Shown piece after piece: positions 1 through 64,000 of a stretch of 64,000 nucleotides of DNA. The stretch spans positions 62,001 through 126,000 of the forward strand of contig PLBO01000135.1 in assembly GCA_003134555.1 (NCBI GenBank), given 5' to 3'. Under the pieces are notes generated by a model. The model searched no databases, had not been told where the DNA came from, and saw nothing but the letters and a program-made list of their open reading frames with translations. The translations under genes were made by a program, and so were the position numbers. The first letter of the stretch is position 1, and each line of letters opens with the position of its first letter. Source of the stretch: Actinomycetota bacterium (GTDB lineage: Bacteria > Actinomycetota > Acidimicrobiia > IMCC26256 > PALSA-610).

Positions 1-684
1 GGACCCTCCCGCCGCGTTGCGCGAACTTCTATTCCGACTTGCATCCCCCGAACAAGTCCGAGGACGCCCACTCCTCACGACGCGCCGCTGCGGATACTCG
101 GCTCGCCATTCGGCCAATACCGTCGCGATCGCGGTGACCGCAGCACGGCCTCGCGCGCTCGATCCGGCGCCCACTCCCCGCTCACCCTTGGCCCTTCGAA
201 AGGCTCTAACCCGCCTGCCAACGATGCCCGGCCCGGGCACCCGGTAGACCCTCCGCTTGCGGTCTACGCCGCGGGTCAACACCTGTCAACGAGATTCTTG
301 CACGGCACACCAAAGACCCACCTACCACACGCAACACTGTTCAGCCCTCAATGAGGCGGCGAACGCTCGCCTCCATTGCGGTCCCCGATCGTTCGAGCGC
401 ATCCCCGTTGCGGATAGTCCGCAGTCGCCGCTGGACGACAGAGTTGCGTAGGTGATCTCTTCAGAGCATGCGGTCGGATGCGATATCGGGGCCGACGGAA
501 GCCGGATTCGTTAAGCGCGACGGATCAACGGTCGTGTCGAAGATCGAGCGAGCCCGGCAGCGATAGGGGACGTGAACCGAACCGTCATGACTGCAGTTCG
601 TTGACTTGATTATTGTGCTCGACGAAATCCCGTGTTAAGCCAGTGCCCGAGGCACGAACGGGTGCTCGGGCTTTAGGGGATCGC
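1..684. other. No recognisable gene
   Basis: I see no convincing gene in this stretch. The short open frames at 17-247 and 257-451 have low-complexity, Arg/Pro/Thr-rich translations with no recognisable domain and no good ribosome binding site. The first bases could be the tail of a gene that enters from the left, but no conserved motif shows this. Confidence 0.4.
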
Positions 685-1626
685 ATGCGGGGACGATCGG
701 CGTTTCGCATTGGCTTCTTCGTCGCGTTCACGGTTGCGCTGACGATAGGAGTCCTGGCATGTCTCCAAGTCGCCGCTGGCGCGGCGACGACGACGTGCGG
801 ACAGACGGCTGCTGGTTCCACGACTGTGGCGCGCGCGGCAATGACGGCGGCGCCCGCGTCGGCAACGACGGATCTGGGCAACGACGGCGGCGGGGACCGA
901 CAGGTTTCCTTCGACGTCTCCACCGACGGGCAGTGCGCGCTACCGTCGAACGTGCCGGTCGCGGTCGGCATTCTGGCGGGGAAGTTCAACGATCTCGACA
1001 GCCAAGCAGCGGTCACCACGAGCGCGACCGTGGACGGCAATCTCGTCCACGTCGTCGTCACGATCCATCGAGCGAAGGTACCGGCCGGCAGCTATACCGG
1101 GACGGTTCGGATCGGTGACGGCACGATCGGCGCGACCACCGCCCAGCTCACCGTGACGCGCCAGGCCCCACTCTTTTGGGTACCGCTACTCCTCGGCATC
1201 ATCGCCATGATCGGCGGCATCGTGTTGGCCGGAATGCGCCGACTCTACGAGGACGGCGCGAAGACCCCGACCCCGGTGGCCAACGCGCGTGCGAAATCGA
1301 AGGCGAATCAAGACGCGGCCGCGAACGTCAGCGTTGCGAAGAAGTTCGGTGCGTCGACGTGGCGGTCGCTACTGGCAGTCTTGTTGCCGATCGAGGCCGC
1401 GATCCGGGTGGGCTCGCACCTCGTCGCGAACGCGTTTTCGGCCCAACATGCTTGGCCGGTGCTGGTCGGCCTCGGCGCCGCCATTACCGCGTTCGTTGCG
1501 ACGTATTCGAATGACTCGAGTTGGGCGTTCAGTCTTCCGGCTCTGGTCGGGCTGCTAAGCAAGGTCGGTGGCGCGGCCCTCGCGGCCTCATTCGCCACCT
1601 GGCAGGCAGCCGACCACGCGGCCTGA
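685..1626 (+). CDS. Membrane protein of unknown function, secreted beta-domain plus C-terminal helices
   Basis: A 313-residue protein. The ATG at 685 is preferred over the frame opening at 613 because an AGGGGA ribosome binding site precedes it and the protein then starts with a basic tail and a hydrophobic segment (FFVAFTVALTIGVLACL), either a signal peptide or an anchor. Residues about 45-165 look like an extracytoplasmic beta-rich domain (VSFDVSTDGQCALPSN; GSYTGTVRIGDGTIGATTAQ), resembling a bacterial Ig-like or BACON-like fold. A transmembrane helix follows (LFWVPLLLGIIAMIGGIVLA), then a short basic cytoplasmic segment and further hydrophobic helices at the C-terminus. The kelch-like gene begins 65 bases downstream on the same strand, so they may be co-transcribed. 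I cannot assign a function; the topology is inferred from hydrophobicity only. Confidence 0.65.
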   Translation: MRGRSAFRIGFFVAFTVALTIGVLACLQVAAGAATTTCGQTAAGSTTVARAAMTAAPASATTDLGNDGGGDRQVSFDVSTDGQCALPSNVPVAVGILAGKFNDLDSQAAVTTSATVDGNLVHVVVTIHRAKVPAGSYTGTVRIGDGTIGATTAQLTVTRQAPLFWVPLLLGIIAMIGGIVLAGMRRLYEDGAKTPTPVANARAKSKANQDAAANVSVAKKFGASTWRSLLAVLLPIEAAIRVGSHLVANAFSAQHAWPVLVGLGAAITAFVATYSNDSSWAFSLPALVGLLSKVGGAALAASFATWQAADHAA

Positions 1627-1691
1627 GCAAGAGGCTTCGACACCGACACGATTCTCGCCACCTCTGCACATGCTGAAAATGGGAGTGACGA

Positions 1692-3359
1692 ATGACGGGG
1701 ACCTGGGCGTCGCTGACGAACCAACCGACGTTCGCGGCCAGTACATCGTTTCTCTTGACCGACGGCCGCCTCATGGTCCAAGCGCAGGACTCGAACCGAT
1801 GGTGGGCGCTCGTACCTGACGCAACCGGCGACTACCACCAAGGCACGTGGCAGTCGTTGGCACCATCGGCGCACGGTCGCATGTATTACGCCTCGGCGGT
1901 GCTTGCTGACGGGCGGGTACTGATCGCCGGCGGCGAGTTCAGCGACGCCGGATCGGATTTCGACAATGCAGAGATCTACGACCCGTTCGTCGATACCTGG
2001 ACCACCATCGCAACGCCCGGGTGGGGGTGGCTCGGCGACGCGTCGTCGTGCCTGTTGGCCGACGGCCGCTTCCTTGTGGGGTCGATCCAAGACACACGAT
2101 GCGCGCTCTACGACCCGGCAACGAACCAATGGTCGCTTGCCGCGTCGAAGCACGTCGCGTGCGACGAGGAGACCTGGACGCTGCTCCCGGACAACACGGT
2201 GTTGACCGTGAACACGATGGCGCCACCCGCGGCTGAGCGCTACCTCCCCACCGAAGACCGGTGGGTGTCGGCTGGGGACACGCCCGTCGACCTGGTACAG
2301 CCTGCGTCGAGTGAGATCGGTCCCGCGATCCTCCTGAACGACACGCGGGCGCTGTGCATCGGTGCGACCGGCCACACCGCCCTGTACACACACCCCGCCG
2401 CGGTCGGCGACACTGGCGCGTGGTTCGTCGGTCCCGACATCCCCGCCGATGCTCAGGGCCGACGCCAAAAGGCCAAAGACGCGCCCGCAGCCCTACTGCC
2501 GTCAGGCAACGTCCTCGTCGCGGCCGGACCGGCGAGCGATAACGGCACGGACTGGCCGTCACCGACCCACTTCTTCGAATTCGACCCGAGCGCCGGCACG
2601 ATCGCCGCAGTCGCCGACCCGCCGGCAGGTGACACGGTCGTATACATCGCGAGACTGCTGCTCCTCCCAACGGGACACGTCCTCTACACGAACGGATCGA
2701 CCACGGTCAGCATCTACACCGAGGGCGGTCAACCGCAGGACGCGTGGCGTCCGGTCGTGACCGCCTGCCCGACGACACTCGCGCCGGGGATGGGATACAG
2801 CCTCTCCGGGCACCTCCTCACCGGACTTTCGCAAGCTGTCAGCTATGGCGACGACGCCGCGCAGGCCACCAACTATCCGCTGGTGCGGCTCACCGACCCG
2901 GCCACAGGCCGAGTCGTGTTCTGTGCGACCTACGGGCACTCCAGCATGGCGGTGAATCGTCCGCGCGAGACCATCTCCACCAACTTCATCGTCCCAACCA
3001 GCGTCCCGGTCGGCGAGTACCAACTCGCCGTCGTCGCCAACGGCATCCCCTCCCAACCACTGTCCGTCAGCGTTCAGGTATCCGGTCCGGCACGCCGCGT
3101 GCGCTACGACCTCATTCGCGCACTGCTCGACGATCCCGGCGACCCGCCCTACGTCGCCGCACGTCGCGCGATCCTGCCGGTCACAGCCGAGCATCGTGTC
3201 CTGCACGAACGCACACTGCGCGCCTACGACCGAGCCCGACATGCCCTGCAAGAACTGCATGAGATCGCCGAGGGGCTCGCCGCCGAACGTGCCCGCAAAC
3301 ACGCGACATCAACAAACGCACCGCGGGTCAAACCCATCCACGAACGCACGACCTCGTAA
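1692..3359 (+). CDS. Kelch / galactose-oxidase-like beta-propeller protein
   Basis: A 555-residue protein with a GGGAG ribosome binding site before the ATG. It contains repeated kelch-type blades (LADGRVLIAGGEFSDAG, AEIYDPFVDTWTT, LLADGRFLVGSI, ALYDPATNQWSLAA, LLPSGNVLVAAG), so residues about 5-370 form a beta-propeller. Residues about 380-475 resemble the immunoglobulin-like DUF1929 domain that follows the propeller in galactose and glyoxal oxidases (VRLTDPATGRVVFCATYGHS; VPVGEYQLAVVANGIPSQPL). A charged helical tail of about 80 residues follows. No signal peptide is visible, which is unusual for a secreted copper oxidase, and I could not place the Tyr-Cys cofactor pair. It may be a structural or binding propeller rather than an enzyme. 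The gene converges on the protease operon at 3614. Confidence 0.75.
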   Translation: MTGTWASLTNQPTFAASTSFLLTDGRLMVQAQDSNRWWALVPDATGDYHQGTWQSLAPSAHGRMYYASAVLADGRVLIAGGEFSDAGSDFDNAEIYDPFVDTWTTIATPGWGWLGDASSCLLADGRFLVGSIQDTRCALYDPATNQWSLAASKHVACDEETWTLLPDNTVLTVNTMAPPAAERYLPTEDRWVSAGDTPVDLVQPASSEIGPAILLNDTRALCIGATGHTALYTHPAAVGDTGAWFVGPDIPADAQGRRQKAKDAPAALLPSGNVLVAAGPASDNGTDWPSPTHFFEFDPSAGTIAAVADPPAGDTVVYIARLLLLPTGHVLYTNGSTTVSIYTEGGQPQDAWRPVVTACPTTLAPGMGYSLSGHLLTGLSQAVSYGDDAAQATNYPLVRLTDPATGRVVFCATYGHSSMAVNRPRETISTNFIVPTSVPVGEYQLAVVANGIPSQPLSVSVQVSGPARRVRYDLIRALLDDPGDPPYVAARRAILPVTAEHRVLHERTLRAYDRARHALQELHEIAEGLAAERARKHATSTNAPRVKPIHERTTS

Positions 3360-3613
3360 CGAGAGGGCACAAGTACTGCCTTCCCTTAAAGGACGTCGCC
3401 ACGCGCGTCCCACCGCACTTTCCTAGCTGGCTGGTCGAATCTCTCAGGCGACTACGACGGCGTTCGCCGGGAACTCGCGCAGGTCAGGTTTGCGGCAATG
3501 GCCGCGATCTCAGGACTCGGGAGTTGGTGCAGGACTGCGACAGGTGCGCCCGACAGGCGGGCAGGAGACGTCACGGAGAAGGGGTGCGAGCTACATCGCA
3601 CCTCAATTTGAAG

Positions 3614-5029
3614 CTATGCCGCGTCGTCGGGAATCTGGCTATGCAAGGGCGGTAGGCAGACGGTCGGGTCTCCCAGAATGACGATGCTTTGAAAGTCGAG
3701 GGCGGTGAGTCGCAAACGAAAGAGTGCTGGTCGCTGTGACTGGTCGCCACGGTCGAGACTATCTCTCGCCTTTACCACTTGGCTGTACAGTTCACTGACG
3801 AGCTTATAGTGCGCGGTAAAGGCGAGCCCGACAGGTTCGCGGCGAAACAGACCAGGATAGAGCGCACCGACGAGACCGCGCGTCAGGTGTTGACGGGTTT
3901 CGGGCTGGCGTAGAGTCCAATCGAAGGTCGGTTCGACATGACCGACGAAGGCGCGGAGCGGTCTCGGCGCACTGAGCAGCTCCCGGGCGAGCCGTGCGGT
4001 TTGTGCGCCGAGCATCCCGACCGCGGTGCAGACGTCGTGCGCGTGGGTTCCGGCGTCGAGCAGGCGGTCGTATTGGGTGCCGGTGTCGCAGCCCGCTGAG
4101 CAACACGCGTGCGCGTACCAGATCGCGCCGTCCGGTAGCCACCGCGCGAGGAGCGTCTCAGCGTCGATGATCGCGTGCTCCTGATCGACCGGGCTGCCCA
4201 GGGAGTGGCGCATGTCGGCTTGATCGCCGAGCTGACCGGTGTAGCCGTGACTGACGGTGATAATGAGGGCCGGGTTCTGCTGTCGCAGGTTGTCGAGGAG
4301 TCGTCCGATGGTTGCATCGCCGGCCGCGAGTTCGACAACGTTTCCGCTGAGCTCCGGGTCGGAACGAAGGCCCGATACTGACGGCGCGGCCACGGTTTGG
4401 CGCATCTCGCGCAGGATGTCTCCTGCTGGTCCATCGCAGGTCCAAACAACAGCACGATCGGCCGTGGCGGTGCTCGCCGGCCAATCGTCAATCAAGGCGG
4501 AGACGTAGCGTTCAAGTCCCGTTGGTTCGAGATCAATGCGCCCAACGCAACGTGTGCGATTCAGCGCATATTGCAGGCTCCACGGTATCTCTCGCGGCGA
4601 GCCGACGATGAGCAGATATTGGGGTACGCGGCCCGGCCCGATACCGGTGGGTGTGAGGCCAACCTGAAGTTGCTGTGATTTGCTTCCGTCGGCGTAGTAA
4701 CGAAAGAGCCTTTCGGTTCCGAGCTCGGGACGGTAATACAACACGGGCGGATCTCCGCGAGCTTCGAGAAGTCTCCGGATTGGCTCCGACACGTTGTCCG
4801 CTCGCGCTTTGCTCGCGTCCGAACGGTCGTCGCGGTCGCGCAGCACGATTCCCCAACCGACATTCTCGTTTCGCCAGTCACGCCCGTCTGCTGCGTCGGC
4901 CGGCGCCAGGTATCGCTCGGGAAGAAGCAGTCCCGCGACGCTCCCGAAGCGCGGCGCGTCAGCCCCGACGTGGCCGGTGACCGCATGACCATCCCAGGCG
5001 TTAAGCGCCAGCTGTTCCGGGAGATCCAT
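3614..5029 (-). CDS. Caspase/gingipain-like cysteine protease (fourth gene of protease operon)
   Basis: A 471-residue protein. The ATG at 5029 starts 29 bases inside the upstream CHAT gene, so translation is probably coupled. The open frame extends further upstream only as a shadow of that gene. The fold looks like clan CD (caspase, gingipain C25, CHAT). A strand with LLIVGSPREIPWSLQYAL resembles the gingipain-type VGD-IPF region. The putative catalytic His is in a VSHGYTG motif near residue 259, and the putative catalytic Cys is in a HACCSAGCDTG motif near residue 308. A C-terminal region with FVGHVEPTFDWTL follows. Clan CD members in defence islands act as suicide or processing proteases; the substrate here is unknown. 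Which Cys of the CC pair is the nucleophile is not decided by sequence alone. Confidence 0.75.
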   Translation of the reverse strand: MDLPEQLALNAWDGHAVTGHVGADAPRFGSVAGLLLPERYLAPADAADGRDWRNENVGWGIVLRDRDDRSDASKARADNVSEPIRRLLEARGDPPVLYYRPELGTERLFRYYADGSKSQQLQVGLTPTGIGPGRVPQYLLIVGSPREIPWSLQYALNRTRCVGRIDLEPTGLERYVSALIDDWPASTATADRAVVWTCDGPAGDILREMRQTVAAPSVSGLRSDPELSGNVVELAAGDATIGRLLDNLRQQNPALIITVSHGYTGQLGDQADMRHSLGSPVDQEHAIIDAETLLARWLPDGAIWYAHACCSAGCDTGTQYDRLLDAGTHAHDVCTAVGMLGAQTARLARELLSAPRPLRAFVGHVEPTFDWTLRQPETRQHLTRGLVGALYPGLFRREPVGLAFTAHYKLVSELYSQVVKARDSLDRGDQSQRPALFRLRLTALDFQSIVILGDPTVCLPPLHSQIPDDAA

Positions 5030-6374
5030 CTTGTGACGGGTCGGTGGAAGTCGCGAGCTTGGCAAACGCCTGTTCGGTCTGGTCCCGGGCAGCTTCGAGC
5101 AGTCCCGGCGGAAGACTCTGTTTCGCAAGTGCCTCGAATGCGGCGAGTGTGTGCGCTTGGCCGATGAGTTCGCGCGCGGCGTCAGCCGGCAACTCGGGTG
5201 TGCTGACGAGCACCCGAAACACATCACGGCGGGTGTACAGCACGGGCAACGTCCACTCGTGACTTGTTGCCGGATCGGCGCCGTGCGTATCGCGCAGGGT
5301 TCGGCGCGCTGCCCCCAGGATGTCAGCCCATTCGAACCCGACATGCCGTTTATCTGCCGCACTGGCGACAACCTTCGATAGCCGGCGGAGCAAGTCGTCA
5401 TAGAAGGCCCGACAGAAGATGTGCGCGTCATCGCATTCGACCGCGTTGCGCATACCTACCGCGGCTGGGATGCCGCGCGCCACGAGGTCGCTTGCGAATG
5501 CGTAGCTGTCCGGTGTCGTCGCGCCCGTACGGCACGCGTTGAGCACGACGAGCCAAACACCTGATGTCGCGGCGGCTTCCGCAAGCTCCTCCAGCGCATA
5601 GCGAACGGAACCGTCAGCCTGGTTCGCGTCCCAGTCCGAGATCGAAGCGAACTCGAGGCGGCGAAGACCACTGGCGATCCCGCCGTGACCGTACAGGTGG
5701 AGTATTTGTGGACGGAATTCCTCGATGTGACGCCTGAGTTCCTCGAACGCGTGTGGGATCCCAGCCACGTGTATTGCCGGGTCGTCGAGGGCAGTAATCG
5801 TGTCGAGCAGCTCGGATTCACCGACGAATACCCGGGCCTCGACGGGCATCCCGAGCACTTTGGCGGACCGCATCGCCTCTAAGAGTCCGTCCCATTCGCC
5901 GCAGGCTGGACAACCGGCCGCGGACAGTATGGCGAGCACTCGCAACGGTTGTTCCAGAACGTAGTCGTTGGCGCCTTCGGCATCAGCGACGACTCGAGCG
6001 ATCGGCCACCGCGGATCCAACGCCGCGAAGCTCGAGCCGGTATGCAACGCTTCCCAGGCATGACCGCCTGCCAGTGGCGAGGAGATCTGGAAACAGATCG
6101 GATGACTGGCCTCGTTCGCTGGTTGCACCAAGGCGGCACTCAGCGCGTTCTTGACCTCCTTGTTGTTTCGGAGCCGCTCGAGGAGGGCCTGACCACACTG
6201 CAGTATCCAGCCGTCGCCGTCATCTTGTGAGGGAAGACCGGTCATGTCGACCGGCGAATTGATGCGCGTACGCTTGATCGCGAACGGCGTCTGCTCGAGG
6301 CGCATGACCAACTGTGCGTCCGTCTCGTCGCCGTACGGTTCTATGGAGACGATCGTCCGGTTCACGCCGCTCAT
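5001..6374 (-). CDS. CHAT-domain cysteine protease (third gene of protease operon)
   Basis: A 457-residue protein. Its ATG at 6374 overlaps the stop of the preceding gene as ATGA. The C-terminal half is a CHAT (caspase HetF associated with TPRs) domain: strand VRVFVGESELLDTITAL-like segment, then LHLYGHGG with the catalytic His near residue 227, then WLVVLNACRTG with the catalytic Cys near residue 279. The characteristic ASDLVARGIPAAVGM helix-strand and a long helix with FCRAFYDDLLRRL follow. The N-terminal 150 residues are not recognisable and contain no TPR repeats. CHAT proteases of bacterial immune systems are usually held inactive until a partner senses a trigger. Here the neighbours are a catalytically altered CHAT, an alpha/beta hydrolase and another caspase-like protease, which are plausible partners. 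Confidence 0.85.
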   Translation of the reverse strand: MSGVNRTIVSIEPYGDETDAQLVMRLEQTPFAIKRTRINSPVDMTGLPSQDDGDGWILQCGQALLERLRNNKEVKNALSAALVQPANEASHPICFQISSPLAGGHAWEALHTGSSFAALDPRWPIARVVADAEGANDYVLEQPLRVLAILSAAGCPACGEWDGLLEAMRSAKVLGMPVEARVFVGESELLDTITALDDPAIHVAGIPHAFEELRRHIEEFRPQILHLYGHGGIASGLRRLEFASISDWDANQADGSVRYALEELAEAAATSGVWLVVLNACRTGATTPDSYAFASDLVARGIPAAVGMRNAVECDDAHIFCRAFYDDLLRRLSKVVASAADKRHVGFEWADILGAARRTLRDTHGADPATSHEWTLPVLYTRRDVFRVLVSTPELPADAARELIGQAHTLAAFEALAKQSLPPGLLEAARDQTEQAFAKLATSTDPSQDGSPGTAGA

Positions 6375-7741
6375 GGTGTGTCCAGGTGCTGTTCGATAAC
6401 GCCCTTCAGCAGCGACAACGCCTGTTCGACACCGGCCCAGTAGTGCGCCGCCTCGGAGCCGGTGCCGCTCGATTGGGCGGTCTTGAAGCGCAAGATGTCC
6501 GTCTGCTGTTGCGCGAAGAACTGCTCGGCGACCCCGAGCCACGCGGGCTGCTCGGGAGTCGAGTCTGCGAAACTGACCGGGACAAGTTCCGCCGAATCGA
6601 ACTCGGGAGCGTCCCATACCGCGGCGCCTCCGCCGACACGCTGTGGTTGGCAGTACAACATGAGCGCAGGCGACGCTGGCGGCCCAATCCCGAGATGCGG
6701 TTCTGCGAGCAGGAATCGGTAGGCGTCAGTCAATGCATGCCCCTCTGGATCCTTGCTCCCGGAGTGGCAGGCCACGGCGCCAACCAACCGCGCGCCAACG
6801 GTGTCGGCGACCATGCGCAGCCCCGTGTCCGTCGCTTGTCCGTTCGGCGAGGAGAAGGTAACGATCCCCGTACCGATTGCTTGCGCGAATGACAAGACGT
6901 CAGTTGCCGTCAGGCGCTGTTGCAGCGACACCTCCTGCTTGAACGCCCACGGGCGCGGTGCGCGCGACCGCAGGGTGAACTCGCCGAAGTCAAGCCAACT
7001 GCGTTCTGGATCGAAGGTCGATCCGCACACGAGGTGGAGTGCATCAACATCGTGCAGGCGCATGGTGTCGCGTATCCACTTCAACCACACGGGCGCGCTT
7101 AACACCTCGTCCTCGCTCAAGGTCGGGTGGCGCGGCGGCCGATGTGCGACGACGTCTAGGCCAAAATTCTTGAGTTCCGCGCGCACGGCTCGTCGTCGAT
7201 TGTGTCGAACGAAAAGATGCACTCGGACGGGAACACGCGCCGCGACCTCACGCATCGCCGTTCCGATCGCGGTGATTTGTAGGGGCTTGGGGTCGCCCTT
7301 TTCCGTGGTCGAAAGGTCGCAGACCACGATCTGGATCGGATGTCGAGACACCGTCGGGCCGGGAAGCACATCGGGAAGCCGGAGAATCGGAAGGCCCAGA
7401 CGCGGTTGCAGCGCTTCTTCCCAGGGCACAGCACCCAGATAGCCGAACGGGGGCACTAGTTGCAGCCAGACAATGAGGTCGCGGTTGCGTTCGCGATCGA
7501 GGGCTTCGACGGCACCCACGATCTGAATAGCGAGATCGGGTGGCACGTTGAGCACAGGTGAGACGGTGCCGGCACCGACTTTGCCAAAATCGGCAAGCGC
7601 AGCGGACCAGCTGCCTCGGACAACTCTGACTCCGCCTACGTTGAGTGCAAGCTGACATTCGACGACTGGGCTTACTGGGCTCGCGTCGAGAGTGATGCGC
7701 AGGACCGTCAAATCCCATTGGCGTTGGAGTTGCTCGGCCAC
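6371..7741 (-). CDS. Degenerate CHAT-like protein, catalytic dyad apparently lost (second gene)
   Basis: A 456-residue protein starting at GTG 7741, five bases after the upstream stop at 7746. The open frame runs on upstream only as a shadow of the hydrolase gene. The order of strands and helices follows a CHAT domain: PPFGYLGAVPWEEAL and GLPILRLPDV resemble the family's LPWE and PLARLP region. IQIVVCDLSTTEKG and a DALHLVCGSTF strand follow, then GTGIVTFSSPNGQATDTG and the GARLVGAVACHSG strand. In active members the last parts carry a GHG-type His and an NAC-type Cys. Here the corresponding positions read VCGS and FSSPN, so the dyad seems absent. I infer a pseudoprotease acting as partner or regulator of the adjacent active CHAT. 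Alignment by eye only; a shifted dyad using the later AVACHSG Cys cannot be ruled out. Confidence 0.7.
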   Translation of the reverse strand: MAEQLQRQWDLTVLRITLDASPVSPVVECQLALNVGGVRVVRGSWSAALADFGKVGAGTVSPVLNVPPDLAIQIVGAVEALDRERNRDLIVWLQLVPPFGYLGAVPWEEALQPRLGLPILRLPDVLPGPTVSRHPIQIVVCDLSTTEKGDPKPLQITAIGTAMREVAARVPVRVHLFVRHNRRRAVRAELKNFGLDVVAHRPPRHPTLSEDEVLSAPVWLKWIRDTMRLHDVDALHLVCGSTFDPERSWLDFGEFTLRSRAPRPWAFKQEVSLQQRLTATDVLSFAQAIGTGIVTFSSPNGQATDTGLRMVADTVGARLVGAVACHSGSKDPEGHALTDAYRFLLAEPHLGIGPPASPALMLYCQPQRVGGGAAVWDAPEFDSAELVPVSFADSTPEQPAWLGVAEQFFAQQQTDILRFKTAQSSGTGSEAAHYWAGVEQALSLLKGVIEQHLDTP

Positions 7742-7745
7742 GGCG

Positions 7746-9098
7746 TTAACCCGATACCGCGGCCGTGAGGCAGTATTGCGCCCACCATGTGCTCGGCACG
7801 CTAACTGCGCCGTGCCCCGAAATTGTGCGCGTCGCGTCAACTCCGTAAATATCCGGAGCATCTGCGTCGAGATCGTACGGATCACCTGGCTCGCGGACCG
7901 TAACAATCTCGCTGCGACCTTGGCCGACACCTCGAGGACCATAACCACCGAGCGCCGCATAGATACTCGGCGGGTCGTCCGCCGCGATCTGCGCCTCACC
8001 GAGATCCTCGCTGCGATTGAGCGCGAGGTGGAAGACCCGCGTCAGCGGGAAGTCGTGGGCACTGAACGTAGACAGTATGGGCATCTGCACACGCTCGAGC
8101 GCAGCGCGATACCCGCCCGGACGTCCCGTGCCCGGAACCGCATCGGCGAAGCAGAGATGCGACACGGCTGGCTCGAGCAACAGCATCGACGACACGGCTA
8201 TTGGTCGCGTCGAGCTACAGACCGCCGACAACAGCACCCGAGCACCGTAGGAATGACCGGTCACATGCACATTGAGCGTCGGCATGGTCGCCACGATCTC
8301 GTCGAGCATTGGGCCGACGCCGCTGAAGCCGATACGCCCGGCGCGGTCTTTCATCTTTCGAACAGTGAAGAGGCGCAAGAGCTGACGCGGATCGTATTTG
8401 CTGAACAGCCCGGCCGCTTCCACTTCCACTGTCGCCGGTATCTGCGGCGAAGTCTGCGTTCCCATCGCGTCAGGATCCTCGGCGACGAACAGCTCGTCAT
8501 CGGCCTCGTCGGACATCGGGCGCCACCCGGCCATGACGGCACCAACCGACAACCGCGCATCATTGCCAACGTCCGCGTCGCCTTCGCTATAACTCTCGAC
8601 GAGGGTCGCGGCGAGTCGGCGTGCCTCGGCCTCGGTAAGGTATTCGTCGACGTCCAACAGCTCGTAGAAAGCGGCACGCGACGCGTCCGACAGGTCATCG
8701 GCGATCTCACGGATGAGGACGCTCTCGTCGAACGTGGTGCTCGCGGCGAAGGTTGGACCGTCCTCCCACGGGAAGACGTACGACGTGCTTGGCCACACGA
8801 TACCCGCGAGGATCGGCCGGTACGGCCGGTCAAACTCAAGACCGCGGTCGATTCGCAGTTGGCGAAAGCCCCCAATGAAGTCGCGATAGCGCTGAAGCGC
8901 GATATCGAACGTGTTGTTCCAACCATGGGAGAAGAGATACAGGTCGGTGAAATCTCCGCCTGTCGCCGTGCGGACGAACTCGGCTTGCGTCCGGGGCCCT
9001 TCGGACGCGCCCTGCCGATCGAAACGCAAGACGTAGAACGGCGCTGTCGCACCATCCGCGCCCGTCACTTCTTCGAACGCACCGACCCGGACCGTCAT
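7746..9098 (-). CDS. Alpha/beta hydrolase, lipase-like (first gene of protease operon)
   Basis: A 450-residue protein if started at ATG 9098. A GTG at 9188 would add 30 Arg/Ala-rich residues, and neither start has a convincing ribosome binding site. The early block DLYLFSHGWNNTFD is typical of DUF900-like or lipase-like alpha/beta hydrolases (oxyanion-hole region), and LAGIVWPSTSYVFPW follows. The nucleophile elbow is GHSYGAR, with Ser near residue 282, after the strand LNVHVTGHS. A candidate acid/His region is TFSAHDFPLTRVFH. The gene leads a four-gene operon with three clan-CD-like proteases. In defence systems hydrolases of this type can act on membrane lipids as effectors, or can be substrates of a paired protease. 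That role here is inference. Confidence 0.78.
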   Translation of the reverse strand: MTVRVGAFEEVTGADGATAPFYVLRFDRQGASEGPRTQAEFVRTATGGDFTDLYLFSHGWNNTFDIALQRYRDFIGGFRQLRIDRGLEFDRPYRPILAGIVWPSTSYVFPWEDGPTFAASTTFDESVLIREIADDLSDASRAAFYELLDVDEYLTEAEARRLAATLVESYSEGDADVGNDARLSVGAVMAGWRPMSDEADDELFVAEDPDAMGTQTSPQIPATVEVEAAGLFSKYDPRQLLRLFTVRKMKDRAGRIGFSGVGPMLDEIVATMPTLNVHVTGHSYGARVLLSAVCSSTRPIAVSSMLLLEPAVSHLCFADAVPGTGRPGGYRAALERVQMPILSTFSAHDFPLTRVFHLALNRSEDLGEAQIAADDPPSIYAALGGYGPRGVGQGRSEIVTVREPGDPYDLDADAPDIYGVDATRTISGHGAVSVPSTWWAQYCLTAAVSG

Positions 9099-9188
9099 CG
9101 CGACACCAACACGCCACAAGGCCCGGCCGCCTCTCGCACGGCGGAAGCCGCGCAGCGCCCTTTCCACCAACGAAGCTGCCGCCAACAC

Positions 9189-9847
9189 CGCTCGATCATG
9201 CGTCCTCCGCTCACACGAACTCGCAGCTCTTCAACGATTGACGTTAGCGATCACATTGAAGCGCCGCAACCAACACGCTCCGAACGCCAAGCGTGATCGC
9301 CTCACCGACGCAGGGCTCGGCATGAGCCGACGCAGATTAGAAGTCGACCTGGATCACGAGTCGTGGGGCGGGTACACCGACCTGCCCGCCGAGTTCATTG
9401 CGGTAAACCCGAGAACGCGAATCGGATGCCGGGCCTCATCTGCGCCCTTCGTCAAAGGCTCCTCCGGGCCTACGAATCCGCATCGGTCGATTCGAGGTTG
9501 AGCTGTTCGCGCCGACGAGTCAGTCGGCCTGCGACGCGGCATTCGTGAAGCGCCGGTAAGCGTCGGCTGCGGATCGAGCACCTCCGGCGATCAAGTTCTC
9601 AGATAATGTATGCGTGTCAGTTCCGCTCGTTGACGATCGCTATCGAGACCGTCACCAGTATGCGGCCGTCACGCCATGCTTGTGGGCGCTGGCTCACTTG
9701 CAAGTTCGGATGCTCGCCTTTGGCATCGCCTTTTGCGGTGCCGTTGCAGTCGGCGCACATCACCATGACGAACTCGGCTGCGTCGGACCAGCGCTCGTTG
9801 AAGCCGCGAAGGCCGAACAAGCGAGCCACGCCCAACCCCGCATCACG
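9189..9847. other. Intergenic stretch with no assignable gene
   Basis: About 650 bases upstream of the protease operon. Open frames exist on both strands (for example 9606-10007 plus and 9617-9877 minus) but none has a recognisable family, a good ribosome binding site and consistent third-position GC together. The promoter of the operon that runs leftward from 9098 or 9188 should lie here, but I cannot define it. Confidence 0.35.
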
Positions 9848-10090
9848 ATGTGCGACTCCGTACCTCGCGAGCTGCACACGGGTTCGTTGCTACTACTGCG
9901 CGGGAACGATCCGCGATGGATCGACTTTCTGCGCGTGTTGCCACGAGAGGGCGCGCGCAGAGAGACCGTGCTTGCTCGCCTGCGCGAGATGGTCGATGAA
10001 CAAGTGAGAGACGCCGCCGAGAGAGGCAACGACGCGATCCGTCGAAAGTGGGACTGGCTCAGCGAATACGTCGCGGAGTATGAAGGGTAA
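9848..10090 (+). CDS. Small helical protein or 3' remnant of a larger gene
   Basis: An 80-residue frame. The C-terminal 60 residues read like real protein (WIDFLRVLPREGARRETVLA, then AAERGNDAIRRKWDWLSEYV), with an amphipathic helical pattern and about 70% GC at third codon positions. The frame is open back to 9614, but upstream residues look non-coding. It may be the tail of a gene truncated on insertion of neighbouring DNA. No family recognised. Confidence 0.35.
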   Translation: MCDSVPRELHTGSLLLLRGNDPRWIDFLRVLPREGARRETVLARLREMVDEQVRDAAERGNDAIRRKWDWLSEYVAEYEG

Positions 10091-10428
10091 ACTCGGGATG
10101 CGCCGTAACCGCGCGATTCGCTTCTATCTCTGGACCGCACCGTGTGCTGGAAGTCAAAGCGACGACTGCATCGGCGTGGGACGCCGTCTGAGTCACGGCC
10201 AGGATCTGTTGAGCTTGGGCTCGATCTGTCGCGATGCGTCGCTGCTCGCTCTTGAGCAGATCGCCGCCCACCACACGATCCGCCAAGGCAACAGTGCCGT
10301 ACTGTCTGACCCGACCGAGGATCATTTCCACGCGATGGATCCAGCCAACCTGTGAAAACACACAACCGTGGCCTATAATGATCTTCGGATAAGGCTCACC
10401 CGCAATTCGAGTGAAGCCCGGTAGCCGT

Positions 10429-11634
10429 ATGGACGACGCTTTTATCATCATGCAGATCGGTGACGCGGAAATCGACCGCGTCTGCGATGATGTTTTCGTC
10501 CCCGCCATCGAATCGGCGGGTCTCGTCTCGCGACGCGTAGATCGCGACAACGAGGGCGGCTTACTGAAAGCAGAGATCGTCGACTTCCTCGAGCGATCCA
10601 CCATCATCGTTGCGGATCTCACGAACGAACGGCCGAACTGTTACCTCGAGGTCGGCTACGCGATGGGGCTCGGCAAGAAGAAGCATCTCATCCTTACCGT
10701 GCGCGAGGACCACCACCATCGCAGCGAGAACTACCGGCCGGATGGTCCGCGCGTGCATTTCGACCTCGAGGGCTACGACCTCCTTCTCTGGAGCCCAGAA
10801 GATCTGGAGGGCTTCCGCGAAGAGCTCGAGCAGCGCATCAAGCGACGGCTCGCGATCGTCGAAGCGCCCGCGCCCGGCGAGCCCGATAAGACCCCCCCAA
10901 GACCGCGTGGGCCAGTTCCGGACGAGGACTGGGTGAATGAGCAGCGCGAGCGTGCCTTGGATGGCATTCAGACAGTTGATCGATCGGGCTTTATGGAGGC
11001 CTCAGTCGCCATCGCCCCGAAGGGGTCTTGGAGGCAAGCGGTTCTCCTGGGAGCCGTAGAGGGAGCACAGATCAAGACCTTCGGCTGGCCCGTCGGCATT
11101 GTGCTGAACCGAGACAACCTGAAGCCAAGTCCAACCTCCGAAGGCGTCCGGGCTGAAGTACCGATCAACACCGAGGGGGACCTCGGTCGTGCGTCCTACG
11201 ACTACTGGTACCTGCGGCAGACCGGAGACTTCTACTTGCTGCAGAGCCTCTTCGAGGACGAGCGCAGGCCCAACTCGCTGTTCTTCGATACGCGAATCGT
11301 CAGGACCACCGAGCTGCTCCTTTTCCTGTCCCGCTTGTACGCCCGGCTCGACGTCCCAGACTCGACACTCGTTCACATCGAGCTGACGCATGGCGGACTG
11401 GCAGGACGTCGTCTTGGTGCAGCCAATCAGTCACGCATCGTCCACGAGCGCGAGACCCGAGAGCAGACGGTGACCGCAGTGACCGAGTGCACCGTCGGCG
11501 AGCTGCAGACCAAACTCGTGGAACAAGTACGAGCGTTACTCGAACCCGTCTTCATGCTGTTTGATTTCTTCGAGCTCTCGGACGAGATCTGGGATCAGAT
11601 TGTCAACGCCTTCGTCGACGGCCGGATGGCCTAG
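10429..11634 (+). CDS. Nucleoside 2-deoxyribosyltransferase / TIR-like N-terminal domain protein
   Basis: A 401-residue protein from ATG 10429; a GTG at 10411 would add six residues. Residues 1-130 match the Rossmann-like domain shared by nucleoside 2-deoxyribosyltransferases and TIR-like or TIR-associated proteins of bacterial immunity. The strand AFIIMQIGDAEIDRVCD comes first, then FVPAIESAGLVSRRVDR and IIVADLTNERPNCYLEVGYA followed by MGLGKKKHLIL. The conserved NxxYExGYA-type motif binds the nucleotide in that superfamily. A Pro-rich linker lies at about 150-170, followed by an unassigned C-terminal domain of about 220 residues with a long helical end. It stands alone on the plus strand between defence-like genes. 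A role as NAD- or nucleotide-acting effector is inference. Confidence 0.75.
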   Translation: MDDAFIIMQIGDAEIDRVCDDVFVPAIESAGLVSRRVDRDNEGGLLKAEIVDFLERSTIIVADLTNERPNCYLEVGYAMGLGKKKHLILTVREDHHHRSENYRPDGPRVHFDLEGYDLLLWSPEDLEGFREELEQRIKRRLAIVEAPAPGEPDKTPPRPRGPVPDEDWVNEQRERALDGIQTVDRSGFMEASVAIAPKGSWRQAVLLGAVEGAQIKTFGWPVGIVLNRDNLKPSPTSEGVRAEVPINTEGDLGRASYDYWYLRQTGDFYLLQSLFEDERRPNSLFFDTRIVRTTELLLFLSRLYARLDVPDSTLVHIELTHGGLAGRRLGAANQSRIVHERETREQTVTAVTECTVGELQTKLVEQVRALLEPVFMLFDFFELSDEIWDQIVNAFVDGRMA

Positions 11635-11639
11635 TTCGC

Positions 11640-11796
11640 GTGGGTTTGAGCAATTCCAGTACGTCGCACATCAGGATGAGCATGCGTCGCAGTGGGCGAC
11701 GATCGTGTCGATCTCGTCGAAGTTCGGGATGGTCCCGCAGACGTTGTGTTCGTGGGTGCGTCAAGTCGAACGCGACACGGCTCGGCGCCCGCTGCA
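11640..11796 (+). pseudogene. IS3-family transposase orfA remnant
   Basis: The translated stretch contains DEHASQWATIVSISSKFGMV and PQTLCSWVRQVERDTARRP. These correspond to the helix-turn-helix of IS3-family OrfA proteins (the ExxSxWxAI, GxxxxTLxxWVRQAERD pattern). There is no start codon of its own, no leucine zipper and no orfB, so only the N-terminal part of orfA is left. It marks past insertion-sequence activity just after the gene ending at 11634. The rest of the gap to 11952 shows nothing recognisable. Confidence 0.75.
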
Positions 11797-11951
11797 GAGT
11801 CGGATGGGCCATATCGAACGTCCCTGTGGGCTCGGGTGCCGACTCGGTCCGGTCAGAACCGTATGCAAGTCGCCGAAAGCCGACTGCATCTGCAGCCTCT
11901 TGAGGATGATCAGAGTCCACGTCTCGGCAACTAGCGGGGCTCACATCCGGT

Positions 11952-13499
11952 CTAGCTTACGCCAGCGATCCACTTTCCTACCGAGCCGGCTGCCTCAATC
12001 GCGGCAAGATCATCAGTACTAAGCAGCTCCCGGCTGCTTCCCGTCCGGGCATTTGGAAACTCATCATACCACTGGCCGAGTCTCTCGACGCCGCGCTCGT
12101 CCTGGATTACAAATCCGAGTCGTAACGCGCTTCTACGACTAGATGTCGGAAAGGAAAGCAAGGCTGACTTGCCGTCCCCTATTAGGACATCGATTGCAAC
12201 CGGATTTGCGGAGCACATGTTGACTCGCACCTCGCCGGGTCGCCCTGTCCCGCAACCGATTAGATCCTCCAACTCCTTCCGCAATATTTTCCACTCGACC
12301 GAGCCAGGTGTCGTCGGCCCGTCAAAGAAAACCATCCGTCGATACTCCAACCCATGAGTCTTCTTCAGTTGTTCGGTCAACGTTCCTTCGTAGTCCAACC
12401 GCGGCTCCGTGTCACCGCCGTCTTGGTTTCCGAAACGAATGTGAGTGGCGCGCAACGTATTCGTCGTCGTAGTTACGATATTCTTCGCCGCCGTATACAC
12501 TTGTTCCGGACTCGTGAGTGTAAGTGGCGACTCCTCTGCCAGCTGATCCAATAGGTCCTGACAAGCCATCTTGTCGGTCGAGATGGTCTTCCGCCACTCC
12601 TTGATTTTCGCGGACTCTGCAGAGAGCATTGCTCGGTCGAAGAACTGCTCAAACGTGTTGATGAGCTTGCGCCGCGTCGCGGCGAACGCGTTGCGGTGAC
12701 CATTCTTGACCTCCCACATCGTGAGAATCTCGCTTCCGTAGAGCGCGAAATCTCTAATCGGTCCCACGTCTACATCCGACAATTGTTCTCGCATTTCGTG
12801 CTCAAAGTCGTGTTCCGAGATTAGATGACAAGCAAAGCGGGGACCGTTTGCGGAGTGATACCGCACCAACGCCCGAGATCTAGGGTCACTCAGGCCAAAC
12901 GGATGCCGATCGTCGTACACGAAGAGGCGCTGAACTGAAAGCTGGCTCTCGCGCTCTACGTCCAAGAACAGATCGCGCCACACCGCACTCCGAAGATCAT
13001 CGTTGTCGGCGAAGAAATGCACGTAGCGCAATTGTTTCTTACCACTGCTCAACGGTATCTTGAGGAGAAGCTTGCTCGAAGTAATGTCGAGAGTGATGGA
13101 AACTGGCCCGCCCTCAACGGCCGTGTTGACCCGGTCGCGGATGTGGTTCAACTGGTCATCGAAGTATGAGTGGAAGAAGCTTTGGGAATCTAGCTGATTC
13201 GTCTTCTTCTCGATTTCCGCAAGGATGCGATTAAGGTCACGTTGATCATCGCGTCGTTGTCGGTCGTCCTCCGCCTGGTCCTTTATCGTTTCGACGTAAT
13301 TGCCTACGCGATAAAGCCCGAAAGCGACGGTGACCAATGCCCCGAGCAAGATCTTCTCGAATCCCGAAACAGATTTAGTACCGCTGATGAGCAGGGCTAC
13401 GCTAAGGCCAAGCCCGGGAAGTACCACTAGAAGCGCCTCAATAAACCAGGGCCTTCTCTGCCACATTTGGGTCAGGGAATGTCGATCTGTCTTAGCCAT
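11952..13499 (-). CDS. Membrane-anchored protein of unknown function
   Basis: A 515-residue protein. ATG 13499 is preceded by GGGGAGG. Two transmembrane helices near the N-terminus (residues about 16-36 and 46-64: FIEALLVVLPGLGLSVALLI; KILLGALVTVAFGLYRVG) are followed by a charged coiled-coil-like segment rich in D, R and Q (about 70-110). A large cytosolic region of about 400 residues shows alternating beta and alpha segments (VSITLDITSSKLLLKIPL; LRYVHFFADNDDLRSAVW; RLFVYDDRHPFGLSDP). I recognise no catalytic motif. Third-position GC is lower than in its neighbours, consistent with recent acquisition. Monocistronic, between an IS remnant and decayed genes. Possibly a sensor or effector at the membrane; function unknown. 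Confidence 0.65.
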   Translation of the reverse strand: MAKTDRHSLTQMWQRRPWFIEALLVVLPGLGLSVALLISGTKSVSGFEKILLGALVTVAFGLYRVGNYVETIKDQAEDDRQRRDDQRDLNRILAEIEKKTNQLDSQSFFHSYFDDQLNHIRDRVNTAVEGGPVSITLDITSSKLLLKIPLSSGKKQLRYVHFFADNDDLRSAVWRDLFLDVERESQLSVQRLFVYDDRHPFGLSDPRSRALVRYHSANGPRFACHLISEHDFEHEMREQLSDVDVGPIRDFALYGSEILTMWEVKNGHRNAFAATRRKLINTFEQFFDRAMLSAESAKIKEWRKTISTDKMACQDLLDQLAEESPLTLTSPEQVYTAAKNIVTTTTNTLRATHIRFGNQDGGDTEPRLDYEGTLTEQLKKTHGLEYRRMVFFDGPTTPGSVEWKILRKELEDLIGCGTGRPGEVRVNMCSANPVAIDVLIGDGKSALLSFPTSSRRSALRLGFVIQDERGVERLGQWYDEFPNARTGSSRELLSTDDLAAIEAAGSVGKWIAGVS

Positions 13500-13536
13500 G
13501 GCTCTCGCCTCCCCGGCATAGACCGTCGCCGTCCGC

Positions 13537-14203
13537 TCACGTCGGATCGTCAGGCGCGCGACTCGCTCCGCTGTGCTGCTTCCTACCGGCATGACCGTTC
13601 GACGCTTGACCCTGCACCGCGCTCGAGCGGCCCGGCGGTCGTTGGCTTCTCCAGAGTGCCGCGAGTGCCGTTTGCGCGCAAGTAAAGACTGGACCGCGCG
13701 CGGCTTTTGTGCCATGCGTCGGCGCTGCAGTAGTCAGCGGCCGCCGACCACCGATCAGGGCATCGGCACGGCGCCAGCCAAGGTGCAGGTCGCACGGCTC
13801 GTCAACCAACTGTCCACCCGCACCATAGGTGCGGCAATCTGGGACGGGCTGACAACGCGAACAATCCGTGAGTGGATCGGGTCTGGCCAATTCGATGTGA
13901 AGCCGATCGGCGTGCCGTACAACCGCGGCGATCCTAGTAGGAGGTGGTTCGCAGTCGTCGAGCGCGAGCAGACAGCTCCCGGGCCGGGGTGGCACGAACC
14001 GGCTGTCAGCCACGGCGTCGATCGTCAGCTGACCCGCGTAGGCGACGGCAGGTCCGAGACGGCCGTACAGATCGGCGATGCCATCGAGTGCGACGCGGTG
14101 AGAGTGATACGTCGGAGTTGCCCGCCAGCAGTGCGGCACGCTTGATCCTCTGGAGCCCCTGATCGAACGAGAGTTGGTTCGGATCGAATCCGGTGGTTTG
14201 CAT
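13537..14203 (-). pseudogene. Broken gene of unknown family
   Basis: An ATG at 14203 is preceded by a good GGAGG ribosome binding site and opens with MQTTGFDPNQLSFDQGLQRI, which looks like genuine protein. The frame soon becomes Arg-rich nonsense. Near 14105 a different minus-strand frame continues with plausible protein (VALDGIADLYGRLGPAVAYA; QLTIDAVADSRFVPPRPG) as far as about 13750. This pattern suggests a single-base frameshift and decay. The plus strand also holds an open frame here (13573-14145), so the call is weak. Confidence 0.3.
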
Positions 14204-14221
14204 GCGTGTACCTCCAGCCGC

Positions 14222-14921
14222 TAGTCAAGGTGCGGAGGTTCTCGGAGGCGTTGCTGCGGCCGTGGAGCGAGCGAAGAAGCGTCAGCTTGTCGGTGGCGGA
14301 GGCGGCCTTCTATTCGCCCAAGTCGGTCAGCTTGTGCTGGACGTCGGCGGAGCGACGGTTCGAGCGATGTCACCGACGGCCGATGCCATGACCGAGTCCG
14401 ATCGCGAACTCGGCGAATCACTTCAGGTCGGCTGGGATGCGGTCGACACCGCCTTGCGAGACGACAACCGCTGCTCGGTGGTCCTGCACCTTGACCTACG
14501 CGGGACGCGAGCCATCCTGTGCGCCGACCTATTGCGCCATGCGCTCTTCGGATGGGCGGCGGTGCTGGCGGATCCCTTGAACCAGAGCTGTGTCCCAGTT
14601 GACCTTGTGAAGGCAGGCCATCACGGCGGGGAATCGGGGCACGACGATGAAATGTGGGTTCGGTTGGTGGGGCCCGAACCCGTCGTATTTGTCGCTCCTT
14701 ACTCGTCGAGCAGATTGCCAAGCCCCCCTGACATCGCTCGCCTGACAGGCCTGTCCGGACAGCTATGGGAGGCCGCGCCCGCCGACGGAGAGTGGATTGG
14801 TGAAGACGGCACAGCAATCTCGGTCCGTGGCGAAACGGGTTTTGTTCGCGCCCGTCGTCGCACGGGGGAGAACAACTGGAGAGTGGACGCGGGCATGCCT
14901 GGGCGACAGCGACATCCTTGA
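14222..14921 (+). pseudogene. MBL-fold metallo-hydrolase, N-terminally truncated remnant
   Basis: The C-terminal half of a metallo-beta-lactamase-fold protein: VRAMSPTADAMTESDRE, then a CSVVLHLDLRGTRAILCADL strand (the position of the metal-bridging Asp), then VDLVKAGHHGGESG with the late His, then VVFVAPYSSSRLPSPPDIAR. The N-terminal HxHxDH metal site is absent: the sequence before about 14300 does not resemble the family and the open frame begins at 14193 with no supporting start. MBL proteins of this kind accompany proteases in some Avs systems, so this could be a relic of a defence locus. Likely non-functional. Confidence 0.55.
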
Positions 14922-15101
14922 CGAGTTGGCTTGAGCCGACTGCTGAGAACACGGGGGTCAAGCGAATGAGTCGTTGCGCGAGCAGTGAGTTCAACGCGCC
15001 CGCGCTACCCATGCGCATTGCGACGCCCACGGACGCGGTCCGACTTTCCCCGGGTTACTGCCAACCAGGAACACCCGAAGTGGACGACGCGCGGCGGGAC
15101 G

Positions 15102-15458
15102 CTATCGAATCGGGCGTCGGAGCTCCGTGATGCAGCGCCACACGGCGACTACGCAATACGCGCCGGTGCCGGCGGCAGAGAGAGCGATCATCCAGTAGAC
15201 GACGAGCGTTGCCTCAACCGGTCCTCGGTACGTCACGACCGAACGCAATGCCAGCGGTGCGAGCAAGATCACCAGAGAGACCGCGATTGCTAAGGCTGCC
15301 ACAGCGGCAAGTAGCGCGAAGAGCATCCGTGTCCGATCCACCTTTGATCGGTTGTCGGCAATCGCGCGGCTCGTGAAAGCGAGGAACGTGCCAGTTATCA
15401 GTGCCGACGGCGTCGCCACGAGCTGCATCAAGTCCTTCGCTTGCTCGACAGCGGTCAT
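15102..15458 (-). CDS. Small three-helix membrane protein
   Basis: A 118-residue protein with three predicted transmembrane helices (ATPSALITGTFLAFTS; MLFALLAAVAALAIAVSLVIL; VVYWMIALSAAGTGAYCVVAV). Its ATG overlaps the stop of the upstream gene as ATGA, so it is the second cistron of a two-gene unit. No family recognised. Small multi-helix proteins next to a soluble partner are frequent effectors in toxin and abortive-infection pairs, but nothing in this sequence proves that. Confidence 0.65.
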   Translation of the reverse strand: MTAVEQAKDLMQLVATPSALITGTFLAFTSRAIADNRSKVDRTRMLFALLAAVAALAIAVSLVILLAPLALRSVVTYRGPVEATLVVYWMIALSAAGTGAYCVVAVWRCITELRRPIR

Positions 15459-15997
15459 GACCCGGGCTTAACGAAGGTATCGAGCGGAAACTTCGCATCG
15501 ATCAGCAAAGTACGCCGGCTTGAGGTCGCCTCCAACACCTCATACATGAACCCGCGACGCTCAAGCTCGCTTGTGGCGAGATCAAGCTTTTCGGCTGACG
15601 CGATTTTGACGCGGTATCCGTTCTCAACGTCGCCTTCGCTGCCTCGTCCGTCTCGCTTGGCACCAGTAAAGGCGGAGCGCAGACTCAGATCCGGCAGGTC
15701 GTCGTGAACTGCAAGCATCTGTTTGCGCAGCGTCCGAGCGGTAGTAACAGGGATTCGCAGCAGCGCCGCTACCTCCTCTTCGCTCAGCAATCGTCGCATT
15801 TCGCGGCAGACAAATGCTAAGAGCTCGACGCGTTCTGATCCGAGATTCGTTGGGACTGGACCCGTCCCCACTGTCCGATCCTCCGCGTGTGCCGACACGC
15901 CATTGCGATACGCGGCCGCAAGCGTTGCACGGTCCGTGTCAGTCGAACTGGGCAATCGTCGCTTCAATGCTTCCTCGATCGGATCAGCGGCGGTCAT
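15455..15997 (-). CDS. Unknown protein with HTH-like segment, first gene of two-gene unit
   Basis: A 180-residue protein with a GGAGG ribosome binding site upstream of ATG 15997. The middle segment LLSEEEVAALLRIPVTTART followed by LRKQM reads like a helix-turn-helix of the type that selects among promoters or recognises RNA. The C-terminal part (GYRVKIASAEKLDLATSELE; TSSRRTLLIDAKFPLDTF) is alpha/beta. The stop overlaps the start of the three-helix membrane protein downstream. No domain name assigned. Confidence 0.6.
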   Translation of the reverse strand: MTAADPIEEALKRRLPSSTDTDRATLAAAYRNGVSAHAEDRTVGTGPVPTNLGSERVELLAFVCREMRRLLSEEEVAALLRIPVTTARTLRKQMLAVHDDLPDLSLRSAFTGAKRDGRGSEGDVENGYRVKIASAEKLDLATSELERRGFMYEVLEATSSRRTLLIDAKFPLDTFVKPGS

Positions 15998-16379
15998 CCG
16001 AGCCTCCGAATCTCAGTCTTCAACCGCCCGCGGACGCTAGACGAACGGGTGTCCGGCGCGTTGGAGCGGGGGAGGGGTAGGCCTTTCGCGCAACCTCGGT
16101 CTCTTGCGAATGTTCACACTGTTGCTAGGTACCCCTGGGGCGAGGGTGTCGACACTCGCGCCGTCAACGGTGTGCACATGTCGGCGTGCCCGTCTAGCCG
16201 CCGTATCCCGATCCGACGTTCGCGGCCGGTAGAAGGATCGGGAGAAGCCGACGCCCCGGCAAACGGCGTTCGCAGCAAGCTCGAGCGGTCTCGTCGCGGT
16301 GAACGGATCCCGTTCGCTGCCTCGTGACAAGTCCTACGGTGAAGCCGTGGCGCGCGAGCAGACCGGCGGTTCCGATCCA

Positions 16380-17942
16380 ATGGCGGGGCACGTCCGACAA
16401 GGTCGGCGTTACCTACCAAAACTGACAGCGACAGGGCTTCTCCACATCGGAGATTGGGTTCGGGATGATCTGCCGGACTTGCTCTGGCCGGCTCTGCTCT
16501 TGGCGCACCGAAACACCGGCGCAGCTCGCGGCTTCGTCCTCTGGCAGAGTGCCGTGCAACGTGATCTTGAGGGGTTGGTCGAGCCCCGGGTGTTGGCAGA
16601 GTGTCTCGACGGGAGGCTGACGAGCCTCGACCGATTAATCGGCGTGCACCCGGGCGCTGACGTCACCGTCAAGCAGCGGGCCGAGGAGCTCGATCTGTTG
16701 CCTGTTCCGGTCGCGGGCGCACTTGCGACCTACCCGGAGCGTCCAGCCGCGTGGCTCGTCGACGGCGAGCTGCGTCCGCCCGGCCAAGACGAAATCGACT
16801 TGATCGCCAAAGCGATTCTCGACCTCGTCAGCGACGGCCACCGCGAGGCAGTGGTCAAGTGCCTCCAGATTTGGGGCGCAGTGCAGGCGGGAACCTTTAG
16901 CAGCGACACGACGACGATCGAACTGCTCAAGGAATATCCGAATGACCTGGAGTCACGCGACCAGGCCGACATGGTGGTGCGAGCGTCGTGGGGCGCCCGC
17001 AAGAGCGCGCAGCTCTATGAAGACGCAATGCGATTCGAGCCGACTATCAAGTGGGCGAAGGTGTTCTGGGGTGTCAACTCCGTGACGACAAGGTGCGCAC
17101 GTCGACGCGACGTCGAGCGAACGGAAGGCCACGCGTCCGGCTCCGACGACGACGCTCGAACCAGTGACGAGTCACCTCCTGGCGGTGAGCACTTGCAACG
17201 TGTTGCCATGGATTTGGTTGCCAGCTATGTCGAAGCGTTGGAGACTGCACCGTCCCGGTTGTACGACCCTGAACCTCAGGAGGTCCACGCCGGTCTCGTT
17301 TCGCGTGTAGGGCAAGAAGTCATCACCGTTTTGGAGTTTCCGGATCTGTGGTCCGTCGAGCGCGGCTCTCATGTCGTCCGGACCCTTATCGAGGTGAGGA
17401 TCTACCTGGAGTGGATGGCGACGCAGGATCCGGCGATCTATCGACGCTTCCAAGAGTACGGGTCCGGCAAAGCGAAGCTGTACGCACGGATCATGGATGA
17501 AGTACCGGACGAAGCGAGGATTCCCGGTTTCGGTGAGGCCGTCGAGGAACTCGATCGCCTGAGCCACACTGATGACGTGATCGACTATCGCATCGTCGAC
17601 ACCAGCGACTCATTCGCCGGCAAATCGATTCGCGCCATGGCAGAGGAGTGTGGGCTACTCGATCTCTACCGGCACGCGTACTACATCGCCAGCGGGGTCA
17701 CGCATTCCGAATGGTGGTCAGTGGAGACACACTCGATGGAGCGATGCCTCAATGTCCTGCATCGCGGTCACCTCATCCCAACCCTGTCGTTGAGTACCGG
17801 AGGCAACGTGCCCTTGGCGGAGTCGTGGGTCAACCAGCTCCATGCCTTGATTCGAGCGAGCCTGACGATCCTTGGCACAGAGCAAACCGCTATTGCCGAG
17901 GCGTTCGCGTGGCTCGACGGCGACACGGCACCTTCGGCATGA
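16380..17942 (+). CDS. DUF5677-like protein
   Basis: A 520-residue protein from ATG 16380. In-frame GTG starts at 16299 and 16347 are also possible and no start has a clear ribosome binding site. The C-terminal 200 residues have the helical pattern of DUF5677 proteins: VVRTLIEVRIYLEWMA (paired with TQD), later RHAYYIASGVTHSEWWSVE. The N-terminal 290 residues are not assigned; a linker near residue 270 is rich in charged residues (SGSDDDARTSDESPPGG). DUF5677 members are common in accessory regions and have no established biochemical role. Single gene. Confidence 0.65.
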   Translation: MAGHVRQGRRYLPKLTATGLLHIGDWVRDDLPDLLWPALLLAHRNTGAARGFVLWQSAVQRDLEGLVEPRVLAECLDGRLTSLDRLIGVHPGADVTVKQRAEELDLLPVPVAGALATYPERPAAWLVDGELRPPGQDEIDLIAKAILDLVSDGHREAVVKCLQIWGAVQAGTFSSDTTTIELLKEYPNDLESRDQADMVVRASWGARKSAQLYEDAMRFEPTIKWAKVFWGVNSVTTRCARRRDVERTEGHASGSDDDARTSDESPPGGEHLQRVAMDLVASYVEALETAPSRLYDPEPQEVHAGLVSRVGQEVITVLEFPDLWSVERGSHVVRTLIEVRIYLEWMATQDPAIYRRFQEYGSGKAKLYARIMDEVPDEARIPGFGEAVEELDRLSHTDDVIDYRIVDTSDSFAGKSIRAMAEECGLLDLYRHAYYIASGVTHSEWWSVETHSMERCLNVLHRGHLIPTLSLSTGGNVPLAESWVNQLHALIRASLTILGTEQTAIAEAFAWLDGDTAPSA

Positions 17943-18176
17943 GCCAATCGTGGCAGATACGACAGCCTTCACCGAGCGCAGTTTTGGGTAGGCGCGTCGA
18001 CTCTTCAATCTCGGTGACTCGACTTCGGTGCAGCGCGCACCTCGGTAGTTCCTTTGCACTGCCTCGCTCACTCGGTGCCCGGTGCTCAAAATGCGAAGGT
18101 GGTGTCGTCGTCGCGATCGCTCGCTCACCTGCAGACGACGCGGGCAGTCTGGGCTGCCGGCCCGTAGCATCGCTTC

Positions 18177-19334
18177 GTGCTGCCGTCCAACCCAGAGCCG
18201 CTGATCGTTGACGTTTCGTCGGCACAGCCTCTCGAAGACTCGGAGGTGCGCGCGTGGGCGGCGCACGAGAGCGTCTTCATTTCGAGCGTCATCGCCGGCA
18301 TGACCGCGGAACGCGAGGCCGTAGTCGCTGCCGTGGAAGCGGTCGGCGCAACCGCCGTCTGGTTCGAGGCATTCGGTGGTATGGATGACAATGCGGAGGA
18401 TGCATACATCGGGCGGGTAGCTGCGTCTGACATATATGTCGGCGTTCTCGGGCCGCGCTACGGCACCCCGAGGAACACCGGCTACTCGGCATCGCACGCA
18501 GAGTACAACGAGGCCGAAAGGCGCGGTCGCCGCATCAGCGTCTGGGTAACGACTGACGAGCTCGATGGTCGACAACGCGACTTCCTCGAAGAGATTCGAG
18601 TGTTTCACACGACGGGCGCATATGCGTCTCCAGTCGACCTCCGTCAACGAGTTGAACGACGACTTCGTGAGATCGCCGCCGACGCGATTTCCCCTTGGAT
18701 CAAGATCGGGAACACGGTTGTGCGCGCGTTGGGCGTGCGCGACGACGGTGCGCGAATATCCGTAAGCGCCAGAGTTCGTGATAGCCACGCGGCCGCGAGC
18801 ATCGAGCGGCGCCGACCCGATCGCGGCTTCGGTCGCGGCACGGAGACTCGGGTCACCTGGCCGGGCGGGACGGCCGCTGTCCGCATCTCGACGGTCGAGG
18901 TCGAGACGACATCGTCGGGCGCTCGAACGTTCACAGTCGTTGCCGACCGAATTGCCGCCACGACCAACACGCTTGTTGATATCGCGCTCGGAAGTCGCAC
19001 GCCCGAGGAGGTGACGGAAGTCGCGATGCGCGTGGCACTGTTTGGCGAACCGAATTCGCTTGGCGATCTCGGATTCATGGCTCAAATCGAGAATCCGCTC
19101 GCCGGGCTCGACAGCCTCGTCCTCCCTGAGGATGCGATCAGCCAGATCGCGCAACTGCTCGTGGCCGAAGCGCTCGTAGGGGGCGGGAGAGCGGAGTACG
19201 TCACTTCATTTCGGCTTGGTCCGGTCTATCGCGGTCAACGACAACTCGAGCTGGCCTGGATACCTCGCCGGCGGTACACGAACGTCGAGCCCGAGGAGCG
19301 GCGGATCGAGGGTGTCGTCGCGTGGGGCGGGTGA
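18177..19334 (+). CDS. DUF4062 domain protein (first gene of candidate defence operon)
   Basis: A 385-residue protein starting at GTG 18177. Residues about 30-125 are a DUF4062 domain: SVFISSVIAGMTAEREAVVA, then AEDAYIGRVAASDIYVGVLG and PRYGTPRNTGYSASHAEYNE. This domain is distantly TIR-like and occurs at the N-terminus of many bacterial NTPase and STAND proteins. Here it lacks a following ATPase domain; the remaining 220 residues are unassigned and end in a beta-rich segment. The next gene starts three bases after the stop. The combination with a Schlafen-type protein and a nuclease-NACHT protein points to a multi-component immune operon, with this protein as sensor or NAD-acting effector. 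That role is inference. Confidence 0.75.
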   Translation: MLPSNPEPLIVDVSSAQPLEDSEVRAWAAHESVFISSVIAGMTAEREAVVAAVEAVGATAVWFEAFGGMDDNAEDAYIGRVAASDIYVGVLGPRYGTPRNTGYSASHAEYNEAERRGRRISVWVTTDELDGRQRDFLEEIRVFHTTGAYASPVDLRQRVERRLREIAADAISPWIKIGNTVVRALGVRDDGARISVSARVRDSHAAASIERRRPDRGFGRGTETRVTWPGGTAAVRISTVEVETTSSGARTFTVVADRIAATTNTLVDIALGSRTPEEVTEVAMRVALFGEPNSLGDLGFMAQIENPLAGLDSLVLPEDAISQIAQLLVAEALVGGGRAEYVTSFRLGPVYRGQRQLELAWIPRRRYTNVEPEERRIEGVVAWGG

Positions 19335-19337
19335 ACC

Positions 19338-20666
19338 GTGAGCGCGACTGAAGATGCCGACAGTGGCCAGACAATGATCGAACAAGAGGCAGCGCGCCTT
19401 GCGGAGTTGAGTGCTGCCGCGTGGGTCCGCGCGGCGCTGGAACGGAACGACGACGGGGAGTTCCGCGCACGGCGGATCGAGCTAACGATCGGCGCGGAGC
19501 CTCGCGGCTTCGAGTGGGTTGAATGGGACTACGGCTCCTGCGCACTCGTCTCGTGCCCGACCAGTCTGAGCGAGATCGCAGCGTGGCTTCGTGACGGTCA
19601 CGGAGCGGTGAAGCCCCAAGTTCGGAACATTGAATTTGCGATGCCTTCCGTTTCGCCGACGGGAACCTGGGAGAACTTGCCGAGTCGATCTTCGCGAGAC
19701 CGGCCCGCACTCGAATGGCCGTCTCGGAGGGTCGTCTTTCACGACCTCGAACCGCGCACTCAGTTAGTGCCTTCAGCTTTTCTCGTGAGCCCAGACGCTC
19801 CGTCCTTCCCGACGCTCGACATGGCGAGCGAGGCGTTCTTCCACGGCGTCGAACGATCGTTCACTCCGATGCCAAGTTACGAGGCGCTGATCATCAGAGA
19901 ACAAACGTCGGACGTGCGCATCGCGCGCGTTGCGTTCTCGATGACAGAGGTAGTTGTCACGGTCGACACACTCAACGCTGGCGACCGCGTTCCGATCAAG
20001 GTGTCGTTCGTCGCGGACGGAGTCAGCATCGGCGACGACCGTATCGTCCTTGGATTTTCCGAGGATCGCACATCGGTGTTCGCTCTGCCTTCTGGCGTAC
20101 CGAGCGAGTGGTGGCTGACGTTGTCGCGTGGTACGCGTTGGCTCGACTTCCGTTACTCGAGCCGCTATCACCAGCCCGCAGATGTCGATCTCGAGACGGA
20201 AGCGCTCGATGCGGAGGATGCTGTGCTCGCGCTGATGTTTGGCGGCGAGGACGCGCAGACCGAGTTCAAGCGCGAGTTGCCCGCCGACGATGCGGGTAAG
20301 CGGAAGCTCGCGCGCGTCGTTGCTGCTTTCGCGAATGGTCGGGGCGGCGTCATCCTGTTCGGCATCGATGCCGACGAGGCGACGATCATTGGGATCGGAG
20401 AGACCTTCCCGAAGGCGCGCGATCGTCTGACAGACATTGTTAGCGGCAACGTGACCCCGTCGCTCGATGTCGAGGTGCGCGCCTACGAGATTTCCAGTCG
20501 GCTTGTCGTCGGGCTCGTCGTTCCATCCGGAGACGAGCCGCCGTACGGAGCGGGCCGGACTAATCCTCGCTACTACATCAGGCGAAACGCGAGCACGCTC
20601 CCCGCGCAACCCGATGACATACGTCGCGTGCTCGGAGAGACCCGGCCTGGAAATCGCGGTCGATGA
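19338..20666 (+). CDS. AlbA_2 / Schlafen-like putative DNA- or RNA-binding protein (second gene)
   Basis: A 442-residue protein, GTG start. The C-terminal third (about residues 300-435) is an AlbA_2 (Schlafen AAA_4) domain: QTEFKRELPADDAGKRKLAR, then VVAAFANGRGGVILFGIDAD, then RDRLTDIVSGNVTPSLDVEV and NPRYYIRRNASTLPA. This domain binds nucleic acid in other proteins, and in eukaryotic Schlafens it forms a tRNA nuclease. The E-x-K residues of the first motif are those implicated there. The N-terminal 290 residues are unassigned and mainly beta. The stop overlaps the next start as ATGA, so translation of the NACHT protein is coupled to it. Confidence 0.75.
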   Translation: MSATEDADSGQTMIEQEAARLAELSAAAWVRAALERNDDGEFRARRIELTIGAEPRGFEWVEWDYGSCALVSCPTSLSEIAAWLRDGHGAVKPQVRNIEFAMPSVSPTGTWENLPSRSSRDRPALEWPSRRVVFHDLEPRTQLVPSAFLVSPDAPSFPTLDMASEAFFHGVERSFTPMPSYEALIIREQTSDVRIARVAFSMTEVVVTVDTLNAGDRVPIKVSFVADGVSIGDDRIVLGFSEDRTSVFALPSGVPSEWWLTLSRGTRWLDFRYSSRYHQPADVDLETEALDAEDAVLALMFGGEDAQTEFKRELPADDAGKRKLARVVAAFANGRGGVILFGIDADEATIIGIGETFPKARDRLTDIVSGNVTPSLDVEVRAYEISSRLVVGLVVPSGDEPPYGAGRTNPRYYIRRNASTLPAQPDDIRRVLGETRPGNRGR

Positions 20667-23641
20667 GCCGCGGCGGGATCGGGGGTGCGTCGGGCGATGC
20701 TGGCGTCGAGTATCGACGTGCGGTCGCTGCTTACGCCGTCGCCCACGGCCTCGCGAACGTACCTCTTCAGGGCTTCGGTGCCTCGGGCGCCTCGCTGCAG
20801 GTCGTCTCGGTTTCTCTGGAGACCGACGAACCCGTAGATGACGTCCGAGTTGAATTCGCCGACGGCTCCGCAAGCTACGTGCAAGCGAAGCGGACACTCC
20901 GGAAGGGAAAGCCTCTCGATTCTGCAGTTGCACAGTGGGTGCGCGCCGCCCAACGCGGCCTTGAGCCCGGGCGCGACCACCTCGTGATAGTGACGGGCGC
21001 GATATCCGGGCCCTTGAGAATTCTGCAAAGTGTCCTGCGCCGCCTCAAGACGGACCGGCCGGCTTCCCCAACCGGCCAGGAGGCGACGGAACTCCGACAT
21101 CTGCGAACGCTGTTGCGCGAGCTTGACGCGAATGATCAGACGACGGTGTTGCAGTGCGCCTCGATCCACGTCCTCGAGGTCGAAGAGCCAGACGACGCAG
21201 GTGCACGCGAAGCGGCACTACTGTTGGGCCAGTTTGTCGACCCTGCTGACCTGACGCTCGCTTGGAACGCGCTCGTCCGCGCTGCCGGCGTGACCGCGCG
21301 GCTGCGTGGGGGATTCGAGATGCGAGGTTGGTTGACGCAACTCCGGCGGGAGGGACTTGCGATCAGCGAGTCAGGCGAAACGGTCGCGGCCAAACTGGAG
21401 CTCGAGCAACGCGCGCTCGACCGGTACATCGCAGCTGCCGAACGGAAAGCCGCGAGCATCGACCTGCGGCCGCTCGGTGCGCGAATCCCGCCGATCCCGA
21501 TCGAAGACATCGATGCCGACGTCGAAGTGCACGACGCCGACCACCGTGGGACGACGCCACTGCTGTGGCCCTTCCTTCGTCGCGGTCGCGCGATCCTCAC
21601 TGGACTCCCAGGTGCCGGGAAGTCGACTGCGCTCGTACGCATTGCGGCGCTCATCCCGCGCATCGATGACTGGGTGCCGATCCGTGCGTCGCTCCGTGAT
21701 GTCGACTCGATGGATCCGGCCTCACCGTTCCGAGACCGGCTGCTCGAAGCAGCCATGCGCGATGTGCCCCTACTCGACAGGCCGGTGATGTCCGCCAACC
21801 TGTCGAGTCGCCTTCTTAATGGAGCAGCCGTTTTGCTTCTCGACGGCCTCGATGAGACCTATCAGAGGCGCGCAGCCGTCGTTGCCGACATCGATGAGTT
21901 CCTCGCGTCGTGCTCGGACGACCTCGCGGTGCTGCTGAGCACGCGTGATGTCGCGTACGGCCACGCAGCAACGCTCGGTTGGCCCGACCTTCGGCTGGCG
22001 GCCCCGGACACCGTTGACAAACTCGTATCGGCGGTACTTGTTGCTTGCAAGAGCGCCGCGGTCTTGCGTCATGAGATCGCGGACGACGCGGAGTGGGTAA
22101 CTGCCCGAGAAGAGTGGGTACAAACGGCTCTCGGTGCCAACTCGACGCTCCGTGAGACTCCTCTAATCCCAACCTTGCTGGCGTTGCTCGCCGGCGAACG
22201 GGATATGGAGAGGTTGCCCACAGCCCGCGCAAATGTCATGCGCGCCGTCGTCGACAGTCTGCTCCTGAGGCGTGACGCCGATCCAAGCCGTCTCAGAATC
22301 GGCGAACTCGTCGGCGATGCTGCAGTGGCGGCCACTGGCAGGGTGTTCACGACTGAGGCGCGCGCATTGGTCGACGGCAACGGACAGCAGTCGCTCGAGG
22401 TGCTGCGCGAACTAGTCGCTGCGGATCTTGCGACCCAGTGGAGCCTCGCGCCGGGGCCCGCGGGCGTAACTGCCGACGCTGCTATTCGGTTCTGGGACGA
22501 GCACGGGATCTTTGTGCTATCCGGCGCTCAGGAGGTCGTGACCCCTCGGCTTCCGCTGTTCTCGGAAATTGGTGACGCGATGGCAGTGGTTCGCGATGCG
22601 AGCGCTGATCTTGTCGACTGGGTCTCGGAACGAGTCGCGCAGGGAGCAGTCGAGTCACTCGTGCTCGCGGCGGGCCTCTCGTCCGACGCGAGCGAAGTGT
22701 TTGCCTCGGCGGCAGTTCGCTCGGGCGACCACGATCTGCTGCTCGGCGCAGGGCGCGCGTATCTCGACGGCGCACGCTTCGACTCAGGGACACTTCGTAA
22801 CATCGTGGAAGCACTCCTGATCGATATCGGGGCTGGAGGGCGCGAAGGTTGGGCCAGCCTCAAGATGCTTCTGGCGCTACCCGCATCGGCTACGACAGCC
22901 GACGCAATCGATCTTGCAATCGGCGCGTATCCCGAGGAGCATCGGGTGATTGCGCGCGCGTCGATCGCATTGCTCTACCGCGCGCCCGAGTCGTTGCGCA
23001 GCGATCCCTCGGTGCTACTCGCAGCCTTGGCCGTGACCGGCCTTGAGCATCTCGACAGCCGCGCGGTGGTAACTAGTCGCTCGGCCTGGCGAGACTTCAC
23101 AGTCGACGAGCTATATGGGAGCACGATCGAGCAGGCGGCCCAGCTGCTCGTCGGTCAAGTCGATGAAGCTGCCGACCTCGTCGTCGCGCGGTTTTCATCG
23201 GTGGCGACTCGAACGAGTGAACGATTGCGCGAGGTGCTGGAGGCCGCAGGGATGGGGGAGCGCGCCTCAGAGGCTACGAGCGGGTACTTCGAGAAGACAG
23301 CGCAGTTCTTGGCAAACCTCGACTACGACCCCGACGACTATGTGCGGTTTCTTGACTTGGTCAGCGAGATCGCGCCTTCGGCTCAACTCGAGCTGGCAGA
23401 ACGAACCAAGCTCAACGACTTTGCTGACTTCCTCGAGACGATGTTGCTTAACGAAGCGGGGTCCTGGGGGCGTTCGTTCAAGCAGCATCAAATCGAGGTT
23501 GTCGAACTCGTCGCGACCCTTGGATCCTTCGACACGTCTGTGCTTGCCGCAGAAGCGAGGATCGTTCGCGACCGTGTCGAGGCATTCGGGGGCACAGACC
23601 ATTCTTCGCGCTCTTCGACGGTGCGTCCGGTCGGCCATTGA
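20663..23641 (+). CDS. Cap4-like nuclease fused to NACHT/STAND ATPase (third gene)
   Basis: A 992-residue protein. Residues about 10-220 look like a Cap4 (DUF4297)-type dsDNA endonuclease of the PD-(D/E)xK fold: EYRRAVAAYAVAHGL, DDVRVEFADG, then YVQAKRTLRKG with the Q-A-K catalytic Lys. The NTPase core has Walker A GLPGAGKST near residue 314 and Walker B AVLLLDGLDE near 390, of NACHT type, followed by sensor-like VLLSTRDVAYGHA. From about residue 520 onward the protein is helical and repeat-like, presumably the ligand-sensing part. Architecture nuclease-NACHT-repeats is that of bacterial NLR/Avs immune proteins. Known relatives act alone; here the gene is coupled to DUF4062, AlbA_2 and zinc-finger partners. 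Confidence 0.82.
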   Translation: MSRGGIGGASGDAGVEYRRAVAAYAVAHGLANVPLQGFGASGASLQVVSVSLETDEPVDDVRVEFADGSASYVQAKRTLRKGKPLDSAVAQWVRAAQRGLEPGRDHLVIVTGAISGPLRILQSVLRRLKTDRPASPTGQEATELRHLRTLLRELDANDQTTVLQCASIHVLEVEEPDDAGAREAALLLGQFVDPADLTLAWNALVRAAGVTARLRGGFEMRGWLTQLRREGLAISESGETVAAKLELEQRALDRYIAAAERKAASIDLRPLGARIPPIPIEDIDADVEVHDADHRGTTPLLWPFLRRGRAILTGLPGAGKSTALVRIAALIPRIDDWVPIRASLRDVDSMDPASPFRDRLLEAAMRDVPLLDRPVMSANLSSRLLNGAAVLLLDGLDETYQRRAAVVADIDEFLASCSDDLAVLLSTRDVAYGHAATLGWPDLRLAAPDTVDKLVSAVLVACKSAAVLRHEIADDAEWVTAREEWVQTALGANSTLRETPLIPTLLALLAGERDMERLPTARANVMRAVVDSLLLRRDADPSRLRIGELVGDAAVAATGRVFTTEARALVDGNGQQSLEVLRELVAADLATQWSLAPGPAGVTADAAIRFWDEHGIFVLSGAQEVVTPRLPLFSEIGDAMAVVRDASADLVDWVSERVAQGAVESLVLAAGLSSDASEVFASAAVRSGDHDLLLGAGRAYLDGARFDSGTLRNIVEALLIDIGAGGREGWASLKMLLALPASATTADAIDLAIGAYPEEHRVIARASIALLYRAPESLRSDPSVLLAALAVTGLEHLDSRAVVTSRSAWRDFTVDELYGSTIEQAAQLLVGQVDEAADLVVARFSSVATRTSERLREVLEAAGMGERASEATSGYFEKTAQFLANLDYDPDDYVRFLDLVSEIAPSAQLELAERTKLNDFADFLETMLLNEAGSWGRSFKQHQIEVVELVATLGSFDTSVLAAEARIVRDRVEAFGGTDHSSRSSTVRPVGH

Positions 23642-24231
23642 ATAACTGGAGTGATGTGCCGAGCCGGACGGACGCCGTGGACCTTCTCATCGCGATGATG
23701 ACATGGGCGATCGGTTCGGCGCGCCTCGCCGCGTCGGCACTCTGGAGTGCACCCCCAGTCGCTGACCTAGCTGTGCCGAAGCTTCGCGAGCTTCTCCCAC
23801 GCCTCGTGTCGAGTGCGGAGCATGAACGGCTGGCAGCGCTGACATTGTGTTCGCTGGTGGCTGGCCCTGAGCCGGAATCGTGGGTGCACGATGAGGATCC
23901 AGTGCTTCGCGCCGTCGCGGCCGTGTGGCTAGAGCCTGTCGGGCTCGACGGCTTGCTGACTTCGCAGTTCCGAGAGCTTCTACATGACGACGATCGCAAC
24001 GTGCGCGCAAAGGCGGTGCGGAAACTCGCGGCTGTCATAGCGGTCGACCGCGACGAACTACTTGAGGAAATTGCTTCGGCGCCGGAGCCGGGCTGGACGT
24101 GCCTCACCTGTAGAACTGTCAATCCGGCTGCACTGGCTTCGTGCGGAAAGTCCGAGTGTTATCGAGTGCCCTCGCACCCTGCGTCGGACGCGCGCCAGAT
24201 TCTGGATGGGACCTTCACGCTGGGCCACTGA
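23638..24231 (+). CDS. Helical-repeat protein with RanBP2-like zinc finger (fourth gene)
   Basis: A 197-residue frame starting at TTG 23638, overlapping the NACHT stop as TTGA. Residues 40-145 are helical and HEAT-like (VPKLRELLPRLVSSAEHERL; REL-DDDRNVRAKAVRKLAA pattern). Residues 153-174 fit the RanBP2 zinc-finger spacing: Trp153, Cys155, Cys158, Asn162, Cys169, Cys174; only the last gap (four instead of two) deviates. Such fingers bind single-stranded RNA or ubiquitin in eukaryotes and are uncommon in bacteria. Because it directly abuts the NACHT protein and has a TTG start, it could also be the original C-terminus of that protein separated by a frameshift. Confidence 0.65.
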   Translation: MNNWSDVPSRTDAVDLLIAMMTWAIGSARLAASALWSAPPVADLAVPKLRELLPRLVSSAEHERLAALTLCSLVAGPEPESWVHDEDPVLRAVAAVWLEPVGLDGLLTSQFRELLHDDDRNVRAKAVRKLAAVIAVDRDELLEEIASAPEPGWTCLTCRTVNPAALASCGKSECYRVPSHPASDARQILDGTFTLGH

Positions 24232-24454
24232 CCGCCGTACGGCGCGTCGGAGTGGCGGTCGCTGGCTTGGTCCTGATCGCTGCGTTCCTCGCTCTGAGCC
24301 AGCCTGTTGCGGCTGAGCCACCATGATCCGCACGCGCCGCCAGCTGACGATGCTGCTACCGACGAGAGCGAATCGGGCTGTCGCGTTCGCTATGCAACGC
24401 AGGCTCCTTGTCGGCGTTGCACTCGATCCTCACTCAGCGCGGTACATCGTTTTG

Positions 24455-24644
24455 CATCGCGAGTGGTGCCGTGAATGGTGCCGTGTTCTTCGGTTCTGCA
24501 CGGGAGTAGGTGGGACTCGACGTCCCGAATGTCGCGCGAACAGCCTCGTCAGCGGTACTGGACCGGACCAACCGGGAGCGGAAGGGAGCCCAGTTCGCGG
24601 GCAGATAACCCGAAGGTCGCAGGCTCAAGCCCTGCACCCGCGCC
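24455..24644 (+). repeat. Direct repeat copy A, with degenerate tRNA 3' end (att-like)
   Basis: This stretch is an imperfect copy of 32155-32348. Both contain the pair TGGTGCCGTGAATGGTGCCG, then a GGGACT-GACGTC block and a GTCGCGCGAA block. Both end in the 3' half of a tRNA (here 24598-24644: anticodon arm, then AACCCGAAGGTC, T arm and acceptor-like CACCCGCGCC). In copy A the conserved U33 and the T-loop TTC are altered, so it is not a functional tRNA. This is what successive integrations at a tRNA 3' end leave behind. Confidence 0.65.
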
Positions 24645-24772
24645 GGCCCTTTCACTTCTCGCCCGAACAGTGCCGAAACGGTCCATCTCGCGGGACGTGT
24701 CGTGACGGCCTGGCGCGCAAGTTGGGGATCGCGCACCGAGTGCCGGCGAGTACGGCGGCCTACTCTTGGGCA

Positions 24773-26056
24773 GTGGCACAGCGTATTCGTGAGATCACAA
24801 AACTCGCAGACTTCGGTAACCGCTGCGCGTACTGCCGCGGGCGACTCGACGACCAACTCTGGGAGGAAGAGCACTGGCACGCTCGAGCCGCGGGTGGTTC
24901 AGATTGGCAAGAGACGCCGCCCAGCTGCGCAAGATGCAACCGAGCAAAGGGGAAGCATGCACCGCGCGTCGTCGATCCGCACACGGGTCAAACCGTGCGC
25001 TTCTTTAATCCCTTGCAGGACAACTGGAACGAGCACTTTCTCGCACGCAATGGTTTGATATTCGGGAAGTCGGCGGTCGGCCGCGCCAGCGCATCGATTC
25101 TCTTCCAGCCCATGCCAGCGCTTGCCCCGAATCTTGACACGCCGATTCACTTTCACTTTGCAATGAGCGAGCGTCTCGCTGTGCTGACTGCCGCGCTGAT
25201 GCAGCGCCACGACGCGGTCAACTACCGGGCCGCACGACATGCGCTCAATGAATTCAATCTGGCGATCGCAACACTTGATCCGACGGAGCGCGAGGTCGCC
25301 GTCTTCATAGGGCAGTGGGCTCGGGCGCAGATGCGATTCCGTGCTGGAAGCGCGCCAAACGTTCGGCAGAACCTACGCGAAGGGATCGCTAACTTGCGTC
25401 GCGGCGATCTGTCGGCTGTTGGCCGCGACGCCGAGCTGTTTCGCCACGAATGGGTCGCGATGTCGGCGATCCAGGCGGCGACGCTTGGGCGTTTATGGAA
25501 CAACCGCGAAATGGAGCGACGTGCACGCACCCTCGCCACGCGCGTTTATAGCGATCTCGCCACGCACCCTCTTCTCGGGTCAAGCCACTTCCTCTGGCGC
25601 GCTCTGGTGCACAAGGGCGAACTCGCCGCGGTCGACCTCCCTGCACTAGACGCCTACATCGATGATGTTGCCGAGGCTGAGCAAGCCAACACCTTCGTCC
25701 TGCTGGGAGAGATGTCGGAGGCCGTCGCCAAGTCGGAGTCGCAGGTTGGCGTCATCGAGTCTGCCTTTGCTCTTGTCGACAAGACCATGGAAACTGCCGG
25801 CTACGCCGCGGGTGGCGACCGCGCGGAGTCGGTGACACTGCGCCGCCGAGGGTGGCTCCTTCAGCTCCGGCTCGAGCTCCCAATCGATGCTCGCCTCCTT
25901 CGGAACGATCTCTCCTACTGGACGAATCTAGGGCTCACTAACGAGGTACGAACCCTCTACGCCGATCTCCGGAGGTGGCGCTACGACGTCGCGCAACTCG
26001 AAATGGATCTTGATCGCAAGACGCTCGGGACGTCGCTCGGTCCATTGGCAGCATAG
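24773..26056 (+). CDS. HNH endonuclease domain protein
   Basis: A 427-residue protein if started at GTG 24773. The open frame extends back to 24323, but those residues are read through the att-like repeat, so the upstream start is rejected. Residues about 15-70 are an HNH nuclease with zinc-binding CxxC pairs: NRCAYCRGRLDD, then WEEEHWHARAAGGSDW (EHWHARAAGG is the HNH core), then PPSCARCNRAKG. The remaining 350 residues are helical (DPTEREVAVFIGQWARAQMR; long alternating helices), perhaps TPR-like. It may be a restriction-type or defence nuclease; no modification partner is present. Confidence 0.7.
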   Translation: MAQRIREITKLADFGNRCAYCRGRLDDQLWEEEHWHARAAGGSDWQETPPSCARCNRAKGKHAPRVVDPHTGQTVRFFNPLQDNWNEHFLARNGLIFGKSAVGRASASILFQPMPALAPNLDTPIHFHFAMSERLAVLTAALMQRHDAVNYRAARHALNEFNLAIATLDPTEREVAVFIGQWARAQMRFRAGSAPNVRQNLREGIANLRRGDLSAVGRDAELFRHEWVAMSAIQAATLGRLWNNREMERRARTLATRVYSDLATHPLLGSSHFLWRALVHKGELAAVDLPALDAYIDDVAEAEQANTFVLLGEMSEAVAKSESQVGVIESAFALVDKTMETAGYAAGGDRAESVTLRRRGWLLQLRLELPIDARLLRNDLSYWTNLGLTNEVRTLYADLRRWRYDVAQLEMDLDRKTLGTSLGPLAA

Positions 26057-26094
26057 AGCAGCGCGGGTGCGCTTACGCGCAGGCTGCTTCTATC

Positions 26095-26877
26095 ATGAGC
26101 GAAGCGGGTCGCGATATCGCAGTGATAGTCCCGACGCATGGTCGTCTCGACCTAACGAGCGCGCTCGTCGCGGACTGTCAGCGCGAACCGACCGTTGCTG
26201 ACGTGATAATTGTTGACAACAAGCGAGACCATCAAGCCCTTAGCCGCCAAGTGCGTGTCGTAAGTCCGTCCGAACCGCTGGGTTGGTTGCGTTCATGCAA
26301 CCTTGGAATCGAAGTCGCATCTACGCAGCGATACCGCGCGTATGTCTTGCTGAACAATGACACGCGATTGTCTCAGCAGTTCTTTGAGGGTTTGCTTGTC
26401 GCATCGGCCGATACAGGTGCAGCTCTGATCGGCCCCATGTATGATGACTACTGGCCGACACAGATAGGGCCCTTCGTCGGGCGAGCTCTCGACTATGGGG
26501 CGGTTAGAGCGCACCGTGACGCCCCGCTCGTAGACGGGACCTGCATGTTCATCGATGCCGGCCTATATTCTGAAATCGGTGGCCTCGACGACCGATTTCA
26601 CAAGTGTGGGTACGGCGCGGACTACGACTACGCGATTCGAACACGACAAGCAGGCCGTCGCATCTGTATCACCGAGATGTCGTACCTGAATCATCTTCGG
26701 CACGGCACTGCCTCGGCGGTGCTGCCGGCAGAGTGGCAGGCCGAGGCAACGACGATTCAAAACGAGGTGTTCGAGTCCAAGTGGGGCGCACGGCTGTGTG
26801 AGACGCGACCGGAGGACAAGGATGTTGTACTTCGAGAGGTCGCCCGACTCGGCGCGGCAACTGAGACGCGGTCGTGA
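26095..26877 (+). CDS. Family 2 glycosyltransferase
   Basis: A 260-residue GT-A fold glycosyltransferase. The N-terminus has IAVIVPTHGRLDLTSALVAD and the VADVIIVDNKRD strand; the metal-binding DxD equivalent is YVLLNNDTRLSQQFFEGLL; and a GGLDDRFHKCGYGADYDYAI segment corresponds to the acceptor-site ED motif of rhamnosyl-type transferases. It would transfer a sugar from a nucleotide-sugar to a surface polymer or glycan. It lies 38 bases after the HNH gene and 130 before the Avs-like gene and does not fit either functionally, so it is probably cargo of the same island. Confidence 0.75.
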   Translation: MSEAGRDIAVIVPTHGRLDLTSALVADCQREPTVADVIIVDNKRDHQALSRQVRVVSPSEPLGWLRSCNLGIEVASTQRYRAYVLLNNDTRLSQQFFEGLLVASADTGAALIGPMYDDYWPTQIGPFVGRALDYGAVRAHRDAPLVDGTCMFIDAGLYSEIGGLDDRFHKCGYGADYDYAIRTRQAGRRICITEMSYLNHLRHGTASAVLPAEWQAEATTIQNEVFESKWGARLCETRPEDKDVVLREVARLGAATETRS

Positions 26878-27009
26878 GCACCGCGTAGAGAGCCGCTGCG
26901 AAATGCGAAGCGCCGCACCGGCGGCGAGCGCCGACTCCGCCAATCACGACTCGACCAGCTTTGGATTGCCCATTTCTGTCAGGTCAGCGCGCGAGGATGA
27001 ATACGTGCC

Positions 27010-30000
27010 GTGGTTGCCAAGGTGTCGGTTCTTCGAGTGAAGGCGCTACCACCGATCGACCTGTCGCGCATCCGCGATCACGCCGGTGCCAAGCATCGCG
27101 GGTTCGAAGAGTTCGCGTACTTGCTGGCTTGGGATCTCGAGGACCTCGACCGTGCAATCGAGATCGAACGTAGGGCGACACCCGATGGTGGCATCGAGTT
27201 CTCCTGCGCTCCGGTCGGCAAGGGCAACGGTGGTCGCTGGGCATGGCAGGCGAAGTACCTGTTCAAGTTCGACGCGAGCACGTTCGCGCAGATGACCAAG
27301 AGCGCCGTCGCCGCACTTGCCAGCACCCCAGATCTTGAGCGCTACATCTTCGTGCTGCCCAAGGACCGGTCTGCGGCCGCGCTGACCAAGTGGAATACGG
27401 CTGTCACGGAGTGGACCAAGAAGGCCAAGGCCAAGGGGATGACGGTCGAGTTCGAGTTCCGGGGTGAGTCGCAGATCGTGGCGGCAGCTACCACGGATTC
27501 GCACGCCGGAGCGATCCGTTACTTCTTCGACGAGCACTTCCTCACGAAGCAGCACATGGCCAGGCAGATCGAGCGCGAGGTCGAGAACCTTGGAGCCCGA
27601 TACAGCCCTGACGTCAACGTTGAGACCGAGAGCCGCAACATCGTCGACGCCGCTTGCCGAGGACCACGCTTTGTGGCCGCGCTGAAGGACCTCCTGAGCG
27701 CGCCGGCGAACACCCAACCGTTCGTTGACCGGCAAGCGACGTCCGAGCAGGTGATCCTCGACGGCGCGAAGACGGTCGGAGCGCTTGTGGATGATTGGAA
27801 CGCCGTCGTGGTGGCGAGCGTCGAACATCTCTCAGACCCGGGAGACGCGGTCTTCCGTACCCTCGGCGATCACGCCAAGAAGCTTCGCCAAGGGATCGAA
27901 GCGGTGCAGTCCGCCGTCGAGGGCCGGCTCGGCAAGCTCGCCGAGCAAAGCCGGAAACGCGCTGCACGCGGCCGGCCCTCGACGGCGCCGACCCGCACCA
28001 AACGGAAGTCGGCGGCGCAGAAGGCCGAGGAGGAGCGCAACCGGCAGCGCGACAGCCTGCACTCGTTCGAAACGTCCCTGTGGCGGCTCCGTAGTTCCGT
28101 CGACGAGGTCCTCTCCTACCTTGGTAGCGCGGACATTGCGGCCGCGGTCAGCGGATCCGTGTTGCTGGTCGGCGAAGCGGGGTGTGGCAAGAGCCATCTC
28201 GTCGCCGATGTTGCTACCGAACGGATCGCCGCCGACTTCCCATCGTTCCTGCTACTCGGCCAACACCTCGATACAGGTGTCGTGGACCCGCAACTCGTGC
28301 AGATGATGGGCCTGGGGACGCTGACGCTCGGCGACGCGCTCCAGGCGCTCGATGTTGCAGCCCGTGTCCGGCGCAACGGCCGCGCGCTGCTGGTCATCGA
28401 CGCGATCAACGAAGGCGCCGGTGCCGACGTGTGGCAGTCCCAACTCCCTGGGCTCGTTGCCGAGGTCGGGCGGTACCCGTGGGTCGCGCTCGTCATCACG
28501 CTGCGCGACGTGTACGAGACGTCGGTCCTGCCAGGCGGGACACCTACGGGCATGACCAAGTCATTGCATCACGGGCTTGCCGGGCACGAGGAAGAGGCAC
28601 TCAACTTGTACGCCGCGATGTACGGCCTCCGGCTGCCCGACGTACCGGCGCTGATGCCGGAAATCACGAATCCACTGTTCCTCCGCAGCCTCTGCCAGTC
28701 CGTGCAAGGGCGCGGTCTCGCCGAGATCCCCCGAGAAGCTGGCAGTCTCGTGTGGGTCTTCGACGGTCTGATCGACGCTGTCGAGAAGACCCTGCAGCGT
28801 CCAGCGCGTCTCAACTACGGGGACTGGGAGCGCAGGGTCCACGAGGCAGTCGCGGCGCTCGCGGGCGCGATGGTCGACGGCGGATCCGAAGCCCTTCCGA
28901 TCGCCCAAGCCAATGAGGTGTGCAAGGCCATTCACCCGCACACTGGGAACTCGAAGTCTCTGCTGAACGCGCTCATCGTCGAGGGGTTGCTGCTGCGCGA
29001 GACCGTCGACCGAGACGGAACCGTCACCGACTCAATCCGGTTCACCTACCAGCGCCTTTCAGACCACCTCCGCGCGGAGGTCATTCTCGACCGCAACCCC
29101 ACCAACACGAAGCTCGCCGCCGCTGTTCGGAACATCTCGAAGGCGCCGCGCCCGTGGGCAATGAGCGGCGTCATCTCTGCTCTCGTGCTCCTCGTTCCCG
29201 AGACCCGCGGTAAGGAACTGGCGACGGTGCTCAGGTTCGGTGACAACGTTGTCGGCGAACGATGGGAGACGTATCGAGATCCGCGCGCCTGGCTCCGCGG
29301 AGTCGCACAGGAAGCGTTCTTCGAGACGCTTCTTTGGCGGTACCCCGCGACGTTCACCGCCGCAACCCGCGATCTGCTGAGCAAGTACCTCACCGCCACG
29401 GCCGTCGAGAACCATGAGTGGCTCCGCATCATCTCCGCGCTGGCGTGCGTGCCGAACCATCCACTCAACGCAGAGTGGCTCCACCCGATCCTCTGGCGGA
29501 TGAGCCTTCCCGAGCGAGACGAGGCATGGTCCCGGGAGATCCTCTGGGTCTACTCGGACGACGTGAACCCGGTCAGCCGCACGGTGGACTGGGCGTGGGC
29601 GAATCCTGACGCGCCCGAGGACGTCGCACGTCTCGCAAGCTTGTTCTTGGCCTGGCTGTTCACCAGCGCGAACCGACGCCTGCGGGACACCGCAACCAAA
29701 GCGCTCGTATCCGTCACCACGCATCACCCGCAGGTCCTCACCGACCTGGTCCGACGGTTCGCGACGGTCAACGACCCGTACGTGATCGACCGGATAGTCG
29801 CGGCCGCGTACGGCCACGTGCTCCGTCGACGACGTCACATCGAGAGTGAAGTCGACCTCGATGCGCTCCGAGGGCTCGCCCAAGCCGTTTACGACGCGGT
29901 GTTCGGCGCCGGTGAGCCGGTCGCGCACCTGATGCTGCGTCACCGGGCCCAGATGTGCGCGCAGATCGTCGACGATCTCTGCCGAGCCGCTGGGGACGAG

Positions 30001-31939
30001 TTCGGACGAGACCTCGACGTCTCGCGGCCGCCGTACAGAACGCCTTGGCCGCTGACCGCTCCGACTGCAGCCAAGCTCGCGGCGTGCTTCGGCCGGACGT
30101 ACAACGGCTACCTCGGTTCGGCGACGGAGATCGACTGGGACTTCGAACGGAACTTCGAGCGCCAAGTCCTCGAAGATCTGGTCCTCCCAGACCAAGAAGT
30201 CATCCGCGCGACCCGCAAACGAAACCTCACGAGACAGCGCGCCAACGCGCTCAAGCGCCTCGTCACTGAGGCAGCGCCCTCGCGCAAGGGACGCGTGCGG
30301 CGACGTGCCGAATCCCTCATGGCCGCGCCGCGGGTATCCGCCGCCGCATTCATGCACCCGTGGAACGAATTCGAAGCGTCGCTCCCGAAGGCCTTACGCG
30401 CCGACGCGCACAAGCTCCGCAGCATCGTGGATCAACTCGGCCAGCTCGACGGCACAACCTTTCACCCGGACGCCGACCTGTGCACCCGCTGGATCGCAGC
30501 TCGGATGCTCGAGCTGGGATGGACTAAGGACCGGTTCGGCGAAAGTGACAGACGCGTTCGCAACTACCGAGGACCGGGCGCGACCGAACCAACAGCGAAG
30601 AAGTACGAACGCATCGCGTTCCAGGAACTGTGCGGCCATCTCGTCGACCACTGCACGATCGAGCCCAGATGGCGAGCAGAATCAGACCCCTACCGAGGCC
30701 CATGGCAGATCCCCGAGACCATCGACATCGACCCGTCGCTGCTCGTGCGCGGCGACGAGTCTGAAGGCGACACGCCGGCAAGTCGTCTGCGCGCGATTCG
30801 TCTGCGCGAGGAGAACCAGCCCGCGTGGTGGCGAACTGCCGCCAACCACCAGCTGAGTCCCGACAGGACGAACGACGCCTGGCTCGAAGTCACCAGCGAC
30901 ATCCCACGCCCTCACGAGATCATCCGCGCAATCGACCCCCACGGCGGCGAGTGGTTGGCGTTGGAACGCCACCAAACGTGGCGGATCGAGGACCCATCGG
31001 ACCTCGGCAAGAGCTACCGCCGCGACAAACGACAGCTCTGGATCCGCACGCAAGCGAACATCATCCGCGCAGACGACCAGGTCCACCCAACGCTGGGCCG
31101 GAAACACAAACTGGATGGGACTGTCCAGGGTGTCGACACCCGCCGACATGCGGGTCGGCTGCCTCGGCGAGTATCCGGACGTCGGCGCCTGGCCACCGGA
31201 GCTCGATCTCGCCGACCGAGAGCGACGGCCATACGACCCGGAAGACGATCCGGGCCTCGACAAGCTCCCCGCCGGCTGGGAACTCGCTCAAATCGACGAC
31301 TCCACGACGGCGCCGTACGCGCTCGCGACAGTCGGCTACTACCAAGAGTCTGGAGATGACTACTCCGCCACGGACACCCCTCCCGTAATGATGCCGAGCC
31401 GGCTGCTGCTCGGGTTACTCGACGCGCACTGGTCAGGTGGACTTGACGACGACGGATCGCTCGGGCTGGGACCGATCGAACGCGACTACTCCTGGGTTAC
31501 GGGCAGCGACGTCGTCGCGTTCTGCGCGGCCGCGCGCCGCTACGGAGGAGCCAAGGTGCTCTGGGTTCGAGCGGAGACCCTGCGACAAGCGCTCGCGGAC
31601 GCCGAACTCGGGATGTGGACCTGGATGCTCGGCGAGAAGATCTACTGGACTGGACACGAGCCCTCGTCAGACCGCGCTGAGTGCTTCGCGGGCATACGGC
31701 TCGCACCAGGCCCCACAACCGTCTGGGGTTTCACCGTCGAACGCGAAAAGGGCCGGCACCGCGGCAACGGCACCCGCTCGCGCACATTGGCCGAAGGAGC
31801 GGACGGTGTCGCGAAGTTCCCGATGGCCCGGCGCCCACGTCCGCGCAAGGCCGCAACGTCCCGTGCGGCTGAGCCCGCGCGATCAGCAGCGCTTGTCGAC
31901 CTGCTCGCCGAGTACGAAGGGTCAGTCGCGGACTCCTGA
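27010..31939 (+). pseudogene. Avs-like protein: Mrr-type nuclease plus STAND ATPase, frameshifted near the C-terminus
   Basis: The first frame (GTG 27010 to 31359, 1449 codons) carries an N-terminal Mrr-like PD-(D/E)xK nuclease: GFEEFAYLLAWDL, PDGGIEF, and WAWQAKYLF with the catalytic Lys, within residues about 30-130. A charged basic coil (residues 300-350) and a STAND ATPase follow: Walker A LLVGEAGCGKSHL near 388; Walker B RALLVIDAINEGAG near 462, the DAINE form typical of Avs proteins. A long helical C-terminal sensor region comes after. Between about 31125 and 31150 the plausible protein moves to another frame (VGCLGEYPDVGAWPPELDLA; PSRLLLGLLDAHWSGGLDD) and continues to 31939. Intact length would be about 1640 residues, similar to Avs2-4. 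Either a real inactivating indel or a sequencing error. Confidence 0.75.
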
Positions 31940-32154
31940 CCTCGTCGCGACCAGAGTGCCGACCATTTCTGAGGTGCACGGATTTGACGCCTCTCGAGCC
32001 GCGTCGCGCGCGCTACCACGGCGGCCGAGTACGCGGCGCGCAATGCGGCCATCTCGCGTTGGCGTCCGACAGACGGACGTGGGTATCGACCGCAGACGAA
32101 CGTGATGTTTGTGACTGCGCGTGACACCTGAGGCGCCCGGTGCACGCGCGGTTC

Positions 32155-32348
<194 letters not shown>

Positions 32349-32364
32349 ACTGAAATCGCAGGTC

Positions 32365-32399
32365 AGAGCCGGTGTGCGCGCACCGGCTCTGTGCGTTTT
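32365..32399 (+). terminator. Rho-independent terminator of the tRNA remnant
   Basis: A 10-bp stem (AGAGCCGGTG with CACCGGCTCT), six-base loop, then a GTGCGTTTT tail. It sits directly after the tRNA-Met 3' end, as expected for the tRNA transcript. A similar hairpin follows the other remnant at 41498. Confidence 0.7.
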
Positions 32400-32861
32400 C
32401 GGGAGTTCGACGTGCGAGTGGTGCCCAAAATGGTGCCGTACACGTCGTCCGCAATTTTGCAGCGGATCGCGTCGCCGACGTGGTGCCCCACAACCCGAAG
32501 GTCACCGCGTCAACCGCGCCACGTGACGTCTGGTACCGCCTACTCCCGTCGCGTGTCGTTCTGTACGGGATCGAAGACTCGGACGACGCGGGTTCCGTCG
32601 TTGTCAAGATGAACCTCGGGCGGATAACCCGAAGGTCATTGCTCCGCAGATCGAGACGTCAAGTCGCTCGGGCAAATGCCCTTGGCACGAGTTGATTCGC
32701 GGTGGGGCGGCGCGCGTTTCACGGCTGCGCGCCGCCTCGCCGGGGTCCGAGCAAGAAATCTGTCGGAACCGGACTCGGACCACAGTAGAACTGGTAATCC
32801 CGCAGGCGCAGCGTGAGCGCTGCGCGATGCACAGAGCGAATACGAGAACGAGGAGGCGGTT

Positions 32862-33290
32862 ATGCCGGCAAAGGGGAGTGCGGAGTGGAAGGGTGACGTC
32901 CCGACGGGCGCCGGCACGTTTACCGCTGGCGACTCCATCAGTGGCGGGTACACCTACAAGTCTCGATTCGAGGACGGGCCGGGTTCCAACCCGGAGCAAC
33001 TGATCGCCGCCGCGCATGCCGCGTGCTTCTCGATGGCTCTGTCCAGCCTCCTGGCGAAGGCGGGCAGCCCTCCTGATTCGGTGCACACCGACGCGACCGT
33101 CACCCTCAGGCCTGTCGATGGGGTACCGACGATCACCAAGATCGCGCTCCTCACCGTGGGGGAAGTGCCTGGCCTGGACGAGGCGGCGTTCGTCGAACAC
33201 GCGAAGACCGCCAAGGCGGGCTGTCCGGTCAGCAGAGCGTTGGCCGGCGTGCCCGAGATAACTCTCGAAGCATCCCTGAAGACCGTGTAG
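32862..33290 (+). CDS. osmC: OsmC/Ohr family peroxidase
   Basis: A 142-residue OsmC-family protein with an excellent GAGGAGG ribosome binding site. The two redox cysteines are visible: the first in AAAHAACFSMALSSLLAKAG, the second in AKAGCPVSRALAGVPEITLE. The family reduces organic hydroperoxides in the cytoplasm, usually with lipoyl or low-molecular-weight thiols. ISGGYTYKSRFEDGPGSNPE and PEQLIAAAHAA match OsmC rather than Ohr. Single gene, full length. Confidence 0.9.
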   Translation: MPAKGSAEWKGDVPTGAGTFTAGDSISGGYTYKSRFEDGPGSNPEQLIAAAHAACFSMALSSLLAKAGSPPDSVHTDATVTLRPVDGVPTITKIALLTVGEVPGLDEAAFVEHAKTAKAGCPVSRALAGVPEITLEASLKTV

Positions 33291-33295
33291 CGAAA

Positions 33296-33377
33296 ATGGC
33301 CTCGGACGTCGAAGCCAGACTTCGCCGACTCGAAGACCGCGCCCGCATCAGCGAGCGAGTCATCAGTTACGCGATGG
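33296..33377 (+). pseudogene. 5' fragment of a SnoaL-like gene
   Basis: ATG 33296 opens a frame encoding ASDVEARLRRLEDRARISER followed by VISYAM, the N-terminal helix of a SnoaL/NTF2-like protein. It then stops resembling the family where the C-terminal end of the opposing nitrobindin-like gene begins. The same N-terminus (AALEDRALIGERVIKYAMGV) occurs in the decayed gene at 46307, so the two are remnants of one paralogous family. Confidence 0.55.
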
Positions 33378-33941
33378 TGACTTCAGTGAGCCGATGTGCA
33401 TGCTGCCGTCCGCGATCACACCGCGGGCAAGCGGGTTGGGCGTAGGTGGACCGATCTTTGTGAGGGTGTTGCGATCGGTGTGATGAAAGGGAACGTCGCG
33501 GCCGGGGATCTGTAGTACTCCTTCTTCCTCGTACGACCAGGTGCCGTCGTCGTTCACCGTGACGTGCATCCGATAGCTCAGGGTGCGGAACGCGTGGTCG
33601 AGAAACGGGTTCGACAAGATGCCGTAGACCTCGGAGCCGACCGCGGCCGTGACTTCGAATTCTCTGGCGTCGGCCTCTGCAGCACCTCCCGCAAGGAGCA
33701 CCTGACCCCGCGGACTGTGGTCCGTTGGTCTGGCGGTCGATCGGCTGCAACTCGTAGTGCTCGACGAACAAGTGCGCTCGGTCCCCTCGACAACGGGATG
33801 CTCGTCGGCACCGCTCACTCCCTGCCAGATCCCCGCGAGCGCTGCGAGCGCTGCGAGCGGTCCGAGGTTGGCCAAGGTGTCGGCGTCGCCGTCGGGCTCG
33901 GTGTAGATATCGGTCCCGTACAGATCTTCCGTCGCACTCAT
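33363..33941 (-). pseudogene. Nitrobindin-like heme-binding beta-barrel protein, with internal deletion and frameshift
   Basis: ATG 33941 has a strong AAGGAGG ribosome binding site and begins MSATEDLYGTDIYTEP. The family start LGPLAALAALAGIWQG, GADEHPVVEGTER is intact. The reading frame then shifts: the next conserved part (FVEHYELQPIDRQTNGPQ) lies in another frame, about 45 residues normally found next (YGLRYH...YWLWEP) are missing, and the original frame resumes at RGQVLLAGGAAEADAREFEV. It continues to the conserved C-terminus (IPGRDVPFHHTDRNTLTKIG). The family (THAP4-like, DUF1794) binds heme and can isomerise peroxynitrite. The double lesion makes it non-functional. Confidence 0.75.
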
Positions 33942-33991
33942 GGCACCTCCTTCATGTGCGTCTTCGCGAACCAGGTGGCCGTCCCCGCGAC

Positions 33992-34009
33992 CATATGGTC
34001 TAGCATATG
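33992..34009. promoter_or_regulatory. Possible operator of the toxin-antitoxin operon
   Basis: Two CATATG hexamers separated by six bases lie immediately before the antitoxin start. RHH antitoxins commonly bind such short palindromic repeats to repress their own operon. Inference from position and symmetry only. Confidence 0.4.
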
Positions 34010-34013
34010 AGGC

Positions 34014-34259
34014 ATGGGACGAAGAGAAGTCCTCGTGCAACTCGATGATGAGCTGGTCGAACGACTGGATCGACTCGCCCACGAGCAAGGAACGAATCGT
34101 TCGGAGCTCTTGCGGCGTGGCGCGGCCGCGGTGCTCGAAGCCTCCGAGTTGGCCGCGGCTGATCGTGAGCTGCAGGAGTCGTACCGCCGGATTCCGCAAG
34201 ATCCGGCCGTCGTTACCGCGGCGACCCGCCTCGCCGCGCACACTGTGCCGGAGTGGTAG
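34014..34259 (+). CDS. Ribbon-helix-helix antitoxin
   Basis: An 81-residue protein with the RHH/CopG pattern: the strand EVLVQLDDELVERLDRLAHE, then the turn GTNRSELLRRGAAAVLE. The C-terminal 35 residues, acidic and helical, would occupy the toxin. The stop overlaps the toxin start by several bases, the usual arrangement for a coupled antitoxin-toxin pair. Confidence 0.82.
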   Translation: MGRREVLVQLDDELVERLDRLAHEQGTNRSELLRRGAAAVLEASELAAADRELQESYRRIPQDPAVVTAATRLAAHTVPEW

Positions 34260-34576
34260 CCCGCGGTGACGTCGTGTGGGCCGATCTCGGTCCGCCTGCT
34301 GGTCGACGGCCGGTTTGCGTGCTCACTCGCGACGCCGCGCTCACCGTGCTGACCGCCGTCACTTGCGCACCGATCACCCGAACCATCCGCGGTACCCGCT
34401 CCGAGGTGGAGGTTGGAATCGCCGAAGGCTTGCCGGCGCCCTGCGCGATCAGTTGCGACAACTTGATCACGATTCCTCTCGTGTCCCTTGACGACGACGC
34501 CGTCGGCCACCTCGACATTCAAGCCCGCGCTGACCTCGACCGGGCGCTTCGCTACGCCCTCGACATCCAGTACTGA
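34253..34576 (+). CDS. MazF/PemK-type endoribonuclease toxin
   Basis: A 107-residue PemK/MazF family protein from GTG 34253. Typical features are RGDVVWADLGPPAGRRPVCV at the start, TAVTCAPITRTIRGTRSEVE with the conserved strand residues, and CAISCDNLITIPLVSL, which contains the conserved loop near the active site. Members cleave mRNA at short motifs when freed from antitoxin. Family length is normal (about 110). Pairs with the RHH gene at 34014. Confidence 0.85.
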   Translation: MVARGDVVWADLGPPAGRRPVCVLTRDAALTVLTAVTCAPITRTIRGTRSEVEVGIAEGLPAPCAISCDNLITIPLVSLDDDAVGHLDIQARADLDRALRYALDIQY

Positions 34577-34675
34577 CACGCGTCGACACGGGTGAGATTG
34601 ATCTCCGTCGCGAAGAACCGCCGTCTCCTCGACCGGTCTCCTGGCTTGAGGCCGCCGGCGTACAGGTGAATGCCG

Positions 34676-35158
34676 CTATGGCGTCGCCTTCGCGCTCTGG
34701 CGCCATCCGGGCACGCTCGGCGCGTGTGGTTCGAGCGACCGTAGATACGTGATGACTTGGCGCACTTGCTCACCGGTGAGCGTTCCGCCGTAGTCGAGGT
34801 TCCACGCCGGCATCTCGGTTCCCGAGACACCGCCGGACACGAGTGCGAAGATCTGATCGTCGGTCGTGTTCTTCAAGAACTGCGTCGAGTTCAGGGTCGG
34901 AGCGCTGCCGCCGCCGGCCGCGTTCTTCCCGTGACATTGCGCGCAGCTCGCGGCGAAGATCTGGGTGCCGATGGCGGTGTAGCTGGTGGTCTGCGCCCGC
35001 GTCGCGTCTCTTCGCAAACCCGGCTCGCGCACTCGGTACGCGATGAAGCCGGCGAGGAGCAGGACCATGAACACGAGACCCCACGCGAGGTAGCGATTGA
35101 GGCTGCGTTCGAGCCACGCCGACTCGAACGGCGGCGGCCGGGGCCGTTCGCGCGGCAC
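34676..35158 (-). CDS. Membrane-anchored cytochrome c (bc-complex operon, last gene)
   Basis: A 160-residue protein from GTG 35158, which follows the Rieske stop directly. An uncleaved N-terminal anchor (YLAWGLVFMVLLLAGFIAYR) precedes a class I cytochrome c domain: the heme site CAQCHG after IGTQIFAAS, and the distal Met in SGTEMPAWNLDYGG. TLTGEQVRQVITYLRSLE is the C-terminal helix. It would carry electrons from the bc complex to an oxidase or to the cupredoxin of the same operon. Confidence 0.87.
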   Translation of the reverse strand: MPRERPRPPPFESAWLERSLNRYLAWGLVFMVLLLAGFIAYRVREPGLRRDATRAQTTSYTAIGTQIFAASCAQCHGKNAAGGGSAPTLNSTQFLKNTTDDQIFALVSGGVSGTEMPAWNLDYGGTLTGEQVRQVITYLRSLEPHAPSVPGWRQSAKATP

Positions 35159-35159
35159 G

Positions 35160-35657
35160 TCAGGCCTTGCCGATGCAGCTTGGGCCCTTGGGCGGCGTGA
35201 GGAAGGTCTTCGCCCCACGGGCCGGGCCCGCCTTCAGGACGCTTGTGTCGACGACGACGTTGTCACCTTCGAGCGTCACCTCGTACCGATCCATTCCCCT
35301 CGGTGCGGGGCCCGTGATGTACTCGCCCGCGAGGTCGTAGATCGAGCCGTGACACGGACACTCGAACCGGCCGGAGCTTTCGCAGTACGGCACGTGGCAG
35401 CCGAGGTGTGGGCATTTCTGGGAGAGCGCGAAGAGGTAGTCGTTCGCGTTGACGATGTACATCCGTCCTGCGGACACGTACGTGTTCGTGTCGGTGGCGA
35501 AGCTCGATGTCTTGCCGACCGTGATCTTGGCTCCGCCGGCGCCGGACGCCAACGGGCGCAGGGCCTCGTAGCCGGTGTAACCGGCGGCGCCGATGAGAAG
35601 CGCGCCGCCGAGCTTCCAACCGCCTCGGAGAAAGTCGCGTCGACTTTTGTCATCCAT
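35160..35657 (-). CDS. Rieske [2Fe-2S] protein
   Basis: A 165-residue Rieske protein with a twin-arginine start (SRRDFLRGGWKLGGALLIGA), so it is exported folded and anchored by its signal helix. Cluster ligands are visible in CPHLGCHVPYC and CPCHGSIYDLAGEYITGPAP. It transfers electrons from quinol at the cytochrome b site. Eight bases separate it from the cytochrome b gene. Confidence 0.93.
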   Translation of the reverse strand: MDDKSRRDFLRGGWKLGGALLIGAAGYTGYEALRPLASGAGGAKITVGKTSSFATDTNTYVSAGRMYIVNANDYLFALSQKCPHLGCHVPYCESSGRFECPCHGSIYDLAGEYITGPAPRGMDRYEVTLEGDNVVVDTSVLKAGPARGAKTFLTPPKGPSCIGKA

Positions 35658-35665
35658 TCAGGCTC

Positions 35666-37015
35666 CTAGAACTCGATGTACGAGTGTGTCCACGGTGCGA
35701 TGAACTGCCAGCCGGGACCGCGGAAGAACGTTCCGATCACTGTCAGGATCACCGCGATCGCGAGCAGCAAACTGAACAATGCGATCGCGACCTTGCGATG
35801 ACTGGCGCGGGTATCGGGATTCCGATCGATGTATGGCAGCAGCAACAGAACGAGTACCGCGCCCCCGGGTAAGAGGATGCCGGCGACAAGTGGATCGAAG
35901 CGGGAGAGCAGTTCCTGTAACCCTGCGAAGTACCACGGCGCCTTCGCCGGTTCCGGTGTGAGGTTGGGGTTCGCGAGGCCGCGCAGTGGCGCACTGAACA
36001 AGACGGCGAGGCCGAGCACGACCGCGGCGGTACCGAGCGCGACCACGACGTGCCGAACGAGTAGATGAGGCCAGGTGAAGACGGTGTCGTCGACCGGCCG
36101 CGCGGCTTCGGTGATCGACTCACGGTCGACGACGCCGAGCAGGCGCACCCGCCCGCCGTACAGCTCGGGCGCAGCCAGCGCCATCGACTCCGCCGCCGGT
36201 GCGGCACCGGCGGGGCGCTCGGTCGCGGCTTCGGAGAACGTGCCGACGCTCGTCCGCTCGACCGCGAATCCGTCCTTGCGTACGCGCCAGATGTGGACCG
36301 TCAACATGAGGGCCAGGAGCATCGGAAGTACGGCAACGTGCAGCGCGTAGAACCGCAACAGGGTGTTCTGCCCTACCTGCGGGCCGCCGATCAAGAGGTC
36401 CTGCAACCGGCCTCCGACCAGCGGGACGTAGTGCACGAGGTTCGTACCGACCGTGACCGCCCAGTACGCCAGCTGGTCCCAGGGCAACAGGTATCCCGTG
36501 AACGAGAAGCCCAACGTGATCAGCAGCAGCATCACGCCGATCACCCAGTTGAACTCGCGCGGTTTCTTGTAGGCGCCTGCGTAGAAGACTCGGACGAGAT
36601 GGAGCGCGACAACGAGCACCATCAAATGCGCCGACCAGCGATGTACGTTCCTGATCAACTGCCCGAAACCGACACCCGTCTTCAGATTCTGCATGTCGCC
36701 GTACGCGGAGCCGACGGACGGCGTATACACGAACATGAGATAGATGCCCGTGACGAGCAGAATGCCGAAGAGCACCGCCGCGATGAATCCGAGACGTAAC
36801 GAGTAGCGCAGGTTCAAGACGCGCTTCGGAATCTTTACGGGATACACGTGCAAAAAGACATTGCTGAACGATTGGAGCGCGCGGCCGCGTGGTGTGTCGA
36901 TCTGCGCGTGGCGGAACGCCGAGCGCCACGGGTCGCTGCGCTTGATACGTGCCGTGAGGCCGTGGTCGACCGACGTACGGCCGGGCTCGAGCTTGTTCGG
37001 GTCGATCTCAACCAC
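35666..37015 (-). CDS. Cytochrome b of a bc-type quinol oxidoreductase
   Basis: A 449-residue fused cytochrome b with about eight transmembrane helices. Heme ligands are seen in helix B ([16 protein letters not shown], 13 residues between the outer His) and helix D ([16 protein letters not shown], 14 between His). The latter is the spacing of cytochrome b6 rather than mitochondrial b. The Qo-site PEWY motif is replaced by APWYF ([13 protein letters not shown]). A soluble loop of about 65 residues between the b6-like and subunit-IV-like halves is unusual ([20 protein letters not shown]). The start overlaps the preceding gene by eight bases. Confidence 0.9.
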
Positions 37016-38822
37016 GGGTGAGCTCCCTCGCGTGAACCATCGACAGCGCGCCGGGGGGACAGCGATTGACGCAGAGGCCGCAGCGGATGCACAGGTCCTC
37101 GTCGAGGAGCAACACCGACTGCTGTTCGGTCCCCAGGCCTACGTCGTCGGCGCGCGCAATGGTGATGCAGTTCGGTGGGCACACGTCAACGCAGAGACCG
37201 CAGAGGATGCAAAGCTCGGGCGAGAGCGTGACGTTGTCGAAGCAGCGCAGGCAGCGCAGCCCCTCGAGGACCGCTTGCGCCTCGTCGTATCCGGTCTCGA
37301 CCTCACCGAAGCCGACGCGTCGGTCCGTCGGCGTGGACGGGATCGACTGGCGCGGGATCGCGTCGTAGTCGCTGTCGATCCGTCGGAACCCGCTACGCAA
37401 TTCGACGCGGATCTCATGTGTCGAAGACGTCGTAGGCGTGCCGGTGAGCGCGCCGTGAATCGACGCGGCGGCGCGCCGTCCGTCGGCGATTGCGTCGATC
37501 AGGTTTCTCGGGCCGCGTGCGACATCACCTCCGGCCCAGATACGAGGGTCCGACGTGCGCAGCGACTCGGGATCGACGTTCACGCCACCCGGACCGGTGC
37601 GTTCGAGCGGCGCCGCGGCGTCGAGAAAGCTCAGGTCGGCGCCTTGGCCCACCGCGAGAATCACGGTGTCGGCCGGAATGACATCCTCGGTTCCCGGTTC
37701 GAACACAGGTGCGAATCGACCTTCGGCATCGAACACCGAGGTGACAGCGATGGTCTCCAGCCCCGTCACGTGCGTGTCGCCGACGAACCGGTGCGGACCG
37801 CGCCGGTGCACGATTCTGATGCCCTCGCGCTCGGCCTCTTCGATCTCTTCGGGATCGGCCGGGATCTCCTCTGCTGATTCGAGCGCGACGACGGTGACGT
37901 TGAGCACGCCGGCGCGGCGAGCGGCACGCGCCACGTCGAGCGTGGTCGTCATGGCGCGTCGAGCATCGTCGGCGGATTTCGGTCCGGGCGGAACGGGCGC
38001 GGGAGGCGTGCTCCCGGAGGACGCGGCGCGGAGCGCGGTGCGGGCCGCGTCGAACGCCACGTTGCCGCCGCCGACGACAACTACGCGATCGCCCAGCGCG
38101 ACCCGGAAACCCTGATTGATGTTGAGGAGGAACTCGACCGCGCGCAACACGCCGTCGAGTTCGTGCCCGGGAAGGTCCAGGTCGCGGGCGCGCTGGGTGC
38201 CGACGGCCAGGAACAGCGCGGCGTGACAGTCGAGGAGATCGGCGATCGTATGCGCCTCCCCGATACGCGCGTTCGTTTCGACGTCGATGCCGAGCTCGAG
38301 GATGGCCTCGATCTCGCGGGCGATCAGCGCGCGGGGGAGCCGGTACTCGGGGATGCCGAGCACCATCATGCCGCCGAGCCGGTCCTGGGCTTCGTAGATC
38401 GTCACCGGATGGCCGGCGAGGCGAAGGTCGCACGCCGCCGCGAGACCCGCGGGTCCGCCGCCGATGATGCCGACGCTGGGGCCCGTCGCGGGCGGCACGT
38501 CGCCGTGCGCCGCGTGCCACATCGTGTTCGCGGCGAAACTCTCGACGCCGAAGCGTTCGGTGACGAACCGCTTCAGCGCGCGGATCGAGACCGGCGCGTC
38601 GACCGAGCCCCGCCGACACGCTCGTTCGCACGGCGCGGCGCATACGCGTCCGCACACCGAGGGGAATGGATTCGGCGCTCGGGCGATGAGGTAGGCGTCT
38701 TCGAATCGTCCTTCGGCAATCGCGGTGACGTACGCGCCGGCATCGGTATTGACCGGGCACGCGGCGCGACACGGTTCGTTCGCCCAGAGCCAGTCGGCGT
38801 CGGGCACGACGGGGATCGACAT
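37008..38822 (-). CDS. GltD-like Fe-S flavoprotein oxidoreductase
   Basis: A 604-residue protein from ATG 38822. The N-terminal Fer4_20 domain has [15 protein letters not shown] and [19 protein letters not shown] binding is shown by [20 protein letters not shown] and the [15 protein letters not shown] motif, and NAD(P)H binding by [18 protein letters not shown]. Two C-terminal 4Fe-4S ferredoxin modules ([30 protein letters not shown]) and a lone CLRC follow. This is the organisation of glutamate synthase beta-subunit-like or NfnB-like enzymes. Encoded between the membrane protein and cytochrome b, it may feed electrons from NAD(P)H or ferredoxin into the quinone pool/bc complex. That role is inference. 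Confidence 0.85.
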
Positions 38823-39055
38823 CAGATCATCTTTCGGCGCTGGAGTTGCCGAAGCGCCCACGCCATGGCGAGCAGAACGACGAAGAACAACGGCGTGACG
38901 ATGCCCACGAGACTGCTGCGCGTCTTGCCGTGCGTCGTCAGTACGGCGTTGGCTCCGTACACGAGAACCGCGATCCCGACCACGACGATGACGGCCGCGG
39001 TCAGGATTGCGCGCAACCAGCCAATCGTGTGAGGAAGCTCCTTGTCGTCGTCCAT
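38822..39055 (-). CDS. Small two-helix membrane protein of the respiratory operon
   Basis: A 77-residue protein with two transmembrane helices (AILTAAVIVVVGIAVLVYGA; IVTPLFFVVLLAMAWAL) and a basic C-terminus. It overlaps the flavoprotein start by one base and follows the cupredoxin stop by three bases. Possibly an assembly factor or a membrane anchor for the flavoprotein; no family recognised. Confidence 0.7.
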   Translation of the reverse strand: MDDDKELPHTIGWLRAILTAAVIVVVGIAVLVYGANAVLTTHGKTRSSLVGIVTPLFFVVLLAMAWALRQLQRRKMI

Positions 39056-39058
39056 GGA

Positions 39059-39682
39059 TCAACCAATCGTGAAGGGGGCGCGCATGCCTTTGCCGTAGTG
39101 CTGGGCGAGGTTGCACACGATGTCGTAGTTGCCGGCCGTCATGTTCTTGATCGTGAAGGTGCGGGTGACGCCCGGTTTGAGGTTGGGGTCGCCGGTTTCG
39201 CCGATGTTGGTGTCTTCGCCGACTTTGTTGGCGCCGCTGGTGACGGGAGCCGGTGGGTCGCCGCTGTTGTTGATGGGCAGTTTGTCGAAGGCGACGTTGG
39301 TCTTGAGGACGATTGCTTCGTGGTCGATGGTGCCGGTGTTCTTCACCACGAAGGTGACGTCTCCGGCCGGGGCGGTGGCGGGTGACACGACGAGGGTCAT
39401 GGGGCCACCGAGACCTTTGGTGTCACTCAACGTCACATTCACCGTCGTGACCTTGACCTTCGTGCTGGACGACGAGGTCGGGATCTTGACGCCGTCTTCC
39501 AACGAGTTCGCGCCGGTCGCGGTCGAACTGGAGGTACTCGCGCACCCGGCGACGCCGCCGAGAATCCCGATCAACGCGATACCGGTGAAGATCCGTCGTC
39601 GGCGAGACGTGATGGGGCGCCTTCTTCTTGCCCCTCGACGCGAGCGCGAGTGGCGGTTCCGGGTGCCGACTAACCGGGTCAC
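39059..39682 (-). CDS. Cupredoxin-like lipoprotein (first gene of respiratory operon)
   Basis: A 207-residue protein, probable GTG start at 39682. Basic residues then a hydrophobic stretch and lipobox (IALIGILGGVAGC) suggest a lipoprotein, followed by a Ser/Thr-rich linker. The C-terminal domain is a type 1 copper fold: an early His in GTIDHEAIVLKTN, and the ligands Cys-x4-His-x4-Met in YDIVCNLAQHYGKGM. It is a likely electron acceptor of the bc complex at the outer face of the membrane. Confidence 0.85.
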   Translation of the reverse strand: MTRLVGTRNRHSRSRRGARRRRPITSRRRRIFTGIALIGILGGVAGCASTSSSTATGANSLEDGVKIPTSSSSTKVKVTTVNVTLSDTKGLGGPMTLVVSPATAPAGDVTFVVKNTGTIDHEAIVLKTNVAFDKLPINNSGDPPAPVTSGANKVGEDTNIGETGDPNLKPGVTRTFTIKNMTAGNYDIVCNLAQHYGKGMRAPFTIG

Positions 39683-39952
39683 GGCCGTTGTTTCATAGCG
39701 CGAGCCTCTACAACCTGCTGATGCGGGAAGAACTGGAACGCCGGGGTCTGGGGCGACGATCCTAGTGGTCGGAAAGCGGCGTGACTGTACGGCGACGCTG
39801 CGCACCGGGTCAACGCCGCCGCGCCACCGGGCGTCGAGACGTCGAGACGTCGTGCAAATTGTCGTCGCGACGTGTCCCGGTAGCTCCGCGAGATGGCTCC
39901 GCATGACCTTCTTCGGATGAAGCGTGTGGGCTCGCCCAGTTAGGGTCGGGCG

Positions 39953-41455
39953 ATGGAGCGCGAGGTGGTGACGGGATACTGCTGGCCGCAATCAGTGTGC
40001 CCGGGTGAGCAGGTCGGTCTGCACATGTCGTCGTCCGCTCGGCGGCCGGTGCGCGTCGAGGTGGCACGGGTCGGCGCCCGGCGCGAGGTCGTGTTCAGTA
40101 CGGCGTCTGATGGCGTCGCGACCGACGAGCACGAGACGCCGAAGGACGCTTCCTCGAAGGGGTGCGGCTGGCCTGTCGCGCTGACGCTGGACGTCGACCC
40201 GACGTGGCGGTCGGGCTACTACGAGGTCGTCATGGAGATCGACGTTGGCGAGAAGGTGCGGCGCGACTACGCGTTCTTCGTCGTGCGTCCGTCTTCGCTT
40301 GGTCAGAGCATTGTTCTCGCGCTGGCGACCAATACGTGGCACGCCTACAACGACTTTGGCGGTCCGAACCTGTATACCGGCGGCACCCACGTTGCCATGC
40401 AGCGGCCGATGTCGGCGGGCTACCTCTACAAGCCGCCGGGCTTGGGCCGTCGCGTGACGGGGACGGGCGCGCCCGATCCGCAGAACGCCGCGCATGTCGG
40501 CTACGTGCAGCTCAACCATCTGTCGGCCTATGCCGGGTCGGCGGGTTGGCCCGACTGGGAGCTGCCGTTCATCGAGTGGGCCGAACGCGAAGGGTTCGAG
40601 ATCGGTGTGTGCACGAACGCCGATCTCGAAGAACACCCCGATGTGTTGGACGACGCGAGTTTGTATCTGTCGGTCGGCCACGACGAGTACTGGTCTCGCG
40701 GAATGCGCGACACGGTCGAAGCATTCATCGCGCGCGGCGGCAACGCGGCGTTCTTCTCGGGCAACACGTCGTTGTGGCAGGTGCGCATCGAGGGTGACGA
40801 TCACGACGTGATGGTGGGGTACAAGGGCTTCTTCAAGAACGACCCGCTGATGGAAACCGACCGCGAGCCGGAGGTGACGACATTCTGGTCCGACGTGGTC
40901 GTCGGTCGTCCCGAGAACCACATGACCGGCGTCACGTTCACCCGTGGGGGCTATCACCGCATCGGTCGCAATGTGACCGCCGGCCTCGGCGGCTACACCG
41001 TGCACCGCGCCGGTCACTGGATCTTCGACGGCACCGGGCTCGGCTACGGCGACGTACTCGGTGCGGGCGCGACGGTCGTCGGCTACGAGTGCGACGGGTG
41101 CGAGTTCACCTACCGCGACGGGCTGCCGTACCCGACCGGCGAGGACGGCACGCCGTCGACCTTCGAGATCCTCGGCACGTGCCCGACGCAGCACTTCACG
41201 CGTGAGACCGCGCCTCGTCCGCCCAAGCCGGGCGAGCCCAGCGAGTTGGAGTACATCGCGTCACGCGTGTTCGGGACGCGTGTGCCCGAGGCGATGGAAC
41301 GCATCCGTCACGGCCACGCGGTGCTGGGTGCGTACACGAACCAGGCGGGCGCGACAGTGATCACGTCGGGGTCGACCGACTGGGCTCACGGGCTGGCAGG
41401 GCGAGACCCGCAGATTGAGCAGATCACCCGGAACGTGCTGACGCGGTTGGGGTAG
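39953..41455 (+). CDS. N,N-dimethylformamidase beta-subunit-like protein
   Basis: A 500-residue protein resembling the large (beta) subunit of N,N-dimethylformamidase. Conserved blocks include LALATNTWHAYNDFGGPNLY, YLSVGHDEYWSRGMRDTVEA, ARGGNAAFFSGNTSLWQVRI and TYRDGLPYPTGEDGTPSTFE. The N-terminal Ig-like part (residues 1-110) is also typical. Dimethylformamidase hydrolyses DMF to dimethylamine and formate with a small alpha subunit and an iron centre. No alpha subunit is seen here, so the substrate is uncertain. Divergent from the cupredoxin gene. Confidence 0.8.
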   Translation: MEREVVTGYCWPQSVCPGEQVGLHMSSSARRPVRVEVARVGARREVVFSTASDGVATDEHETPKDASSKGCGWPVALTLDVDPTWRSGYYEVVMEIDVGEKVRRDYAFFVVRPSSLGQSIVLALATNTWHAYNDFGGPNLYTGGTHVAMQRPMSAGYLYKPPGLGRRVTGTGAPDPQNAAHVGYVQLNHLSAYAGSAGWPDWELPFIEWAEREGFEIGVCTNADLEEHPDVLDDASLYLSVGHDEYWSRGMRDTVEAFIARGGNAAFFSGNTSLWQVRIEGDDHDVMVGYKGFFKNDPLMETDREPEVTTFWSDVVVGRPENHMTGVTFTRGGYHRIGRNVTAGLGGYTVHRAGHWIFDGTGLGYGDVLGAGATVVGYECDGCEFTYRDGLPYPTGEDGTPSTFEILGTCPTQHFTRETAPRPPKPGEPSELEYIASRVFGTRVPEAMERIRHGHAVLGAYTNQAGATVITSGSTDWAHGLAGRDPQIEQITRNVLTRLG

Positions 41456-41497
41456 AGCTACGACACGGAACTCATGTGGCGTGCGGGACCCGTGATG

Positions 41498-41564
41498 CCT
41501 ACCCCCGCCACCATCTGAAATCGCAGGAGAAGGCCGGTGCGCATGCACCGGCCTTCTGCGTTTT
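41498..41564 (+). repeat. tRNA 3'-end remnant D plus terminator
   Basis: Bases 41498-41513 repeat the end of the tRNA-Met remnant at 32333-32348 (CCTACCCCCGCCACCA). The following TCTGAAATCGCAGG is also shared with 32349-32362 except for one base. A 12-bp hairpin with GCAT loop (41529-41556) and a TGCGTTTT tail forms a terminator like that at 32365. Together with copy B it brackets the interval 32349-41497 with direct repeats of about 70 bases. Confidence 0.6.
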
Positions 41565-41639
41565 CGCGTCTTCCGCGGCCGAGGTCAACCACTCAAACGA
41601 GTGGCGACATCGCGTGCCAATGCGAGGAACGTCCCATAT

Positions 41640-41792
41640 ATGGATCCGCAACGCGCGCCGGAGCAGGTCGATGCGCCGGACGACTTCGTACCGCTCCGAG
41701 AAGCCGTCGCGATGGGCGGTGTAAGTCGGCGCACGTTCACCGCGTGGGCACAAGCCGGCAAGCTGATCCCGACCGCAGGAGCAACGCGATGA
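41640..41792 (+). CDS. Small MerR-type HTH protein, excisionase-like
   Basis: A 50-residue protein with FVPLREAVAMGGVSRRTFTA and WAQAGKLIPTAGATR, the winged-helix pattern of excisionase or MerR-N proteins. It is close to the tRNA 3' remnant, which is where an element's excisionase would be. The stop overlaps the next start. Short but with recognisable motif. Confidence 0.55.
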   Translation: MDPQRAPEQVDAPDDFVPLREAVAMGGVSRRTFTAWAQAGKLIPTAGATR

Positions 41793-41986
41793 ACCCGAAG
41801 AGGCTGAGGGCGATCAAGGCCCACCCGAGTGCATCTGCCGTCCGTGTCGACCGTCGGCAGACCGTCCCGTCGTACTTGCAGCGCTACTCCGCCGAACTCG
41901 ACGCCTGGCATGCCCAACGTCGCGCTGCCACGAGCACCGTGCGGCCCTCGACGCCCGAGGACGACAAGCAGACCGGCGCCCCGTGA
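41789..41986 (+). CDS. Small hypothetical protein
   Basis: A 65-residue basic protein starting with ATG that overlaps the preceding stop (ATGA). Segment RRQTVPSYLQRYSAELDAWH suggests an amphipathic helix. No family. It lies in a chain of three overlapping small genes, which supports its reality. Confidence 0.45.
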   Translation: MNPKRLRAIKAHPSASAVRVDRRQTVPSYLQRYSAELDAWHAQRRAATSTVRPSTPEDDKQTGAP

Positions 41987-42303
41987 CAATGACGACGATC
42001 GAAGGTGTCGAGGTCGACCGGGCACTACTCGAGGAGTGTCGGCGCATTGGTGACGGGCTGGACGCGCTCATGCCGGAGCTACGCGAACTGCTCGCCGCGG
42101 CCGGTGCCGCAATCGTGAAAGTCGATGTTCGCCTCATGGAACATCCACGCGAGCTTGGCGACGACGGATGCCAACGCTTCGAAGAAGGGTCGGGCGTCGG
42201 TCGGCTCTACAAGCTCATGGTCGAGCTGCACCAGGCTTGCGACTTCGACGCGGTGATCTTTGCCGATCGGGCGTACCAGGCGGCCGCCCACGGCCCGGTG
42301 TAG
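41983..42303 (+). CDS. Small hypothetical protein
   Basis: A 106-residue protein from GTG 41983 (or ATG 41989) overlapping the preceding stop. Mostly helical with a two-helix N-terminus (ALLEECRRIGDGLDALMPEL) and a C-terminal GRLYKLMVELHQACDFDAVI. No family recognised. Confidence 0.5.
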   Translation: MTMTTIEGVEVDRALLEECRRIGDGLDALMPELRELLAAAGAAIVKVDVRLMEHPRELGDDGCQRFEEGSGVGRLYKLMVELHQACDFDAVIFADRAYQAAAHGPV

Positions 42304-42536
42304 GCCGGCGGCACAGCCGCGACTAGTGCGGCCTCCAGTCCGGCAGGTGAATGGTCGTCGACGTCATCGTGGTGTCTCATAGGTCTGACTGAGCGGCGCG
42401 GCTCGATGTCGTCGTGCCACAGTTGCTGGTCGGTCAGGTGCTGCAGGACGAGATGAACGGCATCTTCGGTCGGGATGCCCATGCGTTCGGCCAGGCCGAT
42501 GAGATCTCTGGGCGTAGCTGAGGTCGGGGTGATCAT
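42207..42536 (-). CDS. Possible small protein on the opposite strand
   Basis: A 109-residue frame whose first 95 residues look like real protein (ATPRDLIGLAERMGIPTEDA; VHLVLQHLTDQQLWHDD). It converges on, and overlaps by about 100 bases, the gene ending at 42303, so one of the two 3' ends is probably wrong or decayed. Confidence 0.35.
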   Translation of the reverse strand: MITPTSATPRDLIGLAERMGIPTEDAVHLVLQHLTDQQLWHDDIEPRRSVRPMRHHDDVDDHSPAGLEAALVAAVPPAYTGPWAAAWYARSAKITASKSQAWCSSTMSL

Positions 42537-43062
42537 TGCGGACCTCGGCCTTCTGCGACTTCGGCGGGTGCCGTCATTCGTGCGCGGGACGACGGCGTTT
42601 CGCGAAGCTGGTGATCGCCAGACCGCTGACCTGTCGGCCCGGCGTACACACCGCCTTGCAAGACCCGGCCCGACAGATCAGCGGCCGTCGTCGCGTCGAG
42701 GGGCCGTCGGGCAGCGTTCACATACGCGGCGGTCAGGTTCGATTGGGCGTTCTTCGCGGCGGCGTTGGTCTTGTCCGTCGTTGCCGGTGCCAGCACCTTG
42801 CCGGGCGGGAAACCCGTGATCGACGTTCCCGGCCATACGCCGAGACTGCCAGCGAGGGTGCTGTTGCCAGTATTGGTGACCGTCGAGCCGCCCAGGACCG
42901 AATAGTTGGCCGAGGAGCCGAGCGGAACCGTCGCCACGACGGCCGCATTCGCCGCACCTGCGAACATGAACACGACCGCCGCCGCGATCGCGACCGAGAT
43001 CAGGATCGCGCCGCCTCGGCGGGTTACCGCAAGATGCGTTGTCGTACCACACCGACGTGCAT
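42533..43062 (-). pseudogene. DUF3494 (ice-binding-like) gene, broken
   Basis: The core frame encodes an export signal (AILISVAIAAAVVFMFAGAA) and the start of a DUF3494 domain (VPLGSSANYSVLGGSTVTNT, then GSLGVWPGTSITGFPPGKVL, then LSGRVLQGGVYAGP). A good ribosome binding site and ATG near 43062 lie in a different frame (MHVGVVRQRILR), implying a frameshift before the signal. At the other end the family similarity stops after GGVYAGP and about 130 residues of the normal domain are lacking. DUF3494 proteins bind ice or act as adhesins outside the cell. This copy is not functional. Confidence 0.7.
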
Positions 43063-43126
43063 CAAGTATCTCTCCTGTCCTTTACCGGCAGAACGCGTCC
43101 ACGGACGGAACGCGTCGGTAAGAGTG

Positions 43127-43176
43127 GCTGTGCTCGACGCGCGCGTCTGCGGGGACGTGCGCGCGTCGAGCACAGC
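43127..43176. repeat. Perfect 18-bp inverted repeat with 14-base loop
   Basis: The arms 43127-43144 and 43159-43176 are exact reverse complements (GCTGTGCTCGACGCGCGC and its complement). No T-run follows on either side, so it is not a typical intrinsic terminator. It lies upstream of the broken DUF3494 gene in the gene-poor stretch 43063-43628, where I recognise nothing else. Confidence 0.7.
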
Positions 43177-43628
43177 TCGGCGAGACCATGTGCGTTCGCG
43201 GGGGTGGGAACGCTTCACGGTCTCGACATCCAACGCGTCCAGTCATGTCGCGGGCACGCGGTCGGGGGTCAAGGTGCGGGCGACGCCCACGTGTGCGTCG
43301 CCCGAGCTGTCGACATCTCCGAGTGCCCTACATGCTCCAAGCATTTCCTGCCCCGCAATCTGGGGCGAAAAAGCCAAGGTCCGGGGCTCGGTCGCGACAG
43401 CGTTTCGATGCTGAAGGTACACCCAATCGGCGCGCGGGGCCGGTTGCGCCGAACGTGACTGCCTCCCGATCGGTCCGATTCGACTCCGGACGTTTAGACA
43501 CAGCTGTAGACGGGCAATCCTTACCGAGAGTGTGCCGGGGCCACTTTCCGTAACCGAGGAGTCGAAATGCGGTCTCGGAATCAGCATCTTCGTGATCACG
43601 ATCAGAGCGATCCTCGCGGACGCGTCTC

Positions 43629-43850
43629 ATGACGATCACCAACGTGATCCAAGCCGCGCTCTTCGCACTCACGATCGTGACGGCAGTCGCGGCGTTCGCC
43701 GTCGCATTATTCGGTTCGGCTGCGGCGCTCGAACGTTGGCTCGACGGACCTCGTCCGAGTGCGAACCCGACGCGGCCTCAACTCGGCACGGTCGCTCGCA
43801 AAGCGCTCGCTCCCATCTTCGATCCAGACGCGCAGACGCACGCCGCCTGA
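43629..43850 (+). CDS. Small single-helix membrane protein
   Basis: A 73-residue protein with one transmembrane helix (AALFALTIVTAVAAFAVALF) and a soluble basic C-terminus. It ends just before the convergent helicase gene. Family unknown; the clean ATG and hydrophobic core make it plausible. Confidence 0.5.
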   Translation: MTITNVIQAALFALTIVTAVAAFAVALFGSAAALERWLDGPRPSANPTRPQLGTVARKALAPIFDPDAQTHAA

Positions 43851-43863
43851 AGTCGAGAGACGA

Positions 43864-45909
43864 CTAACGCCAGAGGGCGTCAAGTTCCATTTCGACGCGA
43901 ATGCCGGCATCGATCGCAATGTCAGGTCGGGTGTCGTGACGAGACAGGTGAACGGCGTCGAAACACCCGGCGACGTCGTCGGACAGGAACCGGCTCGGTT
44001 GGCCCATGGTGTGATCGTCGTCGCGACCGCGTGGCCGGTAGTGGAACCGCAGTGGCACGTACACGTGCAGGTGCCGACGTGGGCGGGTGACCGCGACGTA
44101 GAAGAGACGCCGTTCTTCTTCGAGTCCTTCCTTCGACGTGAGTGCCATGTCGGAAGGGAAGTTGCCGTCGGCGGCATTGAGGAGATGCACGACGTCCCAC
44201 TCGAGACCCTTCGCGGAATGCACGGTGGAGATTACGAGCCAGTCCTCGTCGATCGAGGGAGGGCCCGCGAGGTCGCCGGTCGAATTGGGAGGCTCGAGCG
44301 TGAGATCGGCGGCCACGTCGGAGAGTCGAGTCGCGTTGTGCGCCGCACTCGTGAGCGCCGCGAGATCCGCGAGTCGCGCGTCCGCGTTGTCGTAGGCGGC
44401 GATGATCAACGGCTCGAGCGCGTCGCGCAATCGTTCCGAGTGCGATCCGACCGACTCGCCGTCGGCGCGCCGTAGGGCCTCGACGAAGAGGTCGGCCGTA
44501 CGACGCGACGCGGACGGGAGCTCCTCGACCGCGAGCCGCCAACGCATCAGAACTTCGGCGGGAGAGCCGGGCTGATCGACACCGAGTACCGCGATTGCCC
44601 GACGAGCCCGGACCGGCCCGACGCCGTCGAGGAGTTGGAGGAGGCGGAACCATGCGAGCTCGTCGCGCGGATTGTCGGCGAGGCGGAACAGGCAGATGAT
44701 GTCTTTTACGTGCGCGGCTTCGAGGAAGCGCAGACCGCCGTACTTCACATACGGGATGCGTCGTACGGACAGTTCGAGCTCGAGGAGGTCGCTGTGGTGC
44801 GCGGCGCGGACCAAAACGGCCTGTTCTCGCAGTGCGATGCCTTCTTCGCGATGCGCAAGGACTTGCTCGCAAACCGCGTCGACCTGCGCGTCCTCGTCGG
44901 CGCAGCGCACAAGGCGGGGGCGTTCTGCGTTCGAGCCGGGCTCGGCGCGTAAGCGGGTCGTGAAACCCTCGGGGGCATCTTCGCTGAGCGCGTTGGCGAC
45001 GTCGAGGATCGGCTGATTCGAACGGTAGTTGTGCCCGAGCAGAATCGTCGACATCGCCGGAAACGCCGATCCGATGTCGAGCAGGTGGCGGGGGCTCGCG
45101 CCCCGGAAGCCGTATACAGCTTGCGAATCGTCACCCACGACGGTGAGTCGGGGATCGGTCGTACGCAAAGCGCGGAGCACGTCGACCTGCAGCGCGTTGA
45201 CGTCTTGGTACTCGTCGACACAAATGTGCGCGACGTCGGACGCGAGCTGCGGACCGAGTCGCTCGTCGGCAGCTGCCGCGCGCCAGTACAGAAGGAGGTC
45301 GTCGAAGTCGACGAGACCGAGCAGACGCTTGCGGTTCACATAGCTGCGACAAATCGACGCGACTTGTTCGAGCTGGTCGGCACACCACGGGGCGACCTCG
45401 TTCACGACGAGCGACAGCGGCTGCTGCATGTTCACCGATCGCGAATAGAGATCGAGCAGAGTCCCCTTCTTCGGGAACCGGCGGCCGGTCGCGGCCGCGC
45501 CTTGTTCTTCGCGCACGAGGTCGATCACGTCAGCCGCGTCTCCGGCGTCCAGGACCGAGAATCCCTCGGGCAATCCCAGCGCGACCGCGTGACGCCGCAA
45601 AGTGCGGTGCGCGATGGAGTGGAACGTGCCGGCGACGACTCGACCCTGCGGACGGCGGCGCGCCGTCGGCTTCGCCGAGTCGGCCAACCGGGACTCGATG
45701 CGGTGCGACATCTCCCGCGCGGCGCGCCGCGTGAACGTCAAGGCCATGACGCGCTCCGGCGGTATCCCGCTCCCGATGAGCCACGCGACCCGCGCCGTCA
45801 GCGCAGTCGTCTTCCCCGTGCCGGCGCCGGCCAGGATTCGCAGCTGATCGCCATCAAATGTCGCCGCGGCCCGTTGCTCTTCGTTCAGTCGGTCGAGGTC
45901 GGCGAACAT
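43864..45909 (-). CDS. UvrD/PcrA-like superfamily 1 DNA helicase
   Basis: A 681-residue SF1A helicase with all main motifs: Q-motif NEEQRAAATFDGDQ, Walker A ILAGAGTGKTTALTAR, Ia VMALTFTRRAAREM, Walker B HICVDEYQDVN, III VVGDDSQAVYGFRGA, IV ILLGHNYRSNQPIL, V STVHSAKGLEWDVV and VI EERRLFYVAVTRPRR. Such enzymes unwind DNA 3'-5' in nucleotide excision repair and replication fork processing. It is shorter than canonical UvrD1 and close to the UvrD2-like group but without the HRDC domain. Confidence 0.9.
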   Translation of the reverse strand: MFADLDRLNEEQRAAATFDGDQLRILAGAGTGKTTALTARVAWLIGSGIPPERVMALTFTRRAAREMSHRIESRLADSAKPTARRRPQGRVVAGTFHSIAHRTLRRHAVALGLPEGFSVLDAGDAADVIDLVREEQGAAATGRRFPKKGTLLDLYSRSVNMQQPLSLVVNEVAPWCADQLEQVASICRSYVNRKRLLGLVDFDDLLLYWRAAAADERLGPQLASDVAHICVDEYQDVNALQVDVLRALRTTDPRLTVVGDDSQAVYGFRGASPRHLLDIGSAFPAMSTILLGHNYRSNQPILDVANALSEDAPEGFTTRLRAEPGSNAERPRLVRCADEDAQVDAVCEQVLAHREEGIALREQAVLVRAAHHSDLLELELSVRRIPYVKYGGLRFLEAAHVKDIICLFRLADNPRDELAWFRLLQLLDGVGPVRARRAIAVLGVDQPGSPAEVLMRWRLAVEELPSASRRTADLFVEALRRADGESVGSHSERLRDALEPLIIAAYDNADARLADLAALTSAAHNATRLSDVAADLTLEPPNSTGDLAGPPSIDEDWLVISTVHSAKGLEWDVVHLLNAADGNFPSDMALTSKEGLEEERRLFYVAVTRPRRHLHVYVPLRFHYRPRGRDDDHTMGQPSRFLSDDVAGCFDAVHLSRHDTRPDIAIDAGIRVEMELDALWR

Positions 45910-45965
45910 ATGTTCGTATCATAGGTCGCCGTGGCGGAAGGTGCCGAGGAACAGCAAACCAGCGG

Positions 45966-46199
45966 CTACTCCGCGTCGGGCTGATGCGGATCGTCGAGTG
46001 TCAGCCCCAACTCGTCGAGCTCCGTCTGATCGAGCTCCAGCATCTCCTCGACGGTTTCCTCGCCGTCGTCCTCTTCCACCGCGTCCGTTTCGGCATTGGC
46101 CAACTCGCTCACGTCGTCACGGGCCGAACGCGCGTCCTCCCTCGCGAGCTCGCGTTGTTCCTCCGGACCCGGTTTGCCTCGGTCACGTGTCGCACTCAT
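45966..46199 (-). CDS. Small acidic hypothetical protein
   Basis: A 77-residue, highly acidic protein from ATG 46199 (ATG 46211 in frame gives four more residues). It is rich in E and D with a repeated EETVEEMLELDQTELDELGL pattern, predicted helical and soluble. It lies upstream of and co-directional with the helicase, 56 bases away. No family recognised. Confidence 0.45.
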   Translation of the reverse strand: MSATRDRGKPGPEEQRELAREDARSARDDVSELANAETDAVEEDDGEETVEEMLELDQTELDELGLTLDDPHQPDAE

Positions 46200-46306
46200 G
46201 ATCGTCTCCACATACGTCGGTTCTACCCATCACCGAATGTTGCATCACACCGTCCCCGCTGATCAGTTCGCTCCGCGGAAGTACTCGTGAACCCGGAAGG
46301 ACGTCC

Positions 46307-46810
46307 ATGACGACCGATCTCGAATCCCGGATTCGCCGCACTCGAAGACCGCGCCCTTATCGGAGAACGCGTGATCAAGTACGCAATGGGGGTCGACCGT
46401 CGCGACTGGGAGATGTTCGCCGATTGTTTCACGGATCCCGCGCACGTCGACTTTTCCGCGTCGGGCGTGCCGGAGGCGGACTTCGCCCGAAGTGAATTGG
46501 TCGACTTGGTCCGCGTTCCGTTGAGCGGCTTCACCGCCACGCAGCACCTCAGCCCCAATCACGTCATCGAGTTCGACGAAGACGATTCGGACCGGGCGAT
46601 CTGCTACTCGTAGATGTATGCCCAGCACTACCTCGAGGGTTCTGAGGGCGGTGACTTCTTCCTGTTGCGCGGCTCGTACACAAACCGCATGCTCCGGACG
46701 TCGGACGTCGGACGTCGGACGGCTGGCGTATAGAGAGTCTGACCCAGCATGTCGGCTGGTCGGACGGTAACCAAAACGCGTTGACGGAAGCGACGGCCCG
46801 CTCCGTGTAG
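46307..46810 (+). pseudogene. SnoaL-like (NTF2 fold) gene, multiply disrupted
   Basis: The family sequence can be read almost completely but in three frames. Start TTDLESR is followed by a frameshift into AALEDRALIGERVIKYAMGV. The DRRDWEMFADCFTDPAHVDF segment is good SnoaL. There is an in-frame TAG at 46611 in RAICYS-MYAQHYLEG. Finally DGWRIESLTQHVGWSDGNQN is in a third frame after a 7-base tandem repeat, ending at 46810. SnoaL-like proteins are small dehydratases, isomerases or ligand binders. Three independent lesions show decay. The same family is represented by the fragment at 33296. Confidence 0.75.
46695..46721. repeat. Heptanucleotide tandem repeat (CGGACGT)
   Basis: Three complete CGGACGT units and one partial unit inside the SnoaL-like pseudogene. 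The intact family sequence (RTSDGW) would need only the first unit plus the partial one, so two extra units (14 bases) appear to have been added by slippage, shifting the frame. Confidence 0.75.
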
Positions 46811-46906
46811 AACAAAGCGCGCGTGCGTTCGCAGGGATACCGGTCGTTCTTGCCGCTTTCGTGTCATAGTCCCCGCAGGAATTGTCGCGAAAAGGGGGGG
46901 CTCACC

Positions 46907-48592
46907 GTGACGACCGATACACCTGCGAGCGGGAGCGGGACGCCGGCCGTCAACGCCGACACTCAGCGCCTGCACGAGATGGGTTACGCCCAGGAGCTCA
47001 ACCGCAAGATGGGTTGGTTCTCCAATTTCGCCATCTCCTTCTCCATCATCTCGATCCTCGCCGGCGGCATGACCGGCTTCTATCTCGGCCTGCAGGCTGG
47101 TGGCCCGAGGGCCATCGTTCTCAGCTGGTTCGTCGTCGGTTTCTTCGCACTGCTGGTCGGCATGGCCATGGCCGAGATCGTCTCCGTCTACCCGACGGCA
47201 GGGGGTCTCTACTACTGGTCGGCGAAGCTGGCGCGCAAGAACGGCCCGATGTGGAGCTGGTACACGGGCTGGTTCAACATGATCGGTCAGGTCGGGACGA
47301 TCGCGTCGGTCGACTACGCGCTCGCGACGTTCACCGGATTCTTCATCACGCTGTACCGACCGAGCTTCGGACTCTCCGGATCGAACGGCGCGCGCAACAT
47401 CTTCATCATCTTCTGCCTTTACCTCATCGCCCACGGTCTGTTGAACACGTTCCGGGTCGATCTCGTCGCCCGACTCGGCGACATCAGTGTGTGGTGGCAC
47501 GTCGTCGGCGTGCTGATCATCTTCGCCTTCCTGTTCCTCGTGCCGTCACACCACGAGAGCCTGAGCTTCATGTTCAAGTCGAAGAATCTCACCGGTTGGT
47601 CGGGGCCGTTGGCCGGTATCTGGGTATTCGGACTCGGACTGTTGCTGGCGCAGTACACGATCACCGGCTTTGACGCTTCGGCGCACGTCAGTGAAGAGAC
47701 CCACGACGCCGGGCGCAGTGCGTCGGTCGCGATCGTGCGTTCGATCTACATCTCGGCGATCGCCGCGCTCATCCTCGATGTCGGCCTGCTCCGTGCGATC
47801 CCCGGCGGCGACAAGGCCTATTCCGCCATCGCGCTCACCGGTATCAACGCCTCGCCGGCGATCATCCAAGCAGCCATCGGAGGTGCCGGCGCCAAGCTGC
47901 TGATCTTCATCGCGATCGTCGGTCAGTTCTTCTGCGGGATGGCGTGCGTGACTGCGAACTCCCGAATGATCTACGCCTTCTCGCGCGACGGCGCCGTGCC
48001 CGGCCACAAGTTCTGGCACCGCATCAACCCCCGAACCCGCACGCCCACCAACTCCGTCTGGCTCGGCGTTGTGCTCTCCGCGATCGTCGGTGCCTCGTCG
48101 CTGATCCAGAACAAGGGCTACTCGGTCGCCTTCTTCGCCATGACAGGCATCTGCGTCGTCGGCCTTTACATCGCCTACATCATCCCGGTGTTCCTCAGGC
48201 TCCGTAACCCCGACTTCGAGCAGGGCTCGTGGAACCTGCGCGGATACAGCCAACTCGTCGGTTGGACGGCCGTCGTGTGGGTTGTGTTCATCTCGATCTA
48301 CTTCTTCAGCCCGTTCTACCCGGTGCTCGGTTACCTTCGATTGCACCAGTACAGCCTCTTTGTGAACAACTTCAATTGGGCCGGTCCGCTCATCTTGCTG
48401 TCATTCATCGTGGTGACCGTTTGGTGGTTCACCTCCGCGAAGAACTGGTTCAAGGGGCCACAGGTGCAAGGCAGCAAGGAAGAGTTGATCGCGATCGAGC
48501 GCGCGCTGACATCCGGCGACGTGTCGACCTTCACGAAGATCGAACACGAAGAAGAAGCGCGGATTGACGAGCAAATCCACCCTCGCGAGTGA
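46907..48592 (+). CDS. APC-superfamily amino acid/amine permease
   Basis: A 561-residue permease from GTG 46907, preceded by a purine-rich AAAAGGGGGGG. About twelve transmembrane helices. The first helix has FAISFSIISILAGGMTGFYL followed by LQAGGPRAIVLSWFVV, and the consensus amphipathic region VSVYPTAGGLYYWSAKLARK is typical of the amino acid/choline transporter (GABA permease-like) branch. The next gene (a choline-kinase-like protein) starts three bases after the stop, and a dimethylglycine-type dehydrogenase follows, so a betaine/choline-related substrate is inferred. Confidence 0.85.
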   Translation: MTTDTPASGSGTPAVNADTQRLHEMGYAQELNRKMGWFSNFAISFSIISILAGGMTGFYLGLQAGGPRAIVLSWFVVGFFALLVGMAMAEIVSVYPTAGGLYYWSAKLARKNGPMWSWYTGWFNMIGQVGTIASVDYALATFTGFFITLYRPSFGLSGSNGARNIFIIFCLYLIAHGLLNTFRVDLVARLGDISVWWHVVGVLIIFAFLFLVPSHHESLSFMFKSKNLTGWSGPLAGIWVFGLGLLLAQYTITGFDASAHVSEETHDAGRSASVAIVRSIYISAIAALILDVGLLRAIPGGDKAYSAIALTGINASPAIIQAAIGGAGAKLLIFIAIVGQFFCGMACVTANSRMIYAFSRDGAVPGHKFWHRINPRTRTPTNSVWLGVVLSAIVGASSLIQNKGYSVAFFAMTGICVVGLYIAYIIPVFLRLRNPDFEQGSWNLRGYSQLVGWTAVVWVVFISIYFFSPFYPVLGYLRLHQYSLFVNNFNWAGPLILLSFIVVTVWWFTSAKNWFKGPQVQGSKEELIAIERALTSGDVSTFTKIEHEEEARIDEQIHPRE

Positions 48593-48595
48593 TCG

Positions 48596-49513
48596 GTGAC
48601 CCGTCCCGCACCCGACATCACGGCGATCCTCGAACGTGTGCCCGGCTGGAGCGGCCGGGCACACGTCGTCGGGACGCTCGACGGAGGGCTGACGAACCGC
48701 AACGTGCTGGTCGACGTGGCCGGAGAGCGCTTCGTCGTGCGGATCGCGGGCGCGGACACCCACCTGCTCGGTATCGACCGTCACGTCGAGCGCATCGCGA
48801 ACGAACGCGCCGCCGCTCTCGGTTTCGCGGCCGGGGTCGTCGCGTTCGTCGAGCCGGAGTGCTACTTGGTGACCCGGTTCGAGGCGGGCGAGACGCTGAG
48901 CTCGGCCCAGGTTGCCGAGCCGCGTCGCCTCGGCCAGATCGGCGCCGCATTGCGCGCTTTCCACGACTCGGGTCCTCTCCCGGGCTCGTTCGACTGCTTC
49001 CGGGTGCCGCAGCAGCACCGAGACGCCGCGGTTGCCCGCGGCGTGCGGATACCGCGCGAGTACGAGCTCGCCGCGGAACGGGCCGATGAGATCGAGGCCG
49101 CGTTCGATGCGTCGCCGGAGCCGCGCCGTCCGTGTCACAACGACCTTCTCGCCGCGAACTTTCTCGGGGCGGGTGATCGGCTCGTGATCCTCGACTGGGA
49201 GTACGCGGGCATGAACGACCGCTACTTCGACCTCGGCAACTTGGCGACGAACAACGGGCTCGACGACGACGACGAGATTGCTCTGCTCGAGCGATACTTC
49301 GGTTCGGCGACACCGCGGCGACGCGCCCGCCTCGGGCTCATGAAGATCATGAGCGACTTCCGCGAAGCCATGTGGGCGGTTGTGCAGCAGGGCATCAGTA
49401 CGCTGACGGTCGACTACGTCGACTATGCAGGCCGGAATTTCGATCGGCTCCTCGCGCACGCGTCGGCTCCCGGGTACGGTCGGCTCCTCGCCGACGCGGC
49501 TGAACCCGAGTGA
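48596..49513 (+). CDS. Choline/ethanolamine kinase-like phosphotransferase
   Basis: A 305-residue protein of the aminoglycoside phosphotransferase/choline kinase fold. Visible motifs are GGLTNRNVLVDVAGERFVVR (nucleotide loop and Lys/Arg strand), CHNDLLAANFLGAGDRLVIL (catalytic HND) and DWEYAGMNDRYFDLGNLATN (metal-binding DWEY). The set HND...DWEYAG is that of choline kinases. It likely phosphorylates choline or a related amino alcohol. Between a permease and a sarcosine/dimethylglycine dehydrogenase. Confidence 0.85.
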   Translation: MTRPAPDITAILERVPGWSGRAHVVGTLDGGLTNRNVLVDVAGERFVVRIAGADTHLLGIDRHVERIANERAAALGFAAGVVAFVEPECYLVTRFEAGETLSSAQVAEPRRLGQIGAALRAFHDSGPLPGSFDCFRVPQQHRDAAVARGVRIPREYELAAERADEIEAAFDASPEPRRPCHNDLLAANFLGAGDRLVILDWEYAGMNDRYFDLGNLATNNGLDDDDEIALLERYFGSATPRRRARLGLMKIMSDFREAMWAVVQQGISTLTVDYVDYAGRNFDRLLAHASAPGYGRLLADAAEPE

Positions 49514-49535
49514 CGCCGAACGACGCGGAGGTCGT

Positions 49536-51998
49536 GTGCAGTCCAGAGCCCGGATCGTCATCGTCGGAGCCGGAGTCGCCGGCGCGAGCATCGCGTGGCA
49601 CCTCGCGCAGCGGGGTTGCACTGACGTTCTCGTCGTCGAGCGGGCCGAACCCACGAGCGGTTCCACGTTCCACTCCGCCGGTCTCGTCGGCCAGCTCCGC
49701 TCGAGCCTGCCGCTGACCCAGATGATGATGCACAGCGTCGACGTGTACCGCGCGCTCGAAGCCGACGGCGAGCGGACGGGACGCTCGCCGGGTTGGCGCG
49801 AGGTCGGTTCGCTGCGGATCGCGTCGACGGAAGCACGCATGGAGGAGCTGCACCGCCAACACGGTTGGGCAAAGACCTTCGGTCTGCCGATGGAGCTCGT
49901 CTCACCTCGGGAAGCACACGCCCTCTTCCCGCTCATGGACGTGACCGGAGTGCTCGGTGCAGTTTGGATGCCCACCGACGGCTTCCTCGATCCGAGTGGG
50001 CTCACCCACGCGTTCCTCGGCGGCGCGCGCAGTCTCGGCGTCACCGTCGAGACGGGCGTGCGAGTCACCGATCTCGTCGTACGCAGCGGGCGCGTCGCGG
50101 CTGTCGTGACCGACCACGGAACCGTCGAAGCCGACGCAGTCGTGCTCGCGTGCGGCATGTACACCCCACAGGTCGCGGCGCTCGCCGGAATTACAGTGCC
50201 CATCGTCCCGATGGCTCACCAATACCTCATCACGAAGGCCGTCGACGGGGTGACCGCCGCGCTCCCGCAGCTTCGCGACCCCGACAATCTCGTCTACTTC
50301 CGGCGCGAGGGCGACGGTCTCGTCCTCGGCGGGTACGAACGCGATCCGGCACCGTGGTCGCTCTACGGCGTGGCCGACGACTTCAACGGCAAGTTGCTCC
50401 CCGAGGACTGGGATCGTTTCGCGCCCCTGATGACGAACGCGTGCCGACGAGTCCCGGCCGCGGAGTCGGCCGACATCGTCAGCCTCGTCAACGGACCCGA
50501 AGGCTTCACTCCCGACAACGAGTTCGTACTCGGCGAGAGCGACGTGCACGGTCTGTTCGTCGCGGCCGGGTTCTGCGCGCACGGCATCGCGGGCGCCGGC
50601 GGCGTCGGCCGCGTGATGTCGGAATGGCTCCTCGACGGCGAGCCGTCGTTCGACACCTGGAAGATGGACATCCGCCGGTTCGGCGCGCAATACCGCAGCC
50701 GGGAGTTCGCATGCGCCCGAGCCGTCGAGGTGTATCGCACCTACTACGACATCCACTACCCGAACGAGGAACGCGAAGCGGGAAGGCCGCTGCGACGCTC
50801 GCCCGCGTACCCGCGACTCGTCGAGCTCGAATGCACGTTTGGTGAAAAGAGCGGATGGGAGCGACCCAATTGGATCACGCGAAACGTTGGAGACGCAGGA
50901 GCTGCATTCGCGACCGTCCGGCCGCGCGGATGGGCGGGCGAGCATTGGAGCGAGGCGATCGGCGCCGAGTCGATTGCCTGCCGCGATCGCGCGGTGCTCT
51001 TCGACGAGACCAGCTTTTCGAAGATGGAGCTGTCGGGTCCGGGGGCGCTGGGGTTCCTCGAGCGGATCTGCGCCAACCGCATCGACCGCGACGTCGACTC
51101 GGTCGGCGCGATCACCTACACGCAGCTGTGCAACGAGCGCGGCGGTGTCGAGTGCGACCTCACAGTCACGCGCCTCGCCGCCGAACGCTTCCTGCTCGTG
51201 ACCGGAACTGCGTTCGGTAACCACGATCTCGGCTGGATCCGCAAGCAGCTCGACCGGTCGCCGATGGAGGCGGCCGTGCACGCGCGCGACGTGACGTCGG
51301 CATACGCGTGTTTCGGTGTTTGGGGGCCACGTGCGCGCGACATCATCGCGCCACTCACGTCGGCCGGCCTCGACAACGAGACCTTCCCATACCTGCGCGC
51401 TCGCGAGATCAGCGTCGGCGCGGTTCCCGTGATCGCGATGCGAGTCACCTACGTAGGTGAGCTCGGTTGGGAGCTGTATTGCGCCACTGAGTACGGGCTC
51501 ACCCTTTGGGACACCTTGTGGGAGTCGGGGCGTCCCCACGACATGCTCGCGGGCGGCTACCGCGCGATCGATGCCCTGCGCTTGGAGAAGGGGTACCGGG
51601 TGTGGGGCGCCGACCTGACGCCGGCCGACACGCCGTTCGAGGCCGGCCTCGGTTTTGCAGTCGCCCTCGACAAACCAACGCCTTTCGTGGGGCAGGAGGC
51701 GCTGCGCGCCGCGAAGGCCGTCGGGCCGATGCGACGGTTACGTCCGATAGTGCTCGCCGATTCGCAGGCCATCGCGCTCGGCTCCGAACCGGTACGGATC
51801 GACGGTGCAATCGTCGGCCGCGTCACGAGCGGCGGTTACGGGTTCCGCGTCGCGCGTTCGATTGCGTATGCCTACGTCCCGGCCGCGCAGGCAGAACCCG
51901 GGCGGCAGGTCGAGATCGAGATCTTCGGCGAGTGGATCCCAGGCGAAATCGCGGTTGAGCCCCTTTACGACCCGCGCGGCGCGCGCATCCGCGCCTGA
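49536..51998 (+). CDS. Dimethylglycine/sarcosine dehydrogenase-type FAD and GcvT fusion
   Basis: An 820-residue protein from GTG 49536 with a GGAGG ribosome binding site. N-terminal DAO domain: IVIVGAGVAGASIAWHLAQR, GSTFHSAGLVGQL, and NGPEGFTPDNEFVLGESD near the FAD. The C-terminal aminomethyltransferase-like half (from about residue 430) contains RDRAVLFDETSFSKMELSGP, YVGELGWELYC and GLGFAVALDK, folding around tetrahydrofolate. Homologues oxidatively demethylate dimethylglycine or sarcosine and transfer the one-carbon unit to folate. Length is typical (about 815-860). Confidence 0.87.
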   Translation: MQSRARIVIVGAGVAGASIAWHLAQRGCTDVLVVERAEPTSGSTFHSAGLVGQLRSSLPLTQMMMHSVDVYRALEADGERTGRSPGWREVGSLRIASTEARMEELHRQHGWAKTFGLPMELVSPREAHALFPLMDVTGVLGAVWMPTDGFLDPSGLTHAFLGGARSLGVTVETGVRVTDLVVRSGRVAAVVTDHGTVEADAVVLACGMYTPQVAALAGITVPIVPMAHQYLITKAVDGVTAALPQLRDPDNLVYFRREGDGLVLGGYERDPAPWSLYGVADDFNGKLLPEDWDRFAPLMTNACRRVPAAESADIVSLVNGPEGFTPDNEFVLGESDVHGLFVAAGFCAHGIAGAGGVGRVMSEWLLDGEPSFDTWKMDIRRFGAQYRSREFACARAVEVYRTYYDIHYPNEEREAGRPLRRSPAYPRLVELECTFGEKSGWERPNWITRNVGDAGAAFATVRPRGWAGEHWSEAIGAESIACRDRAVLFDETSFSKMELSGPGALGFLERICANRIDRDVDSVGAITYTQLCNERGGVECDLTVTRLAAERFLLVTGTAFGNHDLGWIRKQLDRSPMEAAVHARDVTSAYACFGVWGPRARDIIAPLTSAGLDNETFPYLRAREISVGAVPVIAMRVTYVGELGWELYCATEYGLTLWDTLWESGRPHDMLAGGYRAIDALRLEKGYRVWGADLTPADTPFEAGLGFAVALDKPTPFVGQEALRAAKAVGPMRRLRPIVLADSQAIALGSEPVRIDGAIVGRVTSGGYGFRVARSIAYAYVPAAQAEPGRQVEIEIFGEWIPGEIAVEPLYDPRGARIRA

Positions 51999-52026
51999 GC
52001 GTCGCGCTCGCGACGTGTCCAGTAGG

Positions 52027-52647
52027 TCAGTTCGATCTGACTGCTCGGCCTTCGTAGGTGTAGCCCATCGGCTTCGGCTCGCCCTTGAAGTAGTAGGTCT
52101 CGATCTTCTCTATGTCGAAACCGGCCTGTTCGATTTCCTTGGAGATGTGGCGCGTGAGGTGGCAGCCACCCGCGAGTCGTTTGTTCAGCGGTTCCAGACG
52201 CCCTTGCCAGCGGGCGATCTTCTCGTCGGGCGCGTGGCCGTGCTCCACAAAGTGGAATGACCCGCCGGGCTTCAGGACGCGTCGCATCTCTGCGAGCGCA
52301 GCCTCCAAGTTGGGGATGGTGCAAAGGGTCCACGTCGAGAGCACGGCATCGAACTCTCCTGAGGCAAGGTCGAGCCGTTCGCCGGTCAGCCCGCCGTACT
52401 CGACCGGAACCGAGGATTTCGCGATGCGCGGCTCGGCGATTCGCATGCACACCTGGGACGGTTCGATGGCGACAACCTTCGTTACCTCGGCCGGGTAGTA
52501 CCGCGCATTCAGCGCGGTCCCGAAGCCGACCTCGACGACCGCGCCCTGAAGCCCTTCGCAGACGCGGGCGCGCACCGCACGATTCGGCGTGCGCCCCATC
52601 ACCTTGTCCTGGAATCGAGGGAGAATCTGTTCCTGGTAGAAGCCCAT
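52027..52647 (-). CDS. Class I SAM-dependent methyltransferase
   Basis: A 206-residue methyltransferase from ATG 52647 (ATG 52683 would add twelve). The Rossmann motifs are AVVEVGFGTALNARYYPAEV (motif I), VVAIEPSQVCMRIAEPRI, FDAVLSTWTLCTIPNL and EMRRVLKPGGSFHFVEHG. It resembles METTL7 or UbiE/phospholipid methyltransferase relatives of actinobacteria. Opposite strand to the dehydrogenase; substrate not evident. Confidence 0.85.
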   Translation of the reverse strand: MGFYQEQILPRFQDKVMGRTPNRAVRARVCEGLQGAVVEVGFGTALNARYYPAEVTKVVAIEPSQVCMRIAEPRIAKSSVPVEYGGLTGERLDLASGEFDAVLSTWTLCTIPNLEAALAEMRRVLKPGGSFHFVEHGHAPDEKIARWQGRLEPLNKRLAGGCHLTRHISKEIEQAGFDIEKIETYYFKGEPKPMGYTYEGRAVRSN

Positions 52648-52760
52648 GGCGCGATGTTGCTCCCGTTGGGCCGGGAACGCCATCGGAGAAAACGCGCACC
52701 TTTACCAAGCACCATGTGACACCTGAACGGTGTGACCGATCGTTGCGGATTCGCAGTTGG

Positions 52761-53522
52761 TCAGTCCGAATGACTGTGGTCGTCGTGGTCGGCGCTGACC
52801 GTTCTCCACGCCTGCCACGTAATGCGCAGTATCAGTGCGGTGATCGCGAGGCCGATCAGCGGGTCGGCGACCTTGACACCCAGCGCGACGACTGCGGCTG
52901 ACGCGACCACACCAAGGGACACGAACCCGTCGACGCGTGCGTGCTGACCGTCTGCGATGAGAGCCGGGCTGTCGAGGCGTTCCCCGGCGCGTAGGCGAAC
53001 GCGCGCGGCGAGCTCGTTGCCGAGAAATCCGATCACGCCCGCGACGGCCACCGCGCCGAGGTAGTCGAGATGTTGCGGGTGGATCAAGCGCTGGACCGCC
53101 TCGTAGGCGGCCACGGACGCCGACACGAAGATCGTGAGCACGACCGCGTACCCGGCCCAGCGTTCACCACGTTCACTGCGAGCGAGGAACGCGATCGCGA
53201 GCGGGATTGCCGTGAGCGCGTCGCCGCCGTTGTGGATCAGGTCCGCGAGCAGCGCGACTGAACCAGAGAGGAAGAACACGATCGCCTGTAGAGCTGCGGT
53301 AACCGCGAGCAACGCAAGACTGATCGACACTGCTCGGACTCCGGCGCGGGAGCGGACGATCGAACGATCGACGCGGCCATGGGTGTGGCCGTGCCCGTGG
53401 TCGTGATGGTTGTGGTCGGTTTGCTCGGTCGACCGGAATGGCAGCCGCCCGTGACGGTGCGGGCCGTGGTGGTGATGTTCGTGCACCCAGAAACCGTGCC
53501 GATGTGTGAGCGTCCCGTCCAT
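52761..53522 (-). CDS. Cation diffusion facilitator transporter
   Basis: A 253-residue CDF protein. A His-rich N-terminus (VHEHHHHGPHRHGRL and NHHDHGHGHTHG) can buffer Zn or Co. Helices include SGSVALLADLIHNGGDALTA with the family D-x3-H/D-type metal site (HNGGD) and a matching second site (ALIADGQHARVDGFVSLGVV). The C-terminus is short and the cytoplasmic ferredoxin-like domain is lacking. A second CDF-like gene is at 58248, and an arsenic operon lies next to it. Confidence 0.88.
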   Translation of the reverse strand: MDGTLTHRHGFWVHEHHHHGPHRHGRLPFRSTEQTDHNHHDHGHGHTHGRVDRSIVRSRAGVRAVSISLALLAVTAALQAIVFFLSGSVALLADLIHNGGDALTAIPLAIAFLARSERGERWAGYAVVLTIFVSASVAAYEAVQRLIHPQHLDYLGAVAVAGVIGFLGNELAARVRLRAGERLDSPALIADGQHARVDGFVSLGVVASAAVVALGVKVADPLIGLAITALILRITWQAWRTVSADHDDHSHSD

Positions 53523-53696
53523 GACAGAAGGCTAGTCACGATGCTTCGGCGCGATGCTCGTAACCTTGGTGCATCAAGATCGCTTGTGCAGACTGCGGCT
53601 GCGTCGTCGACCGTGGCGGCCGGATCGTTCCGTGTGGCAAACCGGACGGCTGCTGCCGACACCTCCCGGACGTCGGCGGGCTCCTTCATGGCACGA

Positions 53697-54146
53697 TCAG
53701 CTGCAGGTCGTGACGGACTCGGGAGACGAGGCGCAACACGCGGAGTCGCCACCGTCGTCGACGTGCGGCGACGATTCACCGAAGGTCTCGCTGTCGGCGA
53801 GCACGGCGTAGATCTCCCACGCCCCGTCGGGACCGTCGACCCACACCTTGTCTTGCTTCGCGAAGCAACACGTGCCGCTCTCGTCGACCGGCGCGAGACC
53901 TTCGCCGGTGAGGCGGGCTTGGTGCGCCAGCACCTCGGCGGTCGACATCACTTCGACACCGAGATGATTGAGGCGAGCGTCGGCGCCGGCCTGCTCGAAC
54001 AGCACGAGCTTCAGCGGGGGATCGGCGATCGCGAAGTTGGCGTACCCGGGCCGCCGCTTGGCCGGTTCGGTCGCGAACATCTTGGAGTAGAAGTCGACGG
54101 CTTCGTCGATGTCGGGGACGTTGAGGGCGAGCTGCACTCGTGACAC
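53697..54146 (-). CDS. arsI: ArsI/CadI-type dioxygenase (C-As lyase-like)
   Basis: A 149-residue vicinal-oxygen-chelate protein from GTG 54146 with GGAGG upstream. Motifs: VQLALNVPDIDEAVDFYSKM, NHLGVEVMSTAEVLAHQARL, and GTCCFAKQDKVWVDGPDGAW with the adjacent Cys pair that binds organoarsenical in ArsI. The C-terminus is Cys-rich (DSACCASS). It would split methylarsenite to arsenite. Divergent from arsR across the operator listed below. Confidence 0.85.
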   Translation of the reverse strand: MSRVQLALNVPDIDEAVDFYSKMFATEPAKRRPGYANFAIADPPLKLVLFEQAGADARLNHLGVEVMSTAEVLAHQARLTGEGLAPVDESGTCCFAKQDKVWVDGPDGAWEIYAVLADSETFGESSPHVDDGGDSACCASSPESVTTCS

Positions 54147-54165
54147 TTCTGGATGCCTCCGGTAT

Positions 54166-54217
54166 ATTGACAACTGTCGATACATCGACTCTTGCAAATG
54201 TATCGACGTTTGTCAAT
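54166..54217. promoter_or_regulatory. ArsR operator: 20-bp inverted repeat
   Basis: The arms 54166-54185 (ATTGACAACTGTCGATACAT) and 54198-54217 are reverse complements except for one or two bases, separated by 12 bases. The site lies between the divergent arsI and arsR genes. The TTGACA within it could also be a -35 element. Binding by ArsR, released by arsenite, is expected from the family. Confidence 0.8.
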
Positions 54218-54236
54218 AGGTCGAGGAGCGGTTTTC

Positions 54237-54578
54237 GTGGCAGCCAAGCGAACAGCATTGATCGAGCTCGACGACGGCGTGTGCTGCGCGCCGCTGTTGG
54301 TCGCACCATTGGCCGACGACGAGGCCACGGAGCTGGCCCTCGTGTTCGCCGCGCTCGGCGACCCGGTCCGTCTCCGCCTGCTCAGTTTGGTCGCCGCCGG
54401 GGGAGAGGTGTGCTCCTGCGACCTCGAAGCGCCATTGGGCAAGTCACAACCGACGATCAGTCACCACACCAAGGTCCTCGCCGACGCCGGTCTTCTCACG
54501 GGTGAGAAGCGAGGCCGGTGGATGATGTGGCGAATCGTTCCCGATCGCCTCGAGGCTCTGCGCGCCGCCCTCGCCTGA
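54237..54578 (+). CDS. arsR: ArsR-family arsenic-responsive repressor
   Basis: A 113-residue winged-helix repressor from GTG 54237, with GAGGAG upstream; the longer frame from 54192 would read through the operator. LVFAALGDPVRLRLLSLVAA starts the helices, GGEVCSCDLEAPLGKSQPTI carries the two-Cys As(III) pair (CSC) in the DNA-recognition region, and SHHTKVLADAGLLTGEKRGR is the wing. An additional CC pair (GVCCAP) at the N-terminus may add a third ligand. It should repress arsI and the aqp-arsC genes. Confidence 0.88.
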   Translation: MAAKRTALIELDDGVCCAPLLVAPLADDEATELALVFAALGDPVRLRLLSLVAAGGEVCSCDLEAPLGKSQPTISHHTKVLADAGLLTGEKRGRWMMWRIVPDRLEALRAALA

Positions 54579-54585
54579 CCTGCTG

Positions 54586-55296
54586 ATGAACCGTGATCTC
54601 GCTCGAAAGGCGACGGCGGAAGCGGTCGGCACCGCGCTGCTCGTCGCGATCGTCGTCGGCTCGGGCATCTACGCCCAACGCCTCTCACCGGACGACATCG
54701 GGCTGCAGCTGCTGGAGAACTCGATCGCCACCGGCGCCGGTCTGGTCGCACTGATCCTGGCGTTCGGATCCGTGTCGGGCGCGCACTTCAATCCCGTCGT
54801 GAGCATCGCCGACCGAGTGCTCGGCGGGCTTACGACCAAAGAGCTCGCCGTCTACGTGCCTGCGCAAGTGCTCGGCGCGTGTGTCGGAGCGATCGTCGCC
54901 AACCTGATGTTCGAGCTCGACGCGGTCACGTTGTCGACCCACACTCGCAGCTCCGGCGGCTTGTGGTTGGGCGAGGTGGTCGCGACGTTCGGTCTGTTGA
55001 TGGTCATCCTCGGAGTCGTGCGCTCCGGCCGGGCTTCGACTGCGCCGTTCGCAGTCGGCGGCTACATCGCGGCGGCGTACTGGTTTACGAGCTCGACATC
55101 GTTCGCCAATCCCGCCGTCACTGTCGGTCGCATGCTGAGTGACACCTTCGCCGGGATCAAGCCGTCGTCGGCGCCCGCCTTCGTCGTCGCGCAACTTGCC
55201 GGTGGTGCCCTCGCCGTCGGCCTCGCCCGCTTCTTGTATCCCGATCTACCGGCCGCCGACATGGTCGTGCCGCATGCCCATACCGACGTTGCCTGA
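54586..55296 (+). CDS. MIP-family channel, arsenite-type aquaglyceroporin
   Basis: A 236-residue major intrinsic protein, seven bases after arsR. The two asparagine-proline boxes are SGAHFNPVVSIADR and SFANPAVTVGRMLSD. There are six helices and two half-helices. In actinobacterial and alphaproteobacterial ars operons (AqpS) such channels release arsenite produced by ArsC instead of an ArsB pump. Position between arsR and arsC supports this. Confidence 0.88.
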   Translation: MNRDLARKATAEAVGTALLVAIVVGSGIYAQRLSPDDIGLQLLENSIATGAGLVALILAFGSVSGAHFNPVVSIADRVLGGLTTKELAVYVPAQVLGACVGAIVANLMFELDAVTLSTHTRSSGGLWLGEVVATFGLLMVILGVVRSGRASTAPFAVGGYIAAAYWFTSSTSFANPAVTVGRMLSDTFAGIKPSSAPAFVVAQLAGGALAVGLARFLYPDLPAADMVVPHAHTDVA

Positions 55297-55309
55297 ACGG
55301 AGACTCGCC

Positions 55310-55747
55310 ATGCCCGCCCGCGAAGACCGCAACGTCAGCGACGGTGCACCGACTGTGCTGTTCTTGTGCGTGCACAACGCCGGCCGGTCGCAGATGGCAC
55401 TCGGGTGGTTCAACCATCTCGCCGACGGCAACGCGATCGCCTGGTCGGGCGGGTCCGAACCGGGTACCGAAATCAATCCGTCTGCCATCGCCGCCATGGA
55501 CGAGGTCGGCATCGACATCACCCACGAGTTCCCCAAACCGTGGACCGACGAGATCGTGCGCGCCGCCGACGTCGTCGTCACCATGGGCTGCGGCGACTCC
55601 TGCCCCTTCTTTCCGGGCAAACGCTATGAAGACTGGGAGCTCGAAGACCCCGCCGGCCAGAGCATCGGGGCGGTACGACCCATCCGTGACGAGATCGAAA
55701 AGCGCGTCCGCGACCTGCTCGCGAGTCTCGAAGTCCCGGCGCGCTGA
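55310..55747 (+). CDS. arsC: Arsenate reductase (low-molecular-weight phosphatase type)
   Basis: A 145-residue protein starting at ATG 55310. The P-loop is FLCVHNAGRSQMA, CX5R with the nucleophilic Cys. The second and third redox cysteines lie in TMGCGDSCPFFPGKRYEDWE, as in thioredoxin- or mycothiol-linked reductases. DWELEDPAGQSI is the Asp general acid region. It reduces arsenate to arsenite for the channel encoded just upstream. Confidence 0.92.
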   Translation: MPAREDRNVSDGAPTVLFLCVHNAGRSQMALGWFNHLADGNAIAWSGGSEPGTEINPSAIAAMDEVGIDITHEFPKPWTDEIVRAADVVVTMGCGDSCPFFPGKRYEDWELEDPAGQSIGAVRPIRDEIEKRVRDLLASLEVPAR

Positions 55748-55767
55748 CTGGTTGCTCAGCTCACCGG

Positions 55768-56569
55768 CTAGTGGCCTGAAGGCGTCGATCTGATCTGCAG
55801 GAGTCGGTGATCGCGGGTGAAGAGCCGCCGCTGCACTCCGAGCACAATCACCGTGGTCGTCGTCGCGACCGACCCGAGTACCAGGTACATCACCGCCGCC
55901 TGCACGCGCACGGCGTCGAGGGGATTCACCCCGGCGAGAATGAGCCCGGTCATGGCGCCGGGTAGCACGACCAGGCCCACCGCCTTCGTCGTCTCGATCT
56001 GCGGGATCAACGCCGTGCGCAGCGCCGCCCGTACGTACGGTCTCGCGGCCTCGGTTGCGGGTTGACCGAGGGCCAAGCGCGCTTCCACCTCGTCGCGCTT
56101 GTCGCGGAGCTCTTCGACGAGACGTCTCCCGACGAGCACGGTCGCGGCGAGCGAGTTCCCCGACCATGAGACCGGCGAGCGGGATCAGCGTGCGCACGTC
56201 GAGCGGGAACACGCCGAGGCCGAAGAGCACGCCGAGCGTGAGCACCGCCGAAGATGCGAATGCGAGGAGGGCGAGCTCGAAGAGTCGGGGAACCTCCGGG
56301 GCGCGCCAGCGGACGGTCAACGACGCGATGACGATCATCGCGATGACCCAGAGCCAGGCCCACAGGATCGAGACACCCGGCTCGAGCAGTACTCGGAGCA
56401 AGAGGCCGATGGCGATGAGCTGAGCAGCGGCGCGCGTTGTCGCCCACGCGATGCTGCGCTCGAGCTCGAGACGCTTCCACAGCGATAACACGATCGCGAT
56501 CAGGACGAGGAACAAAGACAGCGCGAGGCCGGACCAACCGATGTCGCTCACGGCGTGCCCGTCTCGCAT
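55768..56569 (-). pseudogene. fetB: FetB-like (UPF0014) ABC permease with single-base frameshift
   Basis: From ATG 56569 the protein reads as a FetB membrane subunit (LFLVLIAIVLSLWKRLELER, WATTRAAAQLIAIGLLLRVL, VRTLIPLAGLMVG). At about 56155 a run of four G is one longer than expected. After removal of one G the next frame continues as NSLAATVLVGRRLVEELRDK to the C-terminus (GLVVLPGAMTGLILAGVNPL). FetAB exports iron in E. coli. The frameshift could be a sequencing or assembly error in a G-run rather than real inactivation. Confidence 0.75.
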
Positions 56570-56588
56570 GAGCGCGATTCGGGTGCGG

Positions 56589-57265
56589 TCATGCCGCCTC
56601 CCCCGCGAGGAATGAGCGCACCGGCACCGGCGCGGTGTTGTCGAGCTCGGCGACGCTCGAAGCGTGCGCGATGCGACCTTCGATGACGACAACGACGTGG
56701 TCGGCGATGCGCCGCATCTGAGCGAGATCGTGAGTTACCCACACCACCACGACACGGCCGTCGACAGTGCGCGAGCGAGCTGCTCGAGCCCGTGCCGTTG
56801 GGCCGGATCCACCGACGACGTGATCTCGTCCATCAGCACCACCTCGGGTTCGGTGACCAACGTGCGCGCCAGACAAACCCGCTGCGCCTCGCCGCCCGAA
56901 AGCGCGGTCGCCTCTCGATCGAGGAACTCCACGTCCACGCCCACGCGCTCGAGCATGAGGGCGGATTCCGCGTCGGTGATGGTCGGTTGCGCGACTTGGA
57001 GGTTCTCGCGCACGGTGCCGGGAAAGGGTGTCGGTCGCTGGAACACCATCCCGACCCGGCGGCGCACGCGCAATGGGTCGAGCCCCGCCATGTCGGCGCC
57101 GTGGAAGAGAACGCGGCCGCCGGTCGGTACTTCCAAACGATTGCAGCAGCGCAACACGGTCGACTTCCCCGCGCCCGATGGCCCGACGACAACGGTGACG
57201 CCGTCACCGAGTATCTCACCGCACGCGTCGTCGAGCCGCAGTCGGCCGTCGTCGGCGACGGTCAC
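56589..57265 (-). pseudogene. fetA: FetA-like ABC ATPase with frameshift
   Basis: The first frame has VVGPSGAGKSTVLRC (Walker A), VFQRPTPFPGTVRENLQVAQ (Q-loop), LSGGEAQRVCLARTL (signature) and EVVLMDEITSSVD (Walker B), ending at 56735. The H-loop part VVVWVTHDLAQMRRIADHVV and the C-terminal RSFLAGEAA are in another frame, with the shift near 56750. In addition no good start precedes the internal GTG 57265: the conserved FDHVTV strand begins upstream without a start. Partner of the fetB-like gene. Confidence 0.75.
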
Positions 57266-57354
57266 GTGGTCGAAGGTGAGGACGCTCCGGTTGCGTTCGA
57301 TGACGCATCATTTCAGGCGGCGCGCCGGTAGGTCGGGACGCGAGACTTCCGGGC

Positions 57355-58251
57355 ATGGCAGGCTCGCTGGTTCGCATGGGTGCCGAGTTGCGGACGGCGT
57401 ATCTGCGTCGGCTCGGGCTGGAGGCCGAGCCCCCGTCGGTCGAGGCGCTGCAGCGACTGCATCGTCGGAACGTCGAACGCATCCCGTACGAGACGATGTG
57501 GTTGCACGCAGGTGAGGCATGGGGGATCGATCCCGCCGACTCGGTGCAACGGATCGCGCTGCAGGGCCGCGGGGGCTACTGCTACCACCTCAATGGCGCG
57601 TTCTCGGAGCTGTTGCGATCGCTGGGCTATGTGGTCACCCGCCACGCCGGCGGGGTGCATGGCCCCGACGGTCCCGACGCGGAGTCGGCGGGCAACCATC
57701 TCGTTCTCACGGTGAGCGACCTACCGTCGGATGAGAACCCGTCGGGGATCTGGTACGTCGATGCCGGTCTCGGCGACGCGCTGCACGAGGCGTTGCCGCT
57801 CGCCGCGGGCGACTACGAGCAGGCTCCGTTTCGTCTCGCTCTCGAAGAGACCGAAAACGGTGTCGGCGACTGGCACCTCGCGCATGATCCCGCCGGAGGG
57901 TTCGTCGGGATGAGCTGGACGACGGCCGAAGCCGAGATGGCCGAGTTCGTGGCGAAGCATCGATGGTTGTCGACATCCCCGGACTCGCCGTTCCTGGCGG
58001 TCGCGATGGCCGAACATCGGGATGCAACCGGCGTCGACATCATCCGCGGCCTCGTCCTGAGTCGCATCGGCGACGGCGCGGTCTCGATGGAACCGCTCAC
58101 GAAGAGGACCGACTGGTTCGCGGCGCTTGCCGACGGGTTCGACCTTCGCTTCGACGGCGTCGCACTGGAAACGCTCGATCATCTGTGGGACGGAGTCGTC
58201 GCAACTCATCGGGCGTGGGAGGCCGCCGGCGAGCGGAGGAGAGAATCGTGA
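57355..58251 (+). CDS. nat: Arylamine N-acetyltransferase
   Basis: A 298-residue NAT family protein. The catalytic triad is visible: Cys in GRGGYCYHLNGAF, His in AGNHLVLTV and Asp in WYVDAGLGDAL. RNVERIPYETMWLHAG is the conserved N-terminal block. The enzyme moves an acetyl group from acetyl-CoA to arylamines or hydrazines. Its stop overlaps the GTG of the following transporter gene, so the two are co-transcribed. Confidence 0.9.
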   Translation: MAGSLVRMGAELRTAYLRRLGLEAEPPSVEALQRLHRRNVERIPYETMWLHAGEAWGIDPADSVQRIALQGRGGYCYHLNGAFSELLRSLGYVVTRHAGGVHGPDGPDAESAGNHLVLTVSDLPSDENPSGIWYVDAGLGDALHEALPLAAGDYEQAPFRLALEETENGVGDWHLAHDPAGGFVGMSWTTAEAEMAEFVAKHRWLSTSPDSPFLAVAMAEHRDATGVDIIRGLVLSRIGDGAVSMEPLTKRTDWFAALADGFDLRFDGVALETLDHLWDGVVATHRAWEAAGERRRES

Positions 58252-58880
58252 TCATGGAGGAGAGGCGGCGCTCTGCACTCGAGCGGCTCGGACGCCGACT
58301 GCAGTGGGGCACGATCGCGTGGAACAGCCTCGAGGTGTTCGTCACCATCGGCCTCGGTATCGCCGCGGGATCGCTGGCGCTCATCGCCTTCGGCCTCGAC
58401 TCGCTCGTCGAGGTGTTCGCCTCGCTGGTTGTCATCTGGCACATGAAGCCGGGCGACGGCGGGCTCCAGGTGCGTCGCGATCGTCGTGCGATGCGCCTCG
58501 TAGGCGGCGCCTTCGGTGCGCTCGCCATCTATCTCGTCGTCGCGGGCATCCGCGCGCTCGTGGCGCACGAACAGCCGGCTTCATCACCCGCCGGTATCGC
58601 CTACTTGTTCGTCACCGCGCTCGTCATGTTCGGCCTGGCCCGCTGGAAGAAGCGCGTCGGCGTCGCGCTGAACAGTGAGCCCTTCCGCGCGGAAGCGTCC
58701 ATGACGTTCCTCGACGGGTGTCTGGCCACGAGCATTCTCACGGCTTTGACCCTGAATCTCGTTGCCGGCTGGTGGTGGACGGATCCGGCGGCCGCCCTGC
58801 TCATCGGAGTCATCGCCGCGCGAGAGGCTCGTGAGGCTTGGCGAGAGTTGGGCGAAGGATCGCCGTCGGCGCCGAGCTGA
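58248..58880 (+). CDS. Cation-transporter-like (CDF fold) membrane protein
   Basis: A 210-residue protein from GTG 58248 with GAGGAGAG upstream. GSLALIAFGLDSLVEVFASL has the D-x3-E metal site of CDF-type helix 2, and SEPFRAEASMTFLDGCLATS the second one (E-x-x3-D). About six helices. Shorter than typical CDF and without the C-terminal domain. Likely metal exporter. Confidence 0.78.
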   Translation: MIMEERRRSALERLGRRLQWGTIAWNSLEVFVTIGLGIAAGSLALIAFGLDSLVEVFASLVVIWHMKPGDGGLQVRRDRRAMRLVGGAFGALAIYLVVAGIRALVAHEQPASSPAGIAYLFVTALVMFGLARWKKRVGVALNSEPFRAEASMTFLDGCLATSILTALTLNLVAGWWWTDPAAALLIGVIAAREAREAWRELGEGSPSAPS

Positions 58881-58917
58881 GTCGGAGCGACGGCGAAGAC
58901 GCGGCGCCCTCGTTATC

Positions 58918-59391
58918 ATGTCGACGATGTTGACCGCCGGGGTGACGGCGCCCGAGCTCGACTCGGTCGTAGACCACGATGGCAATCCGGTGCGGCTCGC
59001 GGATCTGCGCGGCGGATGGGTGCTGTTGTGGTGGTACCCGATGGCCGACACTCCCGGCTGAACGATTCAAGGCAAGGGCCTGCGTGATCAGGCCCAAGAG
59101 TTCGAAAGCCTCGGCTGCGAGATCCTCGGCATCTCGTTCGACGCGCCCGAGGCCAACCGAGCGTTCCGCGACAAGTTCGACTTCCCGTTCCGGTTGCTGT
59201 CCGATGTTTCGGAGCAGGTCGGCGTGGCGTACGAGACTCGAGCACCGGGCACCGAGAAGGTGAACTTCGCCAAGCGCTACAGCTACCTGATCGATCCCGA
59301 GGGCATCATCGCCAAGAGCTATGAGGTCGCCGACGTGAATGCGCACGCCGACACCGTTCTGCGCGACCTTCGCGAACTCCAAGCGCGCTAA
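58918..59391 (+). CDS. Peroxiredoxin with in-frame TGA, probable selenoprotein
   Basis: A 157-codon peroxiredoxin of the BCP/PrxQ or AhpE-like type. Starting from ATG 58918, LTAGVTAPELDSVVDHDGNP and LLWWYPMADTPG are followed by TGA at 59059-59061 exactly where the family has the peroxidatic Cys (PGCT), then TIQGKGLRDQAQEFESLGCE and on to the C-terminus without a frame change. A 7-bp hairpin (GGGCCTG/CAGGCCC, loop CGTGAT with G at position 2) starts 14 bases after the TGA, fitting bacterial SECIS rules. The product would be a selenocysteine-dependent peroxidase. Alternative: Cys TGC mutated to TGA. Confidence 0.8.
59076..59095 (+). promoter_or_regulatory. SECIS-like hairpin
   Basis: Stem 59076-59082 pairs with 59089-59095; the six-base loop (59083-59088) is 21 bases after the TGA and has G in its second position. 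Bacterial SECIS elements lie inside the coding region just after the UGA with a small G-containing loop. Predicted by eye, not folded by program. Confidence 0.65.
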
Positions 59392-59415
59392 TCCTGCGGT
59401 TGCGCGTCAACGCCG

Positions 59416-59622
59416 TCATCGGAGGTGGCGACGCATCTCGTGGGTGACCGAGATCGTGAGGAGGCCTGCGACCGCGAGAGGAAGTAGCCACCACCAGTTG
59501 GCGCCGTGGTGCGCGAGGACGAAGACACCGGTGATCGTCACGACGACACCGACGGCGATTCGCCAGTCGTCGCCGATGATGAAGTCGTACCAGAACTTGC
59601 CGAACTGCGCGAGCCACCTCAT
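59416..59622 (-). CDS. Small two-helix membrane protein
   Basis: A 68-residue protein whose ATG overlaps the upstream gene's stop (ATGA). Two helices (WRIAVGVVVTITGVFVLA; WWWLLPLAVAGLLTISVT). It is the second cistron after the COG4280-like protein; function unknown. Confidence 0.7.
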   Translation of the reverse strand: MRWLAQFGKFWYDFIIGDDWRIAVGVVVTITGVFVLAHHGANWWWLLPLAVAGLLTISVTHEMRRHLR

Positions 59623-60359
59623 GACGTTGCCACCTCCGGTAGCGACGATGTTCTGCGCACCAGCGCCACTATGCCGAATGCAAGAACCACGACGAAGACG
59701 ATGAGCCCCAGCAACGACACGTCGCCTCCGGGCCACGCGACCCCGGCGCCTTCTGCGCTCCAGAACAACCCGAAGGATGTGAGCATCACGCCGACACCGA
59801 ACTTCAAGGTGTTCTCGGGCACTCGTGTGAGCGGAGCGTGCACGATAATCCCCGCGATCAACACGACGACCAACGCCGCGGCGGCACCGACTGCGGCCAA
59901 GCCGACATTGCGTTGCGCCCCACCGAACGTGACGACGATGAACGCGACTTCCAAGCCTTCGAGGAACACTCCCTTGAACGCGACAGTGAACGCATACCAA
60001 TCGTGTTGCGGTCGCTCGCCGCTCGCGCGGAGCAGCGCGACCTCAGCTGAATAGATCGCTTCCTCGTCGTGCAGCGCCTTCAAGCCACTCGCACGCAGGA
60101 TGGCCTTGCGCAACCACTGCAGACCGAACACCAACAACACCGTGCCCACGACCAGGCGCAGAGAGTCGATCGGCAGGTTCGCCAACGCCGGGCCCAGGCC
60201 GGCGACGATGACGGTCAAACCGCCGAGCGCAGCGGCGACGCCCCAGCCGGCCGATCGCCAGCCCCGGGTGACGCCCACCGCGAGAACGATGGTGAGGGCC
60301 TCGACCATCTCGACTGCCGACGCCAGGAACGCCGCAAGAACCAACAAAACGCTATGCAT
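59619..60359 (-). CDS. COG4280-like predicted membrane protein
   Basis: A 246-residue protein with six to seven transmembrane helices. Two conserved acidic motifs in membrane segments (LASAVEMVEALTIVLAVGV and FKGVFLEGLEVAFIVVTFGG) resemble the E-x-x-E motifs of iron permease FTR1 and of UPF0016 cation transporters. A divalent-cation or iron transport function is therefore suggested but not shown. Coupled to a small membrane protein and divergent from an RpiR regulator. Confidence 0.75.
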   Translation of the reverse strand: MHSVLLVLAAFLASAVEMVEALTIVLAVGVTRGWRSAGWGVAAALGGLTVIVAGLGPALANLPIDSLRLVVGTVLLVFGLQWLRKAILRASGLKALHDEEAIYSAEVALLRASGERPQHDWYAFTVAFKGVFLEGLEVAFIVVTFGGAQRNVGLAAVGAAAALVVVLIAGIIVHAPLTRVPENTLKFGVGVMLTSFGLFWSAEGAGVAWPGGDVSLLGLIVFVVVLAFGIVALVRRTSSLPEVATS

Positions 60360-60408
60360 CGACTACCCCTCGTTCGGGCGGGATTCATGCCCACGTCCGG
60401 GCTCAGTA

Positions 60409-60421
60409 GTGTATGCTACAC
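60409..60421. promoter_or_regulatory. Palindrome GTGTA-TGC-TACAC before the RpiR-type gene
   Basis: A 13-base inverted repeat directly before the ATG at 60424 and within the intergenic space shared with the divergent COG4280-like gene. It is a candidate operator for the RpiR-family regulator. Based on symmetry and position. Confidence 0.45.
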
Positions 60422-60423
60422 AT

Positions 60424-61308
60424 ATGGTCAAGGCGGTAGCAAGTGCTACGGACACGTACGCGGTACGGGTGGCCGAGCGGGGAGCCGAGCTCGCTCCGGC
60501 GGAGCGCCGCGTCGCCGAGCTCTTGCTCGACCTGGGGCCCGAAGCGACGCTGATGTCGGCCGCCGCGCTCGCGGAGCAGCTCGGCACCAGCGATGCCACC
60601 GTCGTACGCACTGCAAAGTCGCTCGGATACAGCGGCCTCGCCGAGCTCCGGCGCGCGCTCGCGGCATACGGCGACAACCCGCCCCTCGGCGAACGCCTGC
60701 GCCGGACCCTCGAGCAGACCCCCGGCGACGAGCTCTTCGCCTCGGCGATCCGCAATCACCTCTCCGCGCTCGACAACCTGTCGCGCAACGTTTCCCCGGA
60801 GGCCTTCCAAGCGGCCGTTGCGGTGCTCGCCGGCCGCGAGCGAATCGTCTGGCGCGGCGTCGGACCATCCGCGCACCTTGCCGCCTACGGGCAGCTCATC
60901 ACCCAGCGCATCGGGAAACCCAGCACGGCCTTGGTGCACACCGGAACCTCGTTCGCCGACGAGCTTCTCACCCTTGCGCCCACCGACGCGATCGTCGTGT
61001 TCGCCTACGGCCGACTTCAGTCACACGTCCGCGTGCTTCTCGAGCACGCCGCAACGCTCGACGCTCCGGTCGTCCTCATCACCGACACTCTCGCCCGCAA
61101 ACTCGGCACCGGCGTCACGACGACACTCCAATCGGGTCGCGGCGCACCGGGTCTCTTCGCAAGCCACGGCACGACCCTCGTCGTTATCGAAGCCCTCGTG
61201 CTGGCCATCGCCGCGACCAACCAGGCCGAATCGGAAGCCAGCCTTACGAAGTTGAACGAACTGCGCGCCGCCCTCGCGGGCCGGCGCATAGACGTCGACA
61301 CATCCTGA
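60424..61308 (+). CDS. RpiR-family transcriptional regulator with SIS domain
   Basis: A 294-residue protein from ATG 60424. N-terminal HTH_6 domain: LAPAERRVAELLLDLGPEAT, then AALAEQLGTSDATVVRTAKS and LGYSGLAELRRALA. The SIS sugar-phosphate domain covers residues about 130-270 (ERIVWRGVGPSAHLAAYGQL; APTDAIVVFAYGRLQSHVRV). Members sense phosphosugars. Its target may be the divergent membrane protein genes. Confidence 0.88.
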   Translation: MVKAVASATDTYAVRVAERGAELAPAERRVAELLLDLGPEATLMSAAALAEQLGTSDATVVRTAKSLGYSGLAELRRALAAYGDNPPLGERLRRTLEQTPGDELFASAIRNHLSALDNLSRNVSPEAFQAAVAVLAGRERIVWRGVGPSAHLAAYGQLITQRIGKPSTALVHTGTSFADELLTLAPTDAIVVFAYGRLQSHVRVLLEHAATLDAPVVLITDTLARKLGTGVTTTLQSGRGAPGLFASHGTTLVVIEALVLAIAATNQAESEASLTKLNELRAALAGRRIDVDTS

Positions 61309-61317
61309 CGACTCGCT

Positions 61318-63303
61318 CTAGTTCGATGCGACGCCGGGTTGGATGTCGTGGTGTGCATGGATCCAGGGGAGCGTCTCGTCGGCCGTGAGCGGCGGCGTGA
61401 AGACGAAGCCTTGGACGGTGTCGCATCCGAGCGCGACCAGCGCCGCGACGGTGTCGTCGGTCTCGGCTCCCTCGGCCACGACGTCGAGGCCGAGCTGATG
61501 ACCGAGCTCGATCACGGTGCTGACGATTGCGTTGTCTCTTCGTGTGGACGACATCGCGGCGATGAAGCTGCGGTCGATCTTCAGTTCCGAGAGAGGGAGT
61601 CGCGCGAGGTGCGCGAGGGAGGTGTAACCCTGTCCGAAGTCGTCGAGGGACACGCGAACGCCGGCGTCGTGGAGGCGTGTGAGCATGGCCGTGGCGCGGG
61701 TGGGATTGGTAATGACGGCCGTTTCGGTGAGCTCGATTTCGAGGTATTGCGGTGCGATGTCGTACGCGCGGAGGCGTTCGAAGATCTTGTCGGGAAGGTG
61801 TTCGTCGCGCAGGTTGCGAGCGGAGACGTTGATGGCGACGGTGAAGGGGAGTGAGGCGGCGTGCCACTCGGCGAGTTGGCGGAGCGCATGTTCGATCACC
61901 CAGTCGGTCATCGAATCGATGAGCCCGGTCGACTCTGCGATTTCCAGGAACTCCGCCGGTAGAAGCAGGCCGCGGGTGGGGTGCTGCCACCGTACGAGTG
62001 CTTCGACACCGACCACGCGGCCGGTTCTCAGCTCGAGTTTGGGTTGGTAGTGCAACACGAGCTCGTCGGATGCGATCGCGCGGCGGAGCTGACTGACGAG
62101 CGCGAGGCGGGCCGGGCTGAAGTGTTCGAGGGCGGAGCTGTATTCGACGATGCCGGCCCGCGACTCCTTGGCGGCGTACATCGCGAGATCTGCGCATTGC
62201 AGGATCTCGTCCATCTCGCTGCCGTGGTCGGGCCACATCGCGAAGCCGATACTGGCTTCGGCGCTCACCGGGACGCCGCCGAGCTCGACCTCGACCGCGA
62301 GCGCCTGCTCGAGTCGGTCGAGCACGTCGCGGGCGCCCAGTGAATCGACGCCATCGAGCACGAGGCCGAACTCGTCACCGCCGAGGCGAGCCACGGTATC
62401 TCCCGGGCGAACAAGTCTTTCGAAACTGTCGGCGACGTGGCGAAGAAACGCGTCGCCGTTGTCATGTCCGAGCGTGTCGTTGACTTCTTTGAAGCGGTCG
62501 AGGTCGACGACCACGACGGCGATGGTTGTCCCGGATCGACCCGCGGCTGCAATGGCGTGGCTCGCTCGATCGGCGAAAAGCATGCGGTTGGGCAGGCCGG
62601 TCAGGCTGTCGTGCAACGCCAAGTGCTCGTTCGTGGCCGCGGTATGCCGCAGTCTGCGAGTCACCGACCAGGTGATCGCGCCGATCAGCGCCCACAACGC
62701 GACAAGTCCGACGATGATCAACTCCAACATGAGACGCTCGGACGCGGCGACCGAACGAGCGATCGGCCCGTACGGCAGATAGATCTCCAACACTCCCAAG
62801 ATCTGTCGCGACGATCCGCCGACATGCACCGGCAGGTACACCTCGACCGCGTGCGCGCCGACGTGATTGCGCGCATCGACCTGGTCGCTGTTGAGGTGCG
62901 TCAGGCGCCGGACGACGAGGCCGGTCGCCGCTTCCTCGGCCTCTTCGTCGGTTCCCGCTTCCGTTCCCCGGTCCGGGTGAGCGGCGTCGAACACGACGTG
63001 CCCCGCGGTGTCACGCAACCGCAGACGCAACACGCTTCCCGAGTCGAGCAACGGAGTCGCAGTGGCAACCAGAGCCGCGCGTTCCGGCCCGAGCAAACCC
63101 GTCGAGAGAGCGCGACCACCCAAATGGGGTTCGATCCCTGCAGTGGCGAGCGCGTTGGCCTCGCTCACCGCCTGTTCCAACGCTCGACGATCCATCTGGG
63201 ACTGATACATCCGCCCCAGGCCCACGCCGAGCAACACGATCGGGAGCGCGGTAGCCAACGCGTACCAGCCGAAAAGGCGCAGACCACCGGTGCGAGCCGA
63301 CAC
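61318..63303 (-). CDS. GGDEF-EAL cyclic-di-GMP signalling protein
   Basis: A 661-residue protein. An N-terminal transmembrane helix (FGWYALATALPIVLLGVGLG), a periplasmic sensor of about 150 residues and a second helix (LIIVGLVALWALIGAITWSV) come first. The GGDEF domain (HDSLTGLPNRMLFADR; TVARLGGDEFGLVLDG) keeps its catalytic motif. The EAL domain has VGVEALVRWQHPTRGLLLPA, the NVSARNLRDEHL block, DDFGQGYTSLAHLARLPLSE and VVAEGAETDDT, all metal ligands apparently present. Dual activity possible. Confidence 0.92.
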   Translation of the reverse strand: MSARTGGLRLFGWYALATALPIVLLGVGLGRMYQSQMDRRALEQAVSEANALATAGIEPHLGGRALSTGLLGPERAALVATATPLLDSGSVLRLRLRDTAGHVVFDAAHPDRGTEAGTDEEAEEAATGLVVRRLTHLNSDQVDARNHVGAHAVEVYLPVHVGGSSRQILGVLEIYLPYGPIARSVAASERLMLELIIVGLVALWALIGAITWSVTRRLRHTAATNEHLALHDSLTGLPNRMLFADRASHAIAAAGRSGTTIAVVVVDLDRFKEVNDTLGHDNGDAFLRHVADSFERLVRPGDTVARLGGDEFGLVLDGVDSLGARDVLDRLEQALAVEVELGGVPVSAEASIGFAMWPDHGSEMDEILQCADLAMYAAKESRAGIVEYSSALEHFSPARLALVSQLRRAIASDELVLHYQPKLELRTGRVVGVEALVRWQHPTRGLLLPAEFLEIAESTGLIDSMTDWVIEHALRQLAEWHAASLPFTVAINVSARNLRDEHLPDKIFERLRAYDIAPQYLEIELTETAVITNPTRATAMLTRLHDAGVRVSLDDFGQGYTSLAHLARLPLSELKIDRSFIAAMSSTRRDNAIVSTVIELGHQLGLDVVAEGAETDDTVAALVALGCDTVQGFVFTPPLTADETLPWIHAHHDIQPGVASN

Positions 63304-63379
63304 CCCCGTTCCTCGTCAACCCGGCCCACCTGCTTGAGCAGCGTGTTCGACGGTTCGGGGCGACCGGCGAGTCGGGTTC

Positions 63380-64000
63380 TCAGGCGATAGGAGTCCCGGC
63401 GCGTCGGGGGAGGACGCAGAGGATTTCGTCGGTGCGGTCGGCGACGATGACGGTTCCGGTGCCACTGACAGTGACGCCGTACGCGCCGGGCCCGCAGTCG
63501 AGCACGCCGGCGATGTGTGCGGTTGCGGTATCGATCGCCGCCGCGCCGTGACCGGCGGTGGTCACGTAGGCGGTGCCACCTCGCGGATCGACTGCGATGC
63601 CGCGCGGCGAACCCGCGACGCGGATGCTCTTCACGACCGCGGCGGTGTGCCCGTCGATGACGCTGACCTTGGTCGACCCGCGGCCCGCGTGGGCGACGAA
63701 CGCTCGTCCGGTCGCGGTGTCGACGGCCACTGCGGTGGGTTCGTCGCCGACCGCGAGTGAGCGTTTCACCGTGTTCGTTGCGCCGTCGACGACGTAGACG
63801 GTTCCTTCGAGCGGGTTCGTCGCGTACACGGTGTCGGAGTGGGCGTCGACGGCGAGTCCCAACGGATTCTCGTAGTAACGCGCGTACCGACCCATCGGAA
63901 TCACGGCGATGTTCTTGCCCGTCGCGCCGTCGATCACCGCGAGGGCTTGGCCGGCGTCCATGCCGTTCTGGTCGGTGACGTAGACGCGGTTGGTCTTCGC
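63380..64000 (-). CDS. YVTN-type beta-propeller protein, cut by the window edge
   Basis: The C-terminal part of a seven-bladed YVTN/NHL-like propeller. Repeats include NPLGLAVDAHSDTVYATNPL, EPTAVAVDTATGRAFVAHAG and SPRGIAVDPRGGTAYVTTAG, each with a VxVIDG-type edge strand. The frame continues beyond 64000 (KTNRVYVTDQNG), so the N-terminus lies outside. Probably secreted or surface-bound; partner unknown. Confidence 0.8.
   Translation of the reverse strand, partial: AKTNRVYVTDQNGMDAGQALAVIDGATGKNIAVIPMGRYARYYENPLGLAVDAHSDTVYATNPLEGTVYVVDGATNTVKRSLAVGDEPTAVAVDTATGRAFVAHAGRGSTKVSVIDGHTAAVVKSIRVAGSPRGIAVDPRGGTAYVTTAGHGAAAIDTATAHIAGVLDCGPGAYGVTVSGTGTVIVADRTDEILCVLPRRAGTPIA

Follow-up and report, generated by a model that had tools for sequence, protein, structure and literature searches.

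Selenocysteine (Sec)-containing peroxiredoxins (Prx; PF00578, TxxU) are a known selenoprotein family (PMC1794560, PMC2398784, PMC5029168, PMC13188914); in the Global Ocean Sampling survey, where they numbered 253 sequences, they were one of the abundant kinds of selenoprotein (PMC2398784), and a 2016 survey counted 91 of them (PMC5029168). The gene described here, which resides in a 64,000-nucleotide stretch of an Actinomycetota genome (hereafter, the window), is a new example of this already known family. Compared by description rather than by sequence, its predicted product resembles the Sec-Prx of these surveys in its AhpC/TSA fold, its TxxU motif, a single Sec at the peroxidatic position, and a downstream bSECIS element, and differs from them in that its clade has no canonical resolving Cys and its host is an actinomycete, assigned to Acidimicrobiia from the closest named relatives. 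PrxU (NF040737) belongs to the same peroxiredoxin superfamily, but its model has 233 positions, against 157 residues for the window protein. The BCP/PrxQ proteins (NF006960; PDB 5ima, 5enu, and 9a4d) share its fold, active-site motif, and similar length; however, the window protein would carry Sec in place of Cys, and it has no Cys at position +5 from the active site. AhpE of M. tuberculosis (PDB 4x1u), a 1-Cys enzyme according to PDB titles, has a similar fold and likewise no conserved resolving Cys, but it uses Cys, and the structural model of the window protein matches it less well than the PrxQ proteins.

The gene occupies a single frame of the forward strand at 58918–59391, which gives 157 residues when TGA is read as Sec (U), contains only one TGA, at codon 48 (59059–59061), and ends with TAA (59389–59391). 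The frame and end are as given in the preliminary description, but its start, the in-frame ATG at 58918, is probably not the one used: most homologues and orthologues align from 'ML' on, which favors the ATG at 58927, nine bases further in, and the likeliest coding sequence would be 58927–59391. It had also been claimed that an ordinary gene caller would split or truncate this gene, and the open reading frame (ORF) listing under translation table 11 does so, with the 5′ ORF ending at the TGA and the 3′ rest appearing as an ORF of 65 residues. The Pfam AhpC-TSA match (PF00578; residues 10–133) spans the TGA with 100.1 bits (gathering score, 26), and in phmmer alignments with solved BCP/PrxQ proteins, e.g., 5enu and Xanthomonas PrxQ, the TGA falls on their peroxidatic Cys, which bears out the earlier statement that the TGA sits at the peroxidatic Cys codon with the frame and family residues intact on both sides. 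This codon lies in a TPGU/CT motif, and the family motif PxxxTxxC/U is present as P41-T45-U48, invariant in 12 orthologues. The AlphaFold model, calculated with Cys substituted for Sec, has a pLDDT of 91 and a helix that begins at residue 48; its best structural matches in the PDB are BCP, Xanthomonas PrxQ, and BcpB of M. tuberculosis, with AhpE lower down. No NCBIfam model was reached at its cut-off: the protein scored 102.1 bits against NF006960 (BCP/PrxQ; cut-off, 140 bits) and 48.1 bits against NF040737 (PrxU; cut-off, 270 bits), the latter being the best match among PrxU-named models. Automatic naming by these models would therefore overlook the protein, and with the NF006960 cut-off missed, 'PrxQ-type' refers here to its fold and closest relatives only.

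An orthologue was found in 12 of 61 genomes (the source genome and 60 relatives). All of these orthologues contain a single TGA, always at this codon, and the nearest relative is 94% identical to the window protein. A wider set consisted of the best 80 homologues found when GTDB 220 was scanned with each species represented by one genome; according to record titles, these come from Acidimicrobiia, other Actinomycetota, Alpha- and Gammaproteobacteria, Gemmatimonadota, Planctomycetota, and SAR324, although the genomes are mostly metagenome-assembled and single taxon labels may be wrong. The alignment with Cys and Sec homologues that had been proposed as a check was favorable: codon 48 is TGA in 78 of these best 80 and TGC in the remaining two (L126 and L128). 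A phylogenetic tree groups the Sec proteins with both Cys members, apart from the Cys paralogues of the order, at full support. Inside the Sec clade lies the Cys protein L126, which is best read as a putative Sec-to-Cys change; L128 is on a long branch, and its placement is unsure.

A hairpin with a folding energy of −14.1 kcal/mol is predicted between +15 and +34 relative to the TGA (59076–59095). It consists of a 5′ arm, GGGCCTG (59076–59082), an apical loop, CGTGAT (CGUGAU in the RNA; 59083–59088), with G at the second position, and a 3′ arm, CAGGCCC (59089–59095). The bSECIS model calls for a stem of 4–16 bp, a loop of 3–9 nt with G in the first two loop positions, and a distance of 16–37 nt from the UGA (PMC13188914); the corresponding values here are a 7-bp stem, a 6-nt loop with G second, and a UGA-to-loop distance of 21 nt. 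The SECIS-like 7-bp stem with a G in its loop was thus correctly described at the outset, but the hairpin alone is not decisive. When the DNA was recoded synonymously with the protein fixed, 10.6% of 20,000 recodings yielded some SECIS-like stem of at least 7 bp, and 2.1% of 4,000 folded equally stably at the hairpin site. These frequencies make a lone hairpin too weak as proof of Sec: taken alone, it is moderately unusual in a GC-rich sequence and suggestive only. An Rfam search of the window found nothing.

The hairpin becomes convincing because it is conserved across homologues. Of the 79 TGA genes (window included), 77 retain a stem of 5 bp or longer with an unchanged distance to the loop, and the retained stems vary in sequence (GGGCCTG/CAGGCCC, GAGCCTG/CAGGCTC, GGGTTC/GAATCC, and GGGGTTC/GAACCCC). 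The loop core CGTGA recurs across the TGA homologues, with one G variant in two relatives, and the two weak hairpins, by the measure used here, belong to L073 and L075. Among 12 relatives, 91.7% of the alignment cells pair, three pairs vary in both partners, and the covariation score was not reached by any of 500 shuffles; given the few changes and the relatedness of the sequences, this covariation counts as support for both arms, not as proof. In the two TGC homologues the hairpin is lost: their stems measure 1 and 3 bp, and CGCGA replaces CGTGA. The Cys paralogues have mostly short stems at this site, with a few longer ones.

These data bear on the reading that translation really ends at the TGA, or that TGC or TGT was missequenced as TGA, so that the gene would be either a pseudogene or a Cys peroxiredoxin that was miscalled. 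The source genome is a draft (4.63 Mb in 154 contigs, 98% complete) and ordinary ORF finding goes no further than the TGA, both of which agree with such a reading; yet the same TGA recurs in homologues of many phyla with the downstream frame intact and a matched hairpin conserved, and we consider it extremely improbable. A sequencing error, in particular, is very unlikely, as TGA occupies this codon in relatives that were assembled independently. Error, pseudogene, and general read-through were rejected on account of the TGA and hairpin common to homologues in many phyla.

The preliminary description had named two findings that would refute it, TGC or TGT at this codon in the reads and a genome lacking the Sec machinery, and neither came up. 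All of the machinery was found: a tRNA-Sec with anticodon TCA (70 bits; gathering score, 47), selA (437 bits) with adjoining selB (291 bits), and selD (404 bits), all above curated cut-offs. A tRNA-Sec above the cut-off was detected in 12 of 12 genomes with the gene versus 26 of 49 without it (Fisher p = 0.002, which is only indicative, the genomes being related and partly incomplete). The UGA might instead be read as another amino acid, such as Trp or Cys by suppression, with no selenium involved, which would account for a full-length product without SelB. However, the genome has the full Sec machinery, the SECIS-like hairpin is tied to the UGA and lost where the codon is TGC, and the position is that of the catalytic Cys; such suppression has, in our judgment, hardly any likelihood. 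The selenocysteine peroxiredoxin originally proposed is upheld by the conserved TGA and hairpin and by the Sec machinery of the genome.

Apart from this set, a second selA-selB pair is located at L060, on a contig of 4300 bases (C20), and is 55% and 45% identical to the pair on contig C84. Contig C20 has a G+C content of 63%, compared with 66–69%, and contains undetermined bases; this pair is either a contaminant or a second set. Another genome of the same class (G058) has two tRNA-Sec matches above the cut-off (C4:40768 and C2:139699).

Other selenoproteins of the source genome were sought by a few family searches. No in-frame stop interrupts selD (L021, contig C136), whose N-terminal motif has Cys, and Cys also stands in the best FdhA-like gene (L053, contig C126) at what we take, from E. 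coli FdhF, to be the expected Sec site. Within the searches made, neither SelD nor FdhA seems to carry Sec in this genome; in an early survey, one or the other was a selenoprotein in every selenoproteome (PMC1794560). The search for GrdB gave no match, but its control was likewise silent, which deprives this result of any weight as evidence of absence. The AhpC-TSA family search revealed three additional genes of the Trx fold with an in-frame TGA, on contigs C105 (L152:5282-5761, plus strand), C138 (L154:4812-5369, minus strand), and C118 (L153:4061-5161, minus strand). Two are SelL-related (UPFC and ULHC), with one scoring 120.8 bits (cut-off, 120) and the other, weaker, 75 bits, and the third is a WAxxUGC protein with 542 bits to a curated selenoprotein model (cut-off, 300). 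Further selenoproteins are therefore likely in this genome, as judged from these family matches. By eye, both SelL-related genes share a short CGCGC-AGTT-GCGCG hairpin downstream of the TGA.

A resolving Cys at +5 is known from one branch of PrxQ and is not universal. The Cys paralogues of the same order carry it (TPGCTTQSC), whereas it is absent from the window protein and, among the TGA homologues, present only in L113. No other alignment column is mostly Cys. With neither a canonical resolving Cys nor another conserved Cys, the protein would therefore be a one-Sec peroxidase recycled by an external thiol. In two Planctomycetota members, L113 and L128, a Cys is found at +5 from the active-site Sec or Cys, respectively, unlike in the rest of the clade.

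It is also conceivable that the protein is a selenoprotein of another kind, either a thiol:disulfide oxidoreductase or a peroxidase in which a lineage-specific internal Cys, C67, rather than an external thiol, serves as the resolving residue. C67 occurs in the window protein and in several close relatives, and the related TGA genes of the same genome are of the UxxC or UGC type. On the other hand, only 20 of 81 homologues have Cys at this position, the peroxiredoxin motif is kept with no Cys near U, and the fold neighbors are the BCP/PrxQ and AhpE peroxidases; we regard this alternative as unlikely, though less so than the two above.

Taken together, the intact frame, the conservation of the UGA and of the hairpin, the Sec machinery, and a confident fold prediction support a BCP/PrxQ-type selenoprotein peroxiredoxin, and it is very probable, as far as sequence can tell, that the gene encodes such a protein, with UGA read as Sec. 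We infer Sec insertion itself, the peroxidase activity, and the reductant. SelB with Sec-tRNA(Sec) would bind the hairpin that closely follows the in-frame UGA, so that Sec is inserted at the peroxidatic position; the selenolate would then reduce peroxide and become a selenenic acid, which is probably recycled by an external thiol, either thioredoxin or a low-molecular-weight thiol such as mycothiol. The search with a mycoredoxin model gave no match and that for MshC gave matches only below the cut-off; mycothiol-based recycling may still apply.

No neighbor genes are conserved across phyla; common neighbors occur only within close groups. Elsewhere in the window, at 54192–55747, translations inspected by eye point to a probable arsenic resistance cluster, in which an ArsR-like regulator is followed by an aquaporin-like channel and a low-molecular-weight ArsC-like protein. 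A codon-signal screen of the window for other Sec genes, which was non-exhaustive and missed the gene under study, gave three candidates. Judged by eye, a cupredoxin-like gene seems simply to end at the one at 39061 (minus strand), with the next frame coming after it, and no recognizable protein is encoded at the remaining two.

Whether these genes form a distinct and so far unnamed clade of single-Sec peroxiredoxins is, in our estimate, evenly balanced. Such a clade would have no resolving Cys, Sec as the rule and Cys as the exception (78 of the best 80), members in several phyla, a stand-alone gene, and one SECIS design with the loop core CGUGA, and its genes would likely be split by gene callers. 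Since ORF finding under table 11 cuts the window gene in two, annotation of genomes from uncultured bacteria can miss genes of this kind. What Sec contributes to a peroxiredoxin lacking a resolving Cys could be tested in this clade, in which the two hairpin-less Cys members provide a natural Sec/Cys comparison.
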